Shown: positions 1-64,000 of the stretch, piece after piece
How positions within the stretch are numbered: the first letter of the stretch is position 1
Layout of the letters: each line of letters begins with the position of its first letter
Origin: Streptococcus pyogenes
GTDB lineage: Bacteria; Bacillota; Bacilli; Lactobacillales; Streptococcaceae
DNA: 64,000 bases
Direction of reading: 5' to 3'
NCBI RefSeq assembly: GCF_002055535.1
Contig: NZ_LN831034.1
Span: 1,798,001-1,862,000 of the forward strand
Made by a program: the position numbers and the translations under genes
Notes under the pieces: generated by a model
The model's input: the letters and a program-made list of their open reading frames with translations, nothing else
Database searches by the model: none
Told to the model about the DNA's origin: nothing

Positions 1-105
1 AAACGCGACAGCTGAGAGGTTGATATACCAGCCTTTGCGACATCTTTTAATCGTAATCCCTTTGATTCTCTAAAGGTTTTTTAAAATCTCTCCAAAATGA
101 TTCAT
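1..105 (-). pseudogene. Rgg-family transcriptional regulator, N-terminus, frameshifted and cut by window edge
   Basis: The minus strand from an ATG at 105 reads MNHFGEILK, then breaks at a run of six A bases (about 77-82) and continues in another frame as FRESKGLRLKDVAKAG and ISTSQLSRF. This is the helix-turn-helix N-terminus of Rgg/MutR-type regulators, which sense short peptides in streptococci. One A fewer would restore one frame (reading K-T-F-R-E-S). A strong ribosome site, GGAGGT at 111-116, sits 5 bases before the ATG. The rest of the gene lies outside the window, so only the first 35 or so codons are seen. It may be a true pseudogene or a homopolymer sequencing error. Confidence 0.6.
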
Positions 106-120
106 CACAGACCTCCAACA

Positions 121-158
121 CCCATATATGGGAATAACTTTTCATTGACTCCATGATA
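121..158 (-). promoter_or_regulatory. Promoter and palindrome before the Rgg-like gene
   Basis: A minus-strand extended -10, TGC-TATCAT, lies at 153-158. Between it and the ribosome site is a perfect 12-base palindrome, CCCATATATGGG, at 121-132, which could be an operator. Both are pattern matches only. Confidence 0.35.
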
Positions 159-240
159 GCACATGACAAAGAAAAACAATGTATTTTCCAATACATTAAA
201 AGTCTGTAACCACAAAGATTGGCATTTTATATCACAACTA

Positions 241-292
241 AAAAAACAAAGATGGGATATCATGAGTCGAAATCCAATCTTTGTTCTTTTTT
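241..292 (-). terminator. groESL terminator, probably bidirectional
   Basis: The stem pairs ACAAAGAT (246-253) with ATCTTTGT (277-284), plus an inner GGA/TCC step. It is flanked by A6 on the left, which is the U-run for the minus strand, and by a T-run on the right. It follows the groEL stop on the minus strand. Confidence 0.7.
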
Positions 293-355
293 CATAGTAA
301 GAAGCAGACCTTTAGTCTCAACTTCTTTTTCATAATCCTTAATGCTATAGAGAGC

Positions 356-2002
<1,647 letters not shown>

Positions 2003-2022
2003 CTATTTAGAGATTTGTCGTT

Positions 2023-2313
2023 TTATTTTGTAACAATAGCAATGATGTCAGATTCACGGATGATAGAAACTTTCTCATCATCTACGGTTACTTCTAAATC
2101 ATGCCCATTTTCAACTAAAACCTCTTGACCCACTGAAACTGAAGGTAGCACGCTATCACCTGTAATAGTGCGAACACCCGTTTCACTGACAGCGAGGACT
2201 GTCGCTTTTCGTGTTGACTCTTTATGAGTGCCTGCAAGGACAAAACCACCGACTGTCTGCTCTTTTTCATCATCAAATCTTACGACCACACGGTCACCTA
2301 ATGGTTTTAACAT
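2023..2313 (-). CDS. groES: Co-chaperonin GroES (10 kDa)
   Basis: This is the heptameric lid of the GroEL folding chamber. At 96 residues it has the usual length. It starts [12 protein letters not shown] and contains the mobile-loop region and the conserved C-terminal pattern DIIAI. The start at 2313 is set by GGAGGA seven bases upstream and by family alignment; an upstream in-frame start would add 14 atypical residues encoded by the promoter-proximal leader. It is the first gene of groES-groEL on the minus strand. Confidence 0.97.
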
Positions 2314-2348
2314 GAAATTTTCCTCCAATAAAAGAATCTTTAGTAAAG

Positions 2349-2375
2349 TTAGCACTCATGTTCATCGAGTGCTAA
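2349..2375 (-). promoter_or_regulatory. CIRCE element, HrcA operator of groESL
   Basis: This is a perfect inverted repeat, TTAGCACTC-N9-GAGTGCTAA, whose arms extend to 13 bases (2345-2379). CIRCE is the operator of the HrcA heat-shock repressor. It lies just downstream of the groES -10 box and would be transcribed into the leader. Confidence 0.96.
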
Positions 2376-2376
2376 C

Positions 2377-2415
2377 TTTATATTCTATTTTATCACTTGG
2401 TCAAAAATAGTCAAG
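2377..2415 (-). promoter_or_regulatory. groESL promoter overlapped by a CtsR box
   Basis: On the minus strand -35 TTGACC (2399-2404), a 16-base spacer and -10 TATAAA (2377-2382) form the promoter. The plus strand over the -35 reads GGTCAAA-AAT-AGTCAAG (2399-2415). This matches the CtsR heptad repeat RGTCAAA-N3-RGTCAAA except for the last base. With CIRCE next to it, this gives dual HrcA and CtsR repression. Confidence 0.85.
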
Positions 2416-2454
2416 AAAAAAGAAGTTATTTTTGTAAGAATAACCTCTTTTTTT
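2416..2454 (-). terminator. Terminator between clpC and groES
   Basis: The stem pairs AAAGAAGTTATT with AATAACCTCTTT (one A/C mismatch) around an 8-base loop. T-runs lie on both sides, so it can work in both directions. It separates the ctsR-clpC transcript from the groES promoter. Confidence 0.75.
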
Positions 2455-2490
2455 GGTGACATCAAGGATGATCCACCTTTTATATGGAAA

Positions 2491-4935
2491 TTAAGCTATG
2501 TGAAACGTTAATTTGCCATGTGATAATCCAATTTTTAGCGTATGCCCACTTGTCAATTCTCGAGAAAGAATAAGCTCTGATAGCTTATCTTCTATCTCAG
2601 TTTGCAGCGTTCGACGTAATGGTCTTGCCCCCATATGCTCATCATAGCCGACCTCGGACAAATGTTTCAAGGCCAAAGGCTGAATTTTAAGGGTAATACC
2701 TTTTTCTGCCAATGTAGTAATCAGGGGCTGTACCATGATTTTAACCACATCGCGCATGTTATCTTGGGTCAGACTATGAAAGACCACTTTTTCATCAATA
2801 CGATTGATAAATTCTGGGCGGTAAGTTTTTCTTAATTCTTCTAAAATACGTTTCTCCATAGCTTGATGGTCTTGGTGAATGTCTTTGACCCCAAAACCGA
2901 CCGTTTTATCATCGCGCAGGGCTGTTGCGCCAAGATTGCTGGTCATGATAATAATAGTATTTGAAAAATCGACCTTACGCCCACGACTATCAGTCAATAT
3001 ACCATCATCTAATACTTGAAGGAGAACGTTAAAAATATCAGGATGTGCTTTTTCCACTTCATCAAAAAGCAAGACTGAATAAGGTTTATTTCTAACTTTC
3101 TGTGTCAGTTCACCTCCTTCATCATAGCCGACATAACCAGGAGGTGCTCCATTAAGCCTAGACGCTGCGAATTTTTCCATGTACTCAGACATATCAAAAC
3201 GAATAAGCGCTGCTTCATCATCAAAGAGAACTTCTGCAAGGGCCTTTGCTAGTTCTGTCTTACCTACTCCTGTTGGGCCAAGAAACATAAATGATCCAAT
3301 AGGACGTTTTCCTGTTCGAATACCTGACTGATTACGACGAATGGCTCTTGAAATAGCCGTAACAGCAGCATCCTGACCAATCACACGCTTATGCAGTTCT
3401 TTTTCTAAATTGAGGTATTTTTTACTATCAGCTTGCGTCAGTTTTTCAAGTGGAATTCCCGATAACTTACTCAAGGTTGCCAAAATATCATCTTCTGTCA
3501 CCGGTGTTGGTTTTCTCATCTGACCTTTTGCTTCTTTAGCTAAGAGGCGAGATACTTTTTTCATATCACCATTGATAAGAGCTTGGTCTATTGGTGTTAA
3601 AGTCTCAGGTGCTGATTTTTTCACCATGTTTTGCACAGCAGCACTAGCTTCATCTAGTAAATCGATAGCTGAATCAGGGAGATTTTTACTGGTTAAATAA
3701 CGGTGTGCCATTTTTACAGCTGTTTTAACTGCCTCATTTGATATCGAGACATTATGGTAGGTCTCATAAGATAATTTTAGGCCCATCAAAATCTGATAAG
3801 CATCTTCTGTATTAGGTTCTTCAATTAATATTTTAGCAAAACGACGCGAAAGAGCTGCATCTTTTTCAATATGTTTTTGGTATTCTTCTTGAGTTGTTGC
3901 TCCAACCATATGAAGAGTGCCGCGCGATAATGCTGGTTTTAAAATGTTAGCCGCATCAAGTGTACTGTCAATACCACTGCCAGAACCCATAATAGTATGT
4001 AGTTCATCAACAAAAAGAATAATCTGACCATCAGCTTCAATATCATCAATGATTTGATTCATGCGCTCTTCAAAATCCCCACGAAAACGGGTTCCTGCTA
4101 CCACACTCATCATGTCTAATTCTAGGACACGCATCTCCTTAAGTTCATAAGGAATAGCGCCATTTGCAATCCGTTGAGCAAGGCCATAAGCAAGCGCAGT
4201 TTTACCAACACCTGCATCACCTACCAAGACAGGATTGTTTTTCGTTTTACGACTTAGTACCTGAATCATACGAGATACTTCTTGGTCACGTCCAATCACC
4301 GATTCTAACAAACCTTGTCTTGCCATTTCAGTCAAATCTCTTGTGAAATCACTCAACTCACCAGCTGTACTTGGTGGCTTCATCATATCTGAAAAGGTCC
4401 CTTGTGTTTTCGTTTTTTTAGGCTTACGTAGTTCGTGAATAGCCTTGATCATTTCCTTACTGTAACCTGCATGACGTTCTATTGCTTTTCGCAAGTCAGC
4501 TAATCGCGGCTGCCCATTGCCGTTATCTTTTATCTGATAGCCAGCTATTTCTAACAAACGACTCGCCATAATATCTGGATTCAATAAAATAGCAAATAAG
4601 ACATGCTCAGAGCCGACTTCTTGATCCCTAGTGATTTGGCTAATAGCCTGCGCAAAAGCTAACAAGTTAGTCAAAGTTTTAGATTGAGGTCTGAAGTCTA
4701 CACGAGACAACTGTTCTTTAGGGGTTTTGCCCATGGCTAAAATAGCTGCAGCTTCATATTCTTCTATGGCGACTTGGGCATCATATTCACTTAAAATCAT
4801 ATTTGCTAAAGAATTATCTACAGCTACCATAGCTAACAAAACATGCCAAGTTTCCAGGCAATGGCTATCAAAGCGAGCAGCTTGGAACTGCGCCTGTCTA
4901 AAAATGTCTTGCATCTTCGTTGAATACATAATCAT
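2491..4935 (-). CDS. clpC: Clp protease ATPase subunit ClpC
   Basis: This is an AAA+ unfoldase that feeds substrates to the ClpP protease chamber. At 814 residues it is full length. It has paired Clp-N repeats (about 1-150), a first AAA+ module with Walker A GDAGVGKT at 239-246 and Walker B ILFVDELHT, and a short coiled M-region. The second module carries Walker A GPTGVGKT and the pore motif GYVGYDEGG. The ClpP-docking loop appears as VGF (in DDKTVGFGVKD), so partnership with ClpP is expected. Its ATG shares one base with the ctsR stop (TAATG), which suggests translational coupling. CtsR represses the operon. Confidence 0.97.
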   Translation of the reverse strand: MIMYSTKMQDIFRQAQFQAARFDSHCLETWHVLLAMVAVDNSLANMILSEYDAQVAIEEYEAAAILAMGKTPKEQLSRVDFRPQSKTLTNLLAFAQAISQITRDQEVGSEHVLFAILLNPDIMASRLLEIAGYQIKDNGNGQPRLADLRKAIERHAGYSKEMIKAIHELRKPKKTKTQGTFSDMMKPPSTAGELSDFTRDLTEMARQGLLESVIGRDQEVSRMIQVLSRKTKNNPVLVGDAGVGKTALAYGLAQRIANGAIPYELKEMRVLELDMMSVVAGTRFRGDFEERMNQIIDDIEADGQIILFVDELHTIMGSGSGIDSTLDAANILKPALSRGTLHMVGATTQEEYQKHIEKDAALSRRFAKILIEEPNTEDAYQILMGLKLSYETYHNVSISNEAVKTAVKMAHRYLTSKNLPDSAIDLLDEASAAVQNMVKKSAPETLTPIDQALINGDMKKVSRLLAKEAKGQMRKPTPVTEDDILATLSKLSGIPLEKLTQADSKKYLNLEKELHKRVIGQDAAVTAISRAIRRNQSGIRTGKRPIGSFMFLGPTGVGKTELAKALAEVLFDDEAALIRFDMSEYMEKFAASRLNGAPPGYVGYDEGGELTQKVRNKPYSVLLFDEVEKAHPDIFNVLLQVLDDGILTDSRGRKVDFSNTIIIMTSNLGATALRDDKTVGFGVKDIHQDHQAMEKRILEELRKTYRPEFINRIDEKVVFHSLTQDNMRDVVKIMVQPLITTLAEKGITLKIQPLALKHLSEVGYDEHMGARPLRRTLQTEIEDKLSELILSRELTSGHTLKIGLSHGKLTFHIA

Positions 4936-5396
4936 TAATTGCTTCCCTTTCTGTCAATTCGTTGCAATAAGCGATAGAGCATTCGTGCACGAATAGTTGA
5001 ACCATCAGTTCCTAAAACATCATCAGACGCCACAGCCAAAATGATATTTCCCTCACGCTCTGTCAATAAGTGTTCGTCAAAAAGCAATTGTATCGAGTCC
5101 GTGAAAACTTGCTCACTGATACAGTCTTCAATAGTTGCCATTAAATTGCCAATCAGATGGTGTTTGTCTGAAAAATGAACCTTGGCAATACGAATATAGC
5201 CTCCACCACCTCGTTTACTCTCTACTTCATAGCCTCGACTCTCCGTAAAACGGGTTTTAATGACATAGTTGATCTGACTTGGGACAACTTGAAACGAATC
5301 TGCTAGCATGGACCGCTTAATTTCTGCTATTCCTGACTTAGCTAATAATTCTTTAATATACTCTTCAATGCTGTCTGAAGTATTTTTGGTTGGCAT
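4935..5396 (-). CDS. ctsR: Class III heat-shock repressor CtsR
   Basis: This is a dimeric winged-helix repressor of clp and chaperone genes that loses DNA binding on heating. At 153 residues it has the family length. The helix-turn-helix lies around residues 25-50 (ADSFQVVPSQINYVIKTRF). The wing contains R62 and four glycines at 63-66 (KRGGGGYIRI), the loop known in the family as the heat sensor and DNA clamp. The downstream gene is clpC; no mcsA or mcsB lies between them, unlike in Bacillus. It is autoregulated through the CtsR box upstream. Confidence 0.97.
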   Translation of the reverse strand: MPTKNTSDSIEEYIKELLAKSGIAEIKRSMLADSFQVVPSQINYVIKTRFTESRGYEVESKRGGGGYIRIAKVHFSDKHHLIGNLMATIEDCISEQVFTDSIQLLFDEHLLTEREGNIILAVASDDVLGTDGSTIRARMLYRLLQRIDRKGSN

Positions 5397-5455
5397 GCTG
5401 TCACTCCTTTGCTTGCGGGCTACTCTAAAAACTTAGTAGCACCACGTCAATACAT

Positions 5456-5505
5456 TTTGACTAAAACTGACTATTATTATAACAAATACAAGACCTTAAA
5501 CGCAA
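5456..5505 (-). promoter_or_regulatory. ctsR-clpC promoter with CtsR box
   Basis: On the minus strand -35 TTGCGT (5500-5505), an 18-base spacer and -10 TATAAT (5476-5481) are followed at once by AGTCAGT-TTT-AGTCAAA (5456-5472). The latter is a CtsR operator with one degenerate heptad. Its place just past the -10 fits direct autorepression. Confidence 0.85.
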
Positions 5506-5535
5506 CTCTTAATCATTAAAGGTAACTGGTAGAAA

Positions 5536-5568
5536 TCAAAAAAGCAGTTGCTGTTTCCAACATCTGCT
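5536..5568 (-). terminator. Terminator of the cold-shock gene
   Basis: The minus-strand hairpin pairs AGCAG with CTGCT and GTTG with CAGC, closed by a GAAA tetraloop and followed by TTTTTT. It separates csp from ctsR. Confidence 0.7.
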
Positions 5569-5591
5569 TCTCTTTAGTTACTTTAACCAGA

Positions 5592-5795
5592 TTAGGCCAA
5601 TTTAGTGATATTGACTGCTTGAGGTCCACGTTGACCTTCTTCGACGTCAAATGCCACTTTTTGTCCTTCTTCTAACGTTTTAAAACCATTAGTTTGGATG
5701 GCTGAAAAATGTGCAAAGACATCTTGACCGTTTTCAGTTGAAATAAAACCAAAACCTTTTTCAGCATTAAACCATTTTACTGTACCTTGTGCCAT
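5592..5795 (-). CDS. csp: Cold-shock protein (CspA family)
   Basis: This is a small single-stranded nucleic-acid-binding OB-fold protein that acts as an RNA chaperone. It has 67 residues, with RNP1 KGFGFI near residue 15 and RNP2 VFAHF near residue 28. The second of two nearby ATGs is preferred: AAGGAAG lies 9 bases before it but only about 3 bases before the first, and the family begins MAQGTVKWF. It is monocistronic, with its own promoter and terminator. The leader of about 90-100 bases, rich in A and T, is typical of cold-inducible csp mRNAs. Confidence 0.95.
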
Positions 5796-5920
5796 ATACA
5801 TCCACTTCCTTTCTAAAAATCATTTGTAAAAATAGAGAGAAATAAAGATGTTGAAACACAAATACTAACTCAAAAACTAATTTACTCACTAAGAGTAACA
5901 CATTTTATAACACTTGTCAA
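5796..5920 (-). promoter_or_regulatory. csp promoter and long 5' leader
   Basis: Two overlapping solutions fit. One is TTGACA (5915-5920), a 17-base spacer and TACTCT (5892-5897); the other is an extended -10, TG-T-TATAAA (5904-5912). Either leaves a leader of about 90-105 bases before the ATG, as in cold-shock genes. Confidence 0.55.
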
Positions 5921-5939
5921 TAACATGCTTAAAAACATT

Positions 5940-6248
5940 AAGAATATAGTTGCATTGTAATGGGTGGTTACTTTATAAAGCTGACTATGGTAAGGTAAAC
6001 AAGTAGAGATTCAACTCTACTCGCTCTCACATCACCGTGTCTATCGTTAAGGTGCACGGCAGTTCAACTAACTTTTAACGCATATCGTTTAAGGGGGTAA
6101 GAACTCTGACCTTTATTTGCAATCGTTTACCAATTTTGGCCATAGTATTTTTCATACCTAATAATCAGGCTCTAAAAGACATCTTCGGGAAATTTGACCG
6201 ACTTTTGACCGACTTTATTTCTTTTTTTCTCTTTTTTTATCCTGCCGC
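5940..6248. other. Gene-poor stretch between csp and tRNA-Cys
   Basis: No convincing gene is seen. It holds two small hairpins (GTAGAG-N6-CTCTAC near 6003-6020 and CCGTG/CACGG near 6036-6060) and a tandem repeat at 6193-6214. The minus strand can be read as short broken peptides near the repeat, which could be the degraded tail of a phage-type integrase beside the tRNA, but this is weak. Confidence 0.3.
6193..6214. repeat. Perfect 11-base tandem duplication
   Basis: TTTGACCGACT occurs twice head to tail. On the minus strand this yields two GGTCAAA heptads, each a perfect CtsR half-site, but separated by 4 bases instead of the usual 3. No promoter is evident next to it. Confidence 0.85.
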
Positions 6249-6297
6249 AAAAAATAAAAACCTTGATTTAACAACGTTTTCACGAAGTTAATCAAGG
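6249..6297 (-). terminator. Terminator of tRNA-Cys
   Basis: The stem pairs CCTTGATT (6261-6268) with AATCAAGG (6290-6297), with further inner pairing, and is followed on the minus strand by a long U-rich run (6249-6260). Confidence 0.8.
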
Positions 6298-6314
6298 CTT
6301 GTTTTGTATATAAA

Positions 6315-6385
6315 AGGCGGTAGACGGATTTGAACCGACGATCAAGCTTTTGCAGAGCCGTGCCTTACCACTTGGCTATACCGCC
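6315..6385 (-). tRNA. tRNA-Cys (GCA)
   Basis: The minus strand folds as a cloverleaf: acceptor GGCGGTA pairing with TACCGCC, D arm GCCAAGTGGTAAGGC, anticodon loop CTGCAAA with anticodon GCA, and T arm with GGTTCGAATCC. The discriminator base is U, as expected for cysteine tRNAs. CCA is not encoded. Confidence 0.95.
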
Positions 6386-6556
6386 ACAACAAAGATTATT
6401 TTACCCTAATTCCACAAATCCGTCAAGCACTATTTGCACAAGACATATCCAATTAATATAACAGCCATTCCCTGATCTCATGCCAAAATAGGTTACAATA
6501 TTAGCGATTAGGTAACCATAATATTAAGTTGCCTTAACGGAATCAAAAAAGTTTTT

Positions 6557-6570
6557 TGTAAACGCTTTAA
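6557..6570 (+). promoter_or_regulatory. cre-like site (CcpA) upstream of ahpC
   Basis: TGTAAACGCTTTAA matches the catabolite-response consensus TGWAANCGNTNWCA except at the penultimate C. It lies about 160 bases upstream of the ahpC promoter, so its effect is uncertain. The rest of the 405-base gap between tRNA-Cys and ahpC is AT-rich and shows no gene. Confidence 0.4.
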
Positions 6571-6726
6571 TAACAATTATATTTTCTGTAGATTATAATT
6601 AAATTAACCTTTGATTTAACGGCATCTTCAGCTTATTTAGAATCATTTTAATTAATGTGATTTATTTCACAACTTAATTGTCAGAAAATAATCGCTGATT
6701 TCCCAGTAAAATCAAGGGTTTCTGAG

Positions 6727-6755
6727 TAGACATAATCTTGTTGTTCTTTTATAAT
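6727..6755 (+). promoter_or_regulatory. ahpCF promoter
   Basis: TAGACA, a 17-base spacer and a perfect -10 TATAAT (6750-6755) precede ahpC with a leader of about 30 bases. I see no clear PerR box. Confidence 0.75.
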
Positions 6756-6790
6756 ACAAGTATAAAACTATAAAAAAGGAGGACAACTAT

Positions 6791-7351
6791 ATGTCTCTAA
6801 TTGGAAAAGAAATTGCTGAATTTTCAGCTCAAGCTTATCACGATGGAAAATTCATCACTGTTACAAATGAAGACGTTAAAGGAAAATGGGCAGTTTTTTG
6901 TTTCTACCCAGCAGACTTTTCATTTGTTTGCCCAACTGAACTCGGTGACCTTCAAGAGCAATACGAAACACTGAAATCTCTTGGTGTAGAAGTTTATTCT
7001 GTCTCTACTGATACTCATTTTGTTCATAAAGCTTGGCATGATGATTCAGATGTGGTTGGCACTATCACATACCCTATGATTGGTGACCCTTCACACCTTA
7101 TTTCACAAGCCTTTGAAGTGCTTGGCGAAGACGGACTTGCTCAACGTGGAACATTTATCGTTGATCCAGATGGTATTATCCAAATGATGGAAATTAATGC
7201 TGATGGTATTGGACGTGACGCTAGCACCTTGATTGATAAAATTCACGCTGCCCAATACGTCCGTAAACATCCAGGTGAAGTTTGTCCAGCTAAATGGAAA
7301 GAAGGCGCTGAAACTTTGACACCAAGTCTTGATTTAGTTGGTAAAATTTAA
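6791..7351 (+). CDS. ahpC: Alkyl hydroperoxide reductase peroxiredoxin AhpC
   Basis: This is a typical 2-Cys peroxiredoxin that reduces H2O2, organic peroxides and peroxynitrite in the cytosol and is recycled by AhpF. It has 186 residues, the usual length. The peroxidatic Cys is C47 in FSFVCPTE, and the resolving Cys is C165 in GEVCPAKW near the C-terminus. AAGGAGG lies 8 bases before the ATG. It is followed after 20 bases by ahpF in one operon that ends at a strong terminator. Streptococci lack catalase, so this is a main peroxide defence. Confidence 0.98.
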
Positions 7352-7371
7352 TAAATTTTAGGAGGAAAGCT

Positions 7372-8904
7372 ATGGCATTAAGTCCTGATATTAAAGAACA
7401 ACTTGCCCAATACCTCACCCTGTTAGAAGCTGATCTTGTTTTGCAAGTTTCCCTTGGTGACAATGAGCAGTCTCAAAAAGTCAAAGACTTTGTGGAAGAA
7501 ATAGCTGCTATGTCTGAGCGTATTTCTATTGAAAACATCACTTTAGACCGACAACCAAGCTTTAAGGTTGCGAAAAAAGGTCACGGTAGTGGGGTTGTCT
7601 TTGCTGGTCTTCCTTTAGGCCACGAATTGACGTCCTTTATTCTTGCTCTCTTGCAAGTATCTGGACGTGCTCCAAAAGTGGATCAAGATGTTATTGATCG
7701 CATCAAGGCCATTGACCGTCCGTTGCATTTTGAAACTTATGTCAGCTTAACCTGCCATAACTGCCCAGATGTTGTTCAAGCTTTAAACATTATGTCCGTC
7801 TTGAACGACAAGATTTCACACACTATGGTAGAAGGCGGCATGTTCCAAGATGAAGTGAAAGCAAAAGGCATTATGTCTGTCCCTACTGTCTTTTTAGACG
7901 GGGAAGAATTCACTTCTGGTCGCGCTACCATTGAGCAACTCTTAGAACAAATCGCTGGCCCACTTTCTGAGGAAGCCTTTGCTGATAAAGGCCTCTATGA
8001 TGTCCTTGTTATTGGTGGTGGCCCTGCGGGCAATAGCGCTGCTATCTATGCAGCTCGTAAAGGACTAAAAACAGGTTTACTTGCTGAAACCTTTGGTGGT
8101 CAGGTCATGGAAACGGTCGGCATCGAAAACATGATTGGTACCCTTTACACTGAAGGACCAAAATTAATGGCCGAAGTGGAGGCCCATACTAAGTCTTATG
8201 ATGTTGATATTATCAAAGCACAACTAGCTACTTCTATTGAGAAAAAAGAAAACATCGAGGTTACTCTAGCTAATGGTGCGGTTCTACAAGCCAAAACTGC
8301 TATCTTAGCTCTTGGGGCCAAATGGCGTAACATTAATGTTCCTGGTGAAGATGAATTCCGTAATAAAGGGGTGACTTACTGCCCTCACTGTGACGGTCCT
8401 CTCTTTGAAGGCAAAGATGTTGCTGTTATCGGTGGTGGGAACTCTGGATTAGAAGCGGCCCTTGACTTGGCTGGTCTTGCTAAACACGTTTACGTTTTAG
8501 AATTCTTGCCTGAACTTAAAGCTGACAAAGTGCTTCAAGACCGCGCAGCTAAGACTAACAATATGACCATCATCAAAAATGTTGCTACTAAGGACATTGT
8601 TGGAGAGGACCATGTTACAGGTCTTAACTACACTGAGCGTGATAGCGGTGAAGACAAACACCTTGACCTTGAAGGGGTCTTTGTTCAAATTGGTCTTGTT
8701 CCAAACACAGCTTGGCTCAAAGATAGTGGTGTCAACCTAACCGACCGCGGAGAAATCATTGTGGATAAACATGGGTCAACCAATATTCCTGGTATCTTTG
8801 CTGCTGGGGACTGTACTGATTCAGCTTATAAACAAATCATTATTTCCATGGGGTCTGGTGCTACTGCTGCCATCGGTGCCTTTGACTACTTGATTCGTCA
8901 ATAA
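7372..8904 (+). CDS. ahpF: Alkyl hydroperoxide reductase flavoprotein AhpF
   Basis: This NADH:peroxiredoxin oxidoreductase passes electrons from NADH through FAD and two disulfide centres to AhpC. It has 510 residues. The N-terminal double thioredoxin-fold domain carries C128 and C131 (SLTCHNCPD). The FAD-binding loop is GGGPAGNSAA near 215-224. The thioredoxin-reductase-type CPHC lies at 337-340, followed by the NAD loop GGGNSGLEAA near 354. A second FAD motif, GIFAAGDCTD, is near the C-terminus. All catalytic cysteines are present. It has an AGGAGG ribosome site and is co-transcribed with ahpC. Confidence 0.98.
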   Translation: MALSPDIKEQLAQYLTLLEADLVLQVSLGDNEQSQKVKDFVEEIAAMSERISIENITLDRQPSFKVAKKGHGSGVVFAGLPLGHELTSFILALLQVSGRAPKVDQDVIDRIKAIDRPLHFETYVSLTCHNCPDVVQALNIMSVLNDKISHTMVEGGMFQDEVKAKGIMSVPTVFLDGEEFTSGRATIEQLLEQIAGPLSEEAFADKGLYDVLVIGGGPAGNSAAIYAARKGLKTGLLAETFGGQVMETVGIENMIGTLYTEGPKLMAEVEAHTKSYDVDIIKAQLATSIEKKENIEVTLANGAVLQAKTAILALGAKWRNINVPGEDEFRNKGVTYCPHCDGPLFEGKDVAVIGGGNSGLEAALDLAGLAKHVYVLEFLPELKADKVLQDRAAKTNNMTIIKNVATKDIVGEDHVTGLNYTERDSGEDKHLDLEGVFVQIGLVPNTAWLKDSGVNLTDRGEIIVDKHGSTNIPGIFAAGDCTDSAYKQIIISMGSGATAAIGAFDYLIRQ

Positions 8905-8917
8905 AACAGCATATTTA

Positions 8918-8954
8918 AAAGAAGTTTTGAGCTAACGCTCAAAGCTTCTTTTTT
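8918..8954. terminator. Shared bidirectional terminator of ahpF and hutI
   Basis: A 15-pair stem (AAAGAAGTTTTGAGC with GCTCAAAGCTTCTTT, one G-U pair) and a TAAC loop has T-rich tails on both strands. It lies between the converging ahpF and hutI genes. Confidence 0.92.
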
Positions 8955-8961
8955 AAATTTT

Positions 8962-10227
8962 TTAAAGAATACGACCTCGGTCAACTGTGAGTTGTCCTTT
9001 TTTATAGACTTGGTGAATCAAGTTGGTGGCAAAGAAATAAAATGGGTAATCAATATTTGGGGCATCAAAAATGGCAATATCTGCTTCTTTACCAACTGTC
9101 AAACTACCAACTCTCTCCTGACGATTGACAGAGTAGGCCGCGTTAATGGTAACAGCATTTAAGACTTCAATCGGTGTTAAACGTAACATAAAACAACCTA
9201 ATTGCATCACAAACTGCATGTTAGCAGTCGGGCAACTGCCTGGATTACTATCTGTTGAGAGGGTGATGGCCATGCCAGCATCGATCATTTTGCGAGCAGG
9301 GGCATAAGTGTCTTCCATCAAACTAAAGGTGGTGGCTGGAAGCAAATTACCAATAACACCAGCACCAATCAACTTAGCGATACCATCATCTGTTATCATC
9401 ATCAAATGCTCTGCACTAACTGCGCTGAGCTCTGCTGCGACATCAACTCCGCCTATAGACGCAATTTCATCTGCGTGAATACGAAGCTTGAAGCCCATTT
9501 CTTTGGCTTTGCTTAACAGATAGCGAGACTCATCAGCTGTAAAAACATTTTTTTCACAGAAAATATCACAAAATTCTGCCAGATTTTCCTCTTTAACAAC
9601 AGGAAGCATATCCTTGATAATCACATCGAGATAAGCCTTAGGATTCCCTTTGTATTCTTCAGGAATCGCATGGGCTGCCATAAACGTAGACACCAAATCA
9701 ATGGGATGGTCTTTTTCTAAAGCAGCAACAACATCCAGTTGGCGTTTTTCTGTTTCCCAATCAAGGCCGTAGCCACTTTTCGCTTCGACAGTAGTCACTC
9801 CATGAAGCAACATGTAGTCTAGCAATCTCTTGGATTTTTGATAAAGGTTGTCAAAGCTGGCTGACCGAGTGGCCCTCACCGTGCTTAAAATACCACCACC
9901 TTGAGCTAAAATATCCAAGTAAGACACCCCTGCTAATTTCTTGGCAAATTCATGTTCACGACTGCCACCATAGACCAAATGGGTATGACAGTCAATAATA
10001 CCAGGCGTTGCAATTTTACCTTTATAAGAACGCATAATAGTCTGTGTACCGACAAGCTCAGCATCTGGTTCACCAGAACCAAGAGCCACAATGAGGCCGT
10101 CTTTGATGGCTATATAGCCATCTTCAACGATAGTGGCTTTTTTCATTTCTTGACCAGTTAAAGGATGACCTGGATCATTTAGACAAAATAGTTGATTAAA
10201 ATGTGTTAATAAGACATCAGCAACCAT
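8962..10227 (-). CDS. hutI: Imidazolonepropionase HutI
   Basis: HutI hydrolyses imidazolone propionate to N-formimino-L-glutamate, the third step of histidine breakdown. It is an amidohydrolase of 421 residues. The metal-binding HxH lies in [10 protein letters not shown] near residue 78, with further ligands in [10 protein letters not shown] and [10 protein letters not shown]. The ATG at 10227 is chosen because AAGGAGG lies 5 bases upstream; a start seven codons earlier would begin before that ribosome site. It is transcribed away from the other hut genes and shares a 290-base control region with hutU. Confidence 0.96.
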
Positions 10228-10299
10228 AAAAACCTCCTTTTTTAACATCGTTTGTCAACTGATTAATAGCCATTACTAGTCCCCCCTCACCCACTCAAT

Positions 10300-10318
10300 A
10301 GTTGCGATCTTTGCAACT
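10300..10318. promoter_or_regulatory. Inverted repeat in the hutI-hutU divergent region
   Basis: AGTTGC-N7-GCAACT is a 19-base dyad about 75 bases upstream of hutI. It is a candidate operator for a hut regulator; no known consensus was matched. Confidence 0.35.
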
Positions 10319-10448
10319 TTGGTAACAACAATTAACCTCTGACTGACTTTATCTGTCATACCTCAAGTGTACTGATTAAGCGTCAAATTTTAGTCAAAAA
10401 ATGAGGTTTTGATTTTTTTTTAGACTTTTTTCGCATTTCAAAGCGTGG

Positions 10449-10483
10449 TTGACTTTTTATAGACTAGACTAAGTTAGACTAAT
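10449..10483 (+). promoter_or_regulatory. Probable hutU promoter with repeated TAGACTA motif
   Basis: A -35 TTGACT (10449-10454) is followed by three TAGACTA-type repeats at 10460, 10465 and 10475. The -10 is unclear (TAAGTT or TTAGAC). The repeats may be binding sites for an activator. Confidence 0.4.
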
Positions 10484-10518
10484 CTCGACAATAAAAAGGA
10501 GTTGAGGAGGAGTTTTCT

Positions 10519-12549
10519 ATGTCATTTTACAGTGAAACTGACATAGCTGCCGCTATGACTGTTAAGTTAGACGATGTTTTACCGGAAAAGACTGTGTTTG
10601 AAGAAGGTATCCGAAGAGCACCAGACAGAGGTTTTCGATTGACCCAGGCTCAGACCGAAATCGCCTTGAAAAATGCCCTACGCTATGTACCTACGAAGTT
10701 CCACGAAGAAGTCATTCCAGAATTTTTGGAAGAACTCAAAACCCGTGGCCGTATTTATGGCTACCGCTTTAGACCAAAAGACCGCATTTACGGCAAACCC
10801 ATTGACGAGTACAAGGGAAATTGTACAGCTGCCAAGGCCATGCAGGTCATGATTGACAATAACTTGAGTTTTGAAATTGCCTTGTACCCTTACGAACTAG
10901 TCACATATGGAGAAACTGGTTCTGTTTGTGCCAACTGGATGCAATATTGTTTGATTAAAAAATACCTAGAAGTCATGACTGATGAACAAACCTTGGTGGT
11001 TGAGTCTGGTCATCCAGTTGGTCTTTTCAAATCCAAACCTGAAGCGCCTCGTGTGATTATTACTAATGGCCTTTTGGTGGGTGAATACGACAACATGAAA
11101 GACTGGGAAATCGCTGAAGAGATGGGTGTCACCAACTATGGTCAAATGACCGCAGGTGGTTGGATGTATATTGGCCCACAAGGAATCGTTCATGGAACGT
11201 TTAATACCCTCTTAAATGCTGGTCGTCTCAAACTTGGAGTGGCTGATGACGGTGATTTGACCGGTAAACTCTTCATCTCATCTGGTCTAGGAGGCATGAG
11301 TGGGGCACAAGGTAAGGCTGCTGAAATTGCTAAAGCAGTTGCCATTATTGCTGAAGTTGACCAATCTCGGATTAAAACCCGTCATTCTCAAGGCTGGATC
11401 AGTCAAATTGCCGAAAGCCCTGAAGAAGCTCTGCAATTAGCCCAAAAAGCCATAGATGCTAAGGAGTCCACTTCGATTGCTTACCATGGTAATATCGTTG
11501 ATCTTTTAGAGTACGTCAATGACAAGCAGATTCATGTTGATCTTTTGTCTGACCAAACCTCTTGTCACAACGTTTATGACGGTGGCTACTGCCCAGTAGG
11601 TATTAGCTTTGACGAAAGAACCCGGCTCTTGGCAGAAGATAAAGATACCTTCCACCAAATGGTTGATGATACCTTGGCACGGCATTTTGAAGCTATTAAG
11701 ACGTTAACTGAAAATGGCACCTATTTCTTTGACTACGGCAATGCCTTTATGAAGTCTGTTTACGACTCTGGTATTACAGAAATTTCTAAGAATGGTCGTA
11801 ACGACAAAGACGGATTTATCTGGCCATCCTATGTGGAAGATATCATGGGACCTATGCTTTTTGACTATGGCTATGGACCTTTCCGTTGGGTCTGCTTGAG
11901 TGGTAATCACGATGACTTGGTGGCCACTGACAAAGCTGCCATGGAAGCTATCGATCCTGACCGCCGCTATCAAGACCGTGATAACTACAACTGGATTCGT
12001 GATGCTGAGAAAAATCAACTCGTAGTTGGTACCCAAGCCCGGATCCTTTACCAAGACTGTATCGGTCGTGTGACTATCGCCCTTAAATTTAATGAATTGG
12101 TCCGCAAAGGCAAGATTGGTCCTGTCATGATTGGTCGTGACCACCATGACGTGTCTGGTACCGACTCACCATTTCGTGAAACCTCAAACATTAAAGACGG
12201 TTCCAATGTGACCTGTGATATGGCGGTGCAATGTTACGCTGGTAACGCTGCGCGTGGTATGAGTTTAGTGGCTCTTCATAACGGTGGCGGAACTGGTATT
12301 GGTAAAGCCATCAATGGTGGTTTCGGACTTGTTTTAGATGGCAGCGAACGCATTGATGAGATTATTAAATCTGCTATTGCTTGGGACACCATGGGTGGTG
12401 TTGCTCGTCGCAATTGGGCTCGCAATGAGCACGCTATTGAAACCGCTATTGAGTATAATCGTCTCCATGCAGGTACTGATCACATCACTATCCCATACTT
12501 GGCTGATGATGACCTTGTGACTTCAGCAGTAGATCAATTATTTCACTAA
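10519..12549 (+). CDS. hutU: Urocanate hydratase HutU (long form)
   Basis: HutU adds water to urocanate to give imidazolone propionate, using tightly bound NAD+. At 676 residues it is the long form; many bacterial enzymes are near 550. The NAD-binding loop GLGGMSGAQGKA lies near residues 254-265 and the active-site segment DQTSCHNVYDGGY near 342-354. The conserved HNGGGTGIGKAINGGFG is near the C-terminus. The ribosome site is GAGGAGG. It is first in the plus-strand hut operon, so it sets the expression of ftcD, fchA and fhs downstream. Confidence 0.96.
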   Translation: MSFYSETDIAAAMTVKLDDVLPEKTVFEEGIRRAPDRGFRLTQAQTEIALKNALRYVPTKFHEEVIPEFLEELKTRGRIYGYRFRPKDRIYGKPIDEYKGNCTAAKAMQVMIDNNLSFEIALYPYELVTYGETGSVCANWMQYCLIKKYLEVMTDEQTLVVESGHPVGLFKSKPEAPRVIITNGLLVGEYDNMKDWEIAEEMGVTNYGQMTAGGWMYIGPQGIVHGTFNTLLNAGRLKLGVADDGDLTGKLFISSGLGGMSGAQGKAAEIAKAVAIIAEVDQSRIKTRHSQGWISQIAESPEEALQLAQKAIDAKESTSIAYHGNIVDLLEYVNDKQIHVDLLSDQTSCHNVYDGGYCPVGISFDERTRLLAEDKDTFHQMVDDTLARHFEAIKTLTENGTYFFDYGNAFMKSVYDSGITEISKNGRNDKDGFIWPSYVEDIMGPMLFDYGYGPFRWVCLSGNHDDLVATDKAAMEAIDPDRRYQDRDNYNWIRDAEKNQLVVGTQARILYQDCIGRVTIALKFNELVRKGKIGPVMIGRDHHDVSGTDSPFRETSNIKDGSNVTCDMAVQCYAGNAARGMSLVALHNGGGTGIGKAINGGFGLVLDGSERIDEIIKSAIAWDTMGGVARRNWARNEHAIETAIEYNRLHAGTDHITIPYLADDDLVTSAVDQLFH

Positions 12550-12637
12550 TAACTGCTAGCTAAAAATGTAAGCGTTATCTAAAGTAGATAACCTATTCCC
12601 TTAATGAGTAATTCAATGACATAAAAGGAGATTAAAC

Positions 12638-13537
12638 ATGGCGAAAATTGTTGAATGTATTCCCAACTTCTCAGAAGGCCAAAATCAGGCTGTTATCGAT
12701 GGTTTGGTAGCGACGGCCAAAAGTATTCCTGGAGTGACCCTTCTCGACTACTCTTCTGATGCGAGCCACAACCGGAGCGTGTTTACCTTGGTTGGAGATG
12801 ACCAGTCTATTCAAGAAGCAGCTTTCCAACTGGTGAAATACGCTTCTGAAAACATTGATATGACCAAACATCATGGCGAACACCCTCGTATGGGAGCAAC
12901 CGATGTCTGCCCATTCGTTCCGATCAAAGACATCACTACACAAGAATGTGTTGAGATTTCCAAACAAGTCGCAGAACGGATTAACCGTGAACTTGGAATC
13001 CCAATCTTCCTTTATGAAGATTCTGCCACACGCCCAGAACGTCAAAACCTGGCCAAAGTCCGTAAAGGACAATTCGAAGGCATGCCAGAAAAACTGTTGG
13101 AAGAGGATTGGGCACCTGACTACGGAGATCGTAAGATTCACCCAACTGCTGGGGTAACTGCCGTTGGTGCTCGCATGCCATTGGTTGCTTTCAATGTTAA
13201 TTTGGATACTGACAATATCGACATTGCTCATAAAATTGCGAAAATTATCCGCGGTTCAGGTGGTGGCTACAAATATTGTAAGGCTATCGGTGTCATGTTA
13301 GAAGACCGTCATATTGCCCAAGTTTCCATGAACATGGTTAACTTTGAAAAATGTTCTCTTTACCGTACTTTTGAAACCATCAAATTTGAAGCGCGTCGCT
13401 ACGGTGTGAATGTTATTGGTTCTGAAGTCATCGGCTTAGCGCCAGCCAAGGCCTTAATCGATGTGGCTGAATACTACTTACAAGTTGAGGACTTTGACTA
13501 CCATAAACAGATTCTTGAAAACCATTTGCTAGGTTAG
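12638..13537 (+). CDS. ftcD: Glutamate formimidoyltransferase
   Basis: This enzyme moves the formimino group from formiminoglutamate to tetrahydrofolate, releasing glutamate. At 299 residues it is the single-function bacterial form; in animals it is fused to the cyclodeaminase, which here is the next gene. The start MAKIVECIPNFSEGQN and the segment HHGEHPRMGATDVCPF (near residue 83, with the catalytic His region) are diagnostic. AAAGGAG precedes the ATG. It lies 88 bases after hutU with no strong terminator between, and only 10 bases before fchA. Confidence 0.95.
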   Translation: MAKIVECIPNFSEGQNQAVIDGLVATAKSIPGVTLLDYSSDASHNRSVFTLVGDDQSIQEAAFQLVKYASENIDMTKHHGEHPRMGATDVCPFVPIKDITTQECVEISKQVAERINRELGIPIFLYEDSATRPERQNLAKVRKGQFEGMPEKLLEEDWAPDYGDRKIHPTAGVTAVGARMPLVAFNVNLDTDNIDIAHKIAKIIRGSGGGYKYCKAIGVMLEDRHIAQVSMNMVNFEKCSLYRTFETIKFEARRYGVNVIGSEVIGLAPAKALIDVAEYYLQVEDFDYHKQILENHLLG

Positions 13538-13547
13538 GAGGTTCTCT

Positions 13548-14174
13548 ATGGGTTTAGTTGATTTAAGCTTAACAGATTTCGCTAAAGTCCTTGGCTCAGA
13601 TGCCCCTGCTCCAGGTGGTGGTTCTGCTGCTGCTCTCTCTGGCGCTAATGGCATTTCCTTAACCAAGATGGTCTGTGAATTGACTCTTGGTAAGAAAAAA
13701 TACGCTGACTACCAAGATATTATTACAGAGATCCATGCTAAAAGCACCGCTCTACAAGCTAGCTTGCTTGCAGCCATTGACAAAGATACCGAAGCCTTCA
13801 ACCTGGTTTCTGCCGTTTTTGATATGCCAAAAGAGACTGACGAAGACAAGGCTGCTAGACGAACTGCCATGCAAAAGGCCTTGAAAACAGCTGCACAATC
13901 ACCTTTTGAGATGATGACCCTCATGGTCGAAGCACTTGAGATCACTGCAACAGCTGTCGGTAAGTCTAATACAAATGCTGCTAGCGACTTAGGAGTTGCT
14001 GCTTTAAACTTAAAAGCAGGTTTACAAGGCGCTTGGTTGAATGTTTTGATTAATCTGTCTGGCATCAAAGATGAAGACTTTGTTACCGACTATCGCCAAA
14101 AAGGACAAGCCTTACTAGACAAGGGCTGTCATTTGGCAGATGACATCTACACGAAAATTCTCGATATTGTTTAA
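13548..14174 (+). CDS. fchA: Formimidoyltetrahydrofolate cyclodeaminase
   Basis: FchA deaminates and cyclises 5-formimino-THF to 5,10-methenyl-THF and ammonia. It has 208 residues and is mostly helical. The family folate-binding loop [17 protein letters not shown] lies near residues 19-36. The second conserved patch is [14 protein letters not shown] near 145. AGGAGG lies just upstream. Together with ftcD it rebuilds the bifunctional animal enzyme FTCD from separate subunits. It is tightly spaced with both neighbours. Confidence 0.93.
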
Positions 14175-14191
14175 CAAGTAAAGGAGCAACT

Positions 14192-15865
14192 ATGGTTTTA
14201 TCAGATATTGAAATAGCCAACTCTGTCACTATGGAACCTATCAGTAAGGTTGCCGATCAATTAGGGATTGACAAGGAGGCGCTCTGTCTCTATGGTAAGT
14301 ACAAGGCAAAAATTGATGCCCGTCAACTGGTCGCCTTAAAAAACAAACCTGATGGCAAACTCATTCTTGTCACTGCTATCTCACCAACACCAGCTGGTGA
14401 AGGCAAAACCACCACTTCTGTTGGATTGGTAGATGCTCTTTCTGCCATTGGAAAAAAAGCAGTTATTGCCCTTCGTGAACCTTCTCTTGGTCCTGTTTTT
14501 GGGGTTAAGGGAGGAGCTGCTGGCGGTGGCCACGCGCAAGTTGTCCCAATGGAAGACATCAACCTTCACTTTACAGGGGACTTTCATGCCATCGGTGTCG
14601 CCAACAACTTATTAGCTGCCTTGATTGATAACCACATTCACCATGGCAATAGCCTAGGCATTGATTCCAGACGTATCACTTGGAAACGTGTGGTGGATAT
14701 GAATGACCGCCAGCTTCGTCATATTGTTGACGGCTTGCAAGGCAAGGTCAACGGGATTCCTCGTGAAGATGGTTATGACATTACCGTCGCCTCTGAAATC
14801 ATGGCAATCCTGTGCCTATCCGAAAATATTTCTGACCTCAAAGCCCGCCTTGAAAAAATCATCATCGGTTACAACTACCAAGGTGAACCTGTAACAGCTA
14901 AAGACTTGAAAGCTGGTGGTGCCCTAGCCGCTCTGCTCAAGGATGCGATTCATCCTAATCTCGTGCAAACCCTGGAACACACACCAGCCCTCATTCACGG
15001 TGGCCCATTTGCTAATATCGCCCATGGCTGTAATAGTGTCCTCGCCACCAAACTAGCCTTGAAATATGGTGATTATGCCGTTACCGAAGCTGGATTTGGC
15101 GCTGACCTTGGAGCTGAAAAATTCATTGACATCAAATGCCGCATGTCAGGCCTTCGCCCAGCAGCCGTTGTCCTAGTAGCCACTATACGTGCCCTTAAAA
15201 TGCATGGGGGTGTGCCAAAAGCAGACCTGGCTACTGAAAATGTTCAGGCCGTTGTGGATGGTTTACCTAACCTTGACAAACATTTGGCTAATATCCAAGA
15301 CGTCTATGGCCTTCCAGTTGTCGTGGCGATCAATAAATTCCCGCTTGATACCGATGCCGAATTACAAGCTGTCTATGATGCCTGCGACAAACGTGGCGTT
15401 GACGTTGTGATTTCTGATGTTTGGGCAAATGGCGGAGCTGGTGGCCGTGAACTGGCTGAAAAAGTCGTGACACTAGCCGAGCAAGACAATCAATTCCGCT
15501 TTGTTTATGAGGAAGACGATAGCATTGAAACCAAACTGACTAAAATCGTTACCAAAGTTTACGGTGGTAAAGGCATCAACTTGAGCTCAGCAGCCAAACG
15601 TGAACTGGCTGACTTAGAACGCCTCGGCTTTGGCAACTACCCAATTTGCATGGCCAAAACCCAATATTCCTTCTCAGACGATGCCAAAAAACTTGGCGCA
15701 CCAACTGACTTTACAGTGACTATTAGCAACCTTAAAGTGTCCGCAGGAGCAGGATTTATCGTTGCCCTAACAGGTGCTATCATGACCATGCCTGGCCTTC
15801 CAAAAGTACCTGCCAGCGAAACAATTGATATTGACGAGGAGGGCAACATCACAGGACTATTCTAA
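14192..15865 (+). CDS. fhs: Formate-tetrahydrofolate ligase (hut-linked copy)
   Basis: This enzyme interconverts 10-formyl-THF with formate, THF and ATP. It has 557 residues. The P-loop [14 protein letters not shown] lies near residues 66-79, followed by [18 protein letters not shown], typical of the family. Within the hut operon it can run in reverse, releasing formate and making ATP from the one-carbon unit supplied by ftcD and fchA. That role is inferred from context. Streptococci usually also carry a housekeeping fhs elsewhere, which cannot be seen here. The ribosome site is AAAGGAG. Confidence 0.95.
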
Positions 15866-15886
15866 TTGGAAATAAGGAGAGAACAA

Positions 15887-16483
15887 ATGACAAAGGTAAC
15901 CATCAAAGCGCCCTCTGATTACCTCCAAACTGACTGGTCTGGCGGTGAAACCAACCAATTGTTCCTTTATCCCGAAGATGGAGATTACAAAAAGAGAGAA
16001 TTCTCTTATCGTCTCTCAACTGCAACTGTAGCCCTACGACAGACAACCTTTACCCGACTTGATGGCTATCACAGGATTCTAATGAGCCTAGACAAGCCCA
16101 TCACATTAAGTGATTTGAGTCATGCTAAAGAGATTTCCCTAGCTCCTTTTCAACCCTATGCGTTTGAAGGCGATACCAGAATCGTCAGTCGTGGAACCTG
16201 CCAAGACATCAATTTAATGTATGATGACCAATACCAAGGGCAATTATTACCCGTCTGGTCTGACACACCATTTGAGGCACCTAAAGCGGACTGTCAACTG
16301 CTTTATGCCCTAAGCAAACTGACTTATTCTGTGACCAATCAGGCGAATCAAGAGCTTGAAGCCAATCACTTGTTGGTAACCGAGCAGGAGGCCAGCCTTT
16401 CAGATCTAAAAGTTTGCCTCAATCAAACAAGCCCCGCCCAAACTCCAGTAGCTGTTTGGGCAGGCTTATGGTATAAGACTTAG
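15887..16483 (+). CDS. hutD: HutD-family protein
   Basis: HutD proteins occur with histidine-utilisation genes. They are thought to modulate the pathway, possibly by binding an intermediate such as formylglutamate, and no catalytic role is established. The protein has 198 residues and a bicupin-like pattern. Recognisable HutD segments are TDWSGGETNQLFLYPE and FSYRLSTATV near the start, with LDGYHRILMSLD and FEGDTRIVSRG further on. The ATG at 15887 is chosen because AAGGAG sits 7 bases upstream; an upstream in-frame TTG would include the ribosome site. It follows fhs directly. Confidence 0.85.
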   Translation: MTKVTIKAPSDYLQTDWSGGETNQLFLYPEDGDYKKREFSYRLSTATVALRQTTFTRLDGYHRILMSLDKPITLSDLSHAKEISLAPFQPYAFEGDTRIVSRGTCQDINLMYDDQYQGQLLPVWSDTPFEAPKADCQLLYALSKLTYSVTNQANQELEANHLLVTEQEASLSDLKVCLNQTSPAQTPVAVWAGLWYKT

Positions 16484-16493
16484 TGGGATAAAG

Positions 16494-16525
16494 ATAGGCA
16501 TCACACTACTCATGCCTATTCTTCT
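16494..16525 (+). terminator. Hairpin after hutD
   Basis: A perfect 8-pair stem, ATAGGCAT/ATGCCTAT (16494-16501, 16512-16519), is followed by a weak T/C tract. It may partly end transcription before the permease. The gap to 16702 holds nothing else clear. Confidence 0.45.
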
Positions 16526-16702
16526 CCAATGAAATCACTACACATCATTACAAAAGGCTACCTATTTCTCATCGCTAACCAATAGCTCATCACTATCGTT
16601 AGGTGCAAGAAGGATCCTCCTAAACCGACTATCTCCTCATTTCCTAGCGACCTTATCCATTATATTTGAACGCAATTTGCAAACAAAAAGGAGAGCATTA
16701 TT

Positions 16703-18046
16703 ATGGCGTCAAATCACATGAACGAACAAGAAAGAGAACAGGCAAAGTTTAGCTTGAGCGGTGCCACTCTTTACGGGATCAATGCCGTTATCGGCTCTGG
16801 TATTTTTCTCTTACCTAGGGCCATTTATAAGGGCCTTGGCCCTGCATCCATCGCTGTTATGTTTGGAACAGCTATTTTGACCATCATGTTGGCAGTTTGT
16901 TTTGCAGAAGTCTCTGGTTATTTTGGGAAAAACGGCGGAGCCTTCCAATATTCCAAACGAGCTTTTGGTGATTTTATTGGCTTTAACGTTGGCTTCCTTG
17001 GTTGGACCGTTACCATCTTCGCTTGGGCAGCCATGGCAGCTGGGTTTGCCAGAATGTTTATCATTACTTTCCCTGCCTTTGAAGGTTGGCACATTCCACT
17101 TAGTATTGGGTTAATCATCTTACTATCTTTGATGAATATCGCTGGTTTGAAAACCTCTAAAATTGTCACCATCACAGCCACCATTGCTAAGTTAATTCCA
17201 ATCGTTGCCTTTTGTGCCTGTACCCTTTTCTTCATCAAAAACGGGCTTCCTAACTTTACCCCATTTGTTCAGTTGGAACCAGGGACTAACCTCTTAGGGG
17301 CTATCTCCAATACTGCTGTTTATATCTTCTATGGCTTTATCGGTTTTGAAACCCTCTCTATTGTCGCTGGGGAAATGCGTGACCCTGAAAAAAATGTACC
17401 GCGTGCTCTTTTAGGATCAATCAGTATCGTCTCTGTCTTATATATGCTGATTATCGGTGGAACCATTGCCATGCTTGGCTCTCAAATCATGATGACCAAT
17501 GCACCTGTTCAAGATGCCTTTGTTAAAATGATAGGCCCTGCTGGCGCTTGGATGGTCTCAATCGGTGCTTTAATTTCCATTACAGGTCTTAACATGGGAG
17601 AATCCATCATGGTGCCACGTTACGGTGCTGCCATTGCTGATGAAGGGCTCTTACCAGCTGCTATTGCCAAGCAAAATCAAAATGGCGCGCCACTCGTTGC
17701 TATCTTGGTTTCAGGAGCAATTGCCATTGTACTCCTGCTTACTGGCTCATTTGAAAGCTTAGCAAAACTCAGTGTTGTTTTCCGCTTCTTCCAATACATT
17801 CCAACAGCACTAGCCGTTATGAAATTACGGAAGGACGATCCCGATGCTAATGTGATCTTCCGAGTACCATTTGGCCCTATTATCCCAATTCTTGCAGTTA
17901 TCGTTAGTTTAGTTATGATTTGGGGTGACAACCCAATGAACTTTGTTTATGGTGCAGTTGGTGTCATCATTGCAAGTAGTGTGTACTACCTTATGCACGG
18001 ACGTAACCACCAAATGGACCAAATGCCCCCTAAGGAACAAATCTAG
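16703..18046 (+). CDS. APC-family amino-acid permease, probable histidine transporter
   Basis: This is a polytopic inner-membrane permease of 447 residues with about 12 hydrophobic segments. The APC signature is near the start (GINAVIGSGIFLLPRAIY), with the conserved YIFYGFIGFETLSIVAGE in the middle and an ENP-like region GDNPMNFVYG late. Its place between hutD and hutH, 10 bases before hutH, makes histidine (or urocanate) the likely substrate, as for HutT. The sequence alone does not fix the substrate. GGAG precedes the ATG; the second methionine at residue 6 is an alternative start. Confidence 0.85.
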   Translation: MASNHMNEQEREQAKFSLSGATLYGINAVIGSGIFLLPRAIYKGLGPASIAVMFGTAILTIMLAVCFAEVSGYFGKNGGAFQYSKRAFGDFIGFNVGFLGWTVTIFAWAAMAAGFARMFIITFPAFEGWHIPLSIGLIILLSLMNIAGLKTSKIVTITATIAKLIPIVAFCACTLFFIKNGLPNFTPFVQLEPGTNLLGAISNTAVYIFYGFIGFETLSIVAGEMRDPEKNVPRALLGSISIVSVLYMLIIGGTIAMLGSQIMMTNAPVQDAFVKMIGPAGAWMVSIGALISITGLNMGESIMVPRYGAAIADEGLLPAAIAKQNQNGAPLVAILVSGAIAIVLLLTGSFESLAKLSVVFRFFQYIPTALAVMKLRKDDPDANVIFRVPFGPIIPILAVIVSLVMIWGDNPMNFVYGAVGVIIASSVYYLMHGRNHQMDQMPPKEQI

Positions 18047-18056
18047 GAGAAAAACT

Positions 18057-19598
18057 ATGACAAGAGTGATTAATTTAGATGGCGAAAGCCTTACTATCGA
18101 AGACGTGATTGCGATTGCTCGCCAAGGCGTAGCCTGTCACATTGATGATAGTGCTATTGAAGCTGTGAATGCCTCTCGTAAAATTGTTGATGACATTGTC
18201 AGTGAAAAACGGGTGGTTTACGGGGTGACCACCGGTTTTGGATCCCTTTGTAACGTGAGCATCTCACCAGAAGATACAGTTCAACTCCAAGAAAATTTGA
18301 TTCGTACCCATGCTAGTGGATTTGGTGACCCATTGCCAGAAGATGCCGTGAGAGCTATCATGCTGATCCGTATCAATTCACTAGTCAAAGGGTATTCTGG
18401 TATTCGTCTATCCACCATTGAAAAACTGTTGGAACTGCTCAATAAAGGGGTTCATCCTTACATTCCTGAAAAAGGGTCTCTAGGGGCTTCAGGAGATTTG
18501 GCGCCGCTTGCTCACATGGTGCTTCCTATGCTTGGTCTAGGGAAAGCTTACTACAAAGGAGAGCTTCTTTCTGGTCAAGAAGCTCTTGATAAAGCTGGTA
18601 TTGACAAGATTTCTTTAGCCGCTAAAGAAGGACTCGCCCTTATCAACGGAACAACTGTTCTCACTGCAGTCGGTGCCCTTGCAACCTATGACGCCATTCA
18701 ATTATTGAAACTGTCAGACCTAGCTGGTGCCCTATCCCTTGAAGTGCATAACGGGATTACTAGTCCATTTGAAGAAAACCTTCATACCATTCGCCCACAA
18801 AGCGGCCAGTTGGCAACAGCCCGCAATATCCGAAACCTCCTTGAAGGCAGCCAAAACACAACCGTAGCTACTCAATCTCGTGTGCAAGACCCTTACACCT
18901 TGCGCTGCATGCCTCAAATTCATGGGGCTAGCAAAGACAGTATCGCCTATGTCAAATCCAAAGTTGACATTGAAATCAATTCTGTCACAGATAATCCAAT
19001 TATCTGTAAAGATGGCCACGTTATTTCAGGAGGTAACTTCCACGGAGAACCAATGGCACAGCCATTTGACTTCTTAGGCATCGCCATTTCTGAAATTGGA
19101 AATGTTTCTGAACGCCGCGTGGAACGTTTGGTCAATAGCCAGCTCAGCAAATTGCCATCCTTCCTTGTCAAATACCCAGGTCTCAATTCAGGCTTTATGA
19201 TTACCCAGTACGCCTGTGCCTCTCTTGCTTCTGAAAACAAGGTTTTGGCACATCCAGCCAGTGTGGATTCTATCCCATCTTGTGAGAACCAAGAAGACTT
19301 TGTCAGCATGGGCACCACCGCTGCTCGCAAGGCCTTTGAAATCCTTAAAAATTCTCGCCGCATCGTGGCTACTGAAATCATGGCAGCCTGCCAAGCCCTT
19401 GATCTCAAACCTGAAAATCATGAACTAGGTAAAGGGACTAAGGTTGCCTACGATCTCTTCCGCAAGGAAGTCAACTTTATCGAACACGATAAACACATCG
19501 AAATCTACGATGAACTAAACAAGGCATCAGCAGTCATTGAAGACCCAAGCTTCCTCGAAGCGGTTGAGCAGGCAGTTGAGTTGAGTATCCAATTTTAG
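18057..19598 (+). CDS. hutH: Histidine ammonia-lyase HutH
   Basis: HutH removes ammonia from L-histidine to give urocanate, the first step of the pathway. It has 513 residues. The Ala-Ser-Gly triad that cyclises to the MIO cofactor is at 144-146 in GSLGASGDLAPLAHM. Other family segments are YGVTTGFGSL near 55 and QDPYTLRCMPQIHG in the middle. The ATG at 18057 (MTRVINLDGE) has AGGAGA 7 bases upstream; the open frame extends further upstream inside the permease gene but lacks a ribosome site there. It sits last among the clustered plus-strand genes before hutG. Confidence 0.97.
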   Translation: MTRVINLDGESLTIEDVIAIARQGVACHIDDSAIEAVNASRKIVDDIVSEKRVVYGVTTGFGSLCNVSISPEDTVQLQENLIRTHASGFGDPLPEDAVRAIMLIRINSLVKGYSGIRLSTIEKLLELLNKGVHPYIPEKGSLGASGDLAPLAHMVLPMLGLGKAYYKGELLSGQEALDKAGIDKISLAAKEGLALINGTTVLTAVGALATYDAIQLLKLSDLAGALSLEVHNGITSPFEENLHTIRPQSGQLATARNIRNLLEGSQNTTVATQSRVQDPYTLRCMPQIHGASKDSIAYVKSKVDIEINSVTDNPIICKDGHVISGGNFHGEPMAQPFDFLGIAISEIGNVSERRVERLVNSQLSKLPSFLVKYPGLNSGFMITQYACASLASENKVLAHPASVDSIPSCENQEDFVSMGTTAARKAFEILKNSRRIVATEIMAACQALDLKPENHELGKGTKVAYDLFRKEVNFIEHDKHIEIYDELNKASAVIEDPSFLEAVEQAVELSIQF

Positions 19599-19733
19599 TG
19601 AATAAGGTACTTCTTTAACTAGAGGGGCTGTGGCAGAGGTCATGGCCTCTTTAGACTAACTAACCGGGACCAAAAGCAGACGATTTTATTGCTCTGCTAT
19701 TCCTAAAAACCAGTGACAAAGGCCAAGAAAGTG

Positions 19734-19761
19734 TTGACTGTAAGTTTTATTTTGCTATCAT
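19734..19761 (+). promoter_or_regulatory. hutG promoter
   Basis: TTGACT (19734-19739), a 16-base spacer and TATCAT (19756-19761) lie just upstream of hutG. The hutH-hutG gap also has a weak hairpin (AGAGG-TCATGG-CCTCT near 19635), so hutG may be transcribed separately. Confidence 0.6.
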
Positions 19762-19783
19762 AATCCTAAAGGAGATGACGCGC

Positions 19784-20770
19784 ATGCTAGAAGATTACTA
19801 CCCATCCACCACTAGCTATTATCATGGTGGGATCGACGATGACTTATATACTGCCAAATGGGGCATGGTCATGACTTTCCTTGACCTTAACGACAGCTCA
19901 CTAACCCCATTTGAAGGGACACATTTTGCCTTGATTGGCTTTAAAAGTGATAAGGGGGTTTATATCAATAATGGTCGTGTCGGAGCGGTCGAAAGTCCAG
20001 CTGCCATACGAACCCAGCTCGCCAAATTCCCTTGGCATTTAGGAAACCAAGTTATGGTTTACGATGTGGGTAACATTGACGGCCCCAATCGCTCTTTGGA
20101 ACAACTGCAAAACAGTTTAAGCAAAGCCATCAAACGGATGTGTGACCTCAATCTCAAACCCATCGTCTTAGGAGGTGGCCATGAAACCGCCTACGGCCAC
20201 TACTTAGGCCTACGCCAAAGCCTATCCCCAAGTGATGACCTAGCTGTCATCAATATGGACGCCCACTTTGATTTAAGGCCTTACGACCAAACAGGCCCTA
20301 ATTCAGGGACAGGCTTTCGACAGATGTTTGACGATGCGGTTGCTGACAAACGCCTCTTTAAATACTTCGTTTTAGGCATTCAAGAACATAATAACAACCT
20401 TTTCCTATTTGACTTTGTGGCAAAATCCAAGGGCATTCAATTTTTAACAGGTCAAGACATCTACCAAATGGGCCATCAAAAGGTCTGCCGAGCCATTGAC
20501 CGTTTCTTAGAAGGGCAAGAAAGGGTCTACCTGACCATTGACATGGATTGTTTCTCAGTTGGTGCTGCGCCTGGGGTTAGTGCTATCCAGTCCCTCGGTG
20601 TTGACCCAAATCTTGCCGTCTTAGTTTTGCAACACATTGCAGCTAGCGGAAAATTAGTTGGCTTTGATGTGGTTGAGGTTTCACCACCACACGATATTGA
20701 TAACCACACCGCCAATTTAGCAGCCACCTTTATCTTTTACCTCGTACAGATTATGGCACAACATAGCTAA
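19784..20770 (+). CDS. hutG: Formimidoylglutamase HutG
   Basis: HutG hydrolyses formiminoglutamate to glutamate and formamide, a folate-free alternative to ftcD. It is a Mn-dependent ureohydrolase (arginase fold) of 328 residues. Metal-ligand motifs are [10 protein letters not shown] near 132, [10 protein letters not shown] near 158 and [10 protein letters not shown] near 246. The ATG at 19784 is preferred over one nine bases upstream, which would abut the GGAG ribosome site with no spacing. It has its own promoter and ends at a strong bidirectional terminator. Having both hutG and ftcD/fchA/fhs gives the cell two ways to finish the pathway. Confidence 0.93.
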
Positions 20771-20798
20771 AACCCTCTGATTCACTTCAGAGGGTTTT
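20769..20798. terminator. Bidirectional terminator between hutG and the SARP-like gene
   Basis: A perfect 12-pair stem, AAAACCCTCTGA with TCAGAGGGTTTT, and a 6-base loop is palindromic enough to serve both converging genes. Confidence 0.93.
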
Positions 20799-20800
20799 CC

Positions 20801-23800
20801 TTAGCTTTTAGCAGATAATTGTTGACGCAAATCGTTCAACTCACTCACCAAATGACAATCTCGGTAAGGGTTGAGGTTAGTACTAGCAATCTCATAATAA
20901 TACTCAAAGGATTCTGACAACAGGTGGTCTGCCATTTCTTTTTCCTGCTGACTTAGGGTAGCTCCTTGAAATATCAATTGGTACTTGACCACAGCCATCA
21001 AATAGAAAACCAAGCCCTTATCACGCGGATTGCGATACCTAGACATCAAGGTTTCTCTGTAATCAAGTAGGGTCAAGGCTGGCTGATAATTGCCCTTTTT
21101 CCATTGAATCATAGCCAGGTAAATTTCAAGTTGCGTTTCTTTCCAAGGATAACTATGATTGACCAAAGCTTCCTTAGCCAAACTCAAGATTTGCTCAGCT
21201 TGTTCAAAATCAGCTAAATAAAAGTAGGAAATCCCTAATCCAATATAAAAAATACTCGCCGATAACTCAGCTGGCTTGTTTTCGGTCAAGGCAATGGCTT
21301 GTTTTTGATAAGCAACGGCCTTTTCAAACTGATAGCGAATCTGGGCAATCTCCCCCAAATAATCTAAGGCAGCAGCAATCTGAATCGCATAGTTAGCTTG
21401 CAAGCCTGGCGTCACCTTGAAGAAGTCAATCGACTGTTGAAGCAGACGCTCTGCCTCATTTAACTCCCCAATAATCAAATGATAGAGACCGTTTAACCGC
21501 AAACTAATCGCAATGGCCTCAAAATGATTAGCAGCAACCGCTGCCTCCAATGAAAGACTAGTGTAATAACGCATTTCTGGCTTGTTTTCCACTTGGATAC
21601 AGTAATGAATTAACTGGCGATAGCCTTCTAGCAAGAAGGAGGGCTGTTTTAGCTCGGTTGCCAAAGCGATGACCTTTTGAATGTGTTTAATCCCTTCTTG
21701 ATACCTCCCTGTTCGAATATCATAACGGCCTTCAAGGTAAGAAAAACGAATAAGCAACTGCTGGAAATCACGGTTATTATCATAGGTCAGTTCCAAATCC
21801 GCAATGCTTTGACGAATCTTATCAAACTGCTCTTCCATTAAGCGTTGATGGTCACGATCTGACTTTTCCAAGGAGCCAATACTCTTTGAATAAATGGGAA
21901 ACAGCTCATGCTGAAATGGCAAGGTAGCATCTAGATAGTTAAGGTTGTATTCCAAAGCCTTAATCACCTGCCGTGATTCCTGATAATGGTAAGCAATGTC
22001 ATCTAATAAGTGAGGGCTTGGTGTCAAAATAGGCAGTAAATCTTCTAACCGTTTGGCAATTTGTCCGTGCAATAAACGCCTTTTTGACAAAGATAAACGG
22101 TCATAACTATAGAGTTGAATAATCCGCTGACGAAATGAAATCAACACTTCCTCTCCTACGCTTTCTTCTACCAAAATATAGTAGTGCCCCAGATTATCCA
22201 CCATCTCGATCACTTCTTCTAAAGGCAGTAACATCAATTGAGCGAGGGTATTTAGAGGGATAGGCCTCCGACAACAAGACAAATAGTTTAACAATGCGTC
22301 ATCACGACTACTTAGATTAGCTAGTTTAAGACCCAACTTAGCCTTAATGGCAGGCGTTAAAGGCACAAATTTTTCGTGACGCAGTAGGGCCTGAGTGTAT
22401 TCTGACAAAAAGAAAGGGTTGCCTTGGCTGGCTTGATAGAGGTGCTCCATTTCTTCTGCCGTCACTGGCTGACTACCCAGTTGACTGTTAATATAAACCA
22501 AACTTTCTTGCCGATTAAAAGGCTCCAAACAAATGCTTTCTAAACGCCCTTGACTCATCAAAGCATTCAAACAAAGACCGAGCTCAGGAGTCGTTCCTAG
22601 ATGCTTGGTCAAGACAAAAGCAATCGGATAGTGGACCAATTGATTCATGACCCGTTGCAACAAGGTCAAACTATCCTCATCCATCCAGTGACAATCCTCA
22701 ATAAGGATTACCAGCGCCTTGATTTCTGCCAAATGTTGTAAAATATCAACAATAAAGGAAACCAACAAGCTGGTGTGGTCCTTGATAAAGGGTTGGTTGT
22801 TATCTTCTTGAAAAATGGTTGCCACAGGAAAACAGCGTTTAAGAGCAGCCTTCCAAGCTTTGGTGGTCAATAAGCGGTTTTGAATCACCAAATCTCCCAG
22901 GCCATCTAAGATATTACGCCAAGGCAATAAGGAATCCATAGCCTCTTCACGAAAACATTTAGCTGTGACAATTTGAAACGTTTGGGTTTGATTGGCTAAG
23001 ACCTGTCTGGCTAGGGTTCGTTTCCCAATCCCTGTATCACCAATTAAGAGCAGAGCTCCTACCTCTTGGCAGGCCAAACAGTTGGCAAAATAGTTTTCCA
23101 GCTGCTTAATCTCATCAATCCGCCCCAAAAAATGATTACTGTTGCGCAAAAAATGCTTGATTTTGCGTTCATTACGATCTTTAGCGACCACTTCCTGATA
23201 AATCTGTTGGCTTTGCAAACTTGGCTGAATCCCTAGCTCCTTATCCAACACATTAGCCAACTGATAATAAGTTTCGATGACCTTACCAGGACAATTCCCC
23301 TGCTGATAAAGCCTCATCAAGAGCTGATAATTTTTCTCTTCAAATTCATCACGTTCAATAAGCTGTTTTAAATGTTCCTCGACATCTTCAATGGCATCTA
23401 AAGAGAGCTTTTCTTCAATTTTTTGGTAACACGCTTTTAGGTATACCTGTTCATACTGCATACGCATTTTTGAAACCCAAAGATCAAATTCCTCACCACT
23501 TTTAAGGTAAAAGCCCTGCAAAAACTCCCCTTGGTAGAGTTCTAAGTGAGCTAGCGGATCAGCCAGAAAAAGGTTAATATCTGTTTTGATATCAAGTGTT
23601 TTATTCAAAACCAGCAGGTTGCGATTGGGACAAATAATCACATCAGCTTGCAAGACTTTATTGACCTGGTAGATAGCGTTTCGTAAATTCTTTTTCGCTG
23701 TTTGCGTGTTCTTATTTTCCCAAAGTAGACTCGCCGCCACCTCGCGGCTAACAGATCCATTAACCACTAAGTAATAAAGGAGAGCATTTGCTTTGGCAAA

Positions 23801-23875
23801 GGCAAAAAATTGTTCTTTGTCATCAAGAAAAATGTGGGGACTGCCAAGCAATTGAAATCGAATACCCTTCGTCAT
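20801..23875 (-). CDS. Large SARP/BTAD-type transcriptional regulator with AAA ATPase and TPR domains
   Basis: This is a 1024-residue cytosolic regulator. Residues 1-95 look like an OmpR-type winged helix, and about 96-240 a bacterial transcriptional activation domain (BTAD, with the TPR-like LELYQGEFLQGF). A STAND-type ATPase follows, with P-loop GDTGIGKR at 279-286 and Walker B LVILIEDCHWMD near 390. The rest is TPR-like helical repeats, with no C-terminal LuxR helix-turn-helix. The usual Ser/Thr after the P-loop lysine is Arg, with Thr one place later, so ATPase activity may be altered. It converges on hutG and may control hut, but this is inference from position. GGAGG lies 7 bases before the ATG. 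Confidence 0.8.
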   Translation of the reverse strand: MTKGIRFQLLGSPHIFLDDKEQFFAFAKANALLYYLVVNGSVSREVAASLLWENKNTQTAKKNLRNAIYQVNKVLQADVIICPNRNLLVLNKTLDIKTDINLFLADPLAHLELYQGEFLQGFYLKSGEEFDLWVSKMRMQYEQVYLKACYQKIEEKLSLDAIEDVEEHLKQLIERDEFEEKNYQLLMRLYQQGNCPGKVIETYYQLANVLDKELGIQPSLQSQQIYQEVVAKDRNERKIKHFLRNSNHFLGRIDEIKQLENYFANCLACQEVGALLLIGDTGIGKRTLARQVLANQTQTFQIVTAKCFREEAMDSLLPWRNILDGLGDLVIQNRLLTTKAWKAALKRCFPVATIFQEDNNQPFIKDHTSLLVSFIVDILQHLAEIKALVILIEDCHWMDEDSLTLLQRVMNQLVHYPIAFVLTKHLGTTPELGLCLNALMSQGRLESICLEPFNRQESLVYINSQLGSQPVTAEEMEHLYQASQGNPFFLSEYTQALLRHEKFVPLTPAIKAKLGLKLANLSSRDDALLNYLSCCRRPIPLNTLAQLMLLPLEEVIEMVDNLGHYYILVEESVGEEVLISFRQRIIQLYSYDRLSLSKRRLLHGQIAKRLEDLLPILTPSPHLLDDIAYHYQESRQVIKALEYNLNYLDATLPFQHELFPIYSKSIGSLEKSDRDHQRLMEEQFDKIRQSIADLELTYDNNRDFQQLLIRFSYLEGRYDIRTGRYQEGIKHIQKVIALATELKQPSFLLEGYRQLIHYCIQVENKPEMRYYTSLSLEAAVAANHFEAIAISLRLNGLYHLIIGELNEAERLLQQSIDFFKVTPGLQANYAIQIAAALDYLGEIAQIRYQFEKAVAYQKQAIALTENKPAELSASIFYIGLGISYFYLADFEQAEQILSLAKEALVNHSYPWKETQLEIYLAMIQWKKGNYQPALTLLDYRETLMSRYRNPRDKGLVFYLMAVVKYQLIFQGATLSQQEKEMADHLLSESFEYYYEIASTNLNPYRDCHLVSELNDLRQQLSAKS

Positions 23876-24028
23876 GAAAACGCCTCCAAAAATTAGTCAA
23901 ATTCACTATATCTTAAATAAAACGATTTGGCAAGTGTCACCCAAAATGAGCAAAAGCTTGTCTTAACACTTACCAATAAACAAAGAAGCTAGTCATCTCA
24001 AAAATAAGGGAATCCATAGCATTTCTCC

Positions 24029-24057
24029 TTGCTTTTAACCTCTTTTTTTGATACTAT
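24029..24057 (+). promoter_or_regulatory. rpsB promoter
   Basis: TTGCTT (24029-24034), a 17-base spacer and TACTAT (24052-24057) give a transcript with a leader of about 115 bases. Upstream, 23876-24028 holds only the 5' region of the divergent regulator. Confidence 0.7.
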
Positions 24058-24062
24058 AGTAA

Positions 24063-24178
24063 GGTCGTGTAGACGGCAAATACTCATTCTAGACCAATTG
24101 TGGGCTTGTTGCCGATAGGTTAGCCTGCAAGTCGAAGTCTGGAAGAGGAAAAAACATTTTATAAAGGAGAAACTACTC
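24063..24178 (+). promoter_or_regulatory. Structured rpsB leader, candidate S2 autoregulatory RNA
   Basis: CGGCAA (24074-24079) can pair with TTGCCG (24109-24114). The loop segment CTAGAC (24089-24094) can pair with GTCTGG (24137-24142), outside that stem, which would make a pseudoknot near the ribosome site. Many rpsB leaders bind S2 for feedback; this fold is proposed from sequence only. Confidence 0.45.
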
Positions 24179-24946
24179 ATGGCAGTAATTTCAATGAAAC
24201 AACTTCTTGAGGCTGGTGTTCACTTTGGTCACCAAACTCGTCGCTGGAACCCTAAGATGGCTAAATACATCTTCACAGAGCGTAACGGTATCCACGTTAT
24301 CGATCTTCAACAAACTGTAAAATTAGCTGACCAAGCTTACGAATTTGTTCGTGATGCTGCAGCAAACGATGCTGTCATCTTGTTCGTTGGTACTAAAAAA
24401 CAAGCTGCTGAAGCAGTTGCTGACGAAGCAACGCGTGCAGGCCAATACTTCATCAACCACCGTTGGTTGGGTGGAACGCTTACCAACTGGGGAACTATCC
24501 AAAAACGTATCGCTCGTTTGAAAGAAATCAAACGTATGGAAGAAGAAGGAACCTTTGACGTTCTTCCTAAGAAAGAAGTTGCACTTCTTAACAAACAACG
24601 CGCTCGTCTTGAAAAATTCTTGGGCGGTATCGAAGATATGCCTCGTATCCCAGACGTAATGTACGTTGTTGACCCACATAAAGAACAAATCGCTGTTAAA
24701 GAAGCTAAAAAACTTGGTATCCCAGTCGTAGCGATGGTTGATACAAACGCTGATCCAGATGATATCGATATCATCATTCCAGCTAACGATGACGCTATCC
24801 GCGCCGTTAAATTAATCACTGCTAAATTAGCTGACGCTATTATCGAAGGCCGTCAAGGTGAAGATGCAGACGTTGCTTTTGAAGCTGACACTCAAGCAGA
24901 TTCAATCGAAGAAATCGTTGAAGTTGTCGAAGGCGACAACGCTTAA
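24179..24946 (+). CDS. rpsB: Small-subunit ribosomal protein uS2
   Basis: This protein of the 30S head-body junction is needed for S1 docking and initiation. It has 255 residues. The family start [27 protein letters not shown] is intact (first 20 shown by [20 protein letters not shown]), and [12 protein letters not shown] and [11 protein letters not shown] lie later. The acidic tail ends with [20 protein letters not shown] lies 9 bases before the ATG. It forms the usual rpsB-tsf pair with the elongation factor gene, but with a terminator-like hairpin between the two. Codon use is strongly biased, as in highly expressed genes. Confidence 0.98.
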
Positions 24947-25007
24947 TTAGCACAGAGTTCCTAACTCTTATAGCAAACTTTGTTTGTCTTTAACAATCGA
25001 AAACCAA

Positions 25008-25043
25008 ACGGGGCAGAAAGCAAACCGCTCTGTCTCGTTTTTT
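25008..25043 (+). terminator. Intercistronic terminator-like hairpin between rpsB and tsf
   Basis: ACGGGGCAGA (25008-25017) pairs with TCTGTCTCGT (25029-25038) with two G-U pairs, followed by TTTTTT. It could reduce tsf transcription relative to rpsB. Confidence 0.7.
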
Positions 25044-25079
25044 GAAACCAAAACAAATATCATTTGGAGGATACTACAC

Positions 25080-26120
25080 ATGGCAGAAATTACAGCTAAG
25101 CTTGTAAAAGAATTACGTGAAAAATCTGGTGCTGGCGTTATGGACGCTAAAAAAGCACTTGTTGAAACAGATGGTGACATGGACAAAGCCGTTGAACTTC
25201 TTCGTGAAAAAGGAATGGCTAAAGCAGCTAAAAAAGCTGACCGTGTTGCCGCTGAAGGTTTAACAGGCGTTTACGTTCATGGTAACGTTGCTGCTGTTGT
25301 TGAAGTTAACGCTGAAACAGACTTTGTTGCTAAAAATGCTCAATTCGTTGAATTGGTAAACGCAACTGCTAAAGTTATCGCTGAAGGCAAACCAGCTAAC
25401 AACGATGAAGCACTTGCACTTGTTATGCCTTCAGGTGAAACTCTTGCTGAAGCTTACGTTAATGCAACTGCTACCATCGGAGAAAAAATCTCATTCCGTC
25501 GTTTTGCTTTGATTGAAAAAGCAGATGAGCAACACTTCGGTGCTTACCAACATAATGGTGGCCGTATCGGGGTTATCTCAGTTGTCGAAGGCGGCGACGA
25601 TGCTCTTGCTAAACAAGTATCAATGCATATCGCTGCAATGAAACCAACTGTTCTTTCATACACTGAGCTTGATGCACAATTCATCAAAGATGAACTTGCT
25701 CAATTGAACCACGCTATCGAACTTGACAACGAATCTCGTGCAATGGTTGATAAACCAGCTCTTCCATTCTTGAAATACGGTTCAAAAGCTCAATTATCAG
25801 ACGATGTGATTACTGCTGCTGAAGCAGACATCAAAGCTGAACTTGCTGCTGAAGGCAAACCAGAAAAGATCTGGGACAAAATCATCCCAGGTAAAATGGA
25901 CCGCTTCATGCTTGACAACACTAAAGTTGACCAAGCTTACACTCTTCTTGCACAAGTTTACATCATGGACGACAGCAAAACTGTTGAAGCTTACCTTGAC
26001 TCAGTAAACGCTAAAGCGATTGCTTTTGCACGTTTTGAAGTTGGTGAAGGTATCGAGAAAAAAGCTAACGACTTTGAATCAGAAGTTGCAGCTACTATGG
26101 CTGCTGCCCTTAACAACTAA
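25080..26120 (+). CDS. tsf: Elongation factor Ts
   Basis: EF-Ts is the nucleotide exchange factor that removes GDP from EF-Tu. It has 346 residues: an N-terminal UBA-like domain ([20 protein letters not shown]), the conserved ETDFVAKN near residue 80, a core subdomain and a coiled-coil tail. The ATG at 25080 is preceded by TTGGAGG with 9-base spacing; the open frame extends upstream through the intercistronic hairpin but has no ribosome site. Codon bias is strong. It ends at a terminator. Confidence 0.98.
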
Positions 26121-26141
26121 TCACTTATTTCTGATAAGTCT

Positions 26142-26179
26142 AAAAAAGGCAACCTTCTTTCCTGAGGGTTGTCTTTTTG
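26142..26179 (+). terminator. tsf terminator
   Basis: AAAAGGCAACC pairs with GGTTGTCTTTT (one G-U), followed by a T-run. Confidence 0.85.
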
Positions 26180-26212
26180 TTGTGTCAAAACGGACACCAA
26201 TAAGGAAGCAAA

Positions 26213-26245
26213 AAACTGATCCTGTGTTTCACAGAATCAGTCATT
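26213..26245 (-). terminator. pepO terminator
   Basis: ACTGATCCTGTG pairs with CACAGAATCAGT (one mismatch) around a 3-base loop. The minus strand continues into TTTTTT. Confidence 0.85.
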
Positions 26246-26285
26246 TTTATAATCACAGGCATTTGAAGGTTTATCAACTACCTAA

Positions 26286-28181
26286 TTACCAAATAATCAC
26301 ACGGTCTTTCGGAGCTCTCCACATAGCATCGCCTTCTTTAATATCAAAGGTCTCATGGAAAGCATCAAAGTTGGTTAAGGTGACATTTGTTCGCAGTTCA
26401 CCCGGAGCATGAACATCAATGCTAGCTAGCATTTGCATGTATTCCTCACGGGCCTTCATACGCCAAATCGTCGCAAAGTTAATAAAGAAGTCACGGGCTG
26501 AGAAGTCTTCTTCTGATTGTGCCGCTTCTAAAGCACAAGCTACCCCACCTAGATCAGCGACGTTTTCTGAAACTGTCAATTTACCATTGACCTTAGCACC
26601 ATGTGACTCTAAGCCGTCAAACTGCGCCACAATCTTATCTGTGCGCTCTTTAAAGGCAGCATAGTCTTCTTGTGTCCACCAATCATTTAGGCTACCATGT
26701 TCATCAAAGGAAGCACCATTGGTGTCAAAGGCATGTGAAATCTCATGCGCAATGACTGCACCAATTCCTCCATAATTGGCTGAAGAACTCTGATCTAAAG
26801 AATAAAATGGCTCTTGTAAGATTGCCGCAGGAAAGACAATCTGATTTTGCTGAGGATCATAATAAGCATTGACTAAGTGGGCTGGCATATGCCATTCACT
26901 ACGGTCAACTGGCTTGTTCCATTTACTCCAAGTGTGAGCAATCGTGATTTTAGCCAAGTTCTGTGCATTTTCAACCAATGACAAGCTCTCATCAATCACT
27001 TTTTTAGCATAGGTTTCTGGTAATTTTTCTGGGTAACCAATATGTGGCGTGATAACATTTAATTTAGTAATGGCTTTTTCACGTGTGGCTGGTGCTAACC
27101 AATCAGCCGTTTCTAGACGAGACTTATAAACCTCAATCATGCGTGCTACCTTACTTTCCACATCAGCCTTAGCTTCTGGGGAGAATTTTTGACCAGCATA
27201 CCACAAGCCAAGCGCTTGGCTAAACGGTCCTTGCGCCAAATAAAAGGCTGCTTTTTGTTTGTCCATAGCTTGAGGTGTTCCTGAAAGAGCGCGCGAATAA
27301 GCGCCTGATTCCACACGAATATCATCCGTCAAGTAAGCATTGTAAGCATTAGCCGCGTCCACAATCAAATTAGCCTTGAGTAAATCCCAATTGGCTTCAG
27401 AGTAATAAGTGGCTGCAAATTCTGTCCAAAAACGTTCCTCAGGAACAATAACCTTGTCAGGTACTTGGCCTAAAATCTTTTCAAAAATGCTATCCAAAGG
27501 AAGCTCTGGAGCTAGTTTTTTAAAATCAGCCCACACATAAGGATGGTATAATTTGGCATATTCTGAGCCTTCCTCACGAGACAAGACATACTTGGCCAAT
27601 TGCTTATCTAGCTCAATTACCTTATCCAAAAGATCCTTGATTTCTTCTGTTGAAAAACCAAATTGAGGTAAAAGCTTTTCTTGCGACTGACGCCAAATAC
27701 CACGCAATTCCTCAGCTTTTTCGTTGCCTTCTTCGTAGTATGTTGTATCTGGCAAAAGAATGCTTGGTGCTTCTGCCCAAAGCACATTCAGCTGAGCATT
27801 CATAAAGTCTGGTGCCACACTAAAGGGAAATTCATTTGGTAAACCTGCCAATTCATATTTCGCTATATTAGCAACAAATTCTGAAAAAGATTTTAAGGAC
27901 TGATATTCTTCAATTAAAGGGAGAATTGGACTTACTCCAACTTCATCACGTTTAGCGTAGTCAGCCACCAAACGATGGAATTTCACAAAATTTTTTAAAA
28001 TAGCATCATCAGGGATATTTTCTCCAGCTAGCCAAGCATCTGTAGTGTCTAGCATTAATGCCTCAATTTCATCTGCTAAGTCTGAAAATCCACCTGTTCG
28101 AGGCTTGTCGTCTGGAATAACTGCTGTTTCAGCCCACTTTCCATTCACAGCCTGGTAAAAATCATCTTGATAAGTTGTCAT
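26286..28181 (-). CDS. pepO: Endopeptidase O (M13 / neprilysin family)
   Basis: PepO is a zinc endopeptidase that cleaves oligopeptides. In group A streptococci, published work links it to degradation of Rgg quorum-sensing peptides and to host-protein binding. It has 631 residues. The zinc motif HEISH is near residue 479 (VIAHEISHAFDTNG), with the third ligand Glu in ENVADLGG near 536. There is no signal peptide. The last residues, APKDRVIIW, match the family C-terminal Trp. AAGGAGA precedes the ATG. It is monocistronic, with an extended -10 promoter upstream and a hairpin downstream. Confidence 0.95.
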   Translation of the reverse strand: MTTYQDDFYQAVNGKWAETAVIPDDKPRTGGFSDLADEIEALMLDTTDAWLAGENIPDDAILKNFVKFHRLVADYAKRDEVGVSPILPLIEEYQSLKSFSEFVANIAKYELAGLPNEFPFSVAPDFMNAQLNVLWAEAPSILLPDTTYYEEGNEKAEELRGIWRQSQEKLLPQFGFSTEEIKDLLDKVIELDKQLAKYVLSREEGSEYAKLYHPYVWADFKKLAPELPLDSIFEKILGQVPDKVIVPEERFWTEFAATYYSEANWDLLKANLIVDAANAYNAYLTDDIRVESGAYSRALSGTPQAMDKQKAAFYLAQGPFSQALGLWYAGQKFSPEAKADVESKVARMIEVYKSRLETADWLAPATREKAITKLNVITPHIGYPEKLPETYAKKVIDESLSLVENAQNLAKITIAHTWSKWNKPVDRSEWHMPAHLVNAYYDPQQNQIVFPAAILQEPFYSLDQSSSANYGGIGAVIAHEISHAFDTNGASFDEHGSLNDWWTQEDYAAFKERTDKIVAQFDGLESHGAKVNGKLTVSENVADLGGVACALEAAQSEEDFSARDFFINFATIWRMKAREEYMQMLASIDVHAPGELRTNVTLTNFDAFHETFDIKEGDAMWRAPKDRVIIW

Positions 28182-28248
28182 TCGTATCTCCTTATATCAT
28201 TTTAAATTTGTAGAATCTTTATCTTAAACTCTACTTATAATCTTTTCC

Positions 28249-28257
28249 ATTGTACCA
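28249..28257 (-). promoter_or_regulatory. pepO promoter (extended -10)
   Basis: The minus strand reads TGG-TACAAT with -10 at 28249-28254; the -35 is weak. The leader is about 60 bases. Confidence 0.45.
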
Positions 28258-28357
28258 AAATTTAGCTAAAATAACTTATCTCAATTGTTTTTATTTAGAA
28301 AAAATAAGAGTTTAAAAATAAATATATGAGAAAACTTCTTTTTTCGTGACAATCAGC

Positions 28358-28386
28358 AAAAGCCTGAGGCCTAACCTCAGGCTTTT
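28358..28386. terminator. Terminator of the trehalose operon
   Basis: A perfect 12-pair stem, AAAAGCCTGAGG with CCTCAGGCTTTT, with a 5-base loop lies just after the treC stop. Confidence 0.93.
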
Positions 28387-28388
28387 AG

Positions 28389-30017
28389 TTAGTTATCAGC
28401 TAAGATAGCAAGTGTCTGATAAGGTTTCAGTATCACTTTTTCACAAATAGAAACTTTCTCATAGTTGCTGATTAAGACCTGTCCATGTTGATAACGTGGA
28501 GGTAATTCCAGTTCGACCTCATCAGCATAGAAATGATTGAGAACAAGCAAACACTGGTCACCTAAATGGCGTTCAAAGGCATAGACAGCCTGACTATCTT
28601 TAAAAGCAGCCCGATAGTCCCCTTCAGCAATAATAGGGAGTTCCTTCCGCAAAGCAATCAAGCGTTGGTAGAAAGGAAAAATACGTCCCTCTTTTTCTGT
28701 TTCGACATTGATGTCTCGATAAGATTTGCCAACCTCTAACCAAGGCTTACCAGTCGTAAAGCCAGCATGTTCACTAGCATCCCATTGCATTGGTGTTCTG
28801 GCATTGTCCCTTGACTTGGCCTTGATAATGGCAAAGGCTTCTTCTGCACTTTTACCTGAGACTAATAAGCTTGAGTAAGCATTGAGACTTTCCACATCCA
28901 CATAATCATCCATACTATCAAAGTCTGGATCAAGCATGCCAATCTCCTCACCCATATAAATGTAAGGCGTTCCTCGTGACAAATGGATGGAAGCTGCTAA
29001 CATCGTCGCACCTTCGTTTCGGAAATGTGTTACATCAACAAAACGATTCAGGGCACGTGGTTGATCATGGTTATTGTAGAACAAGGCATTCCACCCATTG
29101 CCCTGACTCATGCCTTCACCCCAAGCATGGAATAAGTCTCGCAGCGCTGCAAAATCAAAAGCCATAATAGTCCATTTCTGACCGTTCTCATAATCAACTT
29201 TTAGATGGTGGAAATTAAAAGCCATGGATAGCTCCTCACGTTCGGGAGCCGTGTATAAAAGACAGTTGTCAATAGTCGTTGCAGACATTTCCCCTACTGT
29301 CATAAACGAATCATCCTGACCAAAACTGGCTTGATTGAGATCATGAAGATAAGTGTGAGTAATAGGACGATCCGTATAAGCTGGCTTACCATCATTGACC
29401 GGACAATCCACCAGCTCTTCATCTTTCCCAATCAGGTTAATCACATCAAAACGGAACCCCTTCACTCCTTTATCTCGCCAAAAATTAACCACTTTAGCCA
29501 ATTCCTCACGAACATGTGGGTTCCGCCAATTCAAGTCAGCCTGTGTCACATCAAACAAGTGTAAGTAGTATTTGCCTGTATCTCCAAAAGGCGCCCAAGC
29601 ATTCCCACCAAATTTGGAAACCCAATCAGTCGGCTGATCTCTCAAGATAAAGAAATCCTGATAATAAGGGTCTCCTGCTAAAGCTTTTTGGAACCACTCG
29701 TGGTCTGTGGAACAGTGATTCAAAACCATGTCCAACATTAACTCAATCTGATGCTCCTTAGCAGCTTTTACCAAATTTTCAAAATCAGCCATTGTTCCAA
29801 AATCAGGGTTGACCGCCGTATAATCTGAAACATCATAGCCATTGTCTCGTTGTGGACTAGGGTAGAAAGGGTTCAACCAAATCATATCTATTCCTAGTTC
29901 TTGTAAGTAAGGCAATTTATCAATGATCCCTAGCAAGTCTCCCACACCATTTCCAGTCGTGTCCTTATAGGATTTTGGGTAAATTTGATAGACGACTTTC
30001 TTTTTATCAATTGTCAT
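28389..30017 (-). CDS. treC: Trehalose-6-phosphate hydrolase (GH13)
   Basis: TreC splits trehalose 6-phosphate, made by the PTS, into glucose and glucose 6-phosphate in the cytosol. It has 542 residues with a GH13 (alpha/beta)8 barrel. Catalytic motifs are DMVLNHCSTDH near 100, the nucleophile Asp in GFRFDVINL near 197, the acid Glu in TVGEMSA near 242 and the final Asp in YNNHDQPRA near 320. It resembles dextran glucosidases of the same family, but its operon with a trehalose EIIBC supports the TreC call. GGGAGG lies 7 bases before the ATG. Confidence 0.93.
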   Translation of the reverse strand: MTIDKKKVVYQIYPKSYKDTTGNGVGDLLGIIDKLPYLQELGIDMIWLNPFYPSPQRDNGYDVSDYTAVNPDFGTMADFENLVKAAKEHQIELMLDMVLNHCSTDHEWFQKALAGDPYYQDFFILRDQPTDWVSKFGGNAWAPFGDTGKYYLHLFDVTQADLNWRNPHVREELAKVVNFWRDKGVKGFRFDVINLIGKDEELVDCPVNDGKPAYTDRPITHTYLHDLNQASFGQDDSFMTVGEMSATTIDNCLLYTAPEREELSMAFNFHHLKVDYENGQKWTIMAFDFAALRDLFHAWGEGMSQGNGWNALFYNNHDQPRALNRFVDVTHFRNEGATMLAASIHLSRGTPYIYMGEEIGMLDPDFDSMDDYVDVESLNAYSSLLVSGKSAEEAFAIIKAKSRDNARTPMQWDASEHAGFTTGKPWLEVGKSYRDINVETEKEGRIFPFYQRLIALRKELPIIAEGDYRAAFKDSQAVYAFERHLGDQCLLVLNHFYADEVELELPPRYQHGQVLISNYEKVSICEKVILKPYQTLAILADN

Positions 30018-30039
30018 GAGTTTTCCTCCCTAAAATAGT

Positions 30040-30065
30040 TTCAGGAACTGATCTCAGTTCCTGAA
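30040..30065 (-). terminator. Intercistronic hairpin between treP and treC
   Basis: A perfect 11-pair stem, TTCAGGAACTG with CAGTTCCTGAA, has a 4-base loop. Its T-run on the minus strand is weak, so it may act in mRNA processing or partial termination. Confidence 0.55.
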
Positions 30066-30083
30066 CGTTTTCTCTTAGTAAAC

Positions 30084-32108
30084 CTACTTTTTCACCGCTA
30101 CTGCTAACTTATCATTAACCTTAATCTGACGCGGTAAACTACCTTCAACAGTTACCGTAAAAACATCTTGATTAGTCACCACAAGAGGCGTTTCAGTGGC
30201 GTATCCAGCTTCAGAAATTGCTGCTATATCAAATTGAATCAATGTTTGTCCAGCCTTAACCTGATCACCTTGCTTCACCAAAGCTTCAAATCCTTGACCA
30301 TCTAAGTTAACCGTATCCATGCCAATATGCATCAATAATTCCAAACCTTCAGTCGTCACCAAACAAATAGCGTGTTTAGTTGGGAACAAGACCGATACTT
30401 CAGCATCACAAGGCGCTACTAACACCCCTTCTGTCGGTTGAAGAAGAGCACCTTGGCCCATAACTCCCTGTGCAAAGACAGGATCAACAGCTTCAGACAA
30501 CGCTTTAACTTCACCCGTTAAAGGGCTTGTTAAAGTGATAACTGTTCCTTGCATAGTCTTATGTGGAGCAGTTGCTACAGGAGCATCCGAAACGGGTGTC
30601 TCAGGTAGTTTAGCTTCATCTTCTGTCTTAGTCATGATATGTGATTTACGGAAAAAGAAGGTTAAAAACATCGGCACCACAATGGCTACTGCCATACAGA
30701 TGAAGAATGGAATCATGTACTTCACATTGATAGCCATGAAACCTGGTAAACCACCAACACCAATAGAATTTGCCTGAACATTAAAGGTTGTTGATAAGAG
30801 ACCCGCAATACCTGAGCCAATCATTCCGGCTACAAAGGGATAAACGTATTTAACATTAACCCCAAATAAGGCAGGCTCAGTTACCCCAAGGTAAGCAGAA
30901 ATTGCTGCAGGAAGCGATATTTCAGCCTCACGTTCTTCATGACGATTCATTAAATAGTAAGCAAAAACGGCTGACCCTTGAGCGATATTTGAAAGAGCAA
31001 TCATTGGCCACAAACCAGTTGTACGAGTTGCAGTATCAGCAATTAATTGGGTATCAATGGCATTTGTCATGTGATGTAAACCAGTAATAACTAGCGGAGC
31101 ATACAAGGCACCAAAGATAGCACCGAATAGCCATTTAACAGGACCAGTCAATCCAGCTAACACAACAAAGGAAATCCCTTTACCAATAGTCCAACCGATT
31201 GGCCCCAATACCGTATGCGCTAAAATCAAAGCTGGAATCAAAGAAAGGAATGGCACAAAAATCATTGAAACCACTTCTGGAATCCGTTTACGCCAGAAAA
31301 TTTCAAGATAAGCAAGGGACAGACCAGCTAAAAGGGCTGGAATAACCTGTGCCTGATACCCAATACGATTAATGGTAAAGAAACCAAAATCCCAAACCCA
31401 GTTTTTGGCAATCTCAGCAGCAGGCGTTCCTGCCACCGCATAGGCATTCAATAATTGTGGTGACACCAAACAGATACCAAGGACAATCCCTAAAATTTGA
31501 GTGGTTCCCATCTTACGCGTCACAGACCAAGTAATCCCAACTGGTAAGAAGTGGAAAATAGCTTCCCCTGGTAACCACAAGAAATGGTTAACCCCTGACC
31601 AGAAAGGAGATACCCTCACAATCGTATTCCAAACAGGATCCCCAGCTGCATCAAAAACTAATTTCCCTTTTTCGACCTGCTGCCCAAGAAATTCAAAAGG
31701 CACACTCTCCAAAATATTACGGAAACCTAAAATAAGCCCCCCAACAATAATCGCCGGAATAATAGGTGTGAAAATCTCAGCCAACATGGTCATCACCCGT
31801 TGTAAGGCATTTTGATTACTTTTAGCTGCTGATTTGGCAGCTTCTTTAGACACCCCTTCAATACTAGAAACAGCTGTAAAGTCATTATAAAAAACTGGAA
31901 CATCATTACCAATGATTACCTGAAACTGCCCAGCATTGGTAAATGTCCCTTTAACTACAGAGATTTTTTCAATCTCTTTGACATTTGCCTTATTATTATC
32001 ATTCAAAACAAAACGCATACGCGTTGCACAGTGTGTGACAACCTTGATGTTTTCTTTACCACCAATAGCAGTTAGAAGACTCTTAGCATCCTGTTCAAAT
32101 TTTCCCAT
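30084..32108 (-). CDS. treP: PTS trehalose-specific EIIBCA permease
   Basis: This permease takes up and phosphorylates trehalose. It has 674 residues. The EIIB domain has the phosphorylated Cys27 in VVTHCATRMRF. A polytopic EIIC domain follows (about 105-480). A glucose-type EIIA domain is fused at the C-terminus, with the active His near residue 592 in ELLMHIGMDTVNL. Many trehalose permeases lack EIIA, so this one is self-contained for the last phosphate steps. It is first in treP-treC, divergent from treR, with a cre site and TreR-type operators over its promoter. Confidence 0.95.
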   Translation of the reverse strand: MGKFEQDAKSLLTAIGGKENIKVVTHCATRMRFVLNDNNKANVKEIEKISVVKGTFTNAGQFQVIIGNDVPVFYNDFTAVSSIEGVSKEAAKSAAKSNQNALQRVMTMLAEIFTPIIPAIIVGGLILGFRNILESVPFEFLGQQVEKGKLVFDAAGDPVWNTIVRVSPFWSGVNHFLWLPGEAIFHFLPVGITWSVTRKMGTTQILGIVLGICLVSPQLLNAYAVAGTPAAEIAKNWVWDFGFFTINRIGYQAQVIPALLAGLSLAYLEIFWRKRIPEVVSMIFVPFLSLIPALILAHTVLGPIGWTIGKGISFVVLAGLTGPVKWLFGAIFGALYAPLVITGLHHMTNAIDTQLIADTATRTTGLWPMIALSNIAQGSAVFAYYLMNRHEEREAEISLPAAISAYLGVTEPALFGVNVKYVYPFVAGMIGSGIAGLLSTTFNVQANSIGVGGLPGFMAINVKYMIPFFICMAVAIVVPMFLTFFFRKSHIMTKTEDEAKLPETPVSDAPVATAPHKTMQGTVITLTSPLTGEVKALSEAVDPVFAQGVMGQGALLQPTEGVLVAPCDAEVSVLFPTKHAICLVTTEGLELLMHIGMDTVNLDGQGFEALVKQGDQVKAGQTLIQFDIAAISEAGYATETPLVVTNQDVFTVTVEGSLPRQIKVNDKLAVAVKK

Positions 32109-32204
32109 GTGACATCCCCTAGTCCTTTGTTCTAGTTGCTTTTAACAAGCAACGTCAAAATGAAATATTCAAATTCTTAGATAGAATCTAACTGACACCT
32201 TTAT

Positions 32205-32218
32205 TGTAATCGATTGCA
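32205..32218 (-). promoter_or_regulatory. cre site over the treP promoter
   Basis: TGTAATCGATTGCA matches the CcpA consensus at 13 of 14 positions. It overlaps the treP -10 (minus TACAAT, 32205-32210), so catabolite repression is likely. Confidence 0.8.
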
Positions 32219-32233
32219 AATTTGTCTACAAGT
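32205..32233 (-). promoter_or_regulatory. treP promoter with TreR operator
   Basis: On the minus strand -35 TTGTAG (32228-32233), a 17-base spacer and -10 TACAAT (32205-32210) form the promoter. The -35 lies within the dyad TTGTCTACAA (32222-32231), similar in form to the TTGT-N4-ACAA TreR sites known from Bacillus. Confidence 0.65.
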
Positions 32234-32276
32234 TGTTTGTGCCAAAAAAGCCATTATTTTGGTAAAATAAAAGGTG

Positions 32277-32298
32277 TTGTCTGTAAAAAAATAGACAA
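32277..32298 (+). promoter_or_regulatory. Second TreR-like operator, before treR
   Basis: TTGTCT-N10-AGACAA is an inverted repeat sharing its half-site with the treP operator. It lies about 20 bases before the treR ATG, suggesting autoregulation. Confidence 0.6.
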
Positions 32299-32318
32299 AT
32301 GGAAAGGTAATTTACCCT

Positions 32319-33032
32319 ATGACAAAGTATGAACGTATTTATAAAGACCTCGAAACAAAAATAAACAAAGACTTTTACAAAGAAGGGGATTTTTTACCTA
32401 CTGAAATAGAATTGAGTCAACAATACCAAGCTAGCCGAGATACCGTCCGCAAGGCTCTCTCACTTCTCACAAAGGCAGGTCTTGTCCTCAAAAAACAAGG
32501 ACGTGGCACCCAAGTGATTAGACATCATCAGATCATGTTCCCTATCTCAGAACTAACTAGTTATCAGGAACTCGTCTCTTACTCAAATCTAGATTCTAAG
32601 ACCAACGTCATTGCCATTGATAAACTGATTGTGGATGAGACACTTTCAAAATTGACCGGTTTTAGCAAAAACAGCTTGGTCTGGCGTGTTACACGCCAAC
32701 GCGTTGTTGAGGGTGTGGCTTCCGTCTTAGACATTGATTACCTTAGTAAAACTTTGGTGCCAATAATGACAAGGGAAATCGCAGAGCATTCTATTTATCA
32801 ATATTTGGAAAAGGAACTCCATCTCGCCATTGACTTTGCCCTCAAAGAGGTTACCATTGACCAAATAACCGATCGTGATAAAATTTTACTTGACCTTGGA
32901 TCAGACCAACATGTTGTTTCCGTCAAATCCAAAGTCTACCTTTCCAATAATAACCAATTCCAATTCACCGAGAGTCGCCATAAACTGGAAAAATTTAAAT
33001 TTTTAGATTTTGCTCGGCGCAGACCAAAATAA
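32319..33032 (+). CDS. treR: Trehalose operon regulator TreR (GntR family, UTRA domain)
   Basis: This is a GntR/HutC-type repressor of 237 residues. The N-terminal winged helix (about 1-70) contains PTEIELSQQYQASRDTVRKA. The C-terminal UTRA domain (about 90-235) binds the effector, expected to be trehalose 6-phosphate. It is divergent from treP-treC, with shared TTGTCT-type operators. GGAAAGG serves as the ribosome site. It ends at a strong hairpin. Confidence 0.93.
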   Translation: MTKYERIYKDLETKINKDFYKEGDFLPTEIELSQQYQASRDTVRKALSLLTKAGLVLKKQGRGTQVIRHHQIMFPISELTSYQELVSYSNLDSKTNVIAIDKLIVDETLSKLTGFSKNSLVWRVTRQRVVEGVASVLDIDYLSKTLVPIMTREIAEHSIYQYLEKELHLAIDFALKEVTIDQITDRDKILLDLGSDQHVVSVKSKVYLSNNNQFQFTESRHKLEKFKFLDFARRRPK

Positions 33033-33042
33033 AGACAGAAAA

Positions 33043-33078
33043 AAGCCTTGCAAAATGCAAGGCTTGCTTTTCTTTTTC
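33043..33078 (+). terminator. treR terminator
   Basis: A perfect 10-pair stem, AAGCCTTGCA with TGCAAGGCTT, is followed by a T-rich tract. Confidence 0.9.
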
Positions 33079-33114
33079 TTGACTCTGAGTTTCCCCATTA
33101 TCAACTGTGTTATT

Positions 33115-33130
33115 GTAAGTGTGCACTTAC
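33115..33130. promoter_or_regulatory. Orphan palindrome in gene-free DNA
   Basis: GTAAGTG-TG-CACTTAC is a dyad with 7-base arms, of a size suited to a small dimeric repressor. It lies in 33079-33310, which holds no gene that I can see. Confidence 0.4.
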
Positions 33131-33310
33131 TTGACCTGAGCTTCTGTTTTCTCAAACAGACTTGATATTATATTATCATATTCGTGAGATGAGCGCAAGT
33201 CTTTTTGTAGAAAAAAAGTAATTTTATCAAACTGTAAAGAATGTGATAATATCATTTTTTAAAAACTCTCAGCTTCTCTAAGTCTCAGTCTGCTCGGACA
33301 ACTCTTTCCT

Positions 33311-33649
33311 CTAGCCTTCTTCAAATAAATCGGCATGTTTTTCTTGGTAAGTTTGGCCCCAATCCGACATCGCTTCAATAACAGGAGCTAAGCTCAACCC
33401 AGTTTCTGTTAAGGAATACTCCACCCGAGGTGGCACTTCTGCATACACTTCCCGATGAACCAATCCGTCTGCTTCCATAGCCCTTAATTGGGCAGTAAGT
33501 ACCTTTTGACTGACCGAACCTATTGAGGACTTCAACTGCCCAAAACGCAAGGTCCCCTTTAGCAAGTCTCTTAATATTAATAATTTCTATTTATTCCCGA
33601 TTACCGATAAGGTTGTTTCTACGGGACAAGCCGGTCTTTTTTTCAGCAT
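33311..33649 (-). pseudogene. HxlR-family regulator interrupted by an amber codon
   Basis: The minus strand from ATG 33649 (AGGAG 9 bases upstream) reads MLKKRPACPVETTLSVIGNK, then TAG (33587-33589), then KLLILRDLLKGTLRFGQLKS and on to the end in the same frame, 112 codons in all. HxlR/DUF24 proteins have Trp at the stop position (GGKWK), so TGG to TAG is the simplest cause. The N-terminal redox-sensing Cys (C8) is still present. An internal TTG at 33565 could start an 84-residue fragment, but that would lack the sensing Cys and first helix. It lies beside a CatE-like gene, and in Bacillus the HxlR-type CatR controls catDE, so it was probably the local repressor. Confidence 0.85.
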
Positions 33650-33785
33650 AGGCAGCAGCTCCTCTTAGTATCTTTTTGTAACTTATAACCCATTATAGAC
33701 TATTAGAGAGAACAGAAACAAGATAGGGCTGACAAATGAGTTACTTTTTAGTGCCTATACCACTTATTTGTGCCTACTTTTCTTT

Positions 33786-33815
33786 TTGAAACTGATTGAT
33801 TATGATAGATTTAAT
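33786..33815 (+). promoter_or_regulatory. Possible promoter of the VOC gene
   Basis: TTGAAA, an 18-base spacer and TTTAAT fit loosely. Two direct repeats GTGCCTA (33751 and 33770) lie just upstream and could be operator parts. Confidence 0.3.
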
Positions 33816-33835
33816 TAGTTTTTGGAGGTAATAGG

Positions 33836-34693
33836 ATGATATACCCTTACAACTCAACCATCTCTTTAGGAACGGTTTCTCTAAATGTTACCGATCTAGC
33901 AAAGATGACAACCTTTTACACAAGTATTATCGGTTTACAGGTTCTCTCACAAGACACGACATCTCGTCAATTGACTACAGACGGTAAAACCGTTATCTTA
34001 GAGTTACGACAAACACCTTTACCAGGCGATAAAGCTTATGGTCTTTATCACACAGCCTTTTTAGTTCCTGATCGTCATAGCTTGGGACTTGTTCTCAATC
34101 ATTTCTTAACCAGAAGTATCTCTTTAGAAGGAGCAGCTGATCACGGCCATAGCGAAGCTATCTACCTCAGCGATCCTGAGGGTAATGGGATTGAAATTTA
34201 TCATGACAAAGCTGTTGAGCATTGGGATATCCGCGACAATGGTCAAATTATTGGTGTGACTGAGCCCACGGATACCAAAAGCATATTGGAGCAGTTGACA
34301 GATATCCCCAAGCACTTTTTACTAGCTCAAGACACACGCATTCGCCATGTCCATCTGAGTGTCAAAAATGCTCTGGCTTCTTCACTTCTCTATCAAAAGG
34401 TTTTTGATTTAGGCGATAAAATGACCATTCCAAGTGCTAGCTGGATTGCTTCAGGGAACTACTATCATCACCTTGCATTCAATCACTGGTCAGCCCCTTA
34501 CCTCAAAAAACACCAAGAAGGTGCTCCAGGCTTAGCCTTCTTGACCATTCACATTGAGACGCCCCTGCTTTTTTCAGCCACTCTCAAAAAAGCAAGATTA
34601 CACGGCCTAGCTATTTTACAAGAAGATTCTTCTTCTTTCACGACAGAAGACGAGGAAGGTATCCGTGTGAACGTCATCCTTGGACAAGACTAG
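33836..34693 (+). CDS. VOC-family (glyoxalase / CatE-like) dioxygenase
   Basis: This is a 285-residue protein with two vicinal-oxygen-chelate halves (about 8-125 and 165-285), as in extradiol ring-cleavage dioxygenases of the CatE type. Metal-site segments include GTVSLNVTDLAKMTTFYTSI and SEAIYLSDPEGNGIEIYHD in the first half, and IRHVHLSVKNALAS and YYHHLAFNHWSAP in the second. The likely role is detoxification of catechol or quinone compounds, which is inferred from the family. It diverges from the broken HxlR gene. TTGGAGG lies 9 bases before the ATG. Confidence 0.8.
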   Translation: MIYPYNSTISLGTVSLNVTDLAKMTTFYTSIIGLQVLSQDTTSRQLTTDGKTVILELRQTPLPGDKAYGLYHTAFLVPDRHSLGLVLNHFLTRSISLEGAADHGHSEAIYLSDPEGNGIEIYHDKAVEHWDIRDNGQIIGVTEPTDTKSILEQLTDIPKHFLLAQDTRIRHVHLSVKNALASSLLYQKVFDLGDKMTIPSASWIASGNYYHHLAFNHWSAPYLKKHQEGAPGLAFLTIHIETPLLFSATLKKARLHGLAILQEDSSSFTTEDEEGIRVNVILGQD

Positions 34694-34698
34694 TTTTC

Positions 34699-34728
34699 TT
34701 GACAGAAAGCAAGTAACTTTACTACAAT
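34699..34728 (+). promoter_or_regulatory. yaaA promoter for a leaderless transcript
   Basis: TTGACA (34699-34704), an 18-base spacer and TACAAT (34723-34728) end 6 bases before the yaaA ATG, so transcription should start at or next to the start codon. Confidence 0.75.
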
Positions 34729-34734
34729 AACACT

Positions 34735-35466
34735 ATGCTAACCTTTTTAATTCCAACCGCAAAAGAAATGACGATCCCTAAGGAATCTCACCCACACCTC
34801 CTTCCACAAGACAGCCAAGCCATTTTAAAAATCATGGCAGCTATGACCACGGAGGACTTGGCCAAATCATATCGTATCAAAGAAGAGTCAGCTAAAAAAG
34901 AACAGCAACGCTGGCAAGACATGGCCTCTCAACAAAGCTTGGCTTACCCTGCCTACCAACTGTTCAATGGCCTTATGTACCGCCATATCAAGCGCGATAA
35001 GCTCACTACCCAAGAACAGGCTTACCTCACCCAGCAGGTTTACATCACCTCATCCTTTTACGGTATCATTCCCGCTAATCATCCTATCGCAGAGCACCGC
35101 CATGATTTTCACACCAGAATAAAAATTGAAGGACAAAGCCTCAAGTCTTACTGGCGGCCCTGTTATAATCAGTTTGCCAAAGAGCATCCCCAAGTGATTT
35201 CCCTTTTATCCAGTGAATTTGACGATGTCTTTTCCAAAGACTGTAAACAATTGTGGATAAGTCCCAAGTTTATGGCAGAAAAAGAGGGCCAATTCAAAAC
35301 CCATTCCACCATTTCAAAAAAGGCACGAGGTGCATTTCTCACTGCCTGTATGGAAAATAATTGCCAAACTGTTGACAGCCTTAAAAGCCTTGTCTTTGCT
35401 GGTTTTTACTACCATCCAGACCTATCAACAGATCATGAATTTGTCTATATCAAAAAAGAGGCCTAG
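34735..35466 (+). CDS. yaaA: Peroxide-stress protein YaaA
   Basis: YaaA-family (DUF328) proteins lower free iron and protect DNA from peroxide in E. coli. The protein has 243 residues. The start [12 protein letters not shown] matches the family, as do [28 protein letters not shown] and YWRPCYNQ. There is no Shine-Dalgarno sequence; instead a good promoter ends 6 bases before the ATG. The stop codon lies inside the terminator hairpin. The biochemical activity is not fixed by sequence. Confidence 0.9.
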
Positions 35467-35477
35467 GCCTCTTTTTT
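35452..35477 (+). terminator. yaaA terminator overlapping its stop codon
   Basis: The stem AAAAAGAGGC/GCCTCTTTTT closes on CTAG, with AGGCCTAGGCCT as a perfect palindrome containing the TAG stop. T6 follows. Confidence 0.88.
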
Positions 35478-35482
35478 AGTCT

Positions 35483-35630
35483 TTATTCACAATTCTACAA
35501 CTTATACACAACCTGTGGATAACTATGAGGATAATGTGGGGAAAACCAGGGAATAACAATTACTTTCTCCCCAATTCACCCTTAAAGGACCTGTTTTCAC
35601 ATGACCTTTTCAAAAAAATCATGTGGATAA
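35483..35630. promoter_or_regulatory. Cluster of four consensus DnaA boxes
   Basis: TTATTCACA (35483-35491), TTATACACA (35502-35510), TGTGGATAA (35514-35522) and TGTGGATAA (35622-35630) all match TTATNCACA on one strand or the other. The second and third face each other 3 bases apart. Two weaker look-alikes (near 35535 and 35593) lie between. The site is intergenic between converging yaaA and nrdG, so promoter control is unlikely. A DnaA titration or initiation-control locus is the simplest idea. Confidence 0.75.
35598..35625 (-). terminator. Hairpin after nrdG
   Basis: CACATGA (35598-35604) pairs with TCATGTG (35619-35625) across a 14-base T/A-rich loop. It may end the nrdG transcript, though no T-run follows on the minus strand. 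Confidence 0.35.
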
Positions 35631-35639
35631 GTCAGCTTC

Positions 35640-36254
35640 TTAAAGCAAATCCTCCCGACTAATTTGTTCAAAGGTTTGGTCCCCATCGTTTAACTTATCC
35701 CAGATAATCACTTCTTTAGCAGCCAAAGACTTTTGAACATCGATAATTCGCTGGTTAGAAGAGCCTCTAAATTGCAACATGAGGTTCTTTTTTGTGATAT
35801 CAAAACGACCATCTACCAGAATATCAATTAAGGACAGCATTTCCAGTTTGTCTGGTGTTTCAAGCATCATTTCTTCCCAAGTATAACCCGTCCAAGACCA
35901 AATATCTTTTTCTGGCAATTCACGCCGAATACGCTTAATCAGAGGAATTAAGATACCCGTATTCAAAAAGGGTTCTCCACCTAAAAGTGTCAGTCCCTGA
36001 ACATAAGGCTGTGCCAAATCCGTCATTATCTGCTCTTCAAGTTCTTGCGTATAAGGCATTCCCGCCTTAAAAGACCAAGTCGCAGCATTATAACACCCCT
36101 TGCAATGGAATAAACAACCAGACACATAAAGGGAATTACGAACCCCTTCACCATCAACAAAGTTAAAAGCCTTATAGTCAATAATCCGGCCTTGACTTAA
36201 CTCCTCTGCCTGCCATTCCTTTGGCTTAGGATTATTCCAACACTTTTCTGCCAT
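35640..36254 (-). CDS. nrdG: Anaerobic ribonucleotide reductase activating protein NrdG
   Basis: NrdG is a radical-SAM enzyme that installs the glycyl radical on NrdD in anoxia. It has 204 residues from the ATG at 36254. The iron-sulfur motif CxxxCxxC appears as SGCLFHCKGCYN near residues 46-57, and LTLLGGEPFLN follows near 90. The ATG overlaps the upstream TGA (TGATG), so it is translationally coupled to the acetyltransferase; a GTG one codon earlier is possible. It is last in the operon of the 48-residue protein, an oxidoreductase and a GNAT. Confidence 0.95.
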   Translation of the reverse strand: MAEKCWNNPKPKEWQAEELSQGRIIDYKAFNFVDGEGVRNSLYVSGCLFHCKGCYNAATWSFKAGMPYTQELEEQIMTDLAQPYVQGLTLLGGEPFLNTGILIPLIKRIRRELPEKDIWSWTGYTWEEMMLETPDKLEMLSLIDILVDGRFDITKKNLMLQFRGSSNQRIIDVQKSLAAKEVIIWDKLNDGDQTFEQISREDLL

Positions 36255-36763
36255 CACTTATCGCCTCTTTGTTCTTCAATCCAATAACGTTCCGTTCCAC
36301 CTCGACTATCTTCCAAGATACCGCCGTTAGCCACAATAACTGCTCGGCTTGCAACATTAGTCTCATCACAAGTTACCAAAATTGTCGTGATATTCTTGGA
36401 AATCGCATAGCTGACAGCTTGTTTAAGCATCTCCTTGGCATAACCTTTCCCACGCTGGCTGGGACGGACAGAGTAACCAATATGCCCACCTTTTTCAAGT
36501 AATCTCTCATTTAACCGTAAACGAAGATTTAAGAACCCGATAGCCTGACTTCTCTCATCAAATGCGACGTATTGAATAGCAGGCACTCCTTGACTGGACA
36601 AACCCATTTCCTGTCGCAAGGAATCTTCCAACCATGTTTCATAGTTAAAGTCATTGACGTTAAAATGCCATAACCCATCTGTAGCACTTTTCTGCTCTAA
36701 AAATTCGTTAATCATTGACAATACAGCGTCTTTATCTTTTAAAGTCGGTCGTCTTATTTCCAT
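36254..36763 (-). CDS. GNAT-family N-acetyltransferase
   Basis: This is a 169-residue acetyl-CoA-dependent transferase. The CoA-binding motif A is VRPSQRGKGYAKEML near 105-119, with ILVTCDETNVASRAVIVANGG following as motif B. The substrate is unknown. Its stop overlaps the nrdG start, and it begins 9 bases after the oxidoreductase stop, so all three are one transcript. Whether it works with the reductase system is unclear. Confidence 0.85.
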   Translation of the reverse strand: MEIRRPTLKDKDAVLSMINEFLEQKSATDGLWHFNVNDFNYETWLEDSLRQEMGLSSQGVPAIQYVAFDERSQAIGFLNLRLRLNERLLEKGGHIGYSVRPSQRGKGYAKEMLKQAVSYAISKNITTILVTCDETNVASRAVIVANGGILEDSRGGTERYWIEEQRGDK

Positions 36764-36771
36764 ATCAATTC

Positions 36772-37707
36772 CTAATCCTTAGGCAACTCTACCGTTAACT
36801 CTCCATAAGAAAGCTGAGAGTCAGCAATCTGTTGACAAATCCAGTGGCTTAAAAGACTAGACTCAGGGCTGACAGGATTGACGCCTGTGCTAATAGCTTC
36901 TAAAAAGGCATCGATCATTGTTTCAAAACCTCTTTTGTGCAAGGTAGTGTCCCAAGAAGCAAAGCCAAGCACCCTTTTTTCAGTACCTTTATAAATAGAT
37001 AACTCGTCTAAGTTCTCTAAATGATAAGTTTCTTCAGCCCGTTGAACTTCCATTACCTCACGGCGACTCCCTGATTGTAAATTCATAGAAGCTGTAGTCG
37101 TCATGCTTTCGGTCATCAAGGTTACCATAACTTGACTCAGTAAGCCTGCTTCCAGATGATATTGAAAATGCCCTTTTAGTAAGGTCCCTTCTGTCAAGAA
37201 TAAGGCTGTATCTAAAGGATGGATAAAGAAATCAAAGAGCTTAAAAGTCATATCTCCTGGCCGGTTCAAGTCATTTTTTTCAACAGCCACTTTACGCTTA
37301 GTTGACAAACTTGACAACTTCTTGACACGAGGTGTAAAACGCCTGTTAAATCCTGCCATCAGAAAAGTCTGATTTTCTTTGGCTAAGTCATAGAGGTTCT
37401 TTGTCATCAGGTAATTGTCAGCTATAGGTTTATCCATAAAGACTGGGATCCCCTGATTTAAAAATAAACTAGCCAACTCTGCGTGGGCCGATGTGGCCGC
37501 ATGAATAAAGACCCCATCTAAGTTTGTTTTTGACAACTCCTTGACATCACTGTAAAGAATAGCGTGACCAAATAACTGACCGACCTGCTGACGTACTGCT
37601 GCATTCCGCGTTGATAGATGCCAAGTAATGTCACTCAGCTGTCTCATATATGGTAAATAGGCTTTTTGTGAAATAGCACCTAGTCCCACAATCCCAATAT
37701 TAAGCAT
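36772..37707 (-). CDS. Gfo/Idh/MocA-family oxidoreductase
   Basis: This is an NAD(P)-dependent dehydrogenase of 311 residues. The Rossmann fold starts with IGIVGLGAISQKAYLP (GxGxxx pattern). PVFMDKPIADN supplies the conserved Lys (EKP-like) near 95, and a C-terminal alpha/beta domain follows. The ATG at 37707 is preferred to an in-frame TTG two codons earlier because GAAGG sits 6 bases upstream of it. The substrate is not predictable. It sits between the 48-residue protein and the GNAT. Confidence 0.85.
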   Translation of the reverse strand: MLNIGIVGLGAISQKAYLPYMRQLSDITWHLSTRNAAVRQQVGQLFGHAILYSDVKELSKTNLDGVFIHAATSAHAELASLFLNQGIPVFMDKPIADNYLMTKNLYDLAKENQTFLMAGFNRRFTPRVKKLSSLSTKRKVAVEKNDLNRPGDMTFKLFDFFIHPLDTALFLTEGTLLKGHFQYHLEAGLLSQVMVTLMTESMTTTASMNLQSGSRREVMEVQRAEETYHLENLDELSIYKGTEKRVLGFASWDTTLHKRGFETMIDAFLEAISTGVNPVSPESSLLSHWICQQIADSQLSYGELTVELPKD

Positions 37708-37735
37708 ACTCAACCTTCTTTCTTTACTGGATACT

Positions 37736-37882
37736 TTAGTTATCCTGTTTTTTTGACTTCTCTAAAAACCGAGCCTTAAGTTCTTGAACGCGGGATTTTT
37801 TATCCGTCTTTTTTTTAGAATGCTTCTCATGAAAGCGTTCTACCTGCTGCATTCCTTTATAGTCTAATTGATATTTTCCCAT
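37736..37882 (-). CDS. Small basic conserved-looking protein (48 residues)
   Basis: The minus strand from ATG 37882 reads MGKYQLDYKGMQQVERFHEK, then a Lys-rich middle, and ends EKSKKQDN. It is highly basic and probably helical. AAGGAAG lies 6 bases before the ATG. Its stop is 28 bases before the oxidoreductase start, so they are probably co-transcribed. I recall no function; a nucleic-acid-binding or ribosome-associated role would fit the charge but is a guess. Confidence 0.75.
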   Translation of the reverse strand: MGKYQLDYKGMQQVERFHEKHSKKKTDKKSRVQELKARFLEKSKKQDN

Positions 37883-37988
37883 TATTTCTTCCTTATCTCT
37901 TTCTTCTTATAGTCCGATTGCTAACAGCTAATTAGTCATTTTGGATTAGTTATTCTTATCTCACAATTGCTAAGAAACCATTAAACAA

Positions 37989-38019
37989 TAAAAGATTGCT
38001 TGCATGAAGCAACCTTTTA
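37989..38019 (-). terminator. nrdD terminator
   Basis: AAAAGATTGCTT pairs with AAGCAACCTTTT (one mismatch) around GCATG. It separates nrdD from the downstream genes, which therefore need a promoter within 37883-37988 (a TATAAG near 37910 is possible) or read-through. Confidence 0.7.
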
Positions 38020-38063
38020 AGCATATCATATTTCCATCAAAAGGGCTCTCCCCCAGCTTGAGT

Positions 38064-40262
38064 TTATAGGCCTGGGTATTTTATAGTAGAACCATTCATA
38101 TGTTTTACACGCGCAGAGATTTCCTTATGGCGACCGTTAACCATTGGGCGGGCCTGAGGATTCCCCAAGTAACCACATGTACGTTTGACCACATCAACTG
38201 TTTTAGGGTCATTATTGCCACAGTTTGGGCAAGTAAAACCACGTTCTGTTGGGGTAAAATCGCCTTCAAATTGGCAATTATAGCATTTATCAATAGGCGT
38301 ATTGGTTCCCAAATACCCCACACGATCATAAGCATAGTCCCAAACCGCTTCCAAGGCCTTTGGATTTTGTTGCAAAACAGGATACTCACAGTAGTGGATA
38401 AAACCACCTGAAGCACCTGCTTCTGGATAATCTTTTTCAAAATCTAATTTTTCAAAAGGTGTCGGACTCTTACGCACATCATAGTGAAAAGAATTTGTAT
38501 AGTATTCTTTATCCGTAATATCTGTCACAATGCCAAATTTTTCCGTATCTAAACGACAAAAGCGATCTGTCAAACTTTCTGATGGAGTCGAATAAACAGA
38601 GAAATGATAACCATATTCATCTGACCAATCCTCACAGGCCTGTTTCATTGCCTTGACAATTGACAAGGTAAAAGCTTTAGCATCTGGATTACCTTCCCAT
38701 TGACCACCATAAAAAACAGACGCCACTTCATAAAGACCAATATAGCCAAGAGAGACTGTTGCACGACGATTCTTAAAGAGATCATTTACATTCCCTGTCT
38801 TCTCCAAACGCTTTCCAAAAGCACCATATTGATAAAGAATAGGAGCATTTGCTGGTTTTGCTTCTGTGACACGTTCGACACGATAAATTAAAGCATCCTT
38901 ACTAATTAGCATCCTCTCATTAAACAGCTCCCAAAACTTATCCATATCGCCATTTGATTCCATGGCAATGCGAGGTAAATTGAGGGTGACAACCCCAAGA
39001 TTCATACGGCCTGAGGTCACATCTTGCCCATTTTCATCTTTCCAGCCTTGAAGGAAAGAGCGGCATCCCATTGGAGATTTGAAAGATCCTGTCAAATCAA
39101 TAATTTTATCATAAGATAACATATCCGGGTACATCCGCTTAGTCGCACATTCTAAAGCCAAAGTCTTAATATCATAGTTTGGTGAATCTGGTTCTAAATT
39201 CAAGCCACGTTTAACCGTGAAAATTAATTTAGGGAAAATAGCCGTGCGATGTTCACTACCAAGACCATTAATCCGAATGGTCAAAATAGCTTTTTGAATC
39301 TCACGTTCAAACCAAGACGTCCCCAAACCAAATCCTAAAGAAGTAAATGGTGTTTGACCATTAGACGTAAAGAGCGTATTAATTTCATACTCCAAAGACT
39401 GCATCGCATCATAAATATCTTTTTGAGTCTTTTCAAAAGCATAGCTTTCTCTCTTAGTCTCAACGATCCATTTCTTAGCATCAGCCATATGTTTTTTAAA
39501 GTTAAGCTCCGCATATGGGGCTAAAAACTCGTCAATGCGATCAGCTGTGCATCCGCCGTACTGACTTGATGCTACATTCGCAATAATCTGTGAGATCTGA
39601 GCTGTTGCAGTTTGAATAGACTTGGGACTTTCCACTTCAGCATTACCAATTTTAAAGCCATTGGCTAACATGCCCTTAAAGTCAATTAAACAGCAGTTCG
39701 TCATCGGTGTATAAGGACTGTAATCCAAATCATGGTAATGGATATCTCCTTTTTGATGAGCATTAGCAACATGCGAAGGTAACATTTTTAAACCAATCGA
39801 TTTCCCTACGATTCCAGCAGTTAAATCTCGTTGAGTATTAAAAACATCGCTATCTTTGTTAGCATTTTCATTAACAACTGTTTGATCTTTATTAATTAAT
39901 TTATCAATAGAAAAATTGATATCTGTTGCTTGTGAACGTGCAAAGTCACGCTGAGTACGATAATTAATGTATTCTTTTGCAATAGCATATTCATTAGCTG
40001 CAAGAAGCTTATGCTCTACAATATTTTGGATTTCATAAATTTTGATATTAGTTGGAAAACGCTCAATAATTTCTGCTATAATGCGATCAGAAATAGCCTC
40101 TAATTTAGCCTCAACAAGTGGCGACATCCGAGTTACTTTCATGCTTGCTTTTAATAAAGCACTATAGATTTTTGTACTATCAAAATTAACAAGGCGACCA
40201 TCTCGTTTAATCACTTTAATATCAGGTTGAACAGTCACCTTGTCTTCTTCTAAACTTACCAT
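38064..40262 (-). CDS. nrdD: Anaerobic ribonucleoside-triphosphate reductase NrdD
   Basis: This class III reductase makes dNTPs without oxygen, using a glycyl radical and formate. It has 732 residues. The N-terminal ATP-cone (about 15-105, VIKRDGRLVNFDSTKI) is the allosteric site. The radical Gly is G697 in KRTCGYLGNPQARPMVNG. A four-Cys zinc site is formed by CYNCQFEGDF and FTCPNCGNN near 662-683. AGGAGA precedes the ATG. NrdR boxes overlie the promoter. It is separated from nrdG by three other genes and a terminator, unlike the adjacent pair in many bacteria. Confidence 0.97.
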   Translation of the reverse strand: MVSLEEDKVTVQPDIKVIKRDGRLVNFDSTKIYSALLKASMKVTRMSPLVEAKLEAISDRIIAEIIERFPTNIKIYEIQNIVEHKLLAANEYAIAKEYINYRTQRDFARSQATDINFSIDKLINKDQTVVNENANKDSDVFNTQRDLTAGIVGKSIGLKMLPSHVANAHQKGDIHYHDLDYSPYTPMTNCCLIDFKGMLANGFKIGNAEVESPKSIQTATAQISQIIANVASSQYGGCTADRIDEFLAPYAELNFKKHMADAKKWIVETKRESYAFEKTQKDIYDAMQSLEYEINTLFTSNGQTPFTSLGFGLGTSWFEREIQKAILTIRINGLGSEHRTAIFPKLIFTVKRGLNLEPDSPNYDIKTLALECATKRMYPDMLSYDKIIDLTGSFKSPMGCRSFLQGWKDENGQDVTSGRMNLGVVTLNLPRIAMESNGDMDKFWELFNERMLISKDALIYRVERVTEAKPANAPILYQYGAFGKRLEKTGNVNDLFKNRRATVSLGYIGLYEVASVFYGGQWEGNPDAKAFTLSIVKAMKQACEDWSDEYGYHFSVYSTPSESLTDRFCRLDTEKFGIVTDITDKEYYTNSFHYDVRKSPTPFEKLDFEKDYPEAGASGGFIHYCEYPVLQQNPKALEAVWDYAYDRVGYLGTNTPIDKCYNCQFEGDFTPTERGFTCPNCGNNDPKTVDVVKRTCGYLGNPQARPMVNGRHKEISARVKHMNGSTIKYPGL

Positions 40263-40283
40263 ATCAAATCTCCTTACGGAACT

Positions 40284-40311
40284 ATTATATCACGACAACT
40301 AAAAAAATCAA
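40284..40311 (-). promoter_or_regulatory. nrdD promoter
   Basis: On the minus strand -35 TTGATT (40306-40311), a 16-base spacer and -10 TATAAT (40284-40289) form the promoter. The -35 overlaps the first NrdR box. Confidence 0.7.
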
Positions 40312-40353
40312 TATATTGTGTCAAGTTTTTTGCTCGAACACAATATATTGATA
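40306..40353. promoter_or_regulatory. Pair of NrdR boxes
   Basis: AATCAATATATTGTGT (40306-40321) and ACACAATATATTGATA (40338-40353) share the perfect palindromic core CAATATATTG. The cores are 32 bases apart, about three helical turns, as usual for paired NrdR sites. NrdR represses ribonucleotide reductase genes when dATP is high. Confidence 0.92.
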
Positions 40354-40358
40354 TTAAA

Positions 40359-41918
40359 TTACTTTTTCTGATAAACAATAAAACTTTTTGTCGTTATCTG
40401 TTTATCTACTTTGTAATTAGTAGATAATACTTTTTGAATGATTTTAGGCAGGTTTTTATAGCGATTAACAACGATATAAGCAGCCTTATTTTCTAATAAT
40501 TCATCTTCTAATATTTTTCGATGACTCTCTTTTTGCGTATTGATGTCAGGAGAACTAAATTGAGAAACAGATTTAGCTTTACTGTCCAAATAAATTTTAG
40601 AAGTATCATCCCAAACATAAATAGATTGAGTTTTATTTAGTTTCTGTTCTAAATAACTAGCAATATGATCACGCTCCTGATTAAGAGGAATACTACTAAT
40701 GAAACAATAAGTAGAACAGATTAGTATTGTCCCTACAATTAAAATTGGCAAATAAAAGTGTCTCTTAAGATAAATCATCATTACTCGACCAACACCATTT
40801 TTACCATGACGTCTGCGATGACTACTCTGACCTAATCCTATACCATACTGATAGCCAACAGGAATAGCAGTCAAAATTAATCCAAAAGGTAAAAGAGGTA
40901 AAAGATGATAGGGGCGATAGTCTTGTGAAAATATAGCCACAAGTATAGATTCTAGAATGACCATGACAAATAGCCACTTGACGACCCTATCAGAATTGTT
41001 TTTAAATCGCCTAATGACATTCTCCATTCCCGTCAAAAGACCAAGCCCCAAAGCGAAGAACAACTGAATAGCCAGTCCAAAAAGCAACGATAAGTTTCCT
41101 GATTTAAAAAAAGTAAAAGGATAAATCATCGTTTGTGATAAATAAGGATTTAGCACTTGTAAGTTCAAAATGAAATATCCTGCTGTGTAAAAAACTAAAA
41201 TCATTCCAAAAATCGAAGCTAGCAGTTGATAAAAACCTCTTGCAAGATGCTTTTGGCTTATATTATAAGAAAAAACTGTCACACAAGCAAAAGACCAAAA
41301 GATAAGGGTACTCGGGTCAATTAGCATTGCAAGAGCACCTACAAAGCCAAAAAGAATAAATGCCTCATCTTTCACTAAACAGGCAAAATACTTAGTTAAA
41401 AACCAAGCCGATATTAATATAAATGGCATAGCCAGTTGAGTAGGATACAATCCCCCAAAACCAAGACTAACAGATAATAAATAGTAGCTAATTGAAAAAG
41501 TTAAAGCCACTTTTTGAAAGCCTGTCATATAATTAATGAGTTTATAAAGATATAAACCAGATAAGTAAAAACAAAACACCTGAACAAAGACTAGCCAAAG
41601 TGTCGATCCCAAATAATAACTTAATGCAATGATAACAAAGTAAAAGAGCCCTCCTGTTGTAAAAGCAGCACTATAGGGAAGTTGCCCCTTCGTTAACATC
41701 ATTCCTATATATAAGTTTTGGGACTGAAGACCATTGGCTGCATCTGTTAAAAAAGGTACTGCAATTGTTAAAGAACTGATAATAATGCTAAAGAAAAGCA
41801 GATAGCATTTATGAAGCCGAGGTACTTTAGTTTCATATTGAGTGGTGTGTACTCGTGGGCCATCGTTGGCCAGTTCTATCGTCTCTTTTCGGATGAATTC
41901 ATCGTTTAACTCGATCAC
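40359..41918 (-). CDS. Polytopic membrane protein, GT-C glycosyltransferase-like
   Basis: This is a 519-residue integral membrane protein with about ten or more hydrophobic segments up to residue ~400, then a soluble tail of about 110 residues. The pattern resembles GT-C enzymes (a first extracytoplasmic loop with acidic residues, TDAANGLQSQNLYIGMML), which transfer sugars from lipid carriers, but I see no decisive motif. The start is GTG at 41918 with GGAGA 8 bases upstream. It stands alone. Its stop lies just before the upstream NrdR box of nrdD, so nrdD control DNA abuts its 3' end. Confidence 0.7.
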   Translation of the reverse strand: MIELNDEFIRKETIELANDGPRVHTTQYETKVPRLHKCYLLFFSIIISSLTIAVPFLTDAANGLQSQNLYIGMMLTKGQLPYSAAFTTGGLFYFVIIALSYYLGSTLWLVFVQVFCFYLSGLYLYKLINYMTGFQKVALTFSISYYLLSVSLGFGGLYPTQLAMPFILISAWFLTKYFACLVKDEAFILFGFVGALAMLIDPSTLIFWSFACVTVFSYNISQKHLARGFYQLLASIFGMILVFYTAGYFILNLQVLNPYLSQTMIYPFTFFKSGNLSLLFGLAIQLFFALGLGLLTGMENVIRRFKNNSDRVVKWLFVMVILESILVAIFSQDYRPYHLLPLLPFGLILTAIPVGYQYGIGLGQSSHRRRHGKNGVGRVMMIYLKRHFYLPILIVGTILICSTYCFISSIPLNQERDHIASYLEQKLNKTQSIYVWDDTSKIYLDSKAKSVSQFSSPDINTQKESHRKILEDELLENKAAYIVVNRYKNLPKIIQKVLSTNYKVDKQITTKSFIVYQKK

Positions 41919-42136
41919 TATTTTTCTCCTTGAAATATCATATTCTCTAACGATTCAATAAAAGCAATATTTCTTCATATCACTAGTCTAACATAGCTAT
42001 TATCCATTATTTTTTAGTATGAGATAAATAACATGACTTTGTATTGCACATAGCAAAGTGACAGTACATAAACAAAGTAAGTTGAAAAATGATATTATCG
42101 TCAAAGAATATTATAAAACAAGTATAACAGAATCTT

Positions 42137-42247
42137 TTATTTAGTCAATTTCTGATATATTTTCACATACTGTAATAATTCTCTAAATATATGCAAAGGT
42201 TTAGCCTTATAATTATTAATAAATTTATCATTTAATTCTTTTATCAT
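42137..42247 (-). CDS. Possible 36-residue peptide gene
   Basis: From ATG 42247 the minus strand reads MIKELNDKFINNYKAKPLHI and continues FRELLQYVKIYQKLTK to a TAA. The ribosome site AGGAGGTGATA is a full match to the 16S tail, directly before the ATG. The peptide is basic and could form an amphipathic helix; there is no double-Gly leader or signal peptide. It lies after the DUF1292-operon terminator and about 220 bases before the membrane-protein gene. The surrounding DNA (41919-42136) is AT-rich and otherwise empty. I do not recognise it. Confidence 0.45.
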   Translation of the reverse strand: MIKELNDKFINNYKAKPLHIFRELLQYVKIYQKLTK

Positions 42248-42282
42248 TATCACCTCCTGCTTATTTATTCGAAAATAACATT

Positions 42283-42310
42283 AAAAAAATAGCCCTCACG
42301 GCTACTTTTT
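42283..42310. terminator. Terminator of the ireB-ruvX-DUF1292 operon
   Basis: TAGCC-CTCAC-GGCTA is flanked by A-rich and T-rich tracts. It is palindromic enough for both strands. Confidence 0.8.
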
Positions 42311-42330
42311 AACATAGTGTCACTAACAAT

Positions 42331-42636
42331 TTAGTTCTCATCTAGAAAACTATTAAATACCTCTTCAATCATATCCCATTCAGCATCTGAATCCTCAGGA
42401 ATCGGTTGTAAATCCCCTTCAGTACCATCTTCATTTTCAGTAAATGAATAGGCTTGGATTTCAATTTCACCAGACTCATCTTCTTCAGATCCCGCTGGAA
42501 CCAAGAGAACATAATTTTTACCAAACTCTTCACGACCATCAATTGTTAATAAAATTTCAAACAAGGTTTCATTTCCTTGTTCATCCACAAGTGTGATAAC
42601 TTCGTGTTGGTGGTCATTTTCATGATTATGTGTCAT
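42331..42636 (-). CDS. DUF1292 (UPF0473) family protein
   Basis: This is a 101-residue, strongly acidic protein of the YrzB/DUF1292 type, widespread in Firmicutes and with unknown function. The core [16 protein letters not shown] and YVLLVPAG are typical, followed by an acidic tail. It is last of the conserved three-gene operon ireB-ruvX-DUF1292 and lies 11 bases after ruvX. AAGGAGA precedes the ATG. Confidence 0.9.
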
Positions 42637-42647
42637 TTTTTATCTCC

Positions 42648-43067
42648 TTAAAAATTCCGATTTAAATAGTTCTGTAAAATGAGTTGTGCAGCTAATTTAT
42701 CAATGACTTTTTTTCGCTTACCACGACTAATGTCAGCTTGCTCAATAAGCATACGCTTTGCCTCAACAGTCGTCAATCGTTCATCTTGATAATGGACTGG
42801 AAGTCCAAAGAGGTGCTCTATGTGGTTTCCATAAGTTATACTTGCATCAACACGTGGACCATTGGTGTTATTCATATTTTTTGGCAATCCAATAACAAAC
42901 TGTTCAACTTGGTACTGCTTAACAAGCTCTTCTAAACGTGTAAAGCCAAATTCTGCTTTTTCCTCATCAATCTTGATAATTTCAAGTCCTTGGGCTGTAA
43001 AGCCAAGAGGATCACTAATAGCTACACCAACCGTTTTCGAGCCAACATCAAGTCCCATTATTCTCAT
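42648..43067 (-). CDS. ruvX: RuvX/YqgF-family nuclease
   Basis: This RNase H-fold protein of 139 residues is a putative Holliday-junction resolvase, also implicated in pre-16S rRNA processing in other bacteria. Catalytic Asp is in [20 protein letters not shown] near residue 6, with [10 protein letters not shown] near 60 and the second acidic patch in [11 protein letters not shown] near 97. Its ATG overlaps the ireB stop by 4 bases (ATGA). Confidence 0.93.
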
Positions 43068-43333
43068 TTAACATCAATTCCATTTCCTTGTAAATAGTAG
43101 CGAACAAGTTCTTCTACAATTTCATCACGTTCATATTTACGAATCTGATTTCGAGCATCATTATAACGAGGAACATAAGCTGGGTCCCCACTCAAGACAT
43201 AACCAACAATTTGATTAATTGGATTATAACCCTTTTCATCAAGTGAATGATAGACTGCTGTTAATGTTTCACTAATTTGTCGTTTGTCGCCATCATCCAA
43301 CTTAAAGCGGACTGTTTCATCTGTAAATCCCAT
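43064..43333 (-). CDS. ireB: IreB-family regulatory protein (UPF0297)
   Basis: This is an 89-residue protein of the IreB family. In enterococci IreB is a substrate of the Ser/Thr kinase IreK and influences cephalosporin tolerance. The start [14 protein letters not shown] contains the conserved Thr residues used as phosphorylation sites in the family. YLQGNG is near the end. It is the first gene of the operon with a good promoter. Confidence 0.9.
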
Positions 43334-43370
43334 ACTTACACCTTCTTTCTAAAATTAAGTGCTATGCTTT

Positions 43371-43399
43371 ATTATAGCTTATTTCTATTAAATAAACAA
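43371..43399 (-). promoter_or_regulatory. ireB operon promoter
   Basis: On the minus strand -35 TTGTTT (43394-43399), a 17-base spacer and perfect -10 TATAAT (43371-43376) form the promoter. Confidence 0.82.
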
Positions 43400-43419
43400 G
43401 AATTTCAAGCGAAGAAGGT

Positions 43420-43447
43420 ATTTAAAAAAAGCTCTACAAGAGCTTTT
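43420..43447 (-). terminator. spxA2 terminator
   Basis: AAAAGCTCT-ACA-AGAGCTTTT has a T-run on the minus strand and overlaps the spxA2 stop codon. Confidence 0.85.
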
Positions 43448-43844
43448 AGAGTGCAGCACGTAATCGTGCTTCAGTATTTTCAATATTACGAATAGAGCGA
43501 GGTAAAAAAGCACGAATATCGTCTTCTTTGTAGCCTACTTGCAGACGTTTATCATCAATCAAAATGGGACTTTTAAGGATGCGCGGGTTATCTTGAATCA
43601 AATCAATAACCTCACTAACACTTAATTCTTCAATATCGCAATCGAGAGCTTTGGCATAACGATTTTTAGATGAAACAATGCTCTCCACTCCATTTTCGGT
43701 TTTTGATAAAATTGCTAAAATTTCTTCTTTAGTTAGCGGTTCTTTTCCTAAGTTCTGTTCTTTATAAGCAAGCTTATGGGCATTTAGCCAAGTTTTGGCT
43801 TTCTTGCAGCTCGTACAACTTGAAATCGTGTAAATTTTAATCAT
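43446..43844 (-). CDS. spxA2: Spx-family regulator SpxA2
   Basis: Spx proteins bind the RNA polymerase alpha C-terminal domain and redirect transcription under thiol and envelope stress. ClpXP degrades them. The protein has 132 residues and an ArsC-like fold. The redox switch CxxC is C10-TS-C13. RILKSPILIDD carries the conserved Arg region. Streptococci have two paralogs; position next to recA, as in S. mutans, supports SpxA2. It has a promoter with an extended -10 and stands alone. Confidence 0.92.
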   Translation of the reverse strand: MIKIYTISSCTSCKKAKTWLNAHKLAYKEQNLGKEPLTKEEILAILSKTENGVESIVSSKNRYAKALDCDIEELSVSEVIDLIQDNPRILKSPILIDDKRLQVGYKEDDIRAFLPRSIRNIENTEARLRAAL

Positions 43845-43878
43845 GTTGCTGACTCACTTTCTATTTCGTGATAGCTTT

Positions 43879-43887
43879 ATTGTAGCA
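43879..43887 (-). promoter_or_regulatory. spxA2 promoter (extended -10)
   Basis: The minus strand reads TGC-TACAAT (-10 at 43879-43884) with a poor -35. The rest of the 43888-44111 gap has no gene. Confidence 0.55.
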
Positions 43888-43905
43888 CAGTTTCTTATCT
43901 ATAAA

Positions 43906-43933
43906 TATAGGTCTTTGGACCTATTTTTTTAAT
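43906..43933 (+). terminator. Plus-strand terminator-like hairpin upstream of spxA2
   Basis: ATAGGTC-TTTG-GACCTAT is followed by T7 on the plus strand, although no plus-strand gene lies to its left. It sits just upstream of the spxA2 promoter. Confidence 0.5.
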
Positions 43934-44111
43934 TTTAAAGATATTATCTTTGTAAAATAAGGTTTTTCACCTGTATTCCCTTGAATTATTAGTTATTTTA
44001 ATTTTATATCAGTTAACCTAAGTTCTGCTCTCTCACATCTTTTTAAATGATGGTTTCTATTCACCCACACACCTATGAACAGTAGTCCTACTAACCTTTA
44101 AAAATACATTT

Positions 44112-44136
44112 TAAAAAGCCCTGAAGGGCTCTTTTT
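44112..44136 (-). terminator. recA terminator
   Basis: AGCCC-TGAA-GGGCT is flanked by A and T tracts and directly follows the recA stop. Confidence 0.88.
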
Positions 44137-45271
44137 AATCTTCAATTTCAATACCATTATCTAAATCTAAAGCAAGATCATCGGTTTCTTCTGATGCTAC
44201 TGCCATAGCAGATTCTTCTTCGCTTTCTTCAAGCAAACCAAATTTAACACGTACTTTAAGGTCGATTTCATCAAACAATTCTGGGTGATCGGCCAAATAA
44301 CGCTTAGCATTTTCAGAACCTTGGCCAATCTTCTCACCATTATAAGAGAACCAAGCACCTGCTTTTTGGATAATGTCCAAATCAGAAGCAATTTTCACAA
44401 GCTCCCCTGTACGAGAAATACCTTCCCCATACATGATTTCAACTTCTGCTACCTTAAATGGCGGAGCGACCTTGTTTTTAACAACCTTGATTTTGGTCTC
44501 CTTACCAATACTGCTATCTTTTTGGTCACCAGTTCCTTTAATTTGAGTTGTTCCACGCACATCCAGCCGAACAGAAGCATAGAATTTCAAAGCTCGACCA
44601 CCTGGTGTTGTTTCAGGATTTCCAAACATCACACCAACTTTTTCACGCAATTGGTTAATAAAGATAGCGATAGTTTTTGTTTTATTAATAGAAGCTGATA
44701 ATTTACGCATGGCCTGACTCATCATACGTGCTTGCAATCCGACATGGCTATCGCCAATATCACCATCAATTTCAGCACGTGGCACTAAAGCTGCTACTGA
44801 ATCGACAACAACCAGATCAACCGCACCAGAATCAATCAATTTACCTGCAATTTCAAGTCCTTGTTCTCCAGAATCTGGTTGAGACAAGAGGAGTTCATCA
44901 ATATTAACCCCAAGCGCAGCAGCATAAGCTGGATCAAGCGCATGCTCGGCATCGATAAAGGCTGCGATTCCACCTTCTTTTTGAGCTTGTGCTACAGCAT
45001 GTAAAGCCACAGTCGTTTTACCGGAAGACTCTGGACCATAGATTTCGATGATACGTCCTTTAGGATAACCACCAGCTCCAAGCGCAATATCAAGAGCTAG
45101 ACTTCCTGAACTCATAACCTGAACTTTTTGCTCTGCACGTTCTCCTAATCGCATCACTGCACCCTTACCAAAATCTTTTTCAATATTTTTCAAAGCATCA
45201 TCAAGGGCTTTGCGACGTTCGTCACCAAACTTCTTAGTGATTTCTTCATTCTTTTTTAATTTTTTTGCCAA
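44135..45271 (-). CDS. recA: Recombinase RecA
   Basis: RecA forms filaments on single-stranded DNA for homologous recombination, transformation and the damage response. It has 378 residues. Walker A is GPESSGKTT near 79. Walker B is [10 protein letters not shown] near 155-164, and the L2 loop region [22 protein letters not shown] follows (first 20 residues [20 protein letters not shown]). The start is TTG at 45271 ([10 protein letters not shown]), with GGAGA 6 bases upstream. It follows cinA by 88 bases; transcription can come from the cinA cin-box promoter or from a nearer extended -10. Confidence 0.98.
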
Positions 45272-45358
45272 TACTTTCTCCTCTTTTTTAACAAACCATC
45301 GTCAGCAGGATTAATCTACATAATTGTAAACCATATCCTACTATAGCTACTAAATAAC

Positions 45359-45367
45359 ATTATAGCA
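45359..45367 (-). promoter_or_regulatory. Possible recA-proximal promoter
   Basis: The minus strand reads TGC-TATAAT (-10 at 45359-45364), overlapping the end of cinA. It would give basal recA expression independent of competence. Confidence 0.5.
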
Positions 45368-46631
45368 AATTCTCAAGTTTTAATAAAGTTTTACGGACCA
45401 TATTAAAAGCATGTAAAGTAGCGATATAGCGCACATCCAAACGACTTCGCCCGCTAATCAAAACCTTTATTGATTCTACCTTATTTTGAGTGGCAAGACC
45501 AATGAAAACTGTACCTGCAGGCTGTTCCTCCAACATATCTGGTCCGGCAACACCTGTTAAACTTACCCCAATATCAGCACCAGTCAATAACCTTGCTTGC
45601 TCCGCCATCCCCTCGGCCGTATAAGCACTAACAACGCCATGCGATTTCAACTCCTCTAAAGGAAGGCCTAGCATTTTCGCTTTTTCTTCCATGCTATAAG
45701 TCACAAAGCCTCCATTGAATACTTGAGAAGCTCCTGGAAAACTCGCCAAAGTTGACTGAAATAATCCCGCGGTTAGACTTTCTGCTGCTGTAATTGTCTT
45801 ATCATATTTTACTAAGAGCTCAAATGTCTCACGCGCTAAGGAATTATCCTCCCCATAGCCATAAAAGACATCAGCTAAGGGTTGACCTTCAAGAGTTTTT
45901 CGGGATAGTAGCTGCGCTTCTAGCTGACCTAACTTTTTATCTGCCAGAGCTTGGTTTTCAGTTTTTGTTGATAAGCGAAGAGTCACTTCGCCAGTCTTAG
46001 CATACGGAGCAATGGTTGGATCAGTTTGATTCTCAATAAAATCTGACAAGACTGTTACCAACTGACTTTCCCCAATACCAAAAAAGCGTAGTACCTTTGA
46101 ATACAATGTACTGTATTGTTTTGACAGAAGTGGTACCAATTCTTCATTTACCATCGGCTTCAATTCACTTGGAGGACCCGGTAAGACAACATAACTAATA
46201 CCATCGACTGTGATGAACCCACCAACCGCAAGACCAGTTTTATTTGGCAAAGGGATTGACCCTTCAATCACTTGTGCCTGTCGCTCATTATTTGGTGTCC
46301 GTGATGAAGGCTTGCGCTTAGCAAAAAAGTCATCTAGTTTCTGACAAGCTTGCTCATCATAAACCAAGTCTTTCCTAAGGTACTTTGCTAAAGTTTGTTT
46401 GGTTAAATCATCTTTCGTTGGACCAAGGCCACCACATAAAATTACCAAGTTACTACGCTGACTAGCAGTTGTAATCACTGAAAGTAAACGCTCCTCGTTG
46501 TCCCCAACAGCCGTTTGAAAATAGACATCAATACCTAGCTCTGCCATTTTTTCCGACAGAAATTGAGCATTGGTATTCACAATTTGACCAGTCAAAATTT
46601 CGGTACCTACTGCAATCAGTTCAGCTTTCAT
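45360..46631 (-). CDS. cinA: Competence/damage-inducible protein CinA
   Basis: This is a 423-residue protein with an N-terminal MoaB/MogA-like domain ([27 protein letters not shown]) and a C-terminal CinA domain ([23 protein letters not shown]) that acts as nicotinamide-nucleotide amidase in other bacteria. In pneumococcus CinA is induced with recA in competence and helps bring RecA to the membrane. A cin-box lies 17 bases upstream of the ATG. The ribosome site is AGGTGGGG. Confidence 0.96.
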
Positions 46632-46648
46632 TTCCCCACCTACTTATC

Positions 46649-46656
46649 TATTCGTA
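46649..46656 (-). promoter_or_regulatory. cin-box (ComX/SigX promoter) of cinA-recA
   Basis: The minus strand reads TACGAATA, a perfect match to the late-competence promoter core recognised by the alternative sigma factor ComX. It lies 17 bases before cinA and just after the tag terminator. Confidence 0.9.
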
Positions 46657-46674
46657 ATCTGATCTCATTTTATC

Positions 46675-46709
46675 AAAAAATCTTCCAATTCACGAAGAAT
46701 TAGAAGATT
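46675..46709 (-). terminator. tag terminator
   Basis: AATCTTC/GAAGATT plus AATTC/GAATT form a long stem with an ACGAA loop and T6 on the minus strand. The stem overlaps the 3' end of tag. Confidence 0.8.
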
Positions 46710-47260
46710 CTATTGAAAACACAAGCCTCTTCATGGTCATTTACCAGACCCGATGCTTGCATAAAAGAATAAACCGTTGTAGGCCCTAAAAATTTAAATC
46801 CTCTTTTCTTTAAATCCTTAGCTAAGCGAATAGATAATTCTGTTTGAGCAGGAACAAGATTCTCTTGATTGACAAGGTTGTTAATTGGCTTTCCCCCAAC
46901 AAAATTCCAGAGATAAGTTGAAAAACTACCAAACTCTTTTTGAATTTTCTGTACTGCGATAGCGTTGTTGACAGTTGCTGCTAGCTTTAGCTTGTGGCGG
47001 ATAATGGATGGATTCTCTAAAGCATCAGCCATTTCCTCCGAGGTAAAGGTTGCAACCGATGCAATGTCGTAATGATGAAAAACAGTTCTGAAAGCTTGGC
47101 GTTTTTTCAAAACAGTCAGCCAGGATAAGCCTGACTGGTAACTTTCAAGGCACAGCAATTCAAAAAAATCTCTATCATCATCCAGGGGTTGACCCCATTC
47201 TAAATCGTGGTAATCACAGTAAAGCTGGTTATCCTTAGGAACCCATGAGCAACGTTTCAT
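46700..47260 (-). CDS. tag: DNA-3-methyladenine glycosylase I
   Basis: Tag removes 3-methyladenine from alkylated DNA. It has 186 residues. The zinc-binding N-terminus MKRCSWVP, the family signature YHDLEWGQP, and the C-terminal NDHEEACVF (His and Cys ligands) are all present. The ATG at 47260 is chosen with GGGTAGG 8 bases upstream; a GTG three codons earlier would overlap that ribosome site. It follows ruvA directly, in the mutL-transporter-ruvA-tag series. A parS-like palindrome overlaps the start codon. Confidence 0.94.
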   Translation of the reverse strand: MKRCSWVPKDNQLYCDYHDLEWGQPLDDDRDFFELLCLESYQSGLSWLTVLKKRQAFRTVFHHYDIASVATFTSEEMADALENPSIIRHKLKLAATVNNAIAVQKIQKEFGSFSTYLWNFVGGKPINNLVNQENLVPAQTELSIRLAKDLKKRGFKFLGPTTVYSFMQASGLVNDHEEACVFNRIF

Positions 47261-47268
47261 GTGAAACA
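47253..47268. promoter_or_regulatory. parS-like site over the tag start codon
   Basis: The minus strand reads TGTTTCACATGAAACG. The ParB/Spo0J site consensus is TGTTTCACGTGAAACA, so 14 of 16 bases match, with one change in the 14-base core. Confidence 0.65.
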
Positions 47269-47269
47269 C

Positions 47270-47866
47270 CTACCCTTTCATTAACAGTTTCAATGCTGAT
47301 TTGATGTATTGCTCTGCCGTCTCAGAGGTCCCCTCAAAGAAGGCACGAATTTTTTTCAGCTCTTTTGCTTTATAACCGAGAGCAAGGAGGGCTTCAATCG
47401 CTTCGTCCAGTTGAGTATTGCCTGCTTTATTGCTGCGCGCTTTGGTATGACCAGTCTCTTGTGGAGCCTCCACAAATTTGCCAGCTAAGTCAAGAACCAT
47501 TTGCTGCGCTGTTTTTTTACCAATTTTAGGAAATTTCATTAGGTACTTAATGTCACTGTTATCAATGGCATTCACAAGTCCCTCATTATCATCAACTGCC
47601 ACAATAGCAAGAGCTGTTGTCGGACCAATACCTGATACAGAAATTAATTTCAGAAAAACATCTTTTTCATCTTCCGTGTGAAACCCAAACAACAGGTGAG
47701 CATCCTCACGAATCACTTGATGCAGATAAATGGTTACCAATTGGTTGACACTATCTGTAAAGCTATAAGGATTGGCAACATTAATCATGTAGCCCAATCC
47801 ATTAGCTTCAACGACAATGTATTTTGCCGTAATTTTGGTCAATTGACCTTTAATATAATCGTACAT
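47270..47866 (-). CDS. ruvA: Holliday-junction branch migration protein RuvA
   Basis: RuvA is the tetrameric junction-binding subunit of RuvAB. It has 198 residues: an OB domain ([12 protein letters not shown]), tandem helix-hairpin-helix motifs ([13 protein letters not shown] and [16 protein letters not shown]) and a C-terminal RuvB-contact domain ([18 protein letters not shown]). The start lies 1 base after the upstream MFS stop, so they are coupled. ruvB is not in the window, as is usual in streptococci. Confidence 0.96.
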
Positions 47867-47867
47867 A

Positions 47868-49088
47868 TTACACCTTTTTCATTTTTGCAGAAACAACCGT
47901 AAAATAAATCCCTAGCAAAGCAATGACTGCAAATAAGCATTGCACGCCTAAAGGACCTGTAAAATGGCTGACAGATACTAGTAGACTAGCCAAAATAGCA
48001 CCTAGGGGTTGTGCCATTGACACAAAACCTGTATAAGATCCTATTTGGGAATGATCCATCATATCAGCACGTAGGACTTGACTAGCAGAAACATTTATCA
48101 TTTCCCCAAAAGTTAACAAAACAACTGATAACCAGATAGCATAGAACTGCGTAAAGGTAAATGACAAGAGCATCCCTAGAGTAAATAGTAAAGAACCAAC
48201 CACAAGCTGAGGTAATAGTTTCCATTTTTCCGTTAATTTATTTACTACTGTCATGAAAAGGACAATCAGCAATGTATTAGTTAAAACCATTAATGATAAC
48301 ATTTTAGAACTAGTTACTTGGAAACCTAACACAGCCGTTGGCTGAAAATACAGTTTCAAATGGACTGGCACATAGTTATCCATCTGCATCCAGATACTAC
48401 CAGAAAAGATGGCACCTAAGGTAAACAAGACAAAGGCACGATCATGAAACACCTGACGGTAGTTCTGAAAACTCGCCAGTAATCCTTTACCATGGTCAAA
48501 AGCGTGTGTTTCTGGTCTAGTTTCATCAAAACAGTAGTAAGCAACGCCAAAACAAAGTACATTGACGAGTAATAAGGCTACTAACAAGGCTAAAAAATGA
48601 TGGTCATAAAAAAGCCCAGATAGCCCTGCACCAAACATGACGGCAATATTGATAAACCAATAATTGATGGTGTAAACAAATCGACGATTACTCTCATCAG
48701 TCAAATCAATCAACATAGCTTCATAGGCAGGACCATAAAAACTAGAAGCAATCTCTACCAATAAAATACCCGCAAAGGTTAACCAAGGAATAGCCGCATT
48801 AGGCAAATTAGCTAAAATAGTCAGAAACCAGCCTAGTGTTGTTCCTACTGACCCAATCATAATGACTTTTTTGCGACCAAGAGCATCTGACAGATGCCCA
48901 CCGTATAAAGTTCCAACAAATCCCATCAAACTGGTAATCATCATTAAGAGGCCTGTCCAAAACGTACCAAAGTAAGTCGTATAATACATGGCCATAAAGG
49001 GAAAGATACTACTGCCTAAGGTAATGGTCACAAAGCGTACCAGTTGCCTCAGCTGAATCTGCTTAGGAAGGTTTAAAAACTCTTGCAT
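47868..49088 (-). CDS. MFS multidrug efflux transporter (LmrP-like)
   Basis: This is a 406-residue major-facilitator protein with about 12 hydrophobic segments. The MFS loop 2-3 motif is [13 protein letters not shown] near 59-71. Streptococcal genes at this place between mutL and ruvA are LmrP-like proton-driven drug exporters. The true substrate cannot be read from sequence. It starts 10 bases after the mutL stop within the repair operon. Confidence 0.85.
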
Positions 49089-49098
49089 CTCATCCTCT

Positions 49099-51081
49099 CT
49101 AATATTTTCCTAGCTCTCGCAGGCTAGTGTGATTTTCTTGAATTCGACGGAACATTTTTTCCATATCTGCCTTACTAAAATTAATCAATACGGGTCTACC
49201 ATGAGGGCAGTTATAAGGATTTTGACATTGGGCCAATTGCAGTAGCAGATTTCTTGCTGAATAATCATCCAAGCTATGATTTGCCTTGATAGATCGTTTA
49301 CAACTCATCATAATAGCTAACTCTGCTCGGTAAGTTTTAATAGATACCTCATTGGTTAGAAGTAACATGTCACACATTTCATAGACACCAGATGCAATCT
49401 CTTCTTCTTTCATCCAGATAGGATGCTCCCTCAAAATGAAAGTATTGTGCCCATAAACTTCTAAGAAGATACCAACTTCATTTAAGAGTGCCATTTTCTC
49501 CTGTAAGTTAATGAAATCAGAACCAGAAAACTCAAACAAATAGGGCACCAACAATTGCTGTAAACTACTGTCAACCTCACCTATCTTATCACGATAATAT
49601 TCGTATTTAACCCGCTCCTGGGCAGCGTGTTGGTCAATTATAAATAAACCATCTTTTCCCTGAGCAAAGAGATAAGTTCCGTGCATCTGACCAAAATAAT
49701 CCAATTCGGGAAACACTGATTGCCCTTCATTTTCCAAACGGGTTAGCATTTGAGATAACTTTTGTCTGTTTTTTAAGTCAAGATTAGGATGATCAGTCTC
49801 GGTAAAGGTATTCTGGGGACGACTTGCGTGTTTAACCGAAGAAGGTCCTATAACTTCTTCTGAGTGGGGTAACAGCTCTACTTTTTCAACCTTTACACTG
49901 TTGTCAACAGCGCCGGAATAAAAATCAGTTTCAGGTATTTTTTCCGAGACAGCCGACTCTTTGACAAAAAAGTCATTCTTTTGAGGATCATAATAAAGTC
50001 CCCTAGACTGTAAAGGAAGTTGTGTTTGCTCTGGTTTAGAGAAATGTCGTGTGCTTGATTTGGCTAAATTTTCCAGAGCATCTGGAATCAAATCTTGTTC
50101 CTTAAGACTCTCTGAAATAGCCGTGCTAATTAAAGCCATTAATTCACGCTCTTTTGAAATACGAACCTCTTGTTTTGTGGGGTGAACATTGACATCGGCC
50201 AAATAGGGATCAATCTGAATATCAATCACAACAATTGGGAAACGTCCAACCATGAGCTTAGAACCGTAACCATCAAGAATTGCTCGATTAAGCAAGAAAT
50301 TCTTGATGTAACGCCCATTAACCAAAATCGTCATGTAATTACGGTTGGCGCGTGTCAACTCTGGCAAGCTAACATAGCCGGAAACTTCAAAATCCAAATC
50401 AGCATTAGAGATAGCCAGCATTTTTTTGGTAGTATTCAAACCATAAATCCCTGCAATTGCTTGGCGTAAATCGCCAGTTCCTGATGTCTGAGTTAATTGG
50501 CGACCATCACTAATCAGTGTGAAAGCAACTTCTGGATGTGCCAAACTCAACCGGTTGACCACATCTACAATGTGAGCTAATTCTGCCTGTAAACTTTTCA
50601 TATATTTGAGACGAGCAGGCGTGTTGTAAAAAAGGTTTTCAACCTTAATTTTGGTTCCAGTAGGAGTTGAGATCGCTTCAAGTGTCTCAATTTCCCCACC
50701 AGTAGCTATAAGAAGAGAACCGTGAGTGACTTCTTTTGTTGCTGTTTTTATCGTGATTTTACTGATAGAGGCAACAGACGGTAAAGCCTCTCCACGGAAG
50801 CCAAGTGTTCTAATTCTAAACAAATCACTCTGACTCTTAATTTTACTAGTAGCGTGGCGACGCAGACTTAAAGGTAAATCTTCATGAGACATTCCCTCAC
50901 CGTTGTCTGTAACCTGTATCATCTTAAGGCCAGACTCTTCAATTTCAACGGTAATCTGGCTACTTTTAGCATCAATAGCATTCTCAACCAATTCCTTGAC
51001 AACACTCGCTGGCCTTTCTACAACTTCACCAGCTGCAATTTGGTTGGCGAGAACTTCCGGTAATTCAATAATGTTTGTCAT
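49099..51081 (-). CDS. mutL: DNA mismatch repair protein MutL
   Basis: MutL couples MutS recognition to strand processing. It has 660 residues. The GHKL ATPase motifs are [10 protein letters not shown] near 31, DNGEGM near 58 and [11 protein letters not shown] near 92-102. The C-terminal dimerisation domain ends with [13 protein letters not shown]. Whether it carries the endonuclease metal motif typical of bacteria without MutH is not obvious; I do not see a clear DQHAxxER, but [15 protein letters not shown] is present at about 475, which is that motif. It has its own promoter after the mutS terminator. Confidence 0.97.
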
Positions 51082-51105
51082 AATTTCCTCGCATTCTTAT
51101 GGACT

Positions 51106-51114
51106 ATTATAACA
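51106..51114 (-). promoter_or_regulatory. mutL promoter (extended -10)
   Basis: The minus strand reads TGT-TATAAT (-10 at 51106-51111) about 25 bases before mutL. Confidence 0.55.
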
Positions 51115-51158
51115 CACTTAATAAATAGCCGAAGGCCTCGGACCGTTTTTGACAGAAC

Positions 51159-51192
51159 AAAAAGATGCCTTCAATATAGAAAGCATCTTTTT
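51159..51192. terminator. mutS terminator
   Basis: AAAAAGATGC pairs with GCATCTTTTT around a 14-base loop. Confidence 0.82.
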
Positions 51193-51209
51193 CATTTTCA
51201 GCTGAAAGA

Positions 51210-53765
51210 CTATAACAACTTTTTCAATTCGTAAAGAGTTGTCATTGCTTGAAGCGGGGTCATGTTCATGACATCAATAACTTCCAGTGCTTGCCTAATC
51301 TCATGAGCTTTCTCTTCATCACCAAAAAGGGATAATTGCCCCTGTCTAACAGCGCTGCTTGACTCAACTTGTGAAGGGACTGATATTATCTCAGTAGATC
51401 GTGACTGTGTTTCTAAACGGGTCAGAACTTCGTCTGCTCTCTTTAATAGGGATTTTGGCAGTCCTGCTATTTTTGCCACATGAATACCGTAAGATTTATC
51501 CGCCGGTCCCTCAGCAATCTTATGAAGGAAGGTAACATCGCCATCTTTTTCAAGCGTTGCTACATGAACATTGACTAGACTTGTCAACTTAGTTGACAAG
51601 TCTGTCAATTCATGATAATGCGTTGCAAATATGGTCTTAGCACCAACTCTATCATGGATATATTCAATAATTGCCTGGGCTAAAGCCATACCATCATAAG
51701 TTGCCGTGCCTCGTCCCAGTTCATCAAATAGAATAAGAGAGTTGTCACTTGCGCGTTTGATTGCTTGGTTTGCTTCCATCATCTCCACCATAAAGGTTGA
51801 TTGCCCAGAAATCAAATCATCAGCAGCCCCAATACGCGTAAAAATCGCATCAAATAAAGGTAAATCAACATGATCAGCAGCCACAAATGAACCCATCTGG
51901 GCCATGATAACCGTTAAGGCCAGCTGTCTCATATAAGTCGACTTACCACTCATATTTGGACCTGTAATCAGCTGAATACTGGTCTGTTGGTCAAAAGAGA
52001 TACTATTGGGAATGTATTCCTGCACTCCCATAACCTTTTCAACAACCGCGTGACGACCTTCTTGAATTGTAATCACATGATTATCATTGAACTGCGGCCG
52101 GATATAATGATTGGTTTCAGCAACGACTGCTAAACTTTGCAAAACATCTACCGTTGCCAAAATTTTAGCCAGTTTCTGTAAACGATTAATATAGGTTTCA
52201 ACTTGAGCTCGAATACACATAAAAATATCGTATTCTAAACTAGATGACTCTTCCCTAGCCTCTAACATCTGACCTTCAATCTTAGCCAATTCTGCTGTTC
52301 CATAACGTTCAGAATTTTTTAAAGTTGCCTTTCTGAAAAAATGCTCGGGAACTAAGCTAAGATTTGAATTCGTAACGTGAAAATAATAACCATCTTTTTT
52401 ATTGTAATCAATTTTTAGGTTATTAATGCCACTTGCTTGACGCTCTTTGGCCTCAATATCCGCAATCCAGCCTGTCCCCTCTCGCATTACTTTACGATAA
52501 TGGTCCAAGCGCTCATCAAAACCATTGCGGATAATACTTCCTTCACTAATAGTTGCTGGTGCATCTGGATCAATGGCTGTTCTAATCAAGTATTCCAACT
52601 CAGGCAAACTGTCAATATCATTGACAAGTTTGTCAACACAAGGACTGTCAAAAGACTCTAAGATAGCTTTGATATAAGGCACTTGAGCTAAGGTATGCCC
52701 CAATTGAAGTAAATCTTTCGGATTTGCCTTGCCAAAAGACACGCGACTAGATAAGCGTTCGATGTCGTAAACACCTTTTAAACTATTGCTTAAATCGGTT
52801 CGCTCAATAAAAGCATTCAGAAAAACTTGAATAATTTCTTGACGCTCTAAAATAGCTTCTTTAGAAACCAAAGGTCGATCAATCCATGAGCGCAAAAGCC
52901 TCATCCCCATAGCTGTCTTGGTTTCATCTAACAGCCAATAGAGACTTCCATGTTTTTTATTAGTCCTAGCATTTTCTACCAAATCTAAACTTGACTTAGT
53001 GGCATACGACATCTGCAAATAATCCTTGATCTCATAGTGAACCAATGCTTGCAAGTGGCTGAGTTCTCGCATTTGTGTTTTGTGAACGTATTGCAAGAGT
53101 TTTCCTGCCGCTGTCAGTTCTACCGTTGTCAATTGGCCGTCAATTAAAGATTTATCTTCATAGACCGTTTCTTCATAAGAAAGCAGCAAATTCATCTGCT
53201 TGACCAAAATCGTCTGTTCTTCTTCAGATAAATCAAAACCTAGTAAGACTTCTTTCGCCTTGAGGTTTTGGATTTCGCTACGAACACTCGTAAAGTCCGC
53301 CAAATCTGTCACGCAAAATTCACCTGTGGATACATCCATATAAGCCAATCCATAACGGCAACCATCAAAGTCAACAGCTACCAAAAAGTTATTGGCGCTA
53401 TCTGGCTTAGCTGAATCCACAACCGTTCCAGGAGTTATGACTTGAACGACCTCACGCTTCACCACCCCAACAGCTTGCTTTGGGTCTTCCATTTGTTCTG
53501 CGACAGCAACCTTGTAACCCAACTCAATTAACACATCAATGTATTGTTGGGCAGAATGATGTGGCACGCCTGCCATAGGAATTGGATTTTCCGCATTCTT
53601 GTTGCGACTGGTCAAACCAATTTCTAAGAGTTGTGCTGCTTTGACAGCGTCCTCGTAAAATAATTCATAAAAGTCACCCATCCTAAAAAGCAAAAAAGCA
53701 TCTGGATAATCTTTTTTGATGTCCAGATACTGTTGCATTCCAGGAGAAATGTTAGTTTTTGCCAT
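51210..53765 (-). CDS. mutS: DNA mismatch repair protein MutS
   Basis: MutS recognises base mismatches and small loops. It has 851 residues. The mismatch-contact motif [11 protein letters not shown] is near residue 31 (Phe-x-Glu). The ABC-type ATPase has Walker [10 protein letters not shown] near 605 and Walker [17 protein letters not shown]. The C-terminal tetramer/clamp tail is [11 protein letters not shown] onward. Its start overlaps by 14 bases the end of a degraded YlbF-like frame. It ends at a terminator before mutL. Confidence 0.97.
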
Positions 53766-54058
53766 TTGTTAACTCCTTGTTTAACTGATCTTCTATACGT
53801 TTGGTGATATACTGAATCACATCACTTGCATCTTGCATCTTTTCTCGATAATCATCAATTAATGGCTGATGACTGAGCCTATCTTCTAGTTCTTTTGCCC
53901 TGCTTGCAGATACTGTCGCAGCCTTTTCTTTATCTATTTTTTTTGAAAAGCAGGGCATCTTGTTGATAGCGTTTCATCTGATAAGCTTACTTTTTAAAAT
54001 CATGGAGCTTAGACAGCTATTGCTGCACTTCTTTATAAGCAACGATACTAGAATTCAT
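53752..54058 (-). pseudogene. Decayed YlbF/YmcA-family gene
   Basis: The minus strand from 54058 reads MNSSIVAYKEVQQ, TAG (54017-54019), LSKLHDFKK, TAA (53987-53989), AYQMKRYQQDALLFKK, then a frameshift at an A8 run (53937-53944). It continues as IDKEKAATVSASRAKELEDR and ends TNGKN. Joined, the peptide looks like a helical YlbF/YmcA-family (Com_YlbF) protein. At least three lesions are present, so it is a real pseudogene rather than one sequencing error. The last 68 codons remain open and may still be translated into mutS. Such proteins support competence and RNase Y specificity in Bacillus. Confidence 0.72.
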
Positions 54059-54100
54059 GGATAGCAAGAATCAATTGTGTCAAAGACTCTTAATAGCTAG

Positions 54101-54538
54101 TCATAGGCCTGCAGCCAAATCTTTTTCAAAGCGTTTAGCAATCTCTTCGTCTCTGCAAATCACAAGCAAGGTATCCGCACCAGCAATGGTTCCTAGAATA
54201 TCTTCAATGGCATCATTGTCAATCAAATTAGCTAGAACATCAGCCTCTCCTAAATTGGTATGGAGAACCAGCATAAAACCTGCTCGATCAACTTTCAAAA
54301 CATAAAAACGCACCTCAGGACTAAATGGTGTTGCAACGGGTTCAGACAAACTATAATAGAGTTTGCCTTGTTCATCTCTCAATTTCAAAAGGCCAATTTC
54401 TCTTAAGTCCCGAGATAGAGTTGCTTGGGTGACCACAATGCCTTCTTTTTGAAGGTGATTTTTAATATCTTCTTGTGTGCCAATATGCTCTGCTTGAATG
54501 ATTCGCTTAATCTGCTGTTGACGCTCCATTTTATTCAT
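54101..54538 (-). CDS. argR: Arginine repressor family regulator ArgR
   Basis: This is an arginine-responsive regulator of 145 residues. The winged helix-turn-helix (about 1-70) contains [15 protein letters not shown]. The C-terminal oligomerisation and arginine-binding domain ends with [16 protein letters not shown]. Streptococci have several ArgR/AhrC paralogs, and which one this is cannot be decided. It is divergent from argS, a common arrangement in streptococci that may let it affect the synthetase. GGGGTGAT serves as the ribosome site. Confidence 0.92.
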
Positions 54539-54573
54539 GATATATCACCCCAATTGTATAATTATCCTCTCAA

Positions 54574-54582
54574 ATTATAACA
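54574..54582 (-). promoter_or_regulatory. argR promoter (extended -10)
   Basis: The minus strand reads TGT-TATAAT (-10 at 54574-54579). The short leader contains an AT-rich TTGTATAATTAT that could be an ARG box. The argR-argS gap has no other gene. Confidence 0.45.
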
Positions 54583-54791
54583 AAAAAAGTGTATTATTTC
54601 ATCTTCGCCCAGCTATTTTCAGCAATTTTTTATCAAATTCAACTAGAATTTCACTTGAAAACTGTTGAAAAGAAACCTCATTTCTCTTTTTATAACATTT
54701 TCAGAAAAACAACAACCTCAAGCAATTCATTTCCTTGAAAGTTTCAGTATAATTTATCAATCCTCTCCTCGTTTATTTTAAAGAAATATGT

Positions 54792-54797
54792 TAGAAT
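54792..54797 (+). promoter_or_regulatory. argS -10 region
   Basis: TGT-TAGAAT forms an extended -10 about 30 bases before argS. No T-box leader is present. Confidence 0.45.
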
Positions 54798-54828
54798 AGG
54801 GTGACAAACAATTTTTAGGAGACGCTGT

Positions 54829-56520
54829 ATGGATACTAAAACTCTAATCGCAAGTGAAATAGCTAAAGTTGTTCCAGAATTAGAACAAGATGCTATTTTT
54901 AACTTGCTTGAAACCCCAAAAAATTCTGACATGGGAGACCTTGCCTTTCCAGCTTTTAGCTTAGCAAAAGTCCTTCGCAAAGCCCCTCAAATGATTGCTA
55001 GCGAGTTAGCTGAACAGATTGATGAGAGCCAATTTGAAAAAGTCGTAGCTGTCGGCCCTTACATCAACTTTTTCCTTGATAAAGCTAAGATTTCCTCACA
55101 GGTCCTTGAACAAGTGATTACAGCAGGTTCAGACTATGCTCAGCAAGACGAAGGTCAAGGGCGAAATGTTGCTATTGACATGTCAAGCCCAAACATCGCT
55201 AAGCCATTTTCAATCGGTCACCTCCGCTCAACAGTTATTGGTGATAGTCTCGCTCACATTTTTGCCAAAATGGGCTATAAACCTGTAAAAATCAATCACC
55301 TTGGTGACTGGGGTAAACAATTTGGTATGCTCATTGTTGCCTACAAAAAATGGGGAGATGAAGCTGCTGTTCAGGCACATCCTATTGATGAACTCTTAAA
55401 ACTTTACGTTCGTATCAATGCTGAAGCTGAAACTGATCCCACCGTTGATGAAGAAGCTCGTGAATGGTTCCGTAAATTGGAAGATGGCGACAAAGAAGCT
55501 ACTGAATTATGGCAATGGTTCCGTGATGAAAGTTTACTTGAGTTCAACCGACTTTATGACCAATTACATGTCACCTTCGATAGTTACAACGGTGAGGCCT
55601 TCTATAATGACAAAATGGATGAGGTTCTTGACTTATTAGAAGCTAAAAACCTTCTTGTAGAATCTAAAGGTGCCCAAGTTGTTAATCTTGAAAAATATGG
55701 TATTGAACACCCTGCCTTGATCAAAAAATCAGATGGCGCTACTCTTTACATTACCCGTGACCTAGCTGCCGCACTTTACCGTAAACGCACTTATGACTTT
55801 GCTAAATCCGTTTATGTTGTTGGTAATGAGCAAGCTGCTCACTTCAAACAATTAAAAGCAGTGCTAAAAGAAATGGGTTACGATTGGTCAGATGATATGA
55901 CACACGTTGCTTTTGGACTTGTCACAAAAGGCGGTGCTAAATTATCAACACGTAAAGGTAATGTTATTCTTCTTGAACCTACGGTTGCTGAAGCCATTAA
56001 CCGTGCAGCTTCTCAAATTGAAGCGAAAAATCCAAACCTTGCTGACAAAGAAGCTGTTGCACACGCTGTTGGTGTCGGTGCCATCAAGTTTTACGATCTC
56101 AAAACAGATCGTATGAATGGGTATGACTTTGACCTTGAGGCCATGGTTTCCTTTGAAGGAGAAACTGGACCTTATGTTCAATACGCTCACGCTCGTATCC
56201 AATCTATTCTACGTAAAGCTGACTTTACGCCATCTGCAACCACCACTTACAGTTTAGCTGATGCTGAAAGCTGGGAAATTATCAAACTTATCCAAGATTT
56301 CCCACGCATTATCAAGCGAACATCAGATAACTTTGAGCCTTCTATTATGGCTAAATTTGCTATTAACTTAGCCCAAAGCTTTAACAAATATTATGCTCAC
56401 ACTCGCATTCTCGACGACAACTCAGAACGTGATAACCGCTTAGCTCTCTGCTATGCAACTGCTACTGTTCTTAAAGAAGCGCTTCGCTTACTCGGTGTTG
56501 ACGCACCAAATGAAATGTAA
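54829..56520 (+). CDS. argS: Arginyl-tRNA synthetase
   Basis: This class I synthetase charges tRNA-Arg. It has 563 residues. The HIGH-type motif is in [18 protein letters not shown] near 121-138. The KMSKS-type loop appears as KLSTRKGNV near 375. The N-terminal Add1 domain (about 1-90) and C-terminal anticodon domain ([19 protein letters not shown]) are present. AGGAG lies 9 bases before the ATG. It ends at a hairpin that also contains part of the next promoter. Confidence 0.97.
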
Positions 56521-56532
56521 GTAATAACATTA

Positions 56533-56568
56533 CTAAGGCTGTCACATTTATGACAGTCTTAGTTTTTT
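56533..56568 (+). terminator. argS terminator
   Basis: CTAAGGCTGTCA pairs with TGACAGTCTTAG (one G-U) around a 6-base loop, followed by T6. Confidence 0.88.
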
Positions 56569-56578
56569 ATATTATAAT
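56550..56578 (+). promoter_or_regulatory. Promoter embedded in the argS terminator
   Basis: -35 ATGACA (56550-56555), a 17-base spacer and perfect -10 TATAAT (56573-56578) drive the next gene. The -35 lies in the right arm of the terminator stem. Confidence 0.65.
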
Positions 56579-56607
56579 AATAGCACAATATGTTACAGGA
56601 GAATGCC

Positions 56608-56916
56608 ATGCCATCAGAAAAAGAAATATTAGATGCTCTTAGTAAAGTTTATAGCGAACAAGTAATACAAGCAGATGATTATTTTCGTCAAGCGATCTTC
56701 GAGCTCGCCAGTCAACTTGAAAAAGAGGGGATGAGCTCACTCCTAGCTACAAAAATTGACTCACTTATCAATCAATACATCTTAACACATCAATTTGATG
56801 CTCCTAAAAGCATATTTGATCTTAGTCGCTTGGTAAAAACAAAAGCTAGCCATTACAAGGGAACTGCTATATCAGCTATTATGCTTGGTAGTTTCTTAAG
56901 TGGGGGACCAAAATAA
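56608..56916 (+). CDS. Small helical protein, possible bacteriocin immunity protein
   Basis: This 102-residue protein is predicted to be all helical, with no signal peptide (MPSEKEILDALSKVYSEQ). Its size, helix pattern and charged start resemble the enterocin-A-type immunity family (a four-helix bundle), but I see no decisive motif and no bacteriocin gene nearby. The ATG at 56608 has AGGAG 6 bases upstream; a start six codons earlier would include that ribosome site. It has its own promoter and a strong terminator overlapping its stop codon. Confidence 0.6.
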   Translation: MPSEKEILDALSKVYSEQVIQADDYFRQAIFELASQLEKEGMSSLLATKIDSLINQYILTHQFDAPKSIFDLSRLVKTKASHYKGTAISAIMLGSFLSGGPK

Positions 56917-56948
56917 AAATACAGGCTGTTTGACCTGTATTTTTATTT
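56911..56948. terminator. Bidirectional terminator
   Basis: A perfect 15-pair stem, AAATAAAAATACAGG with CCTGTATTTTTATTT, overlaps the stop codons of both converging genes. Confidence 0.94.
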
Positions 56949-57815
56949 ATCATAATTTCTTCGGCGAATTTTAAAATCAGAGCTAATAACTTCGTCCACA
57001 TCAATAATGGAGATAAAGGCATCTGGATCCAAACCAGCTAAAATACGTTTGACTTCCCGAACTTCAGTTGGGTTCAAGGTCACATACATGATATTGTAAT
57101 CATTACCAGAGTAAGCTCCTTGACCTTTCAAGTAAGTCACTCCACGATTGATTTCGGTTAGGATAGCTTGAGCGGCAGCCTCTGAATGCTTGGTAATAAT
57201 AATCATTCCACGGATAGTGTAACCACCATTTTGAACCACACTAATCATTTGGCTAAAAACAAAGCTTGCCACCAAAGTGTAAAGCATGTGTTTTAAATCC
57301 ACATAAGTCAACGAAGCTGTCAATACAAGAGCATCCACCAAAAGCAAAGTTTGACCTAGCTTAGCTCCAAATTTTTCTTCTGCAATGCGACCAATAATAT
57401 CCGTTCCACCTGTGGTTGCACCATAGCGAAAAACAATGCCACTCCCAATCCCTGAAAAGAGACCTGCCACTACAGCCACCAACATCATGTCATTTTCCAA
57501 GCCAAGTTCGATAGGAACTTTTTGCCACATCCAGATAAAAGCGGACATCAGAACTGTTCCATAGATGGTTAGAGCCAAAGAACGCTTCCCAAAAATCTTT
57601 GCCCCTAAAATAAAAAGTGGAAGATTAAATAAGAGAGAAGAGTAAGCAGGATTAATCCCAAAATGCGCGTGTAAAATCAAGGTTATTCCTGCCACACCAC
57701 CTTCAGCCAAAGCATTAGCCATGTTAAAATTAACAAAACCGAAGGTATAAATGGCTACACCTAGGGCAATCAAAAACAGTTTTAGTAGTTTAGTCAATTT
57801 ATCGTGATGTGCCAT
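56943..57815 (-). CDS. YitT-family membrane protein (third of three)
   Basis: This is a 290-residue protein with about five hydrophobic segments (DUF161, 1-200) and a C-terminal soluble DUF2179 domain (about 215-275: YSGNDYNIMYVTLNPTEVRE). The family loop GATTGGTDIIGRI is near 130-142. Its function is unknown, though YitT proteins are often called transporters. It is about 40 bases after the second paralog and is the last gene of the aspS-led run. Confidence 0.85.
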   Translation of the reverse strand: MAHHDKLTKLLKLFLIALGVAIYTFGFVNFNMANALAEGGVAGITLILHAHFGINPAYSSLLFNLPLFILGAKIFGKRSLALTIYGTVLMSAFIWMWQKVPIELGLENDMMLVAVVAGLFSGIGSGIVFRYGATTGGTDIIGRIAEEKFGAKLGQTLLLVDALVLTASLTYVDLKHMLYTLVASFVFSQMISVVQNGGYTIRGMIIITKHSEAAAQAILTEINRGVTYLKGQGAYSGNDYNIMYVTLNPTEVREVKRILAGLDPDAFISIIDVDEVISSDFKIRRRNYDK

Positions 57816-57857
57816 CCTTTATCCTCACTATTCTTCGCAGGCAACTCTAATGCTCAT

Positions 57858-58736
57858 TTATTTTCTCTTTTTATGGTATTTGCTTTTAATAGTTAAAAAT
57901 TCTGGGCTATTGACTTCATTAACATCAAAATAAGTGATAAAGGCATTGGGATCAACCTGAGTTAAAAAAGCTTTTAATTCCCTAATATCTCTTCGCCCCA
58001 AAGCCACATAAATCACTTTTTTACGGCGACCAGAGTAGGCTCCTTCACCTGTTAGATAAGTAACTCCTCTTCCCAATTCGTCCATGATGAACCGGGCAAT
58101 TTTCTCCGCTTGTTCTGAAACGATAAAAATGCCACGGGCTGAATAACCACCTTGTTGTACCAAGCGAACAATTTGACCATACATAAAGCTAGCAATCAGA
58201 GCATACATCATTTGCGGCAGGGAAATATAAGTCAAAGAGACAATCATGACAAAAAGATCAATGCCTAAAAGAGCTTGATTCAGCTGTAGTCCTAACTTGT
58301 CTTCTAATAACTTAGCAATAATATCTGCTCCACCGATGGTTCCACCATTGCGAAACACAAGACCGCCACCTAGACCACCAATAATTCCAGCCATCAAGGA
58401 AACGACTAAATTGTCATGGTCCAAGTCAACGACCAAAGGAAAGCGTTGAAACAGCCACACAAAAAAGTAAAGTGATAAAATACCCGTTACTGTGTAAACC
58501 ATGGCTCTTTTCCCAAAACATCTAGCTCCCAGCAAGACCAAAGGCAAATTAATCAAATAGCCTATCAAAGAAGGATCAATCTCAAAAAGTGCCTTACCAA
58601 CTAGGGTGAGACCAGCTAAACCATTGGCTGCAATGCGATTAGCCATGTAAAAATAAACAAAAGCAAAGGCGTAGATAGCAGCTCCTAAAATAATAAAGCA
58701 AAATTTCTTTAACTGTAAACGTTGGTCAATTGACAT
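57858..58736 (-). CDS. YitT-family membrane protein (second of three)
   Basis: This 292-residue paralog has the same layout: the family loop GGTIGGADIIAKL in the membrane part and the DUF2179 tail with GEGAYSGRRKKVIYVALGRRD. The ATG at 58736 has GGAGG 4-5 bases upstream, and 19 bases separate it from the preceding gene. An in-frame extension upstream overlaps that gene and has no ribosome site. Confidence 0.85.
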   Translation of the reverse strand: MSIDQRLQLKKFCFIILGAAIYAFAFVYFYMANRIAANGLAGLTLVGKALFEIDPSLIGYLINLPLVLLGARCFGKRAMVYTVTGILSLYFFVWLFQRFPLVVDLDHDNLVVSLMAGIIGGLGGGLVFRNGGTIGGADIIAKLLEDKLGLQLNQALLGIDLFVMIVSLTYISLPQMMYALIASFMYGQIVRLVQQGGYSARGIFIVSEQAEKIARFIMDELGRGVTYLTGEGAYSGRRKKVIYVALGRRDIRELKAFLTQVDPNAFITYFDVNEVNSPEFLTIKSKYHKKRK

Positions 58737-58755
58737 GACACCTCCTGTGTTTTTC

Positions 58756-59697
58756 TTAATCATCTTCCACAAAACGACCGATAATTCTAACATTCTCAGC
58801 CACTGAAACAAAGGCTTGTGGGTCTGTTTTTAACATCAGCCATTTGAATTCTGGGTATTCTTCACATGTCAAAATGGTAATCAAAACTGCTTTTTGTTCA
58901 TGCTTGTAAGTCCCTTCTGCGTCGTTGATACTGGTCACTCCGCGATGCAGACGTTTATGGATCATATGAATCACACGCTCTGGATGGCTGGTAACAATAG
59001 TTGCCTGCATTTTCTTTTGCTTGGTGAAAATGGCATCCGTAACACGACTTGATACAAAGATAGAGACCATAGAATAAAGGGCGTACTGCCAGCCAAATAA
59101 AATCCCTGCAAAGGCTAAAATTGCACCATTAACCATCAATGAGAGACTGCCCACATCCTTGCCTGTTCGTTTTCTAAGGGTCAAACTGACAATATCAGTC
59201 CCCCCACTAGAGATACGTGATTTGAGACCTGTACCAATTCCCATTCCCATAACCAAACCACCAAAAATAGCATTGATAAGAGGATCAGTCGTCAGCGTCA
59301 CTTGAGGCATGATTTGAATAAAGAAAGAACTCATGCTGACTGTGATAAAGGTAAAAATGGTAAATTGATGCCCAATTTTATACCAAGCTAAAATAAGCAA
59401 AGGAATATTAATCAAATAAAACGCAAAGGCGATGGGAAAATCATAGCCTAAAAGACGATGACTAAGAGCTGAAAAAACCTGTGCTAGACCAGTTGCTCCA
59501 CTTGAATAAACATGCCCAGGCTGGAAGAAAAAATTCACAGCAATACTAGAGAGAATGCCATAAAGCAGAGAAGCCGAAATCTTCTCTGCATATTTTTCTC
59601 TTGAAATACTTCTTAGAGCGTGGAGTAGGCCAACTTTCTTGGCCCCTCTACTAATGACATATTTAACTTTTTTCTTATAGGTTGTTTTCTTAATCAT
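58756..59697 (-). CDS. YitT-family membrane protein (first of three)
   Basis: This 313-residue paralog has an extra basic N-terminus of about 40 residues ([19 protein letters not shown]) before the membrane segments. The family loop is [15 protein letters not shown] and the DUF2179 tail contains [18 protein letters not shown]. Its start overlaps the aspS stop by 8 bases and lacks a strong ribosome site, so translation is probably coupled to aspS. Confidence 0.85.
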
Positions 59698-61438
59698 GAC
59701 TTTCTATTTGAAGACTGAGTTCTTCTAATTGGTTTTCAGAAACAAGACTAGGTGCTTGCGTCATTGGATCAGAGGCTTTGTTATTTTTAGGGAAGGCAAT
59801 AACTTCTCGAATATTGTCTTTTCCAGCAAGCAACATGACAAAACGGTCAAGACCAATTGCCAAGCCACCATGAGGAGGAAAGCCGTAGTCCATCGCTTCT
59901 AGTAAGAAACCAAATTGGTCGTTAGCTTCATCAGCGGTAAAGCCAAGAGCCTTGAACATGCGCTCTTGCATCTCTTTTTGATTGATACGCAGGCTACCAC
60001 CACCAAGCTCGTAACCATTTAAAACGATGTCGTAAGCAATAGCCCGTACCTTAGCCAAATCACCCTCTAACTCATGAGCAGATTCTGGCGTTGGAAGAGT
60101 GAAGGGGTGATGAGCTGACATATAACGTCCTTCTTCTTCTGACCACTCAAACATTGGCCAATCAACCACCCAAAGGAAATTAAACTGCGACTGATCAATC
60201 ATGTCAAGGTCCTTGGCAATACGATTACGAAGGGCACCTAATGTATTATTAGCAACCTCAAGAGTATCCGCTACAAATAAAACCAAATCATTCTCAGCAA
60301 GTTTTAATTGGCTTGACAACTCTGTCTCAATAGCTGTCAAGAACTTGGCTACTGGGCCTGCCAATTGACCATCTGTCACCTTAACCCAGGCAAGGCCTTT
60401 AGCACCAAATTGTTTGGCAAACTCAGTTAATTTGTCAATATCTTTACGAGAGTATCGATCTGCATTTCCCTTCACCACAATCGCCTTGACAGCTGGTGCT
60501 TCTGAGAAAACCTTGAAGTCATTTCCTTTGACAGTTACTGTCAAGTCTTGTAAAAGCATTTCAAAACGTGTGTCTGGTTTATCAGAGCCGTAGCTATTCA
60601 TTGCTACATCGTAGCTCATACGTGGGAATGGTAGGGTTACATCTATTTCTTTTGTCTCTTTCATCACTTTAGCAATCATGCCTTCAACGATGTCTTGAAT
60701 TTCTTGTTCAGAAAGGAATGACGTTTCCAAGTCAACTTGTGTAAACTCAGGTTGACGGTCACCACGTAGATCTTCATCGCGGAAACATTTCACAATTTGA
60801 TAATAGCGATCAAAGCCAGCATTCATCAATAACTGTTTGGTTATTTGCGGACTTTGTGGCAAAGCATAGAAATGCCCTTGGCTAACACGACTTGGTACCA
60901 GATAGTCACGCGCACCTTCTGGAGTTGATTTTGTCAACATAGGTGTCTCGACATCGATAAACTCAAGGTCATCAAGGTAATTACGGATAGAATGAGTCAC
61001 TTTTGCACGTAGCTTGAAGTTTTCTAACATTTCTGGACGTCGTAAATCTAAGTAACGGTAACGTAAACGCGTGTCATCACTTACTTCAACGTCATCTTTA
61101 ATTTCAAAAGGCGTCGTTTTAGCTGTGTTTAAAATGGTCAAAGCAGATACTTTTAACTCAACCATTCCTGTCGCCAACTTATCATTGGCTTGTTGTCGAG
61201 CTTCAACAAAACCTTCCACTTCAATCACATATTCACTACGTAAGCGTTCAGCAGTTGCCATCACATCACTGGAAACTTCCTCAGGGTTAATGACTAATTG
61301 CATCACACCCTCACGGTCACGCAAATCAATAAAGATGAGACCACCCAAGTCACGACGACGACTGACCCATCCTTTCAATGTGATTGTCGTTCCAATGTGT
61401 TCTTCGCGAACACGCCCTGCATACATGCTACGTTTCAT
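59690..61438 (-). CDS. aspS: Aspartyl-tRNA synthetase
   Basis: This class II synthetase has 582 residues. The OB anticodon domain (about 1-110) contains [16 protein letters not shown]. Motif 2 is [18 protein letters not shown] near 217, the bacterial insertion domain lies in the middle, and motif 3 is [13 protein letters not shown] near 520. The ATG at 61438 ([10 protein letters not shown]) has TAGGGAA 7 bases upstream; an in-frame extension of 17 codons has no family match. It leads an operon with the YitT genes. Confidence 0.96.
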
Positions 61439-61528
61439 AAATAAATTCCCTAAAACAAACAGAATCCTGTGAAACCTGCTCGTTTCCAATTCCTTTCACT
61501 ATATAAATCAATTAATTCATTCCCTACT

Positions 61529-61537
61529 ATTATAGCA
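61529..61537 (-). promoter_or_regulatory. aspS promoter (extended -10)
   Basis: The minus strand reads TGC-TATAAT (-10 at 61529-61534), giving a leader of about 85 bases. The leader is too short and unstructured for a T-box. Confidence 0.55.
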
Positions 61538-61591
61538 AAAAGCCCTTAAAAACCCCACCCATTTAAAAAGAGTTTTTCTAAAGATAAAGCA

Positions 61592-61615
61592 AAAATACTG
61601 AGCCGTCAGTATTTT
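61592..61615. terminator. Perfect hairpin between hisS and aspS
   Basis: AAAATACTGA-GCCG-TCAGTATTTT has 10 perfect pairs. With T-rich flanks it can act as a second terminator for hisS or as a dyad operator for aspS. Confidence 0.6.
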
Positions 61616-61674
61616 GACATATCAAGTGTCCTCACAGAATACTAAGAAAGCTAATCAATCCCCTTACAGAAAAC

Positions 61675-61718
61675 AAACAGGTGCAACTCCCTTCTAAAAA
61701 GAGAAGTTACACCTGTTT
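61675..61718. terminator. hisS terminator
   Basis: AAACAGGTG pairs with CACCTGTTT and AACT with AGTT beyond a C/A mismatch, around an A-rich loop. T-runs lie on both sides. Confidence 0.82.
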
Positions 61719-61775
61719 TAGTGATTATCTTCTAAACAATCATATCAACACAAGCTTATGACGACAATAAAATCA

Positions 61776-63056
61776 TTAAGATAATAATTGCTCTGAGATG
61801 TTCGCAAAGTTTGTCATCATATCTTCAAAACTGACTTCCACTTCTTGACGACTACGATTATTCTTAATCACAGCTTTGCCTGCTTCAACTTCACTTTCTC
61901 CTAAAGTCATTACCAATTTTGCTTTAAAGGTATCGGCTGATTTAAACTGAGCCTTAATCTTACGGCCAAGGTAATCTCGTTCAGCTGTAAACCCTTGACG
62001 GCGAATGGCTTGAACCAATTCTAAAGCTTTGCTATTAGCACCATCACCTAACACAGCAAGGTAAATATCCATCTCTGTCTCAATTGGCAAGGTAATGCCC
62101 TGCTTTTCAATAATCATCAAGAGACGTTCTAAACCAAGACCAAAGCCAAATCCTGGAGTCTCAGGCCCACCAAAATAACCTACCAAACTATCATAACGTC
62201 CACCCGCACAGATAGTTAAGTCAGAACCTTCCACAGACGTGATGAATTCAAAAATAGTGTGGCTATAGTAATCAAGGCCACGCACCATATTGGTGTCAAT
62301 CACATAAGGAATGTCAAGTGCTTCAAGCATATCTTTGACCGCCTCAAAGTGCGCCTGACTTTCCTCATCTAAGTAATCCAAAATAGAAGGCGCTTTTTCA
62401 ACGGCTAGTTTATCTTCTTTTTCTTTAGAATCAAGCACGCGCAGTGGGTTTTCATCCAAGCGACGTTGACTATCTTTAGATAATTGATCACGCATTGGTG
62501 TTAAGTAGTCAATCAAGGCTTGACGATAAGCTGCACGACTCTCAGGACTCCCCAAACTATTTAAATGAAGGGTGACATCCTTAATGCCCAATTTTTCAAA
62601 GAGGTGATAGGCCATCGCAATGGTTTCAACATCTGTTGCTGGATTAGCAGCGCCGAAACATTCTACCCCAATCTGGTGAAATTCACGTAAACGACCAGCT
62701 TGAGGACGTTCGTAGCGGAACATGGAACCGATATAATAAAGTTTGACGGGTTTTTGGACCTCTGGCGCAAACAATTTATTTTCAACATAAGAACGCACCA
62801 CTGGAGCTGTACCCTCTGGTCGCAAGGTAATGTGACGATCTCCTTTATCATAGAAATCATACATTTCCTTCGTCACAATATCAGTCGTATCACCTACAGA
62901 CCGCGAGATTACCTCGTAGTGTTCAAACATAGGAGTACGAATTTCTCCATAATTATATTGGCTAAACGTATCACGCGCAACAGATTCCACATACTGCCAT
63001 TTCGCAGCATCCCCAGGCAGAATATCCTGGGTTCCTTTTGGTTTTTGAAGTTTCAT
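61776..63056 (-). CDS. hisS: Histidyl-tRNA synthetase
   Basis: This class II synthetase has 426 residues. The start [16 protein letters not shown] is typical. Motif 2 is [18 protein letters not shown] near 113, the histidine-binding loops are [13 protein letters not shown] near 260 and [14 protein letters not shown] near 285, and the C-terminal anticodon domain begins near 330. The ATG at 63056 has AGAGG 7 bases upstream; a start 12 codons earlier lacks a match. It is divergent from rpmF, and a TGG-TAGAAT extended -10 near 63095 is its likely promoter. Confidence 0.96.
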
Positions 63057-63195
63057 AAGTTTACCTCTTTGATTAGTTTTCTCTTTAAACATTCTACCAT
63101 TTTTTCTTATATTTTAAACAAGCATATATCATTTGCTTTAGTTTGATAGTATTTTCACCATGAAATTGTAAAAATAAAAAGTTTTGTCAAGTAAC

Positions 63196-63224
63196 TTTAC
63201 TTTACAAAAAAGATATGTTATCAT
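63196..63224 (+). promoter_or_regulatory. rpmF-rpmG promoter
   Basis: TTTACT (63196-63201), a 17-base spacer and TATCAT (63219-63224), with an upstream TG (extended -10), lie about 50 bases before rpmF. Confidence 0.75.
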
Positions 63225-63275
63225 AGTGAAGTTGATGAAAATCAAAACTTACACATCGAAAGGAAGAACAAGAAA

Positions 63276-63458
63276 ATGGCAGTACCTGCACGTCACACGT
63301 CAAAAGCGAAGAAAAACAAACGTCGTACACACTACAAATTGACAGCTCCATCTGTACAATTCGACGAAACTACTGGAGATTACTCACGTTCTCACCGTGT
63401 ATCCCTTAAAGGATACTACAAAGGACGTAAAATCGCTAAAGCTAACGAAGCTAAATAA
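63276..63458 (+). CDS. rpmF: Large-subunit ribosomal protein bL32
   Basis: This 50S protein has 60 residues. It begins [20 protein letters not shown], the standard L32 start. It has no CxxC pairs, so it is the zinc-independent form, which is common in streptococci. AAAGGAAG precedes the ATG. rpmG follows after 15 bases. Confidence 0.97.
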
Positions 63459-63473
63459 TAGAAGGGAGATACC

Positions 63474-63623
63474 ATGCGCGTAAATATTACACTTGAACAT
63501 AAAGAATCTGGTGAACGCTTGTACCTTACTTCAAAAAACAAACGTAACACTCCAGACCGTCTTCAATTGAAAAAATACTCACCAAAATTACGTAAACACG
63601 TTACATTTACAGAGGTTAAGTAA
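63474..63623 (+). CDS. rpmG: Large-subunit ribosomal protein bL33 (zinc-free form)
   Basis: This 50S protein has 49 residues, starting [20 protein letters not shown] and ending KHVTFTEVK. No cysteines are present, so it is the C-minus form. GAAGGGAG lies just before the ATG. The 3' end of rpmG is a known integration site for streptococcal integrative elements, and accessory DNA begins straight after it here. Confidence 0.96.
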
Positions 63624-63773
63624 GGGGTTCACTACACGTCATTAGACGTCAAAACATTGATTTTAAGCGATTTTTGAATTTTTGAAGTTCATTACATTGT
63701 AATATAAATCAATAAGAACTCTACCTTTTACTCTACCTTTTTTAGATGAATATATCATTTGGATATTGAAGTT
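63624..63773. other. Possible integrative-element junction after rpmG
   Basis: No gene is intact. ACTCTACCTTTT is repeated in tandem near 63718-63741. The minus strand over it reads SKKGRVKGRVLIDLYYNVMN and reaches a stop at about 63662, like the tail of an integrase reading frame. This is weak alone but fits the location. Confidence 0.35.
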
Positions 63774-63808
63774 AAGCCCTGTTATCATTTGGATGGCAGG
63801 GCTTTTTT
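63774..63808 (+). terminator. Terminator after rpmG region
   Basis: AAGCCCTG pairs with CAGGGCTT around a 15-base loop, followed by T6. Confidence 0.82.
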
Positions 63809-63854
63809 ATATTTGGTACACTAACTTCTTATCTATATTTTGGTGTAGCTGAAA

Positions 63855-63907
63855 TTGACATCTACAAAGTTTAATGTTAAAATTCATTCAAAAATATATT
63901 TGAATGA
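63855..63907 (+). promoter_or_regulatory. cadD promoter and operator
   Basis: TTGACA (63855-63860), a 17-base spacer and TAAAAT (63878-63883) are followed at once by the inverted repeat TCATTCAAA-N6-TTTGAATGA (63884-63907). This matches the form of CadC (ArsR-family) operators, with the repressor site over the start of transcription. Confidence 0.85.
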
Positions 63908-63915
63908 GGTGTTTT

Positions 63916-64000
63916 ATGATTCAAAATGTTGTTACTTCAATAATCCTGTATTCTGGGACAGCCGTAGACTTACTTATTATCCTAATGTTATTTTTTGCCA
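63916..64000 (+). CDS. cadD: Cadmium resistance transporter CadD, N-terminal part
   Basis: The first 28 codons read MIQNVVTSIILYSGTAVDLL, then IILMLFFA, before the window ends. This is the first membrane segment of CadD-type cadmium exporters of staphylococci and streptococci, which are usually mobile and followed by a cadC repressor gene. The ribosome site GAGGTG lies 6 bases before the ATG. The CadC-like operator supports the call. Confidence 0.85.
   Translation, partial: MIQNVVTSIILYSGTAVDLLIILMLFFA

Follow-up and report, generated by a model that had tools for sequence, protein, structure and literature searches.

The yaaA–nrdG locus and its DnaA boxes

The window analysed here is a 64,000-nucleotide stretch of Streptococcus pyogenes DNA, bases 1,798,001-1,862,000 of one contig of 1,914,862 bp on which the start of dnaA is base 1. 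In this window yaaA (+) and nrdG (−) converge, as an earlier note on this DNA had stated, and their 3′ ends enclose a gap of 173 bp (36% GC). The name nrdG rests on that note and on nrdD (PF13597), which lies nearby at 38064-40262. The features of the locus are as follows, with coordinates of the window:

34735..35466, + strand, yaaA (peroxide stress protein YaaA); Pfam PF03883, E 3e-51
35252..35260, − strand, yaaA-internal box, TTATCCACA; exact match within the yaaA coding sequence
35452..35477, symmetric, terminator-like hairpin at the junction of yaaA and the boxes; a pattern match only, one found against 0.4 expected
35483..35491, + strand, box IV, TTATTCACA; exact match, starting 19 bp from the start of box I
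35502..35510, + strand, box I, TTATACACA; exact match, inverted relative to box II with a 3-bp spacer
35514..35522, − strand, box II, TTATCCACA; exact match, perfect consensus
35526..35534, − strand, box III, TTATCCTCA; degenerate, one mismatch, oriented as box II with a 3-bp spacer
35622..35630, − strand, distal box, TTATCCACA; exact match, close to the 3′ end of nrdG
35640..36257, − strand, nrdG (anaerobic ribonucleotide reductase activase); Fer4_12 and radical SAM domains

An exact-match scan of the window finds the DnaA box TTATNCACA, a likely binding site for the replication initiator DnaA, four times in the gap, at 35483 (+), 35502 (+), 35514 (−) and 35622 (−). The earlier note had read four such sites within 35483-35630, two of them as an inverted pair 3 bases apart (35502/35514), and both readings are borne out; absent from it were the exact box inside yaaA (35252-35260, −) and the conserved one-mismatch box III (35526-35534, −). 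It had expected one site per about 33 kb; the genome as a whole (1.91 Mb) has 83 exact boxes, one in about every 23 kb. The window holds six exact boxes against 3.3 expected from shuffles, and since 9 of 100 shuffles reach six, the count alone is unremarkable. It is the clustering that sets the boxes of the gap apart: four boxes within 140 bp did not occur in any of 20000 simulations with 83 uniformly placed sites, and the analytic chance expectation for a cluster this tight is about 3e-6 for 83 sites. Elsewhere in the genome, neighbouring boxes less than 400 bp apart form three pairs only (37, 48 and 301 bp). The gap thus carries dense consensus DnaA boxes outside oriC, as expected of an extra-oriC DnaA-box cluster (DBC). 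Two other kinds of element, a structured RNA and a promoter, were considered for the locus and dropped: bases 34700-36300 give no Rfam match at gathering score, and one promoter-like match was found against 1.2 expected.

Conservation and geometry of the three-box module

Read on the minus strand, the core of the cluster consists of box III (TTATCCTCA), 3 bp, box II (TTATCCACA), 3 bp and the inverted box I (TTATACACA). Among the best 80 of 173 named streptococcal nrdG loci (998,813 bases), this three-box module lies downstream of nrdG at a score of at least 21/24 in 15 loci, including those of S. castoreus, equinus, didelphis, penaeicida, ictaluri, caballi, bovimastitidis, halichoeri, catagoni, phocae, uberis and agalactiae, and at that score it occurs at no other place in those 998,813 bases. 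In the same 80 loci and at the same score, it is absent downstream of nrdG in S. sanguinis, mitis, anginosus, cristatus and parasanguinis. The earlier note had made its reading depend on conservation of the boxes in related genomes; at the scope of one genome per species, conservation is found in part of the genus.

An alignment of 14 nrdG–yaaA gaps, the window and 13 relatives picked because their adjoining yaaA carries the internal box, shows where the conservation lies. Box II is invariant in 9/9 columns in all 14 gaps. Boxes I and III are each invariant in 7/9 columns, box I being present with at most one mismatch in 14/14 gaps and box III in 12/14. Box IV is less constant (3/9 columns; at most one mismatch in 13/14), and the distal box is poorly conserved (0/9 columns; present in 5/14). 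The gap is otherwise divergent, with 27 of 77 gap-free columns invariant overall. In the corresponding 14-sequence codon alignment of yaaA, the internal box TGTGGATAAGT is the longest invariant run (11 bases, the next being 8), third codon positions being 6% invariant overall; this is weaker than an unbiased test because the 13 relatives were selected for carrying that very box. The amino acids that it encodes are not retained in orthologues without the box. In a survey of 30 yaaA rows from 29 distinct genomes (L112 and L183 being the same), TGTGGATAAGT occurs in 15, and the 15 rows without it include the module-bearing L012, L016, L018 and L061. Multiple exact DnaA boxes within yaaA were also seen in two loci without the three-box module at 21/24, four in S. 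vestibularis (L029) and five in Streptococcus sp. DD12 (L054).

To examine the spacing of box III, 15 inverted pairs located away from the dnaA promoter region were taken as representatives, the one in G110 being only 2.3 kb from dnaA. The side of box III had first been picked by score, and it was retested at every distance from 9 to 40 on both sides. A further box of at least 7/8 stands at start distance 12 in 6/15 pairs, while the other 31 distances together give five; the remaining 9/15 pairs have no distance-12 box at this threshold, and at four oriC pairs the box at this distance scores 2-4 of 8. The sequence of box III varies by locus, being TTATCCTCA at nrdG, TTGTTCACA at the fucosidase and GH2 loci and TTAACCACA in the folate cyclo-ligase gene.

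Distribution and position in Streptococcus

An inverted pair of exact boxes with a spacer of 0-30 bp is present in at least 101 of 118 Streptococcus genomes. Positions were analysed in the 37 single-contig genomes of this set. Pairs with the exact 3-bp spacer and more than 5 kb from dnaA number 35, in 25/37 genomes; all lie within 225 kb of dnaA, 33 of them upstream and 29 at -42 to -103 kb. With up to three mismatches allowed, the three-box module gives 39 matches, some overlapping, likewise in 25/37 genomes, and the reversed control gives none in the 37. Upstream of dnaA lie 38 of the 39, at -2 to -348 kb; the sole match on the other arm is the folate cyclo-ligase copy of G074. In the 17 genomes matched at the nrdG, fucosidase or GH2 locus the module is at -72 to -103 kb, in 13 of them at -72 to -83 kb, and some copies are farther from dnaA (-150 to -350 kb). 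The neighbourhoods are as follows, with distances from dnaA:

-75 to -103 kb, nrdG neighbourhood
-74 to -101 kb, alpha-L-fucosidase neighbourhood
-72 to -83 kb, inside the GH2 gene adjoining the fucosidase gene
-47 kb, GH92 and amino-acid permease neighbourhood
-152 to -183 kb, inside the folate cyclo-ligase gene
-270 to -348 kb, inside cysS
-221 and -292 kb, inside a recD2-like gene
-2.3 kb in G014, G022 and G109, and -43 kb in G109, matches at three mismatches only
-132 kb in G101, beside cinA, match at three mismatches only

Copies embedded in coding genes were seen in cysS in three genomes (L241-L243; G022, G109 and G014) and in the folate cyclo-ligase gene (L173).

The fucosidase and GH2 copies may represent one placement. 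The nrdG copy is oriented opposite to the fucosidase copies in 6/7 genomes, and in G095 overlapping matches run both ways. Counted from gene neighbourhoods alone, about six independent placements would have arisen, confined to the upstream side and to 28% of the arm, which is unlikely by chance, with the caveat that this limit was set post hoc. Part of the genus is without the module: no match is found in 12/37 genomes at up to three mismatches, nor, among the matches listed, in 17 of the 27 Streptococcus genomes of the class-level search at up to two.

Other arrangements of boxes were searched for as well. Exact boxes paired on the same strand within 30 bp are limited to 9/37 single-contig genomes (reversed control, one match, in G113), and this search revealed no further dense clusters in the module-less ones. 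A relaxed inverted pair (TTWT) was sought in the S. pyogenes genome itself and in those 12 of the 37 genomes where no exact 3-bp pair lies beyond 5 kb from dnaA. Of these 12, 11 have one, always within about 3.1 kb of dnaA; G071 has none. Other short spacers are seen in exact pairs at -50, -251 and +173 kb (4 bp) and at +570 kb (9 bp), so inverted pairs are not all origin-proximal. The 4-bp pairs of G112 (L143, +173 kb) and G053 (L145, -251 kb) are at the 3′ end of a recD2-like gene.

These placements bear on two readings of the cluster. One is that DnaA bound in the gap acts on local transcription, as a regulator of yaaA and nrdDG, which converge there, or as a roadblock. A role of DnaA as a transcription factor is established (PMC4447404), and the site of the module, flanked by two 3′ ends and adjoining a terminator-like hairpin, would suit this. 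In other genomes, however, the module stands in other gene settings and inside coding genes, and nrdG is present in 118/118 genomes, yet 65 of the best 80 of 173 nrdG loci have no module at 21/24 or better; we therefore give this reading little credence. The same settings speak against a direct link with nrdG or anaerobic metabolism. The earlier note had found the neighbouring anaerobic reductase suggestive; elsewhere the module lies by fucosidase or GH92 genes, with nrdG located apart, or inside GH2, cysS, folate cyclo-ligase and recD2-like genes, and nrdG appears to be an incidental neighbour because the genes that the module adjoins or occupies differ between genomes.

The other reading is that the cluster is a neutral accident retained by descent. 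Some Streptococcus genomes are without the module, as this reading would allow. Against it stand the small chance expectation given above, the retention of box columns while spacers diverge, and the recurrence of an identical geometry at several unrelated loci with differing box-III sequences. An accident of this kind is hardly credible, and we take the yaaA–nrdG cluster to be, with high probability, a genuine DnaA module under selection.

Occurrence outside the genus and relation to oriC

Within the family of Streptococcus, the exact 3-bp pair was found in 11 of 14 Streptococcus genomes, oriC and other sites being pooled, and in none of 45 other members. A class-level search at up to two mismatches gave the three-box module in at least 152 of 398 genomes, and its control gave none. 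Among the matches listed, 10/27 Streptococcus genomes and 1/12 others of the order have it, and the remainder are more distant. When 20 loci of other Bacilli, all of one family, were fetched, the module lay within 3 kb of dnaA in 16, and the remaining four were interrupted by a contig end. From this adjacency to dnaA, the module therefore appears to be of an origin type. Two copies each are present in three genomes from a different family, G319, G242 and G374: the first precedes the dnaA match by about 186 bp, and the second is located at +101.5, +103.2 and +102.3 kb, respectively. The second copy adjoins a deaminase-like gene in G319 (L245; Pfam PF14437 and PF00383) and G242 (L246). Proximity to oriC does not hold throughout the class, because modules 480-720 kb from dnaA occur (G355, G527, G195 and G398). 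Those of G355 and G527 (family f27) are at about 520-720 kb, and none is beside dnaA at up to two mismatches in these two genomes.

The yaaA–nrdG module itself is 81.4 kb upstream of dnaA, away from the dnaA/dnaN neighbourhood that would mark it as oriC, and the oriC of the same genome scores 18/24 for the three-box module. It shares with the oriC of other Bacilli the three boxes spaced by 3 and 3 bp, and differs in its distance of 81 kb and in a gap without an exact DnaA-trio string. Its origin-type box geometry would suit a standby or relic origin of replication. No match to any of six exact DnaA-trio-like strings was found in the yaaA–nrdG gap, whereas the dnaA–dnaN gap carries a CTACTACTACTA run; we regard such an origin as very improbable.

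Comparison with DARS, datA and the Bacillus subtilis clusters

The earlier note had drawn analogies with DARS and datA of E. coli and with the DnaA-box clusters of Bacillus. DARS1, which we take to lie between bioD and uvrB, and DARS2 were compared through their cores in E. coli MG1655, DARS2 being located via primer text in PMC4585315. In both, the start distances are 14 (I-II) and 12 (II-III), with an inverted spacer of 5 bp. The yaaA–nrdG module has the three boxes of such a core in matching order and orientation, I and II opposed and III beside II at a start distance of 12 bp, but its spacers are 3 and 3 bp where those of DARS are 3 and 5 bp. A search with DARS spacing gave one match in 37 genomes (G052, two mismatches). 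DARS membership was accordingly demoted to a rival reading after this spacing control and after the module had been found beside dnaA in other Bacilli; it is not supported by the sequence. Borne out from the note are a conserved DnaA-box cluster between two 3′ ends and, by description, its comparability with the Bacillus clusters.

The rival reading is that the module switches the nucleotide bound to DnaA, either stripping ADP as DARS does or promoting ATP hydrolysis as datA does. It draws on the DARS-like arrangement, with a degenerate box III 12 bp from box II and an inverted box I; the opposed boxes I and II of DARS drive the head-to-head contact of DnaA that releases ADP (PMC8682772). A spacer of 3 bp instead of 5 bp should, however, rotate the two DnaA molecules differently with respect to each other, DARS spacing is nearly absent from the 37 genomes, the 3-3 module adjoins dnaA in other Bacilli, and a reactivator copied right after initiation would be expected to favour re-initiation. 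A nucleotide switch is thus unlikely, if the foremost rival. As for datA, it resembles the module by description, both being clusters of DnaA boxes in non-coding DNA that may act negatively; datA requires an IHF site between its boxes (PMC5835720).

The DBCs of B. subtilis, again likened by description, are DnaA boxes clustered outside oriC; the streptococcal module differs in its fixed three-box geometry, in often being one site per genome and in lying on one side of dnaA. Going by the title of a 2012 study by Okumura, the B. subtilis clusters are reportedly oriC-proximal. Deletion of six extra-oriC clusters in B. subtilis leads to early initiation (PMC13220808; PMC5295017), and an otherwise wild-type strain tolerates about 10-fold more DnaA without over-initiation (PMC13220808), which counts against simple titration in that species; these two reviews describe the effects of the clusters and of DnaA overproduction in B. 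subtilis as weak.

A possible role in the control of initiation

Similar side and distance with differing genes suggest that the module contributes to limiting the frequency of replication starts. Given its boxes, geometry, conservation and position, binding and oligomerisation of DnaA, titration and an effect on initiation can be proposed. An oriC-type assembly module would operate outside the origin, in the yaaA–nrdG gap: DnaA would bind the strong inverted pair II-I and extend from it, head-to-tail, over box IV and the weak box III; it may also bridge to the yaaA-internal and distal boxes, and each module copy would in this way hold several DnaA molecules. The site would be copied soon after initiation and the sink doubled early in the cycle, as follows from the initiator titration model (PMC5835720), leaving less free active DnaA and hindering re-initiation. 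An origin-proximal DnaA sink damping re-initiation, by titration or another negative control, as for the B. subtilis clusters, is favoured because of the oriC-proximal position and because other Bacilli carry the module next to dnaA; our confidence in it, slightly lowered by the weak effects that the reviews report in B. subtilis, is evenly balanced. Counting against it are the streptococcal genomes without the module, the copies farther out and the opposed orientations of the nrdG and fucosidase copies.

To our knowledge, little is known of DnaA control in streptococci beyond YabA and CcrZ. Both are proteins that control streptococcal DnaA (PMC8387234), and a 2026 review (PMC13220808) calls it unknown whether the nucleotide state of DnaA is controlled in B. 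subtilis. The earlier note knew of no such site in streptococci, and a literature search at the level of titles and abstracts, with subscription journals mostly outside its coverage, likewise found no description of streptococcal DnaA-box clusters. A bolder proposal is that the module acts on the nucleotide state of DnaA and that selection acts on how far from oriC and on which side of it the module lies, with the adjoining genes differing between lineages; it would then be a Gram-positive counterpart of DARS or datA derived from a Bacilli origin module. We consider this unlikely. The module is short, predictable and present in many species at a similar place relative to the origin, which makes it testable whether origin distance itself is selected and whether this arrangement of boxes titrates DnaA or alters its nucleotide state.

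The one-sided placement upstream of dnaA would also fit a module that organises the origin region spatially, with DnaA anchoring DNA near oriC, or the segregation machinery, rather than setting initiation. A weak parS-like site 12 kb off would agree with this, but that site has two mismatches, and we regard a spatial role as improbable. The site occupies 47253-47268 of the window and was scored against TGTTNCACGTGAAACA. At up to three mismatches, and with the palindrome counted on both strands, the window has seven parS-like matches against 2.1 expected, a number that 1 of 100 shuffles reaches.
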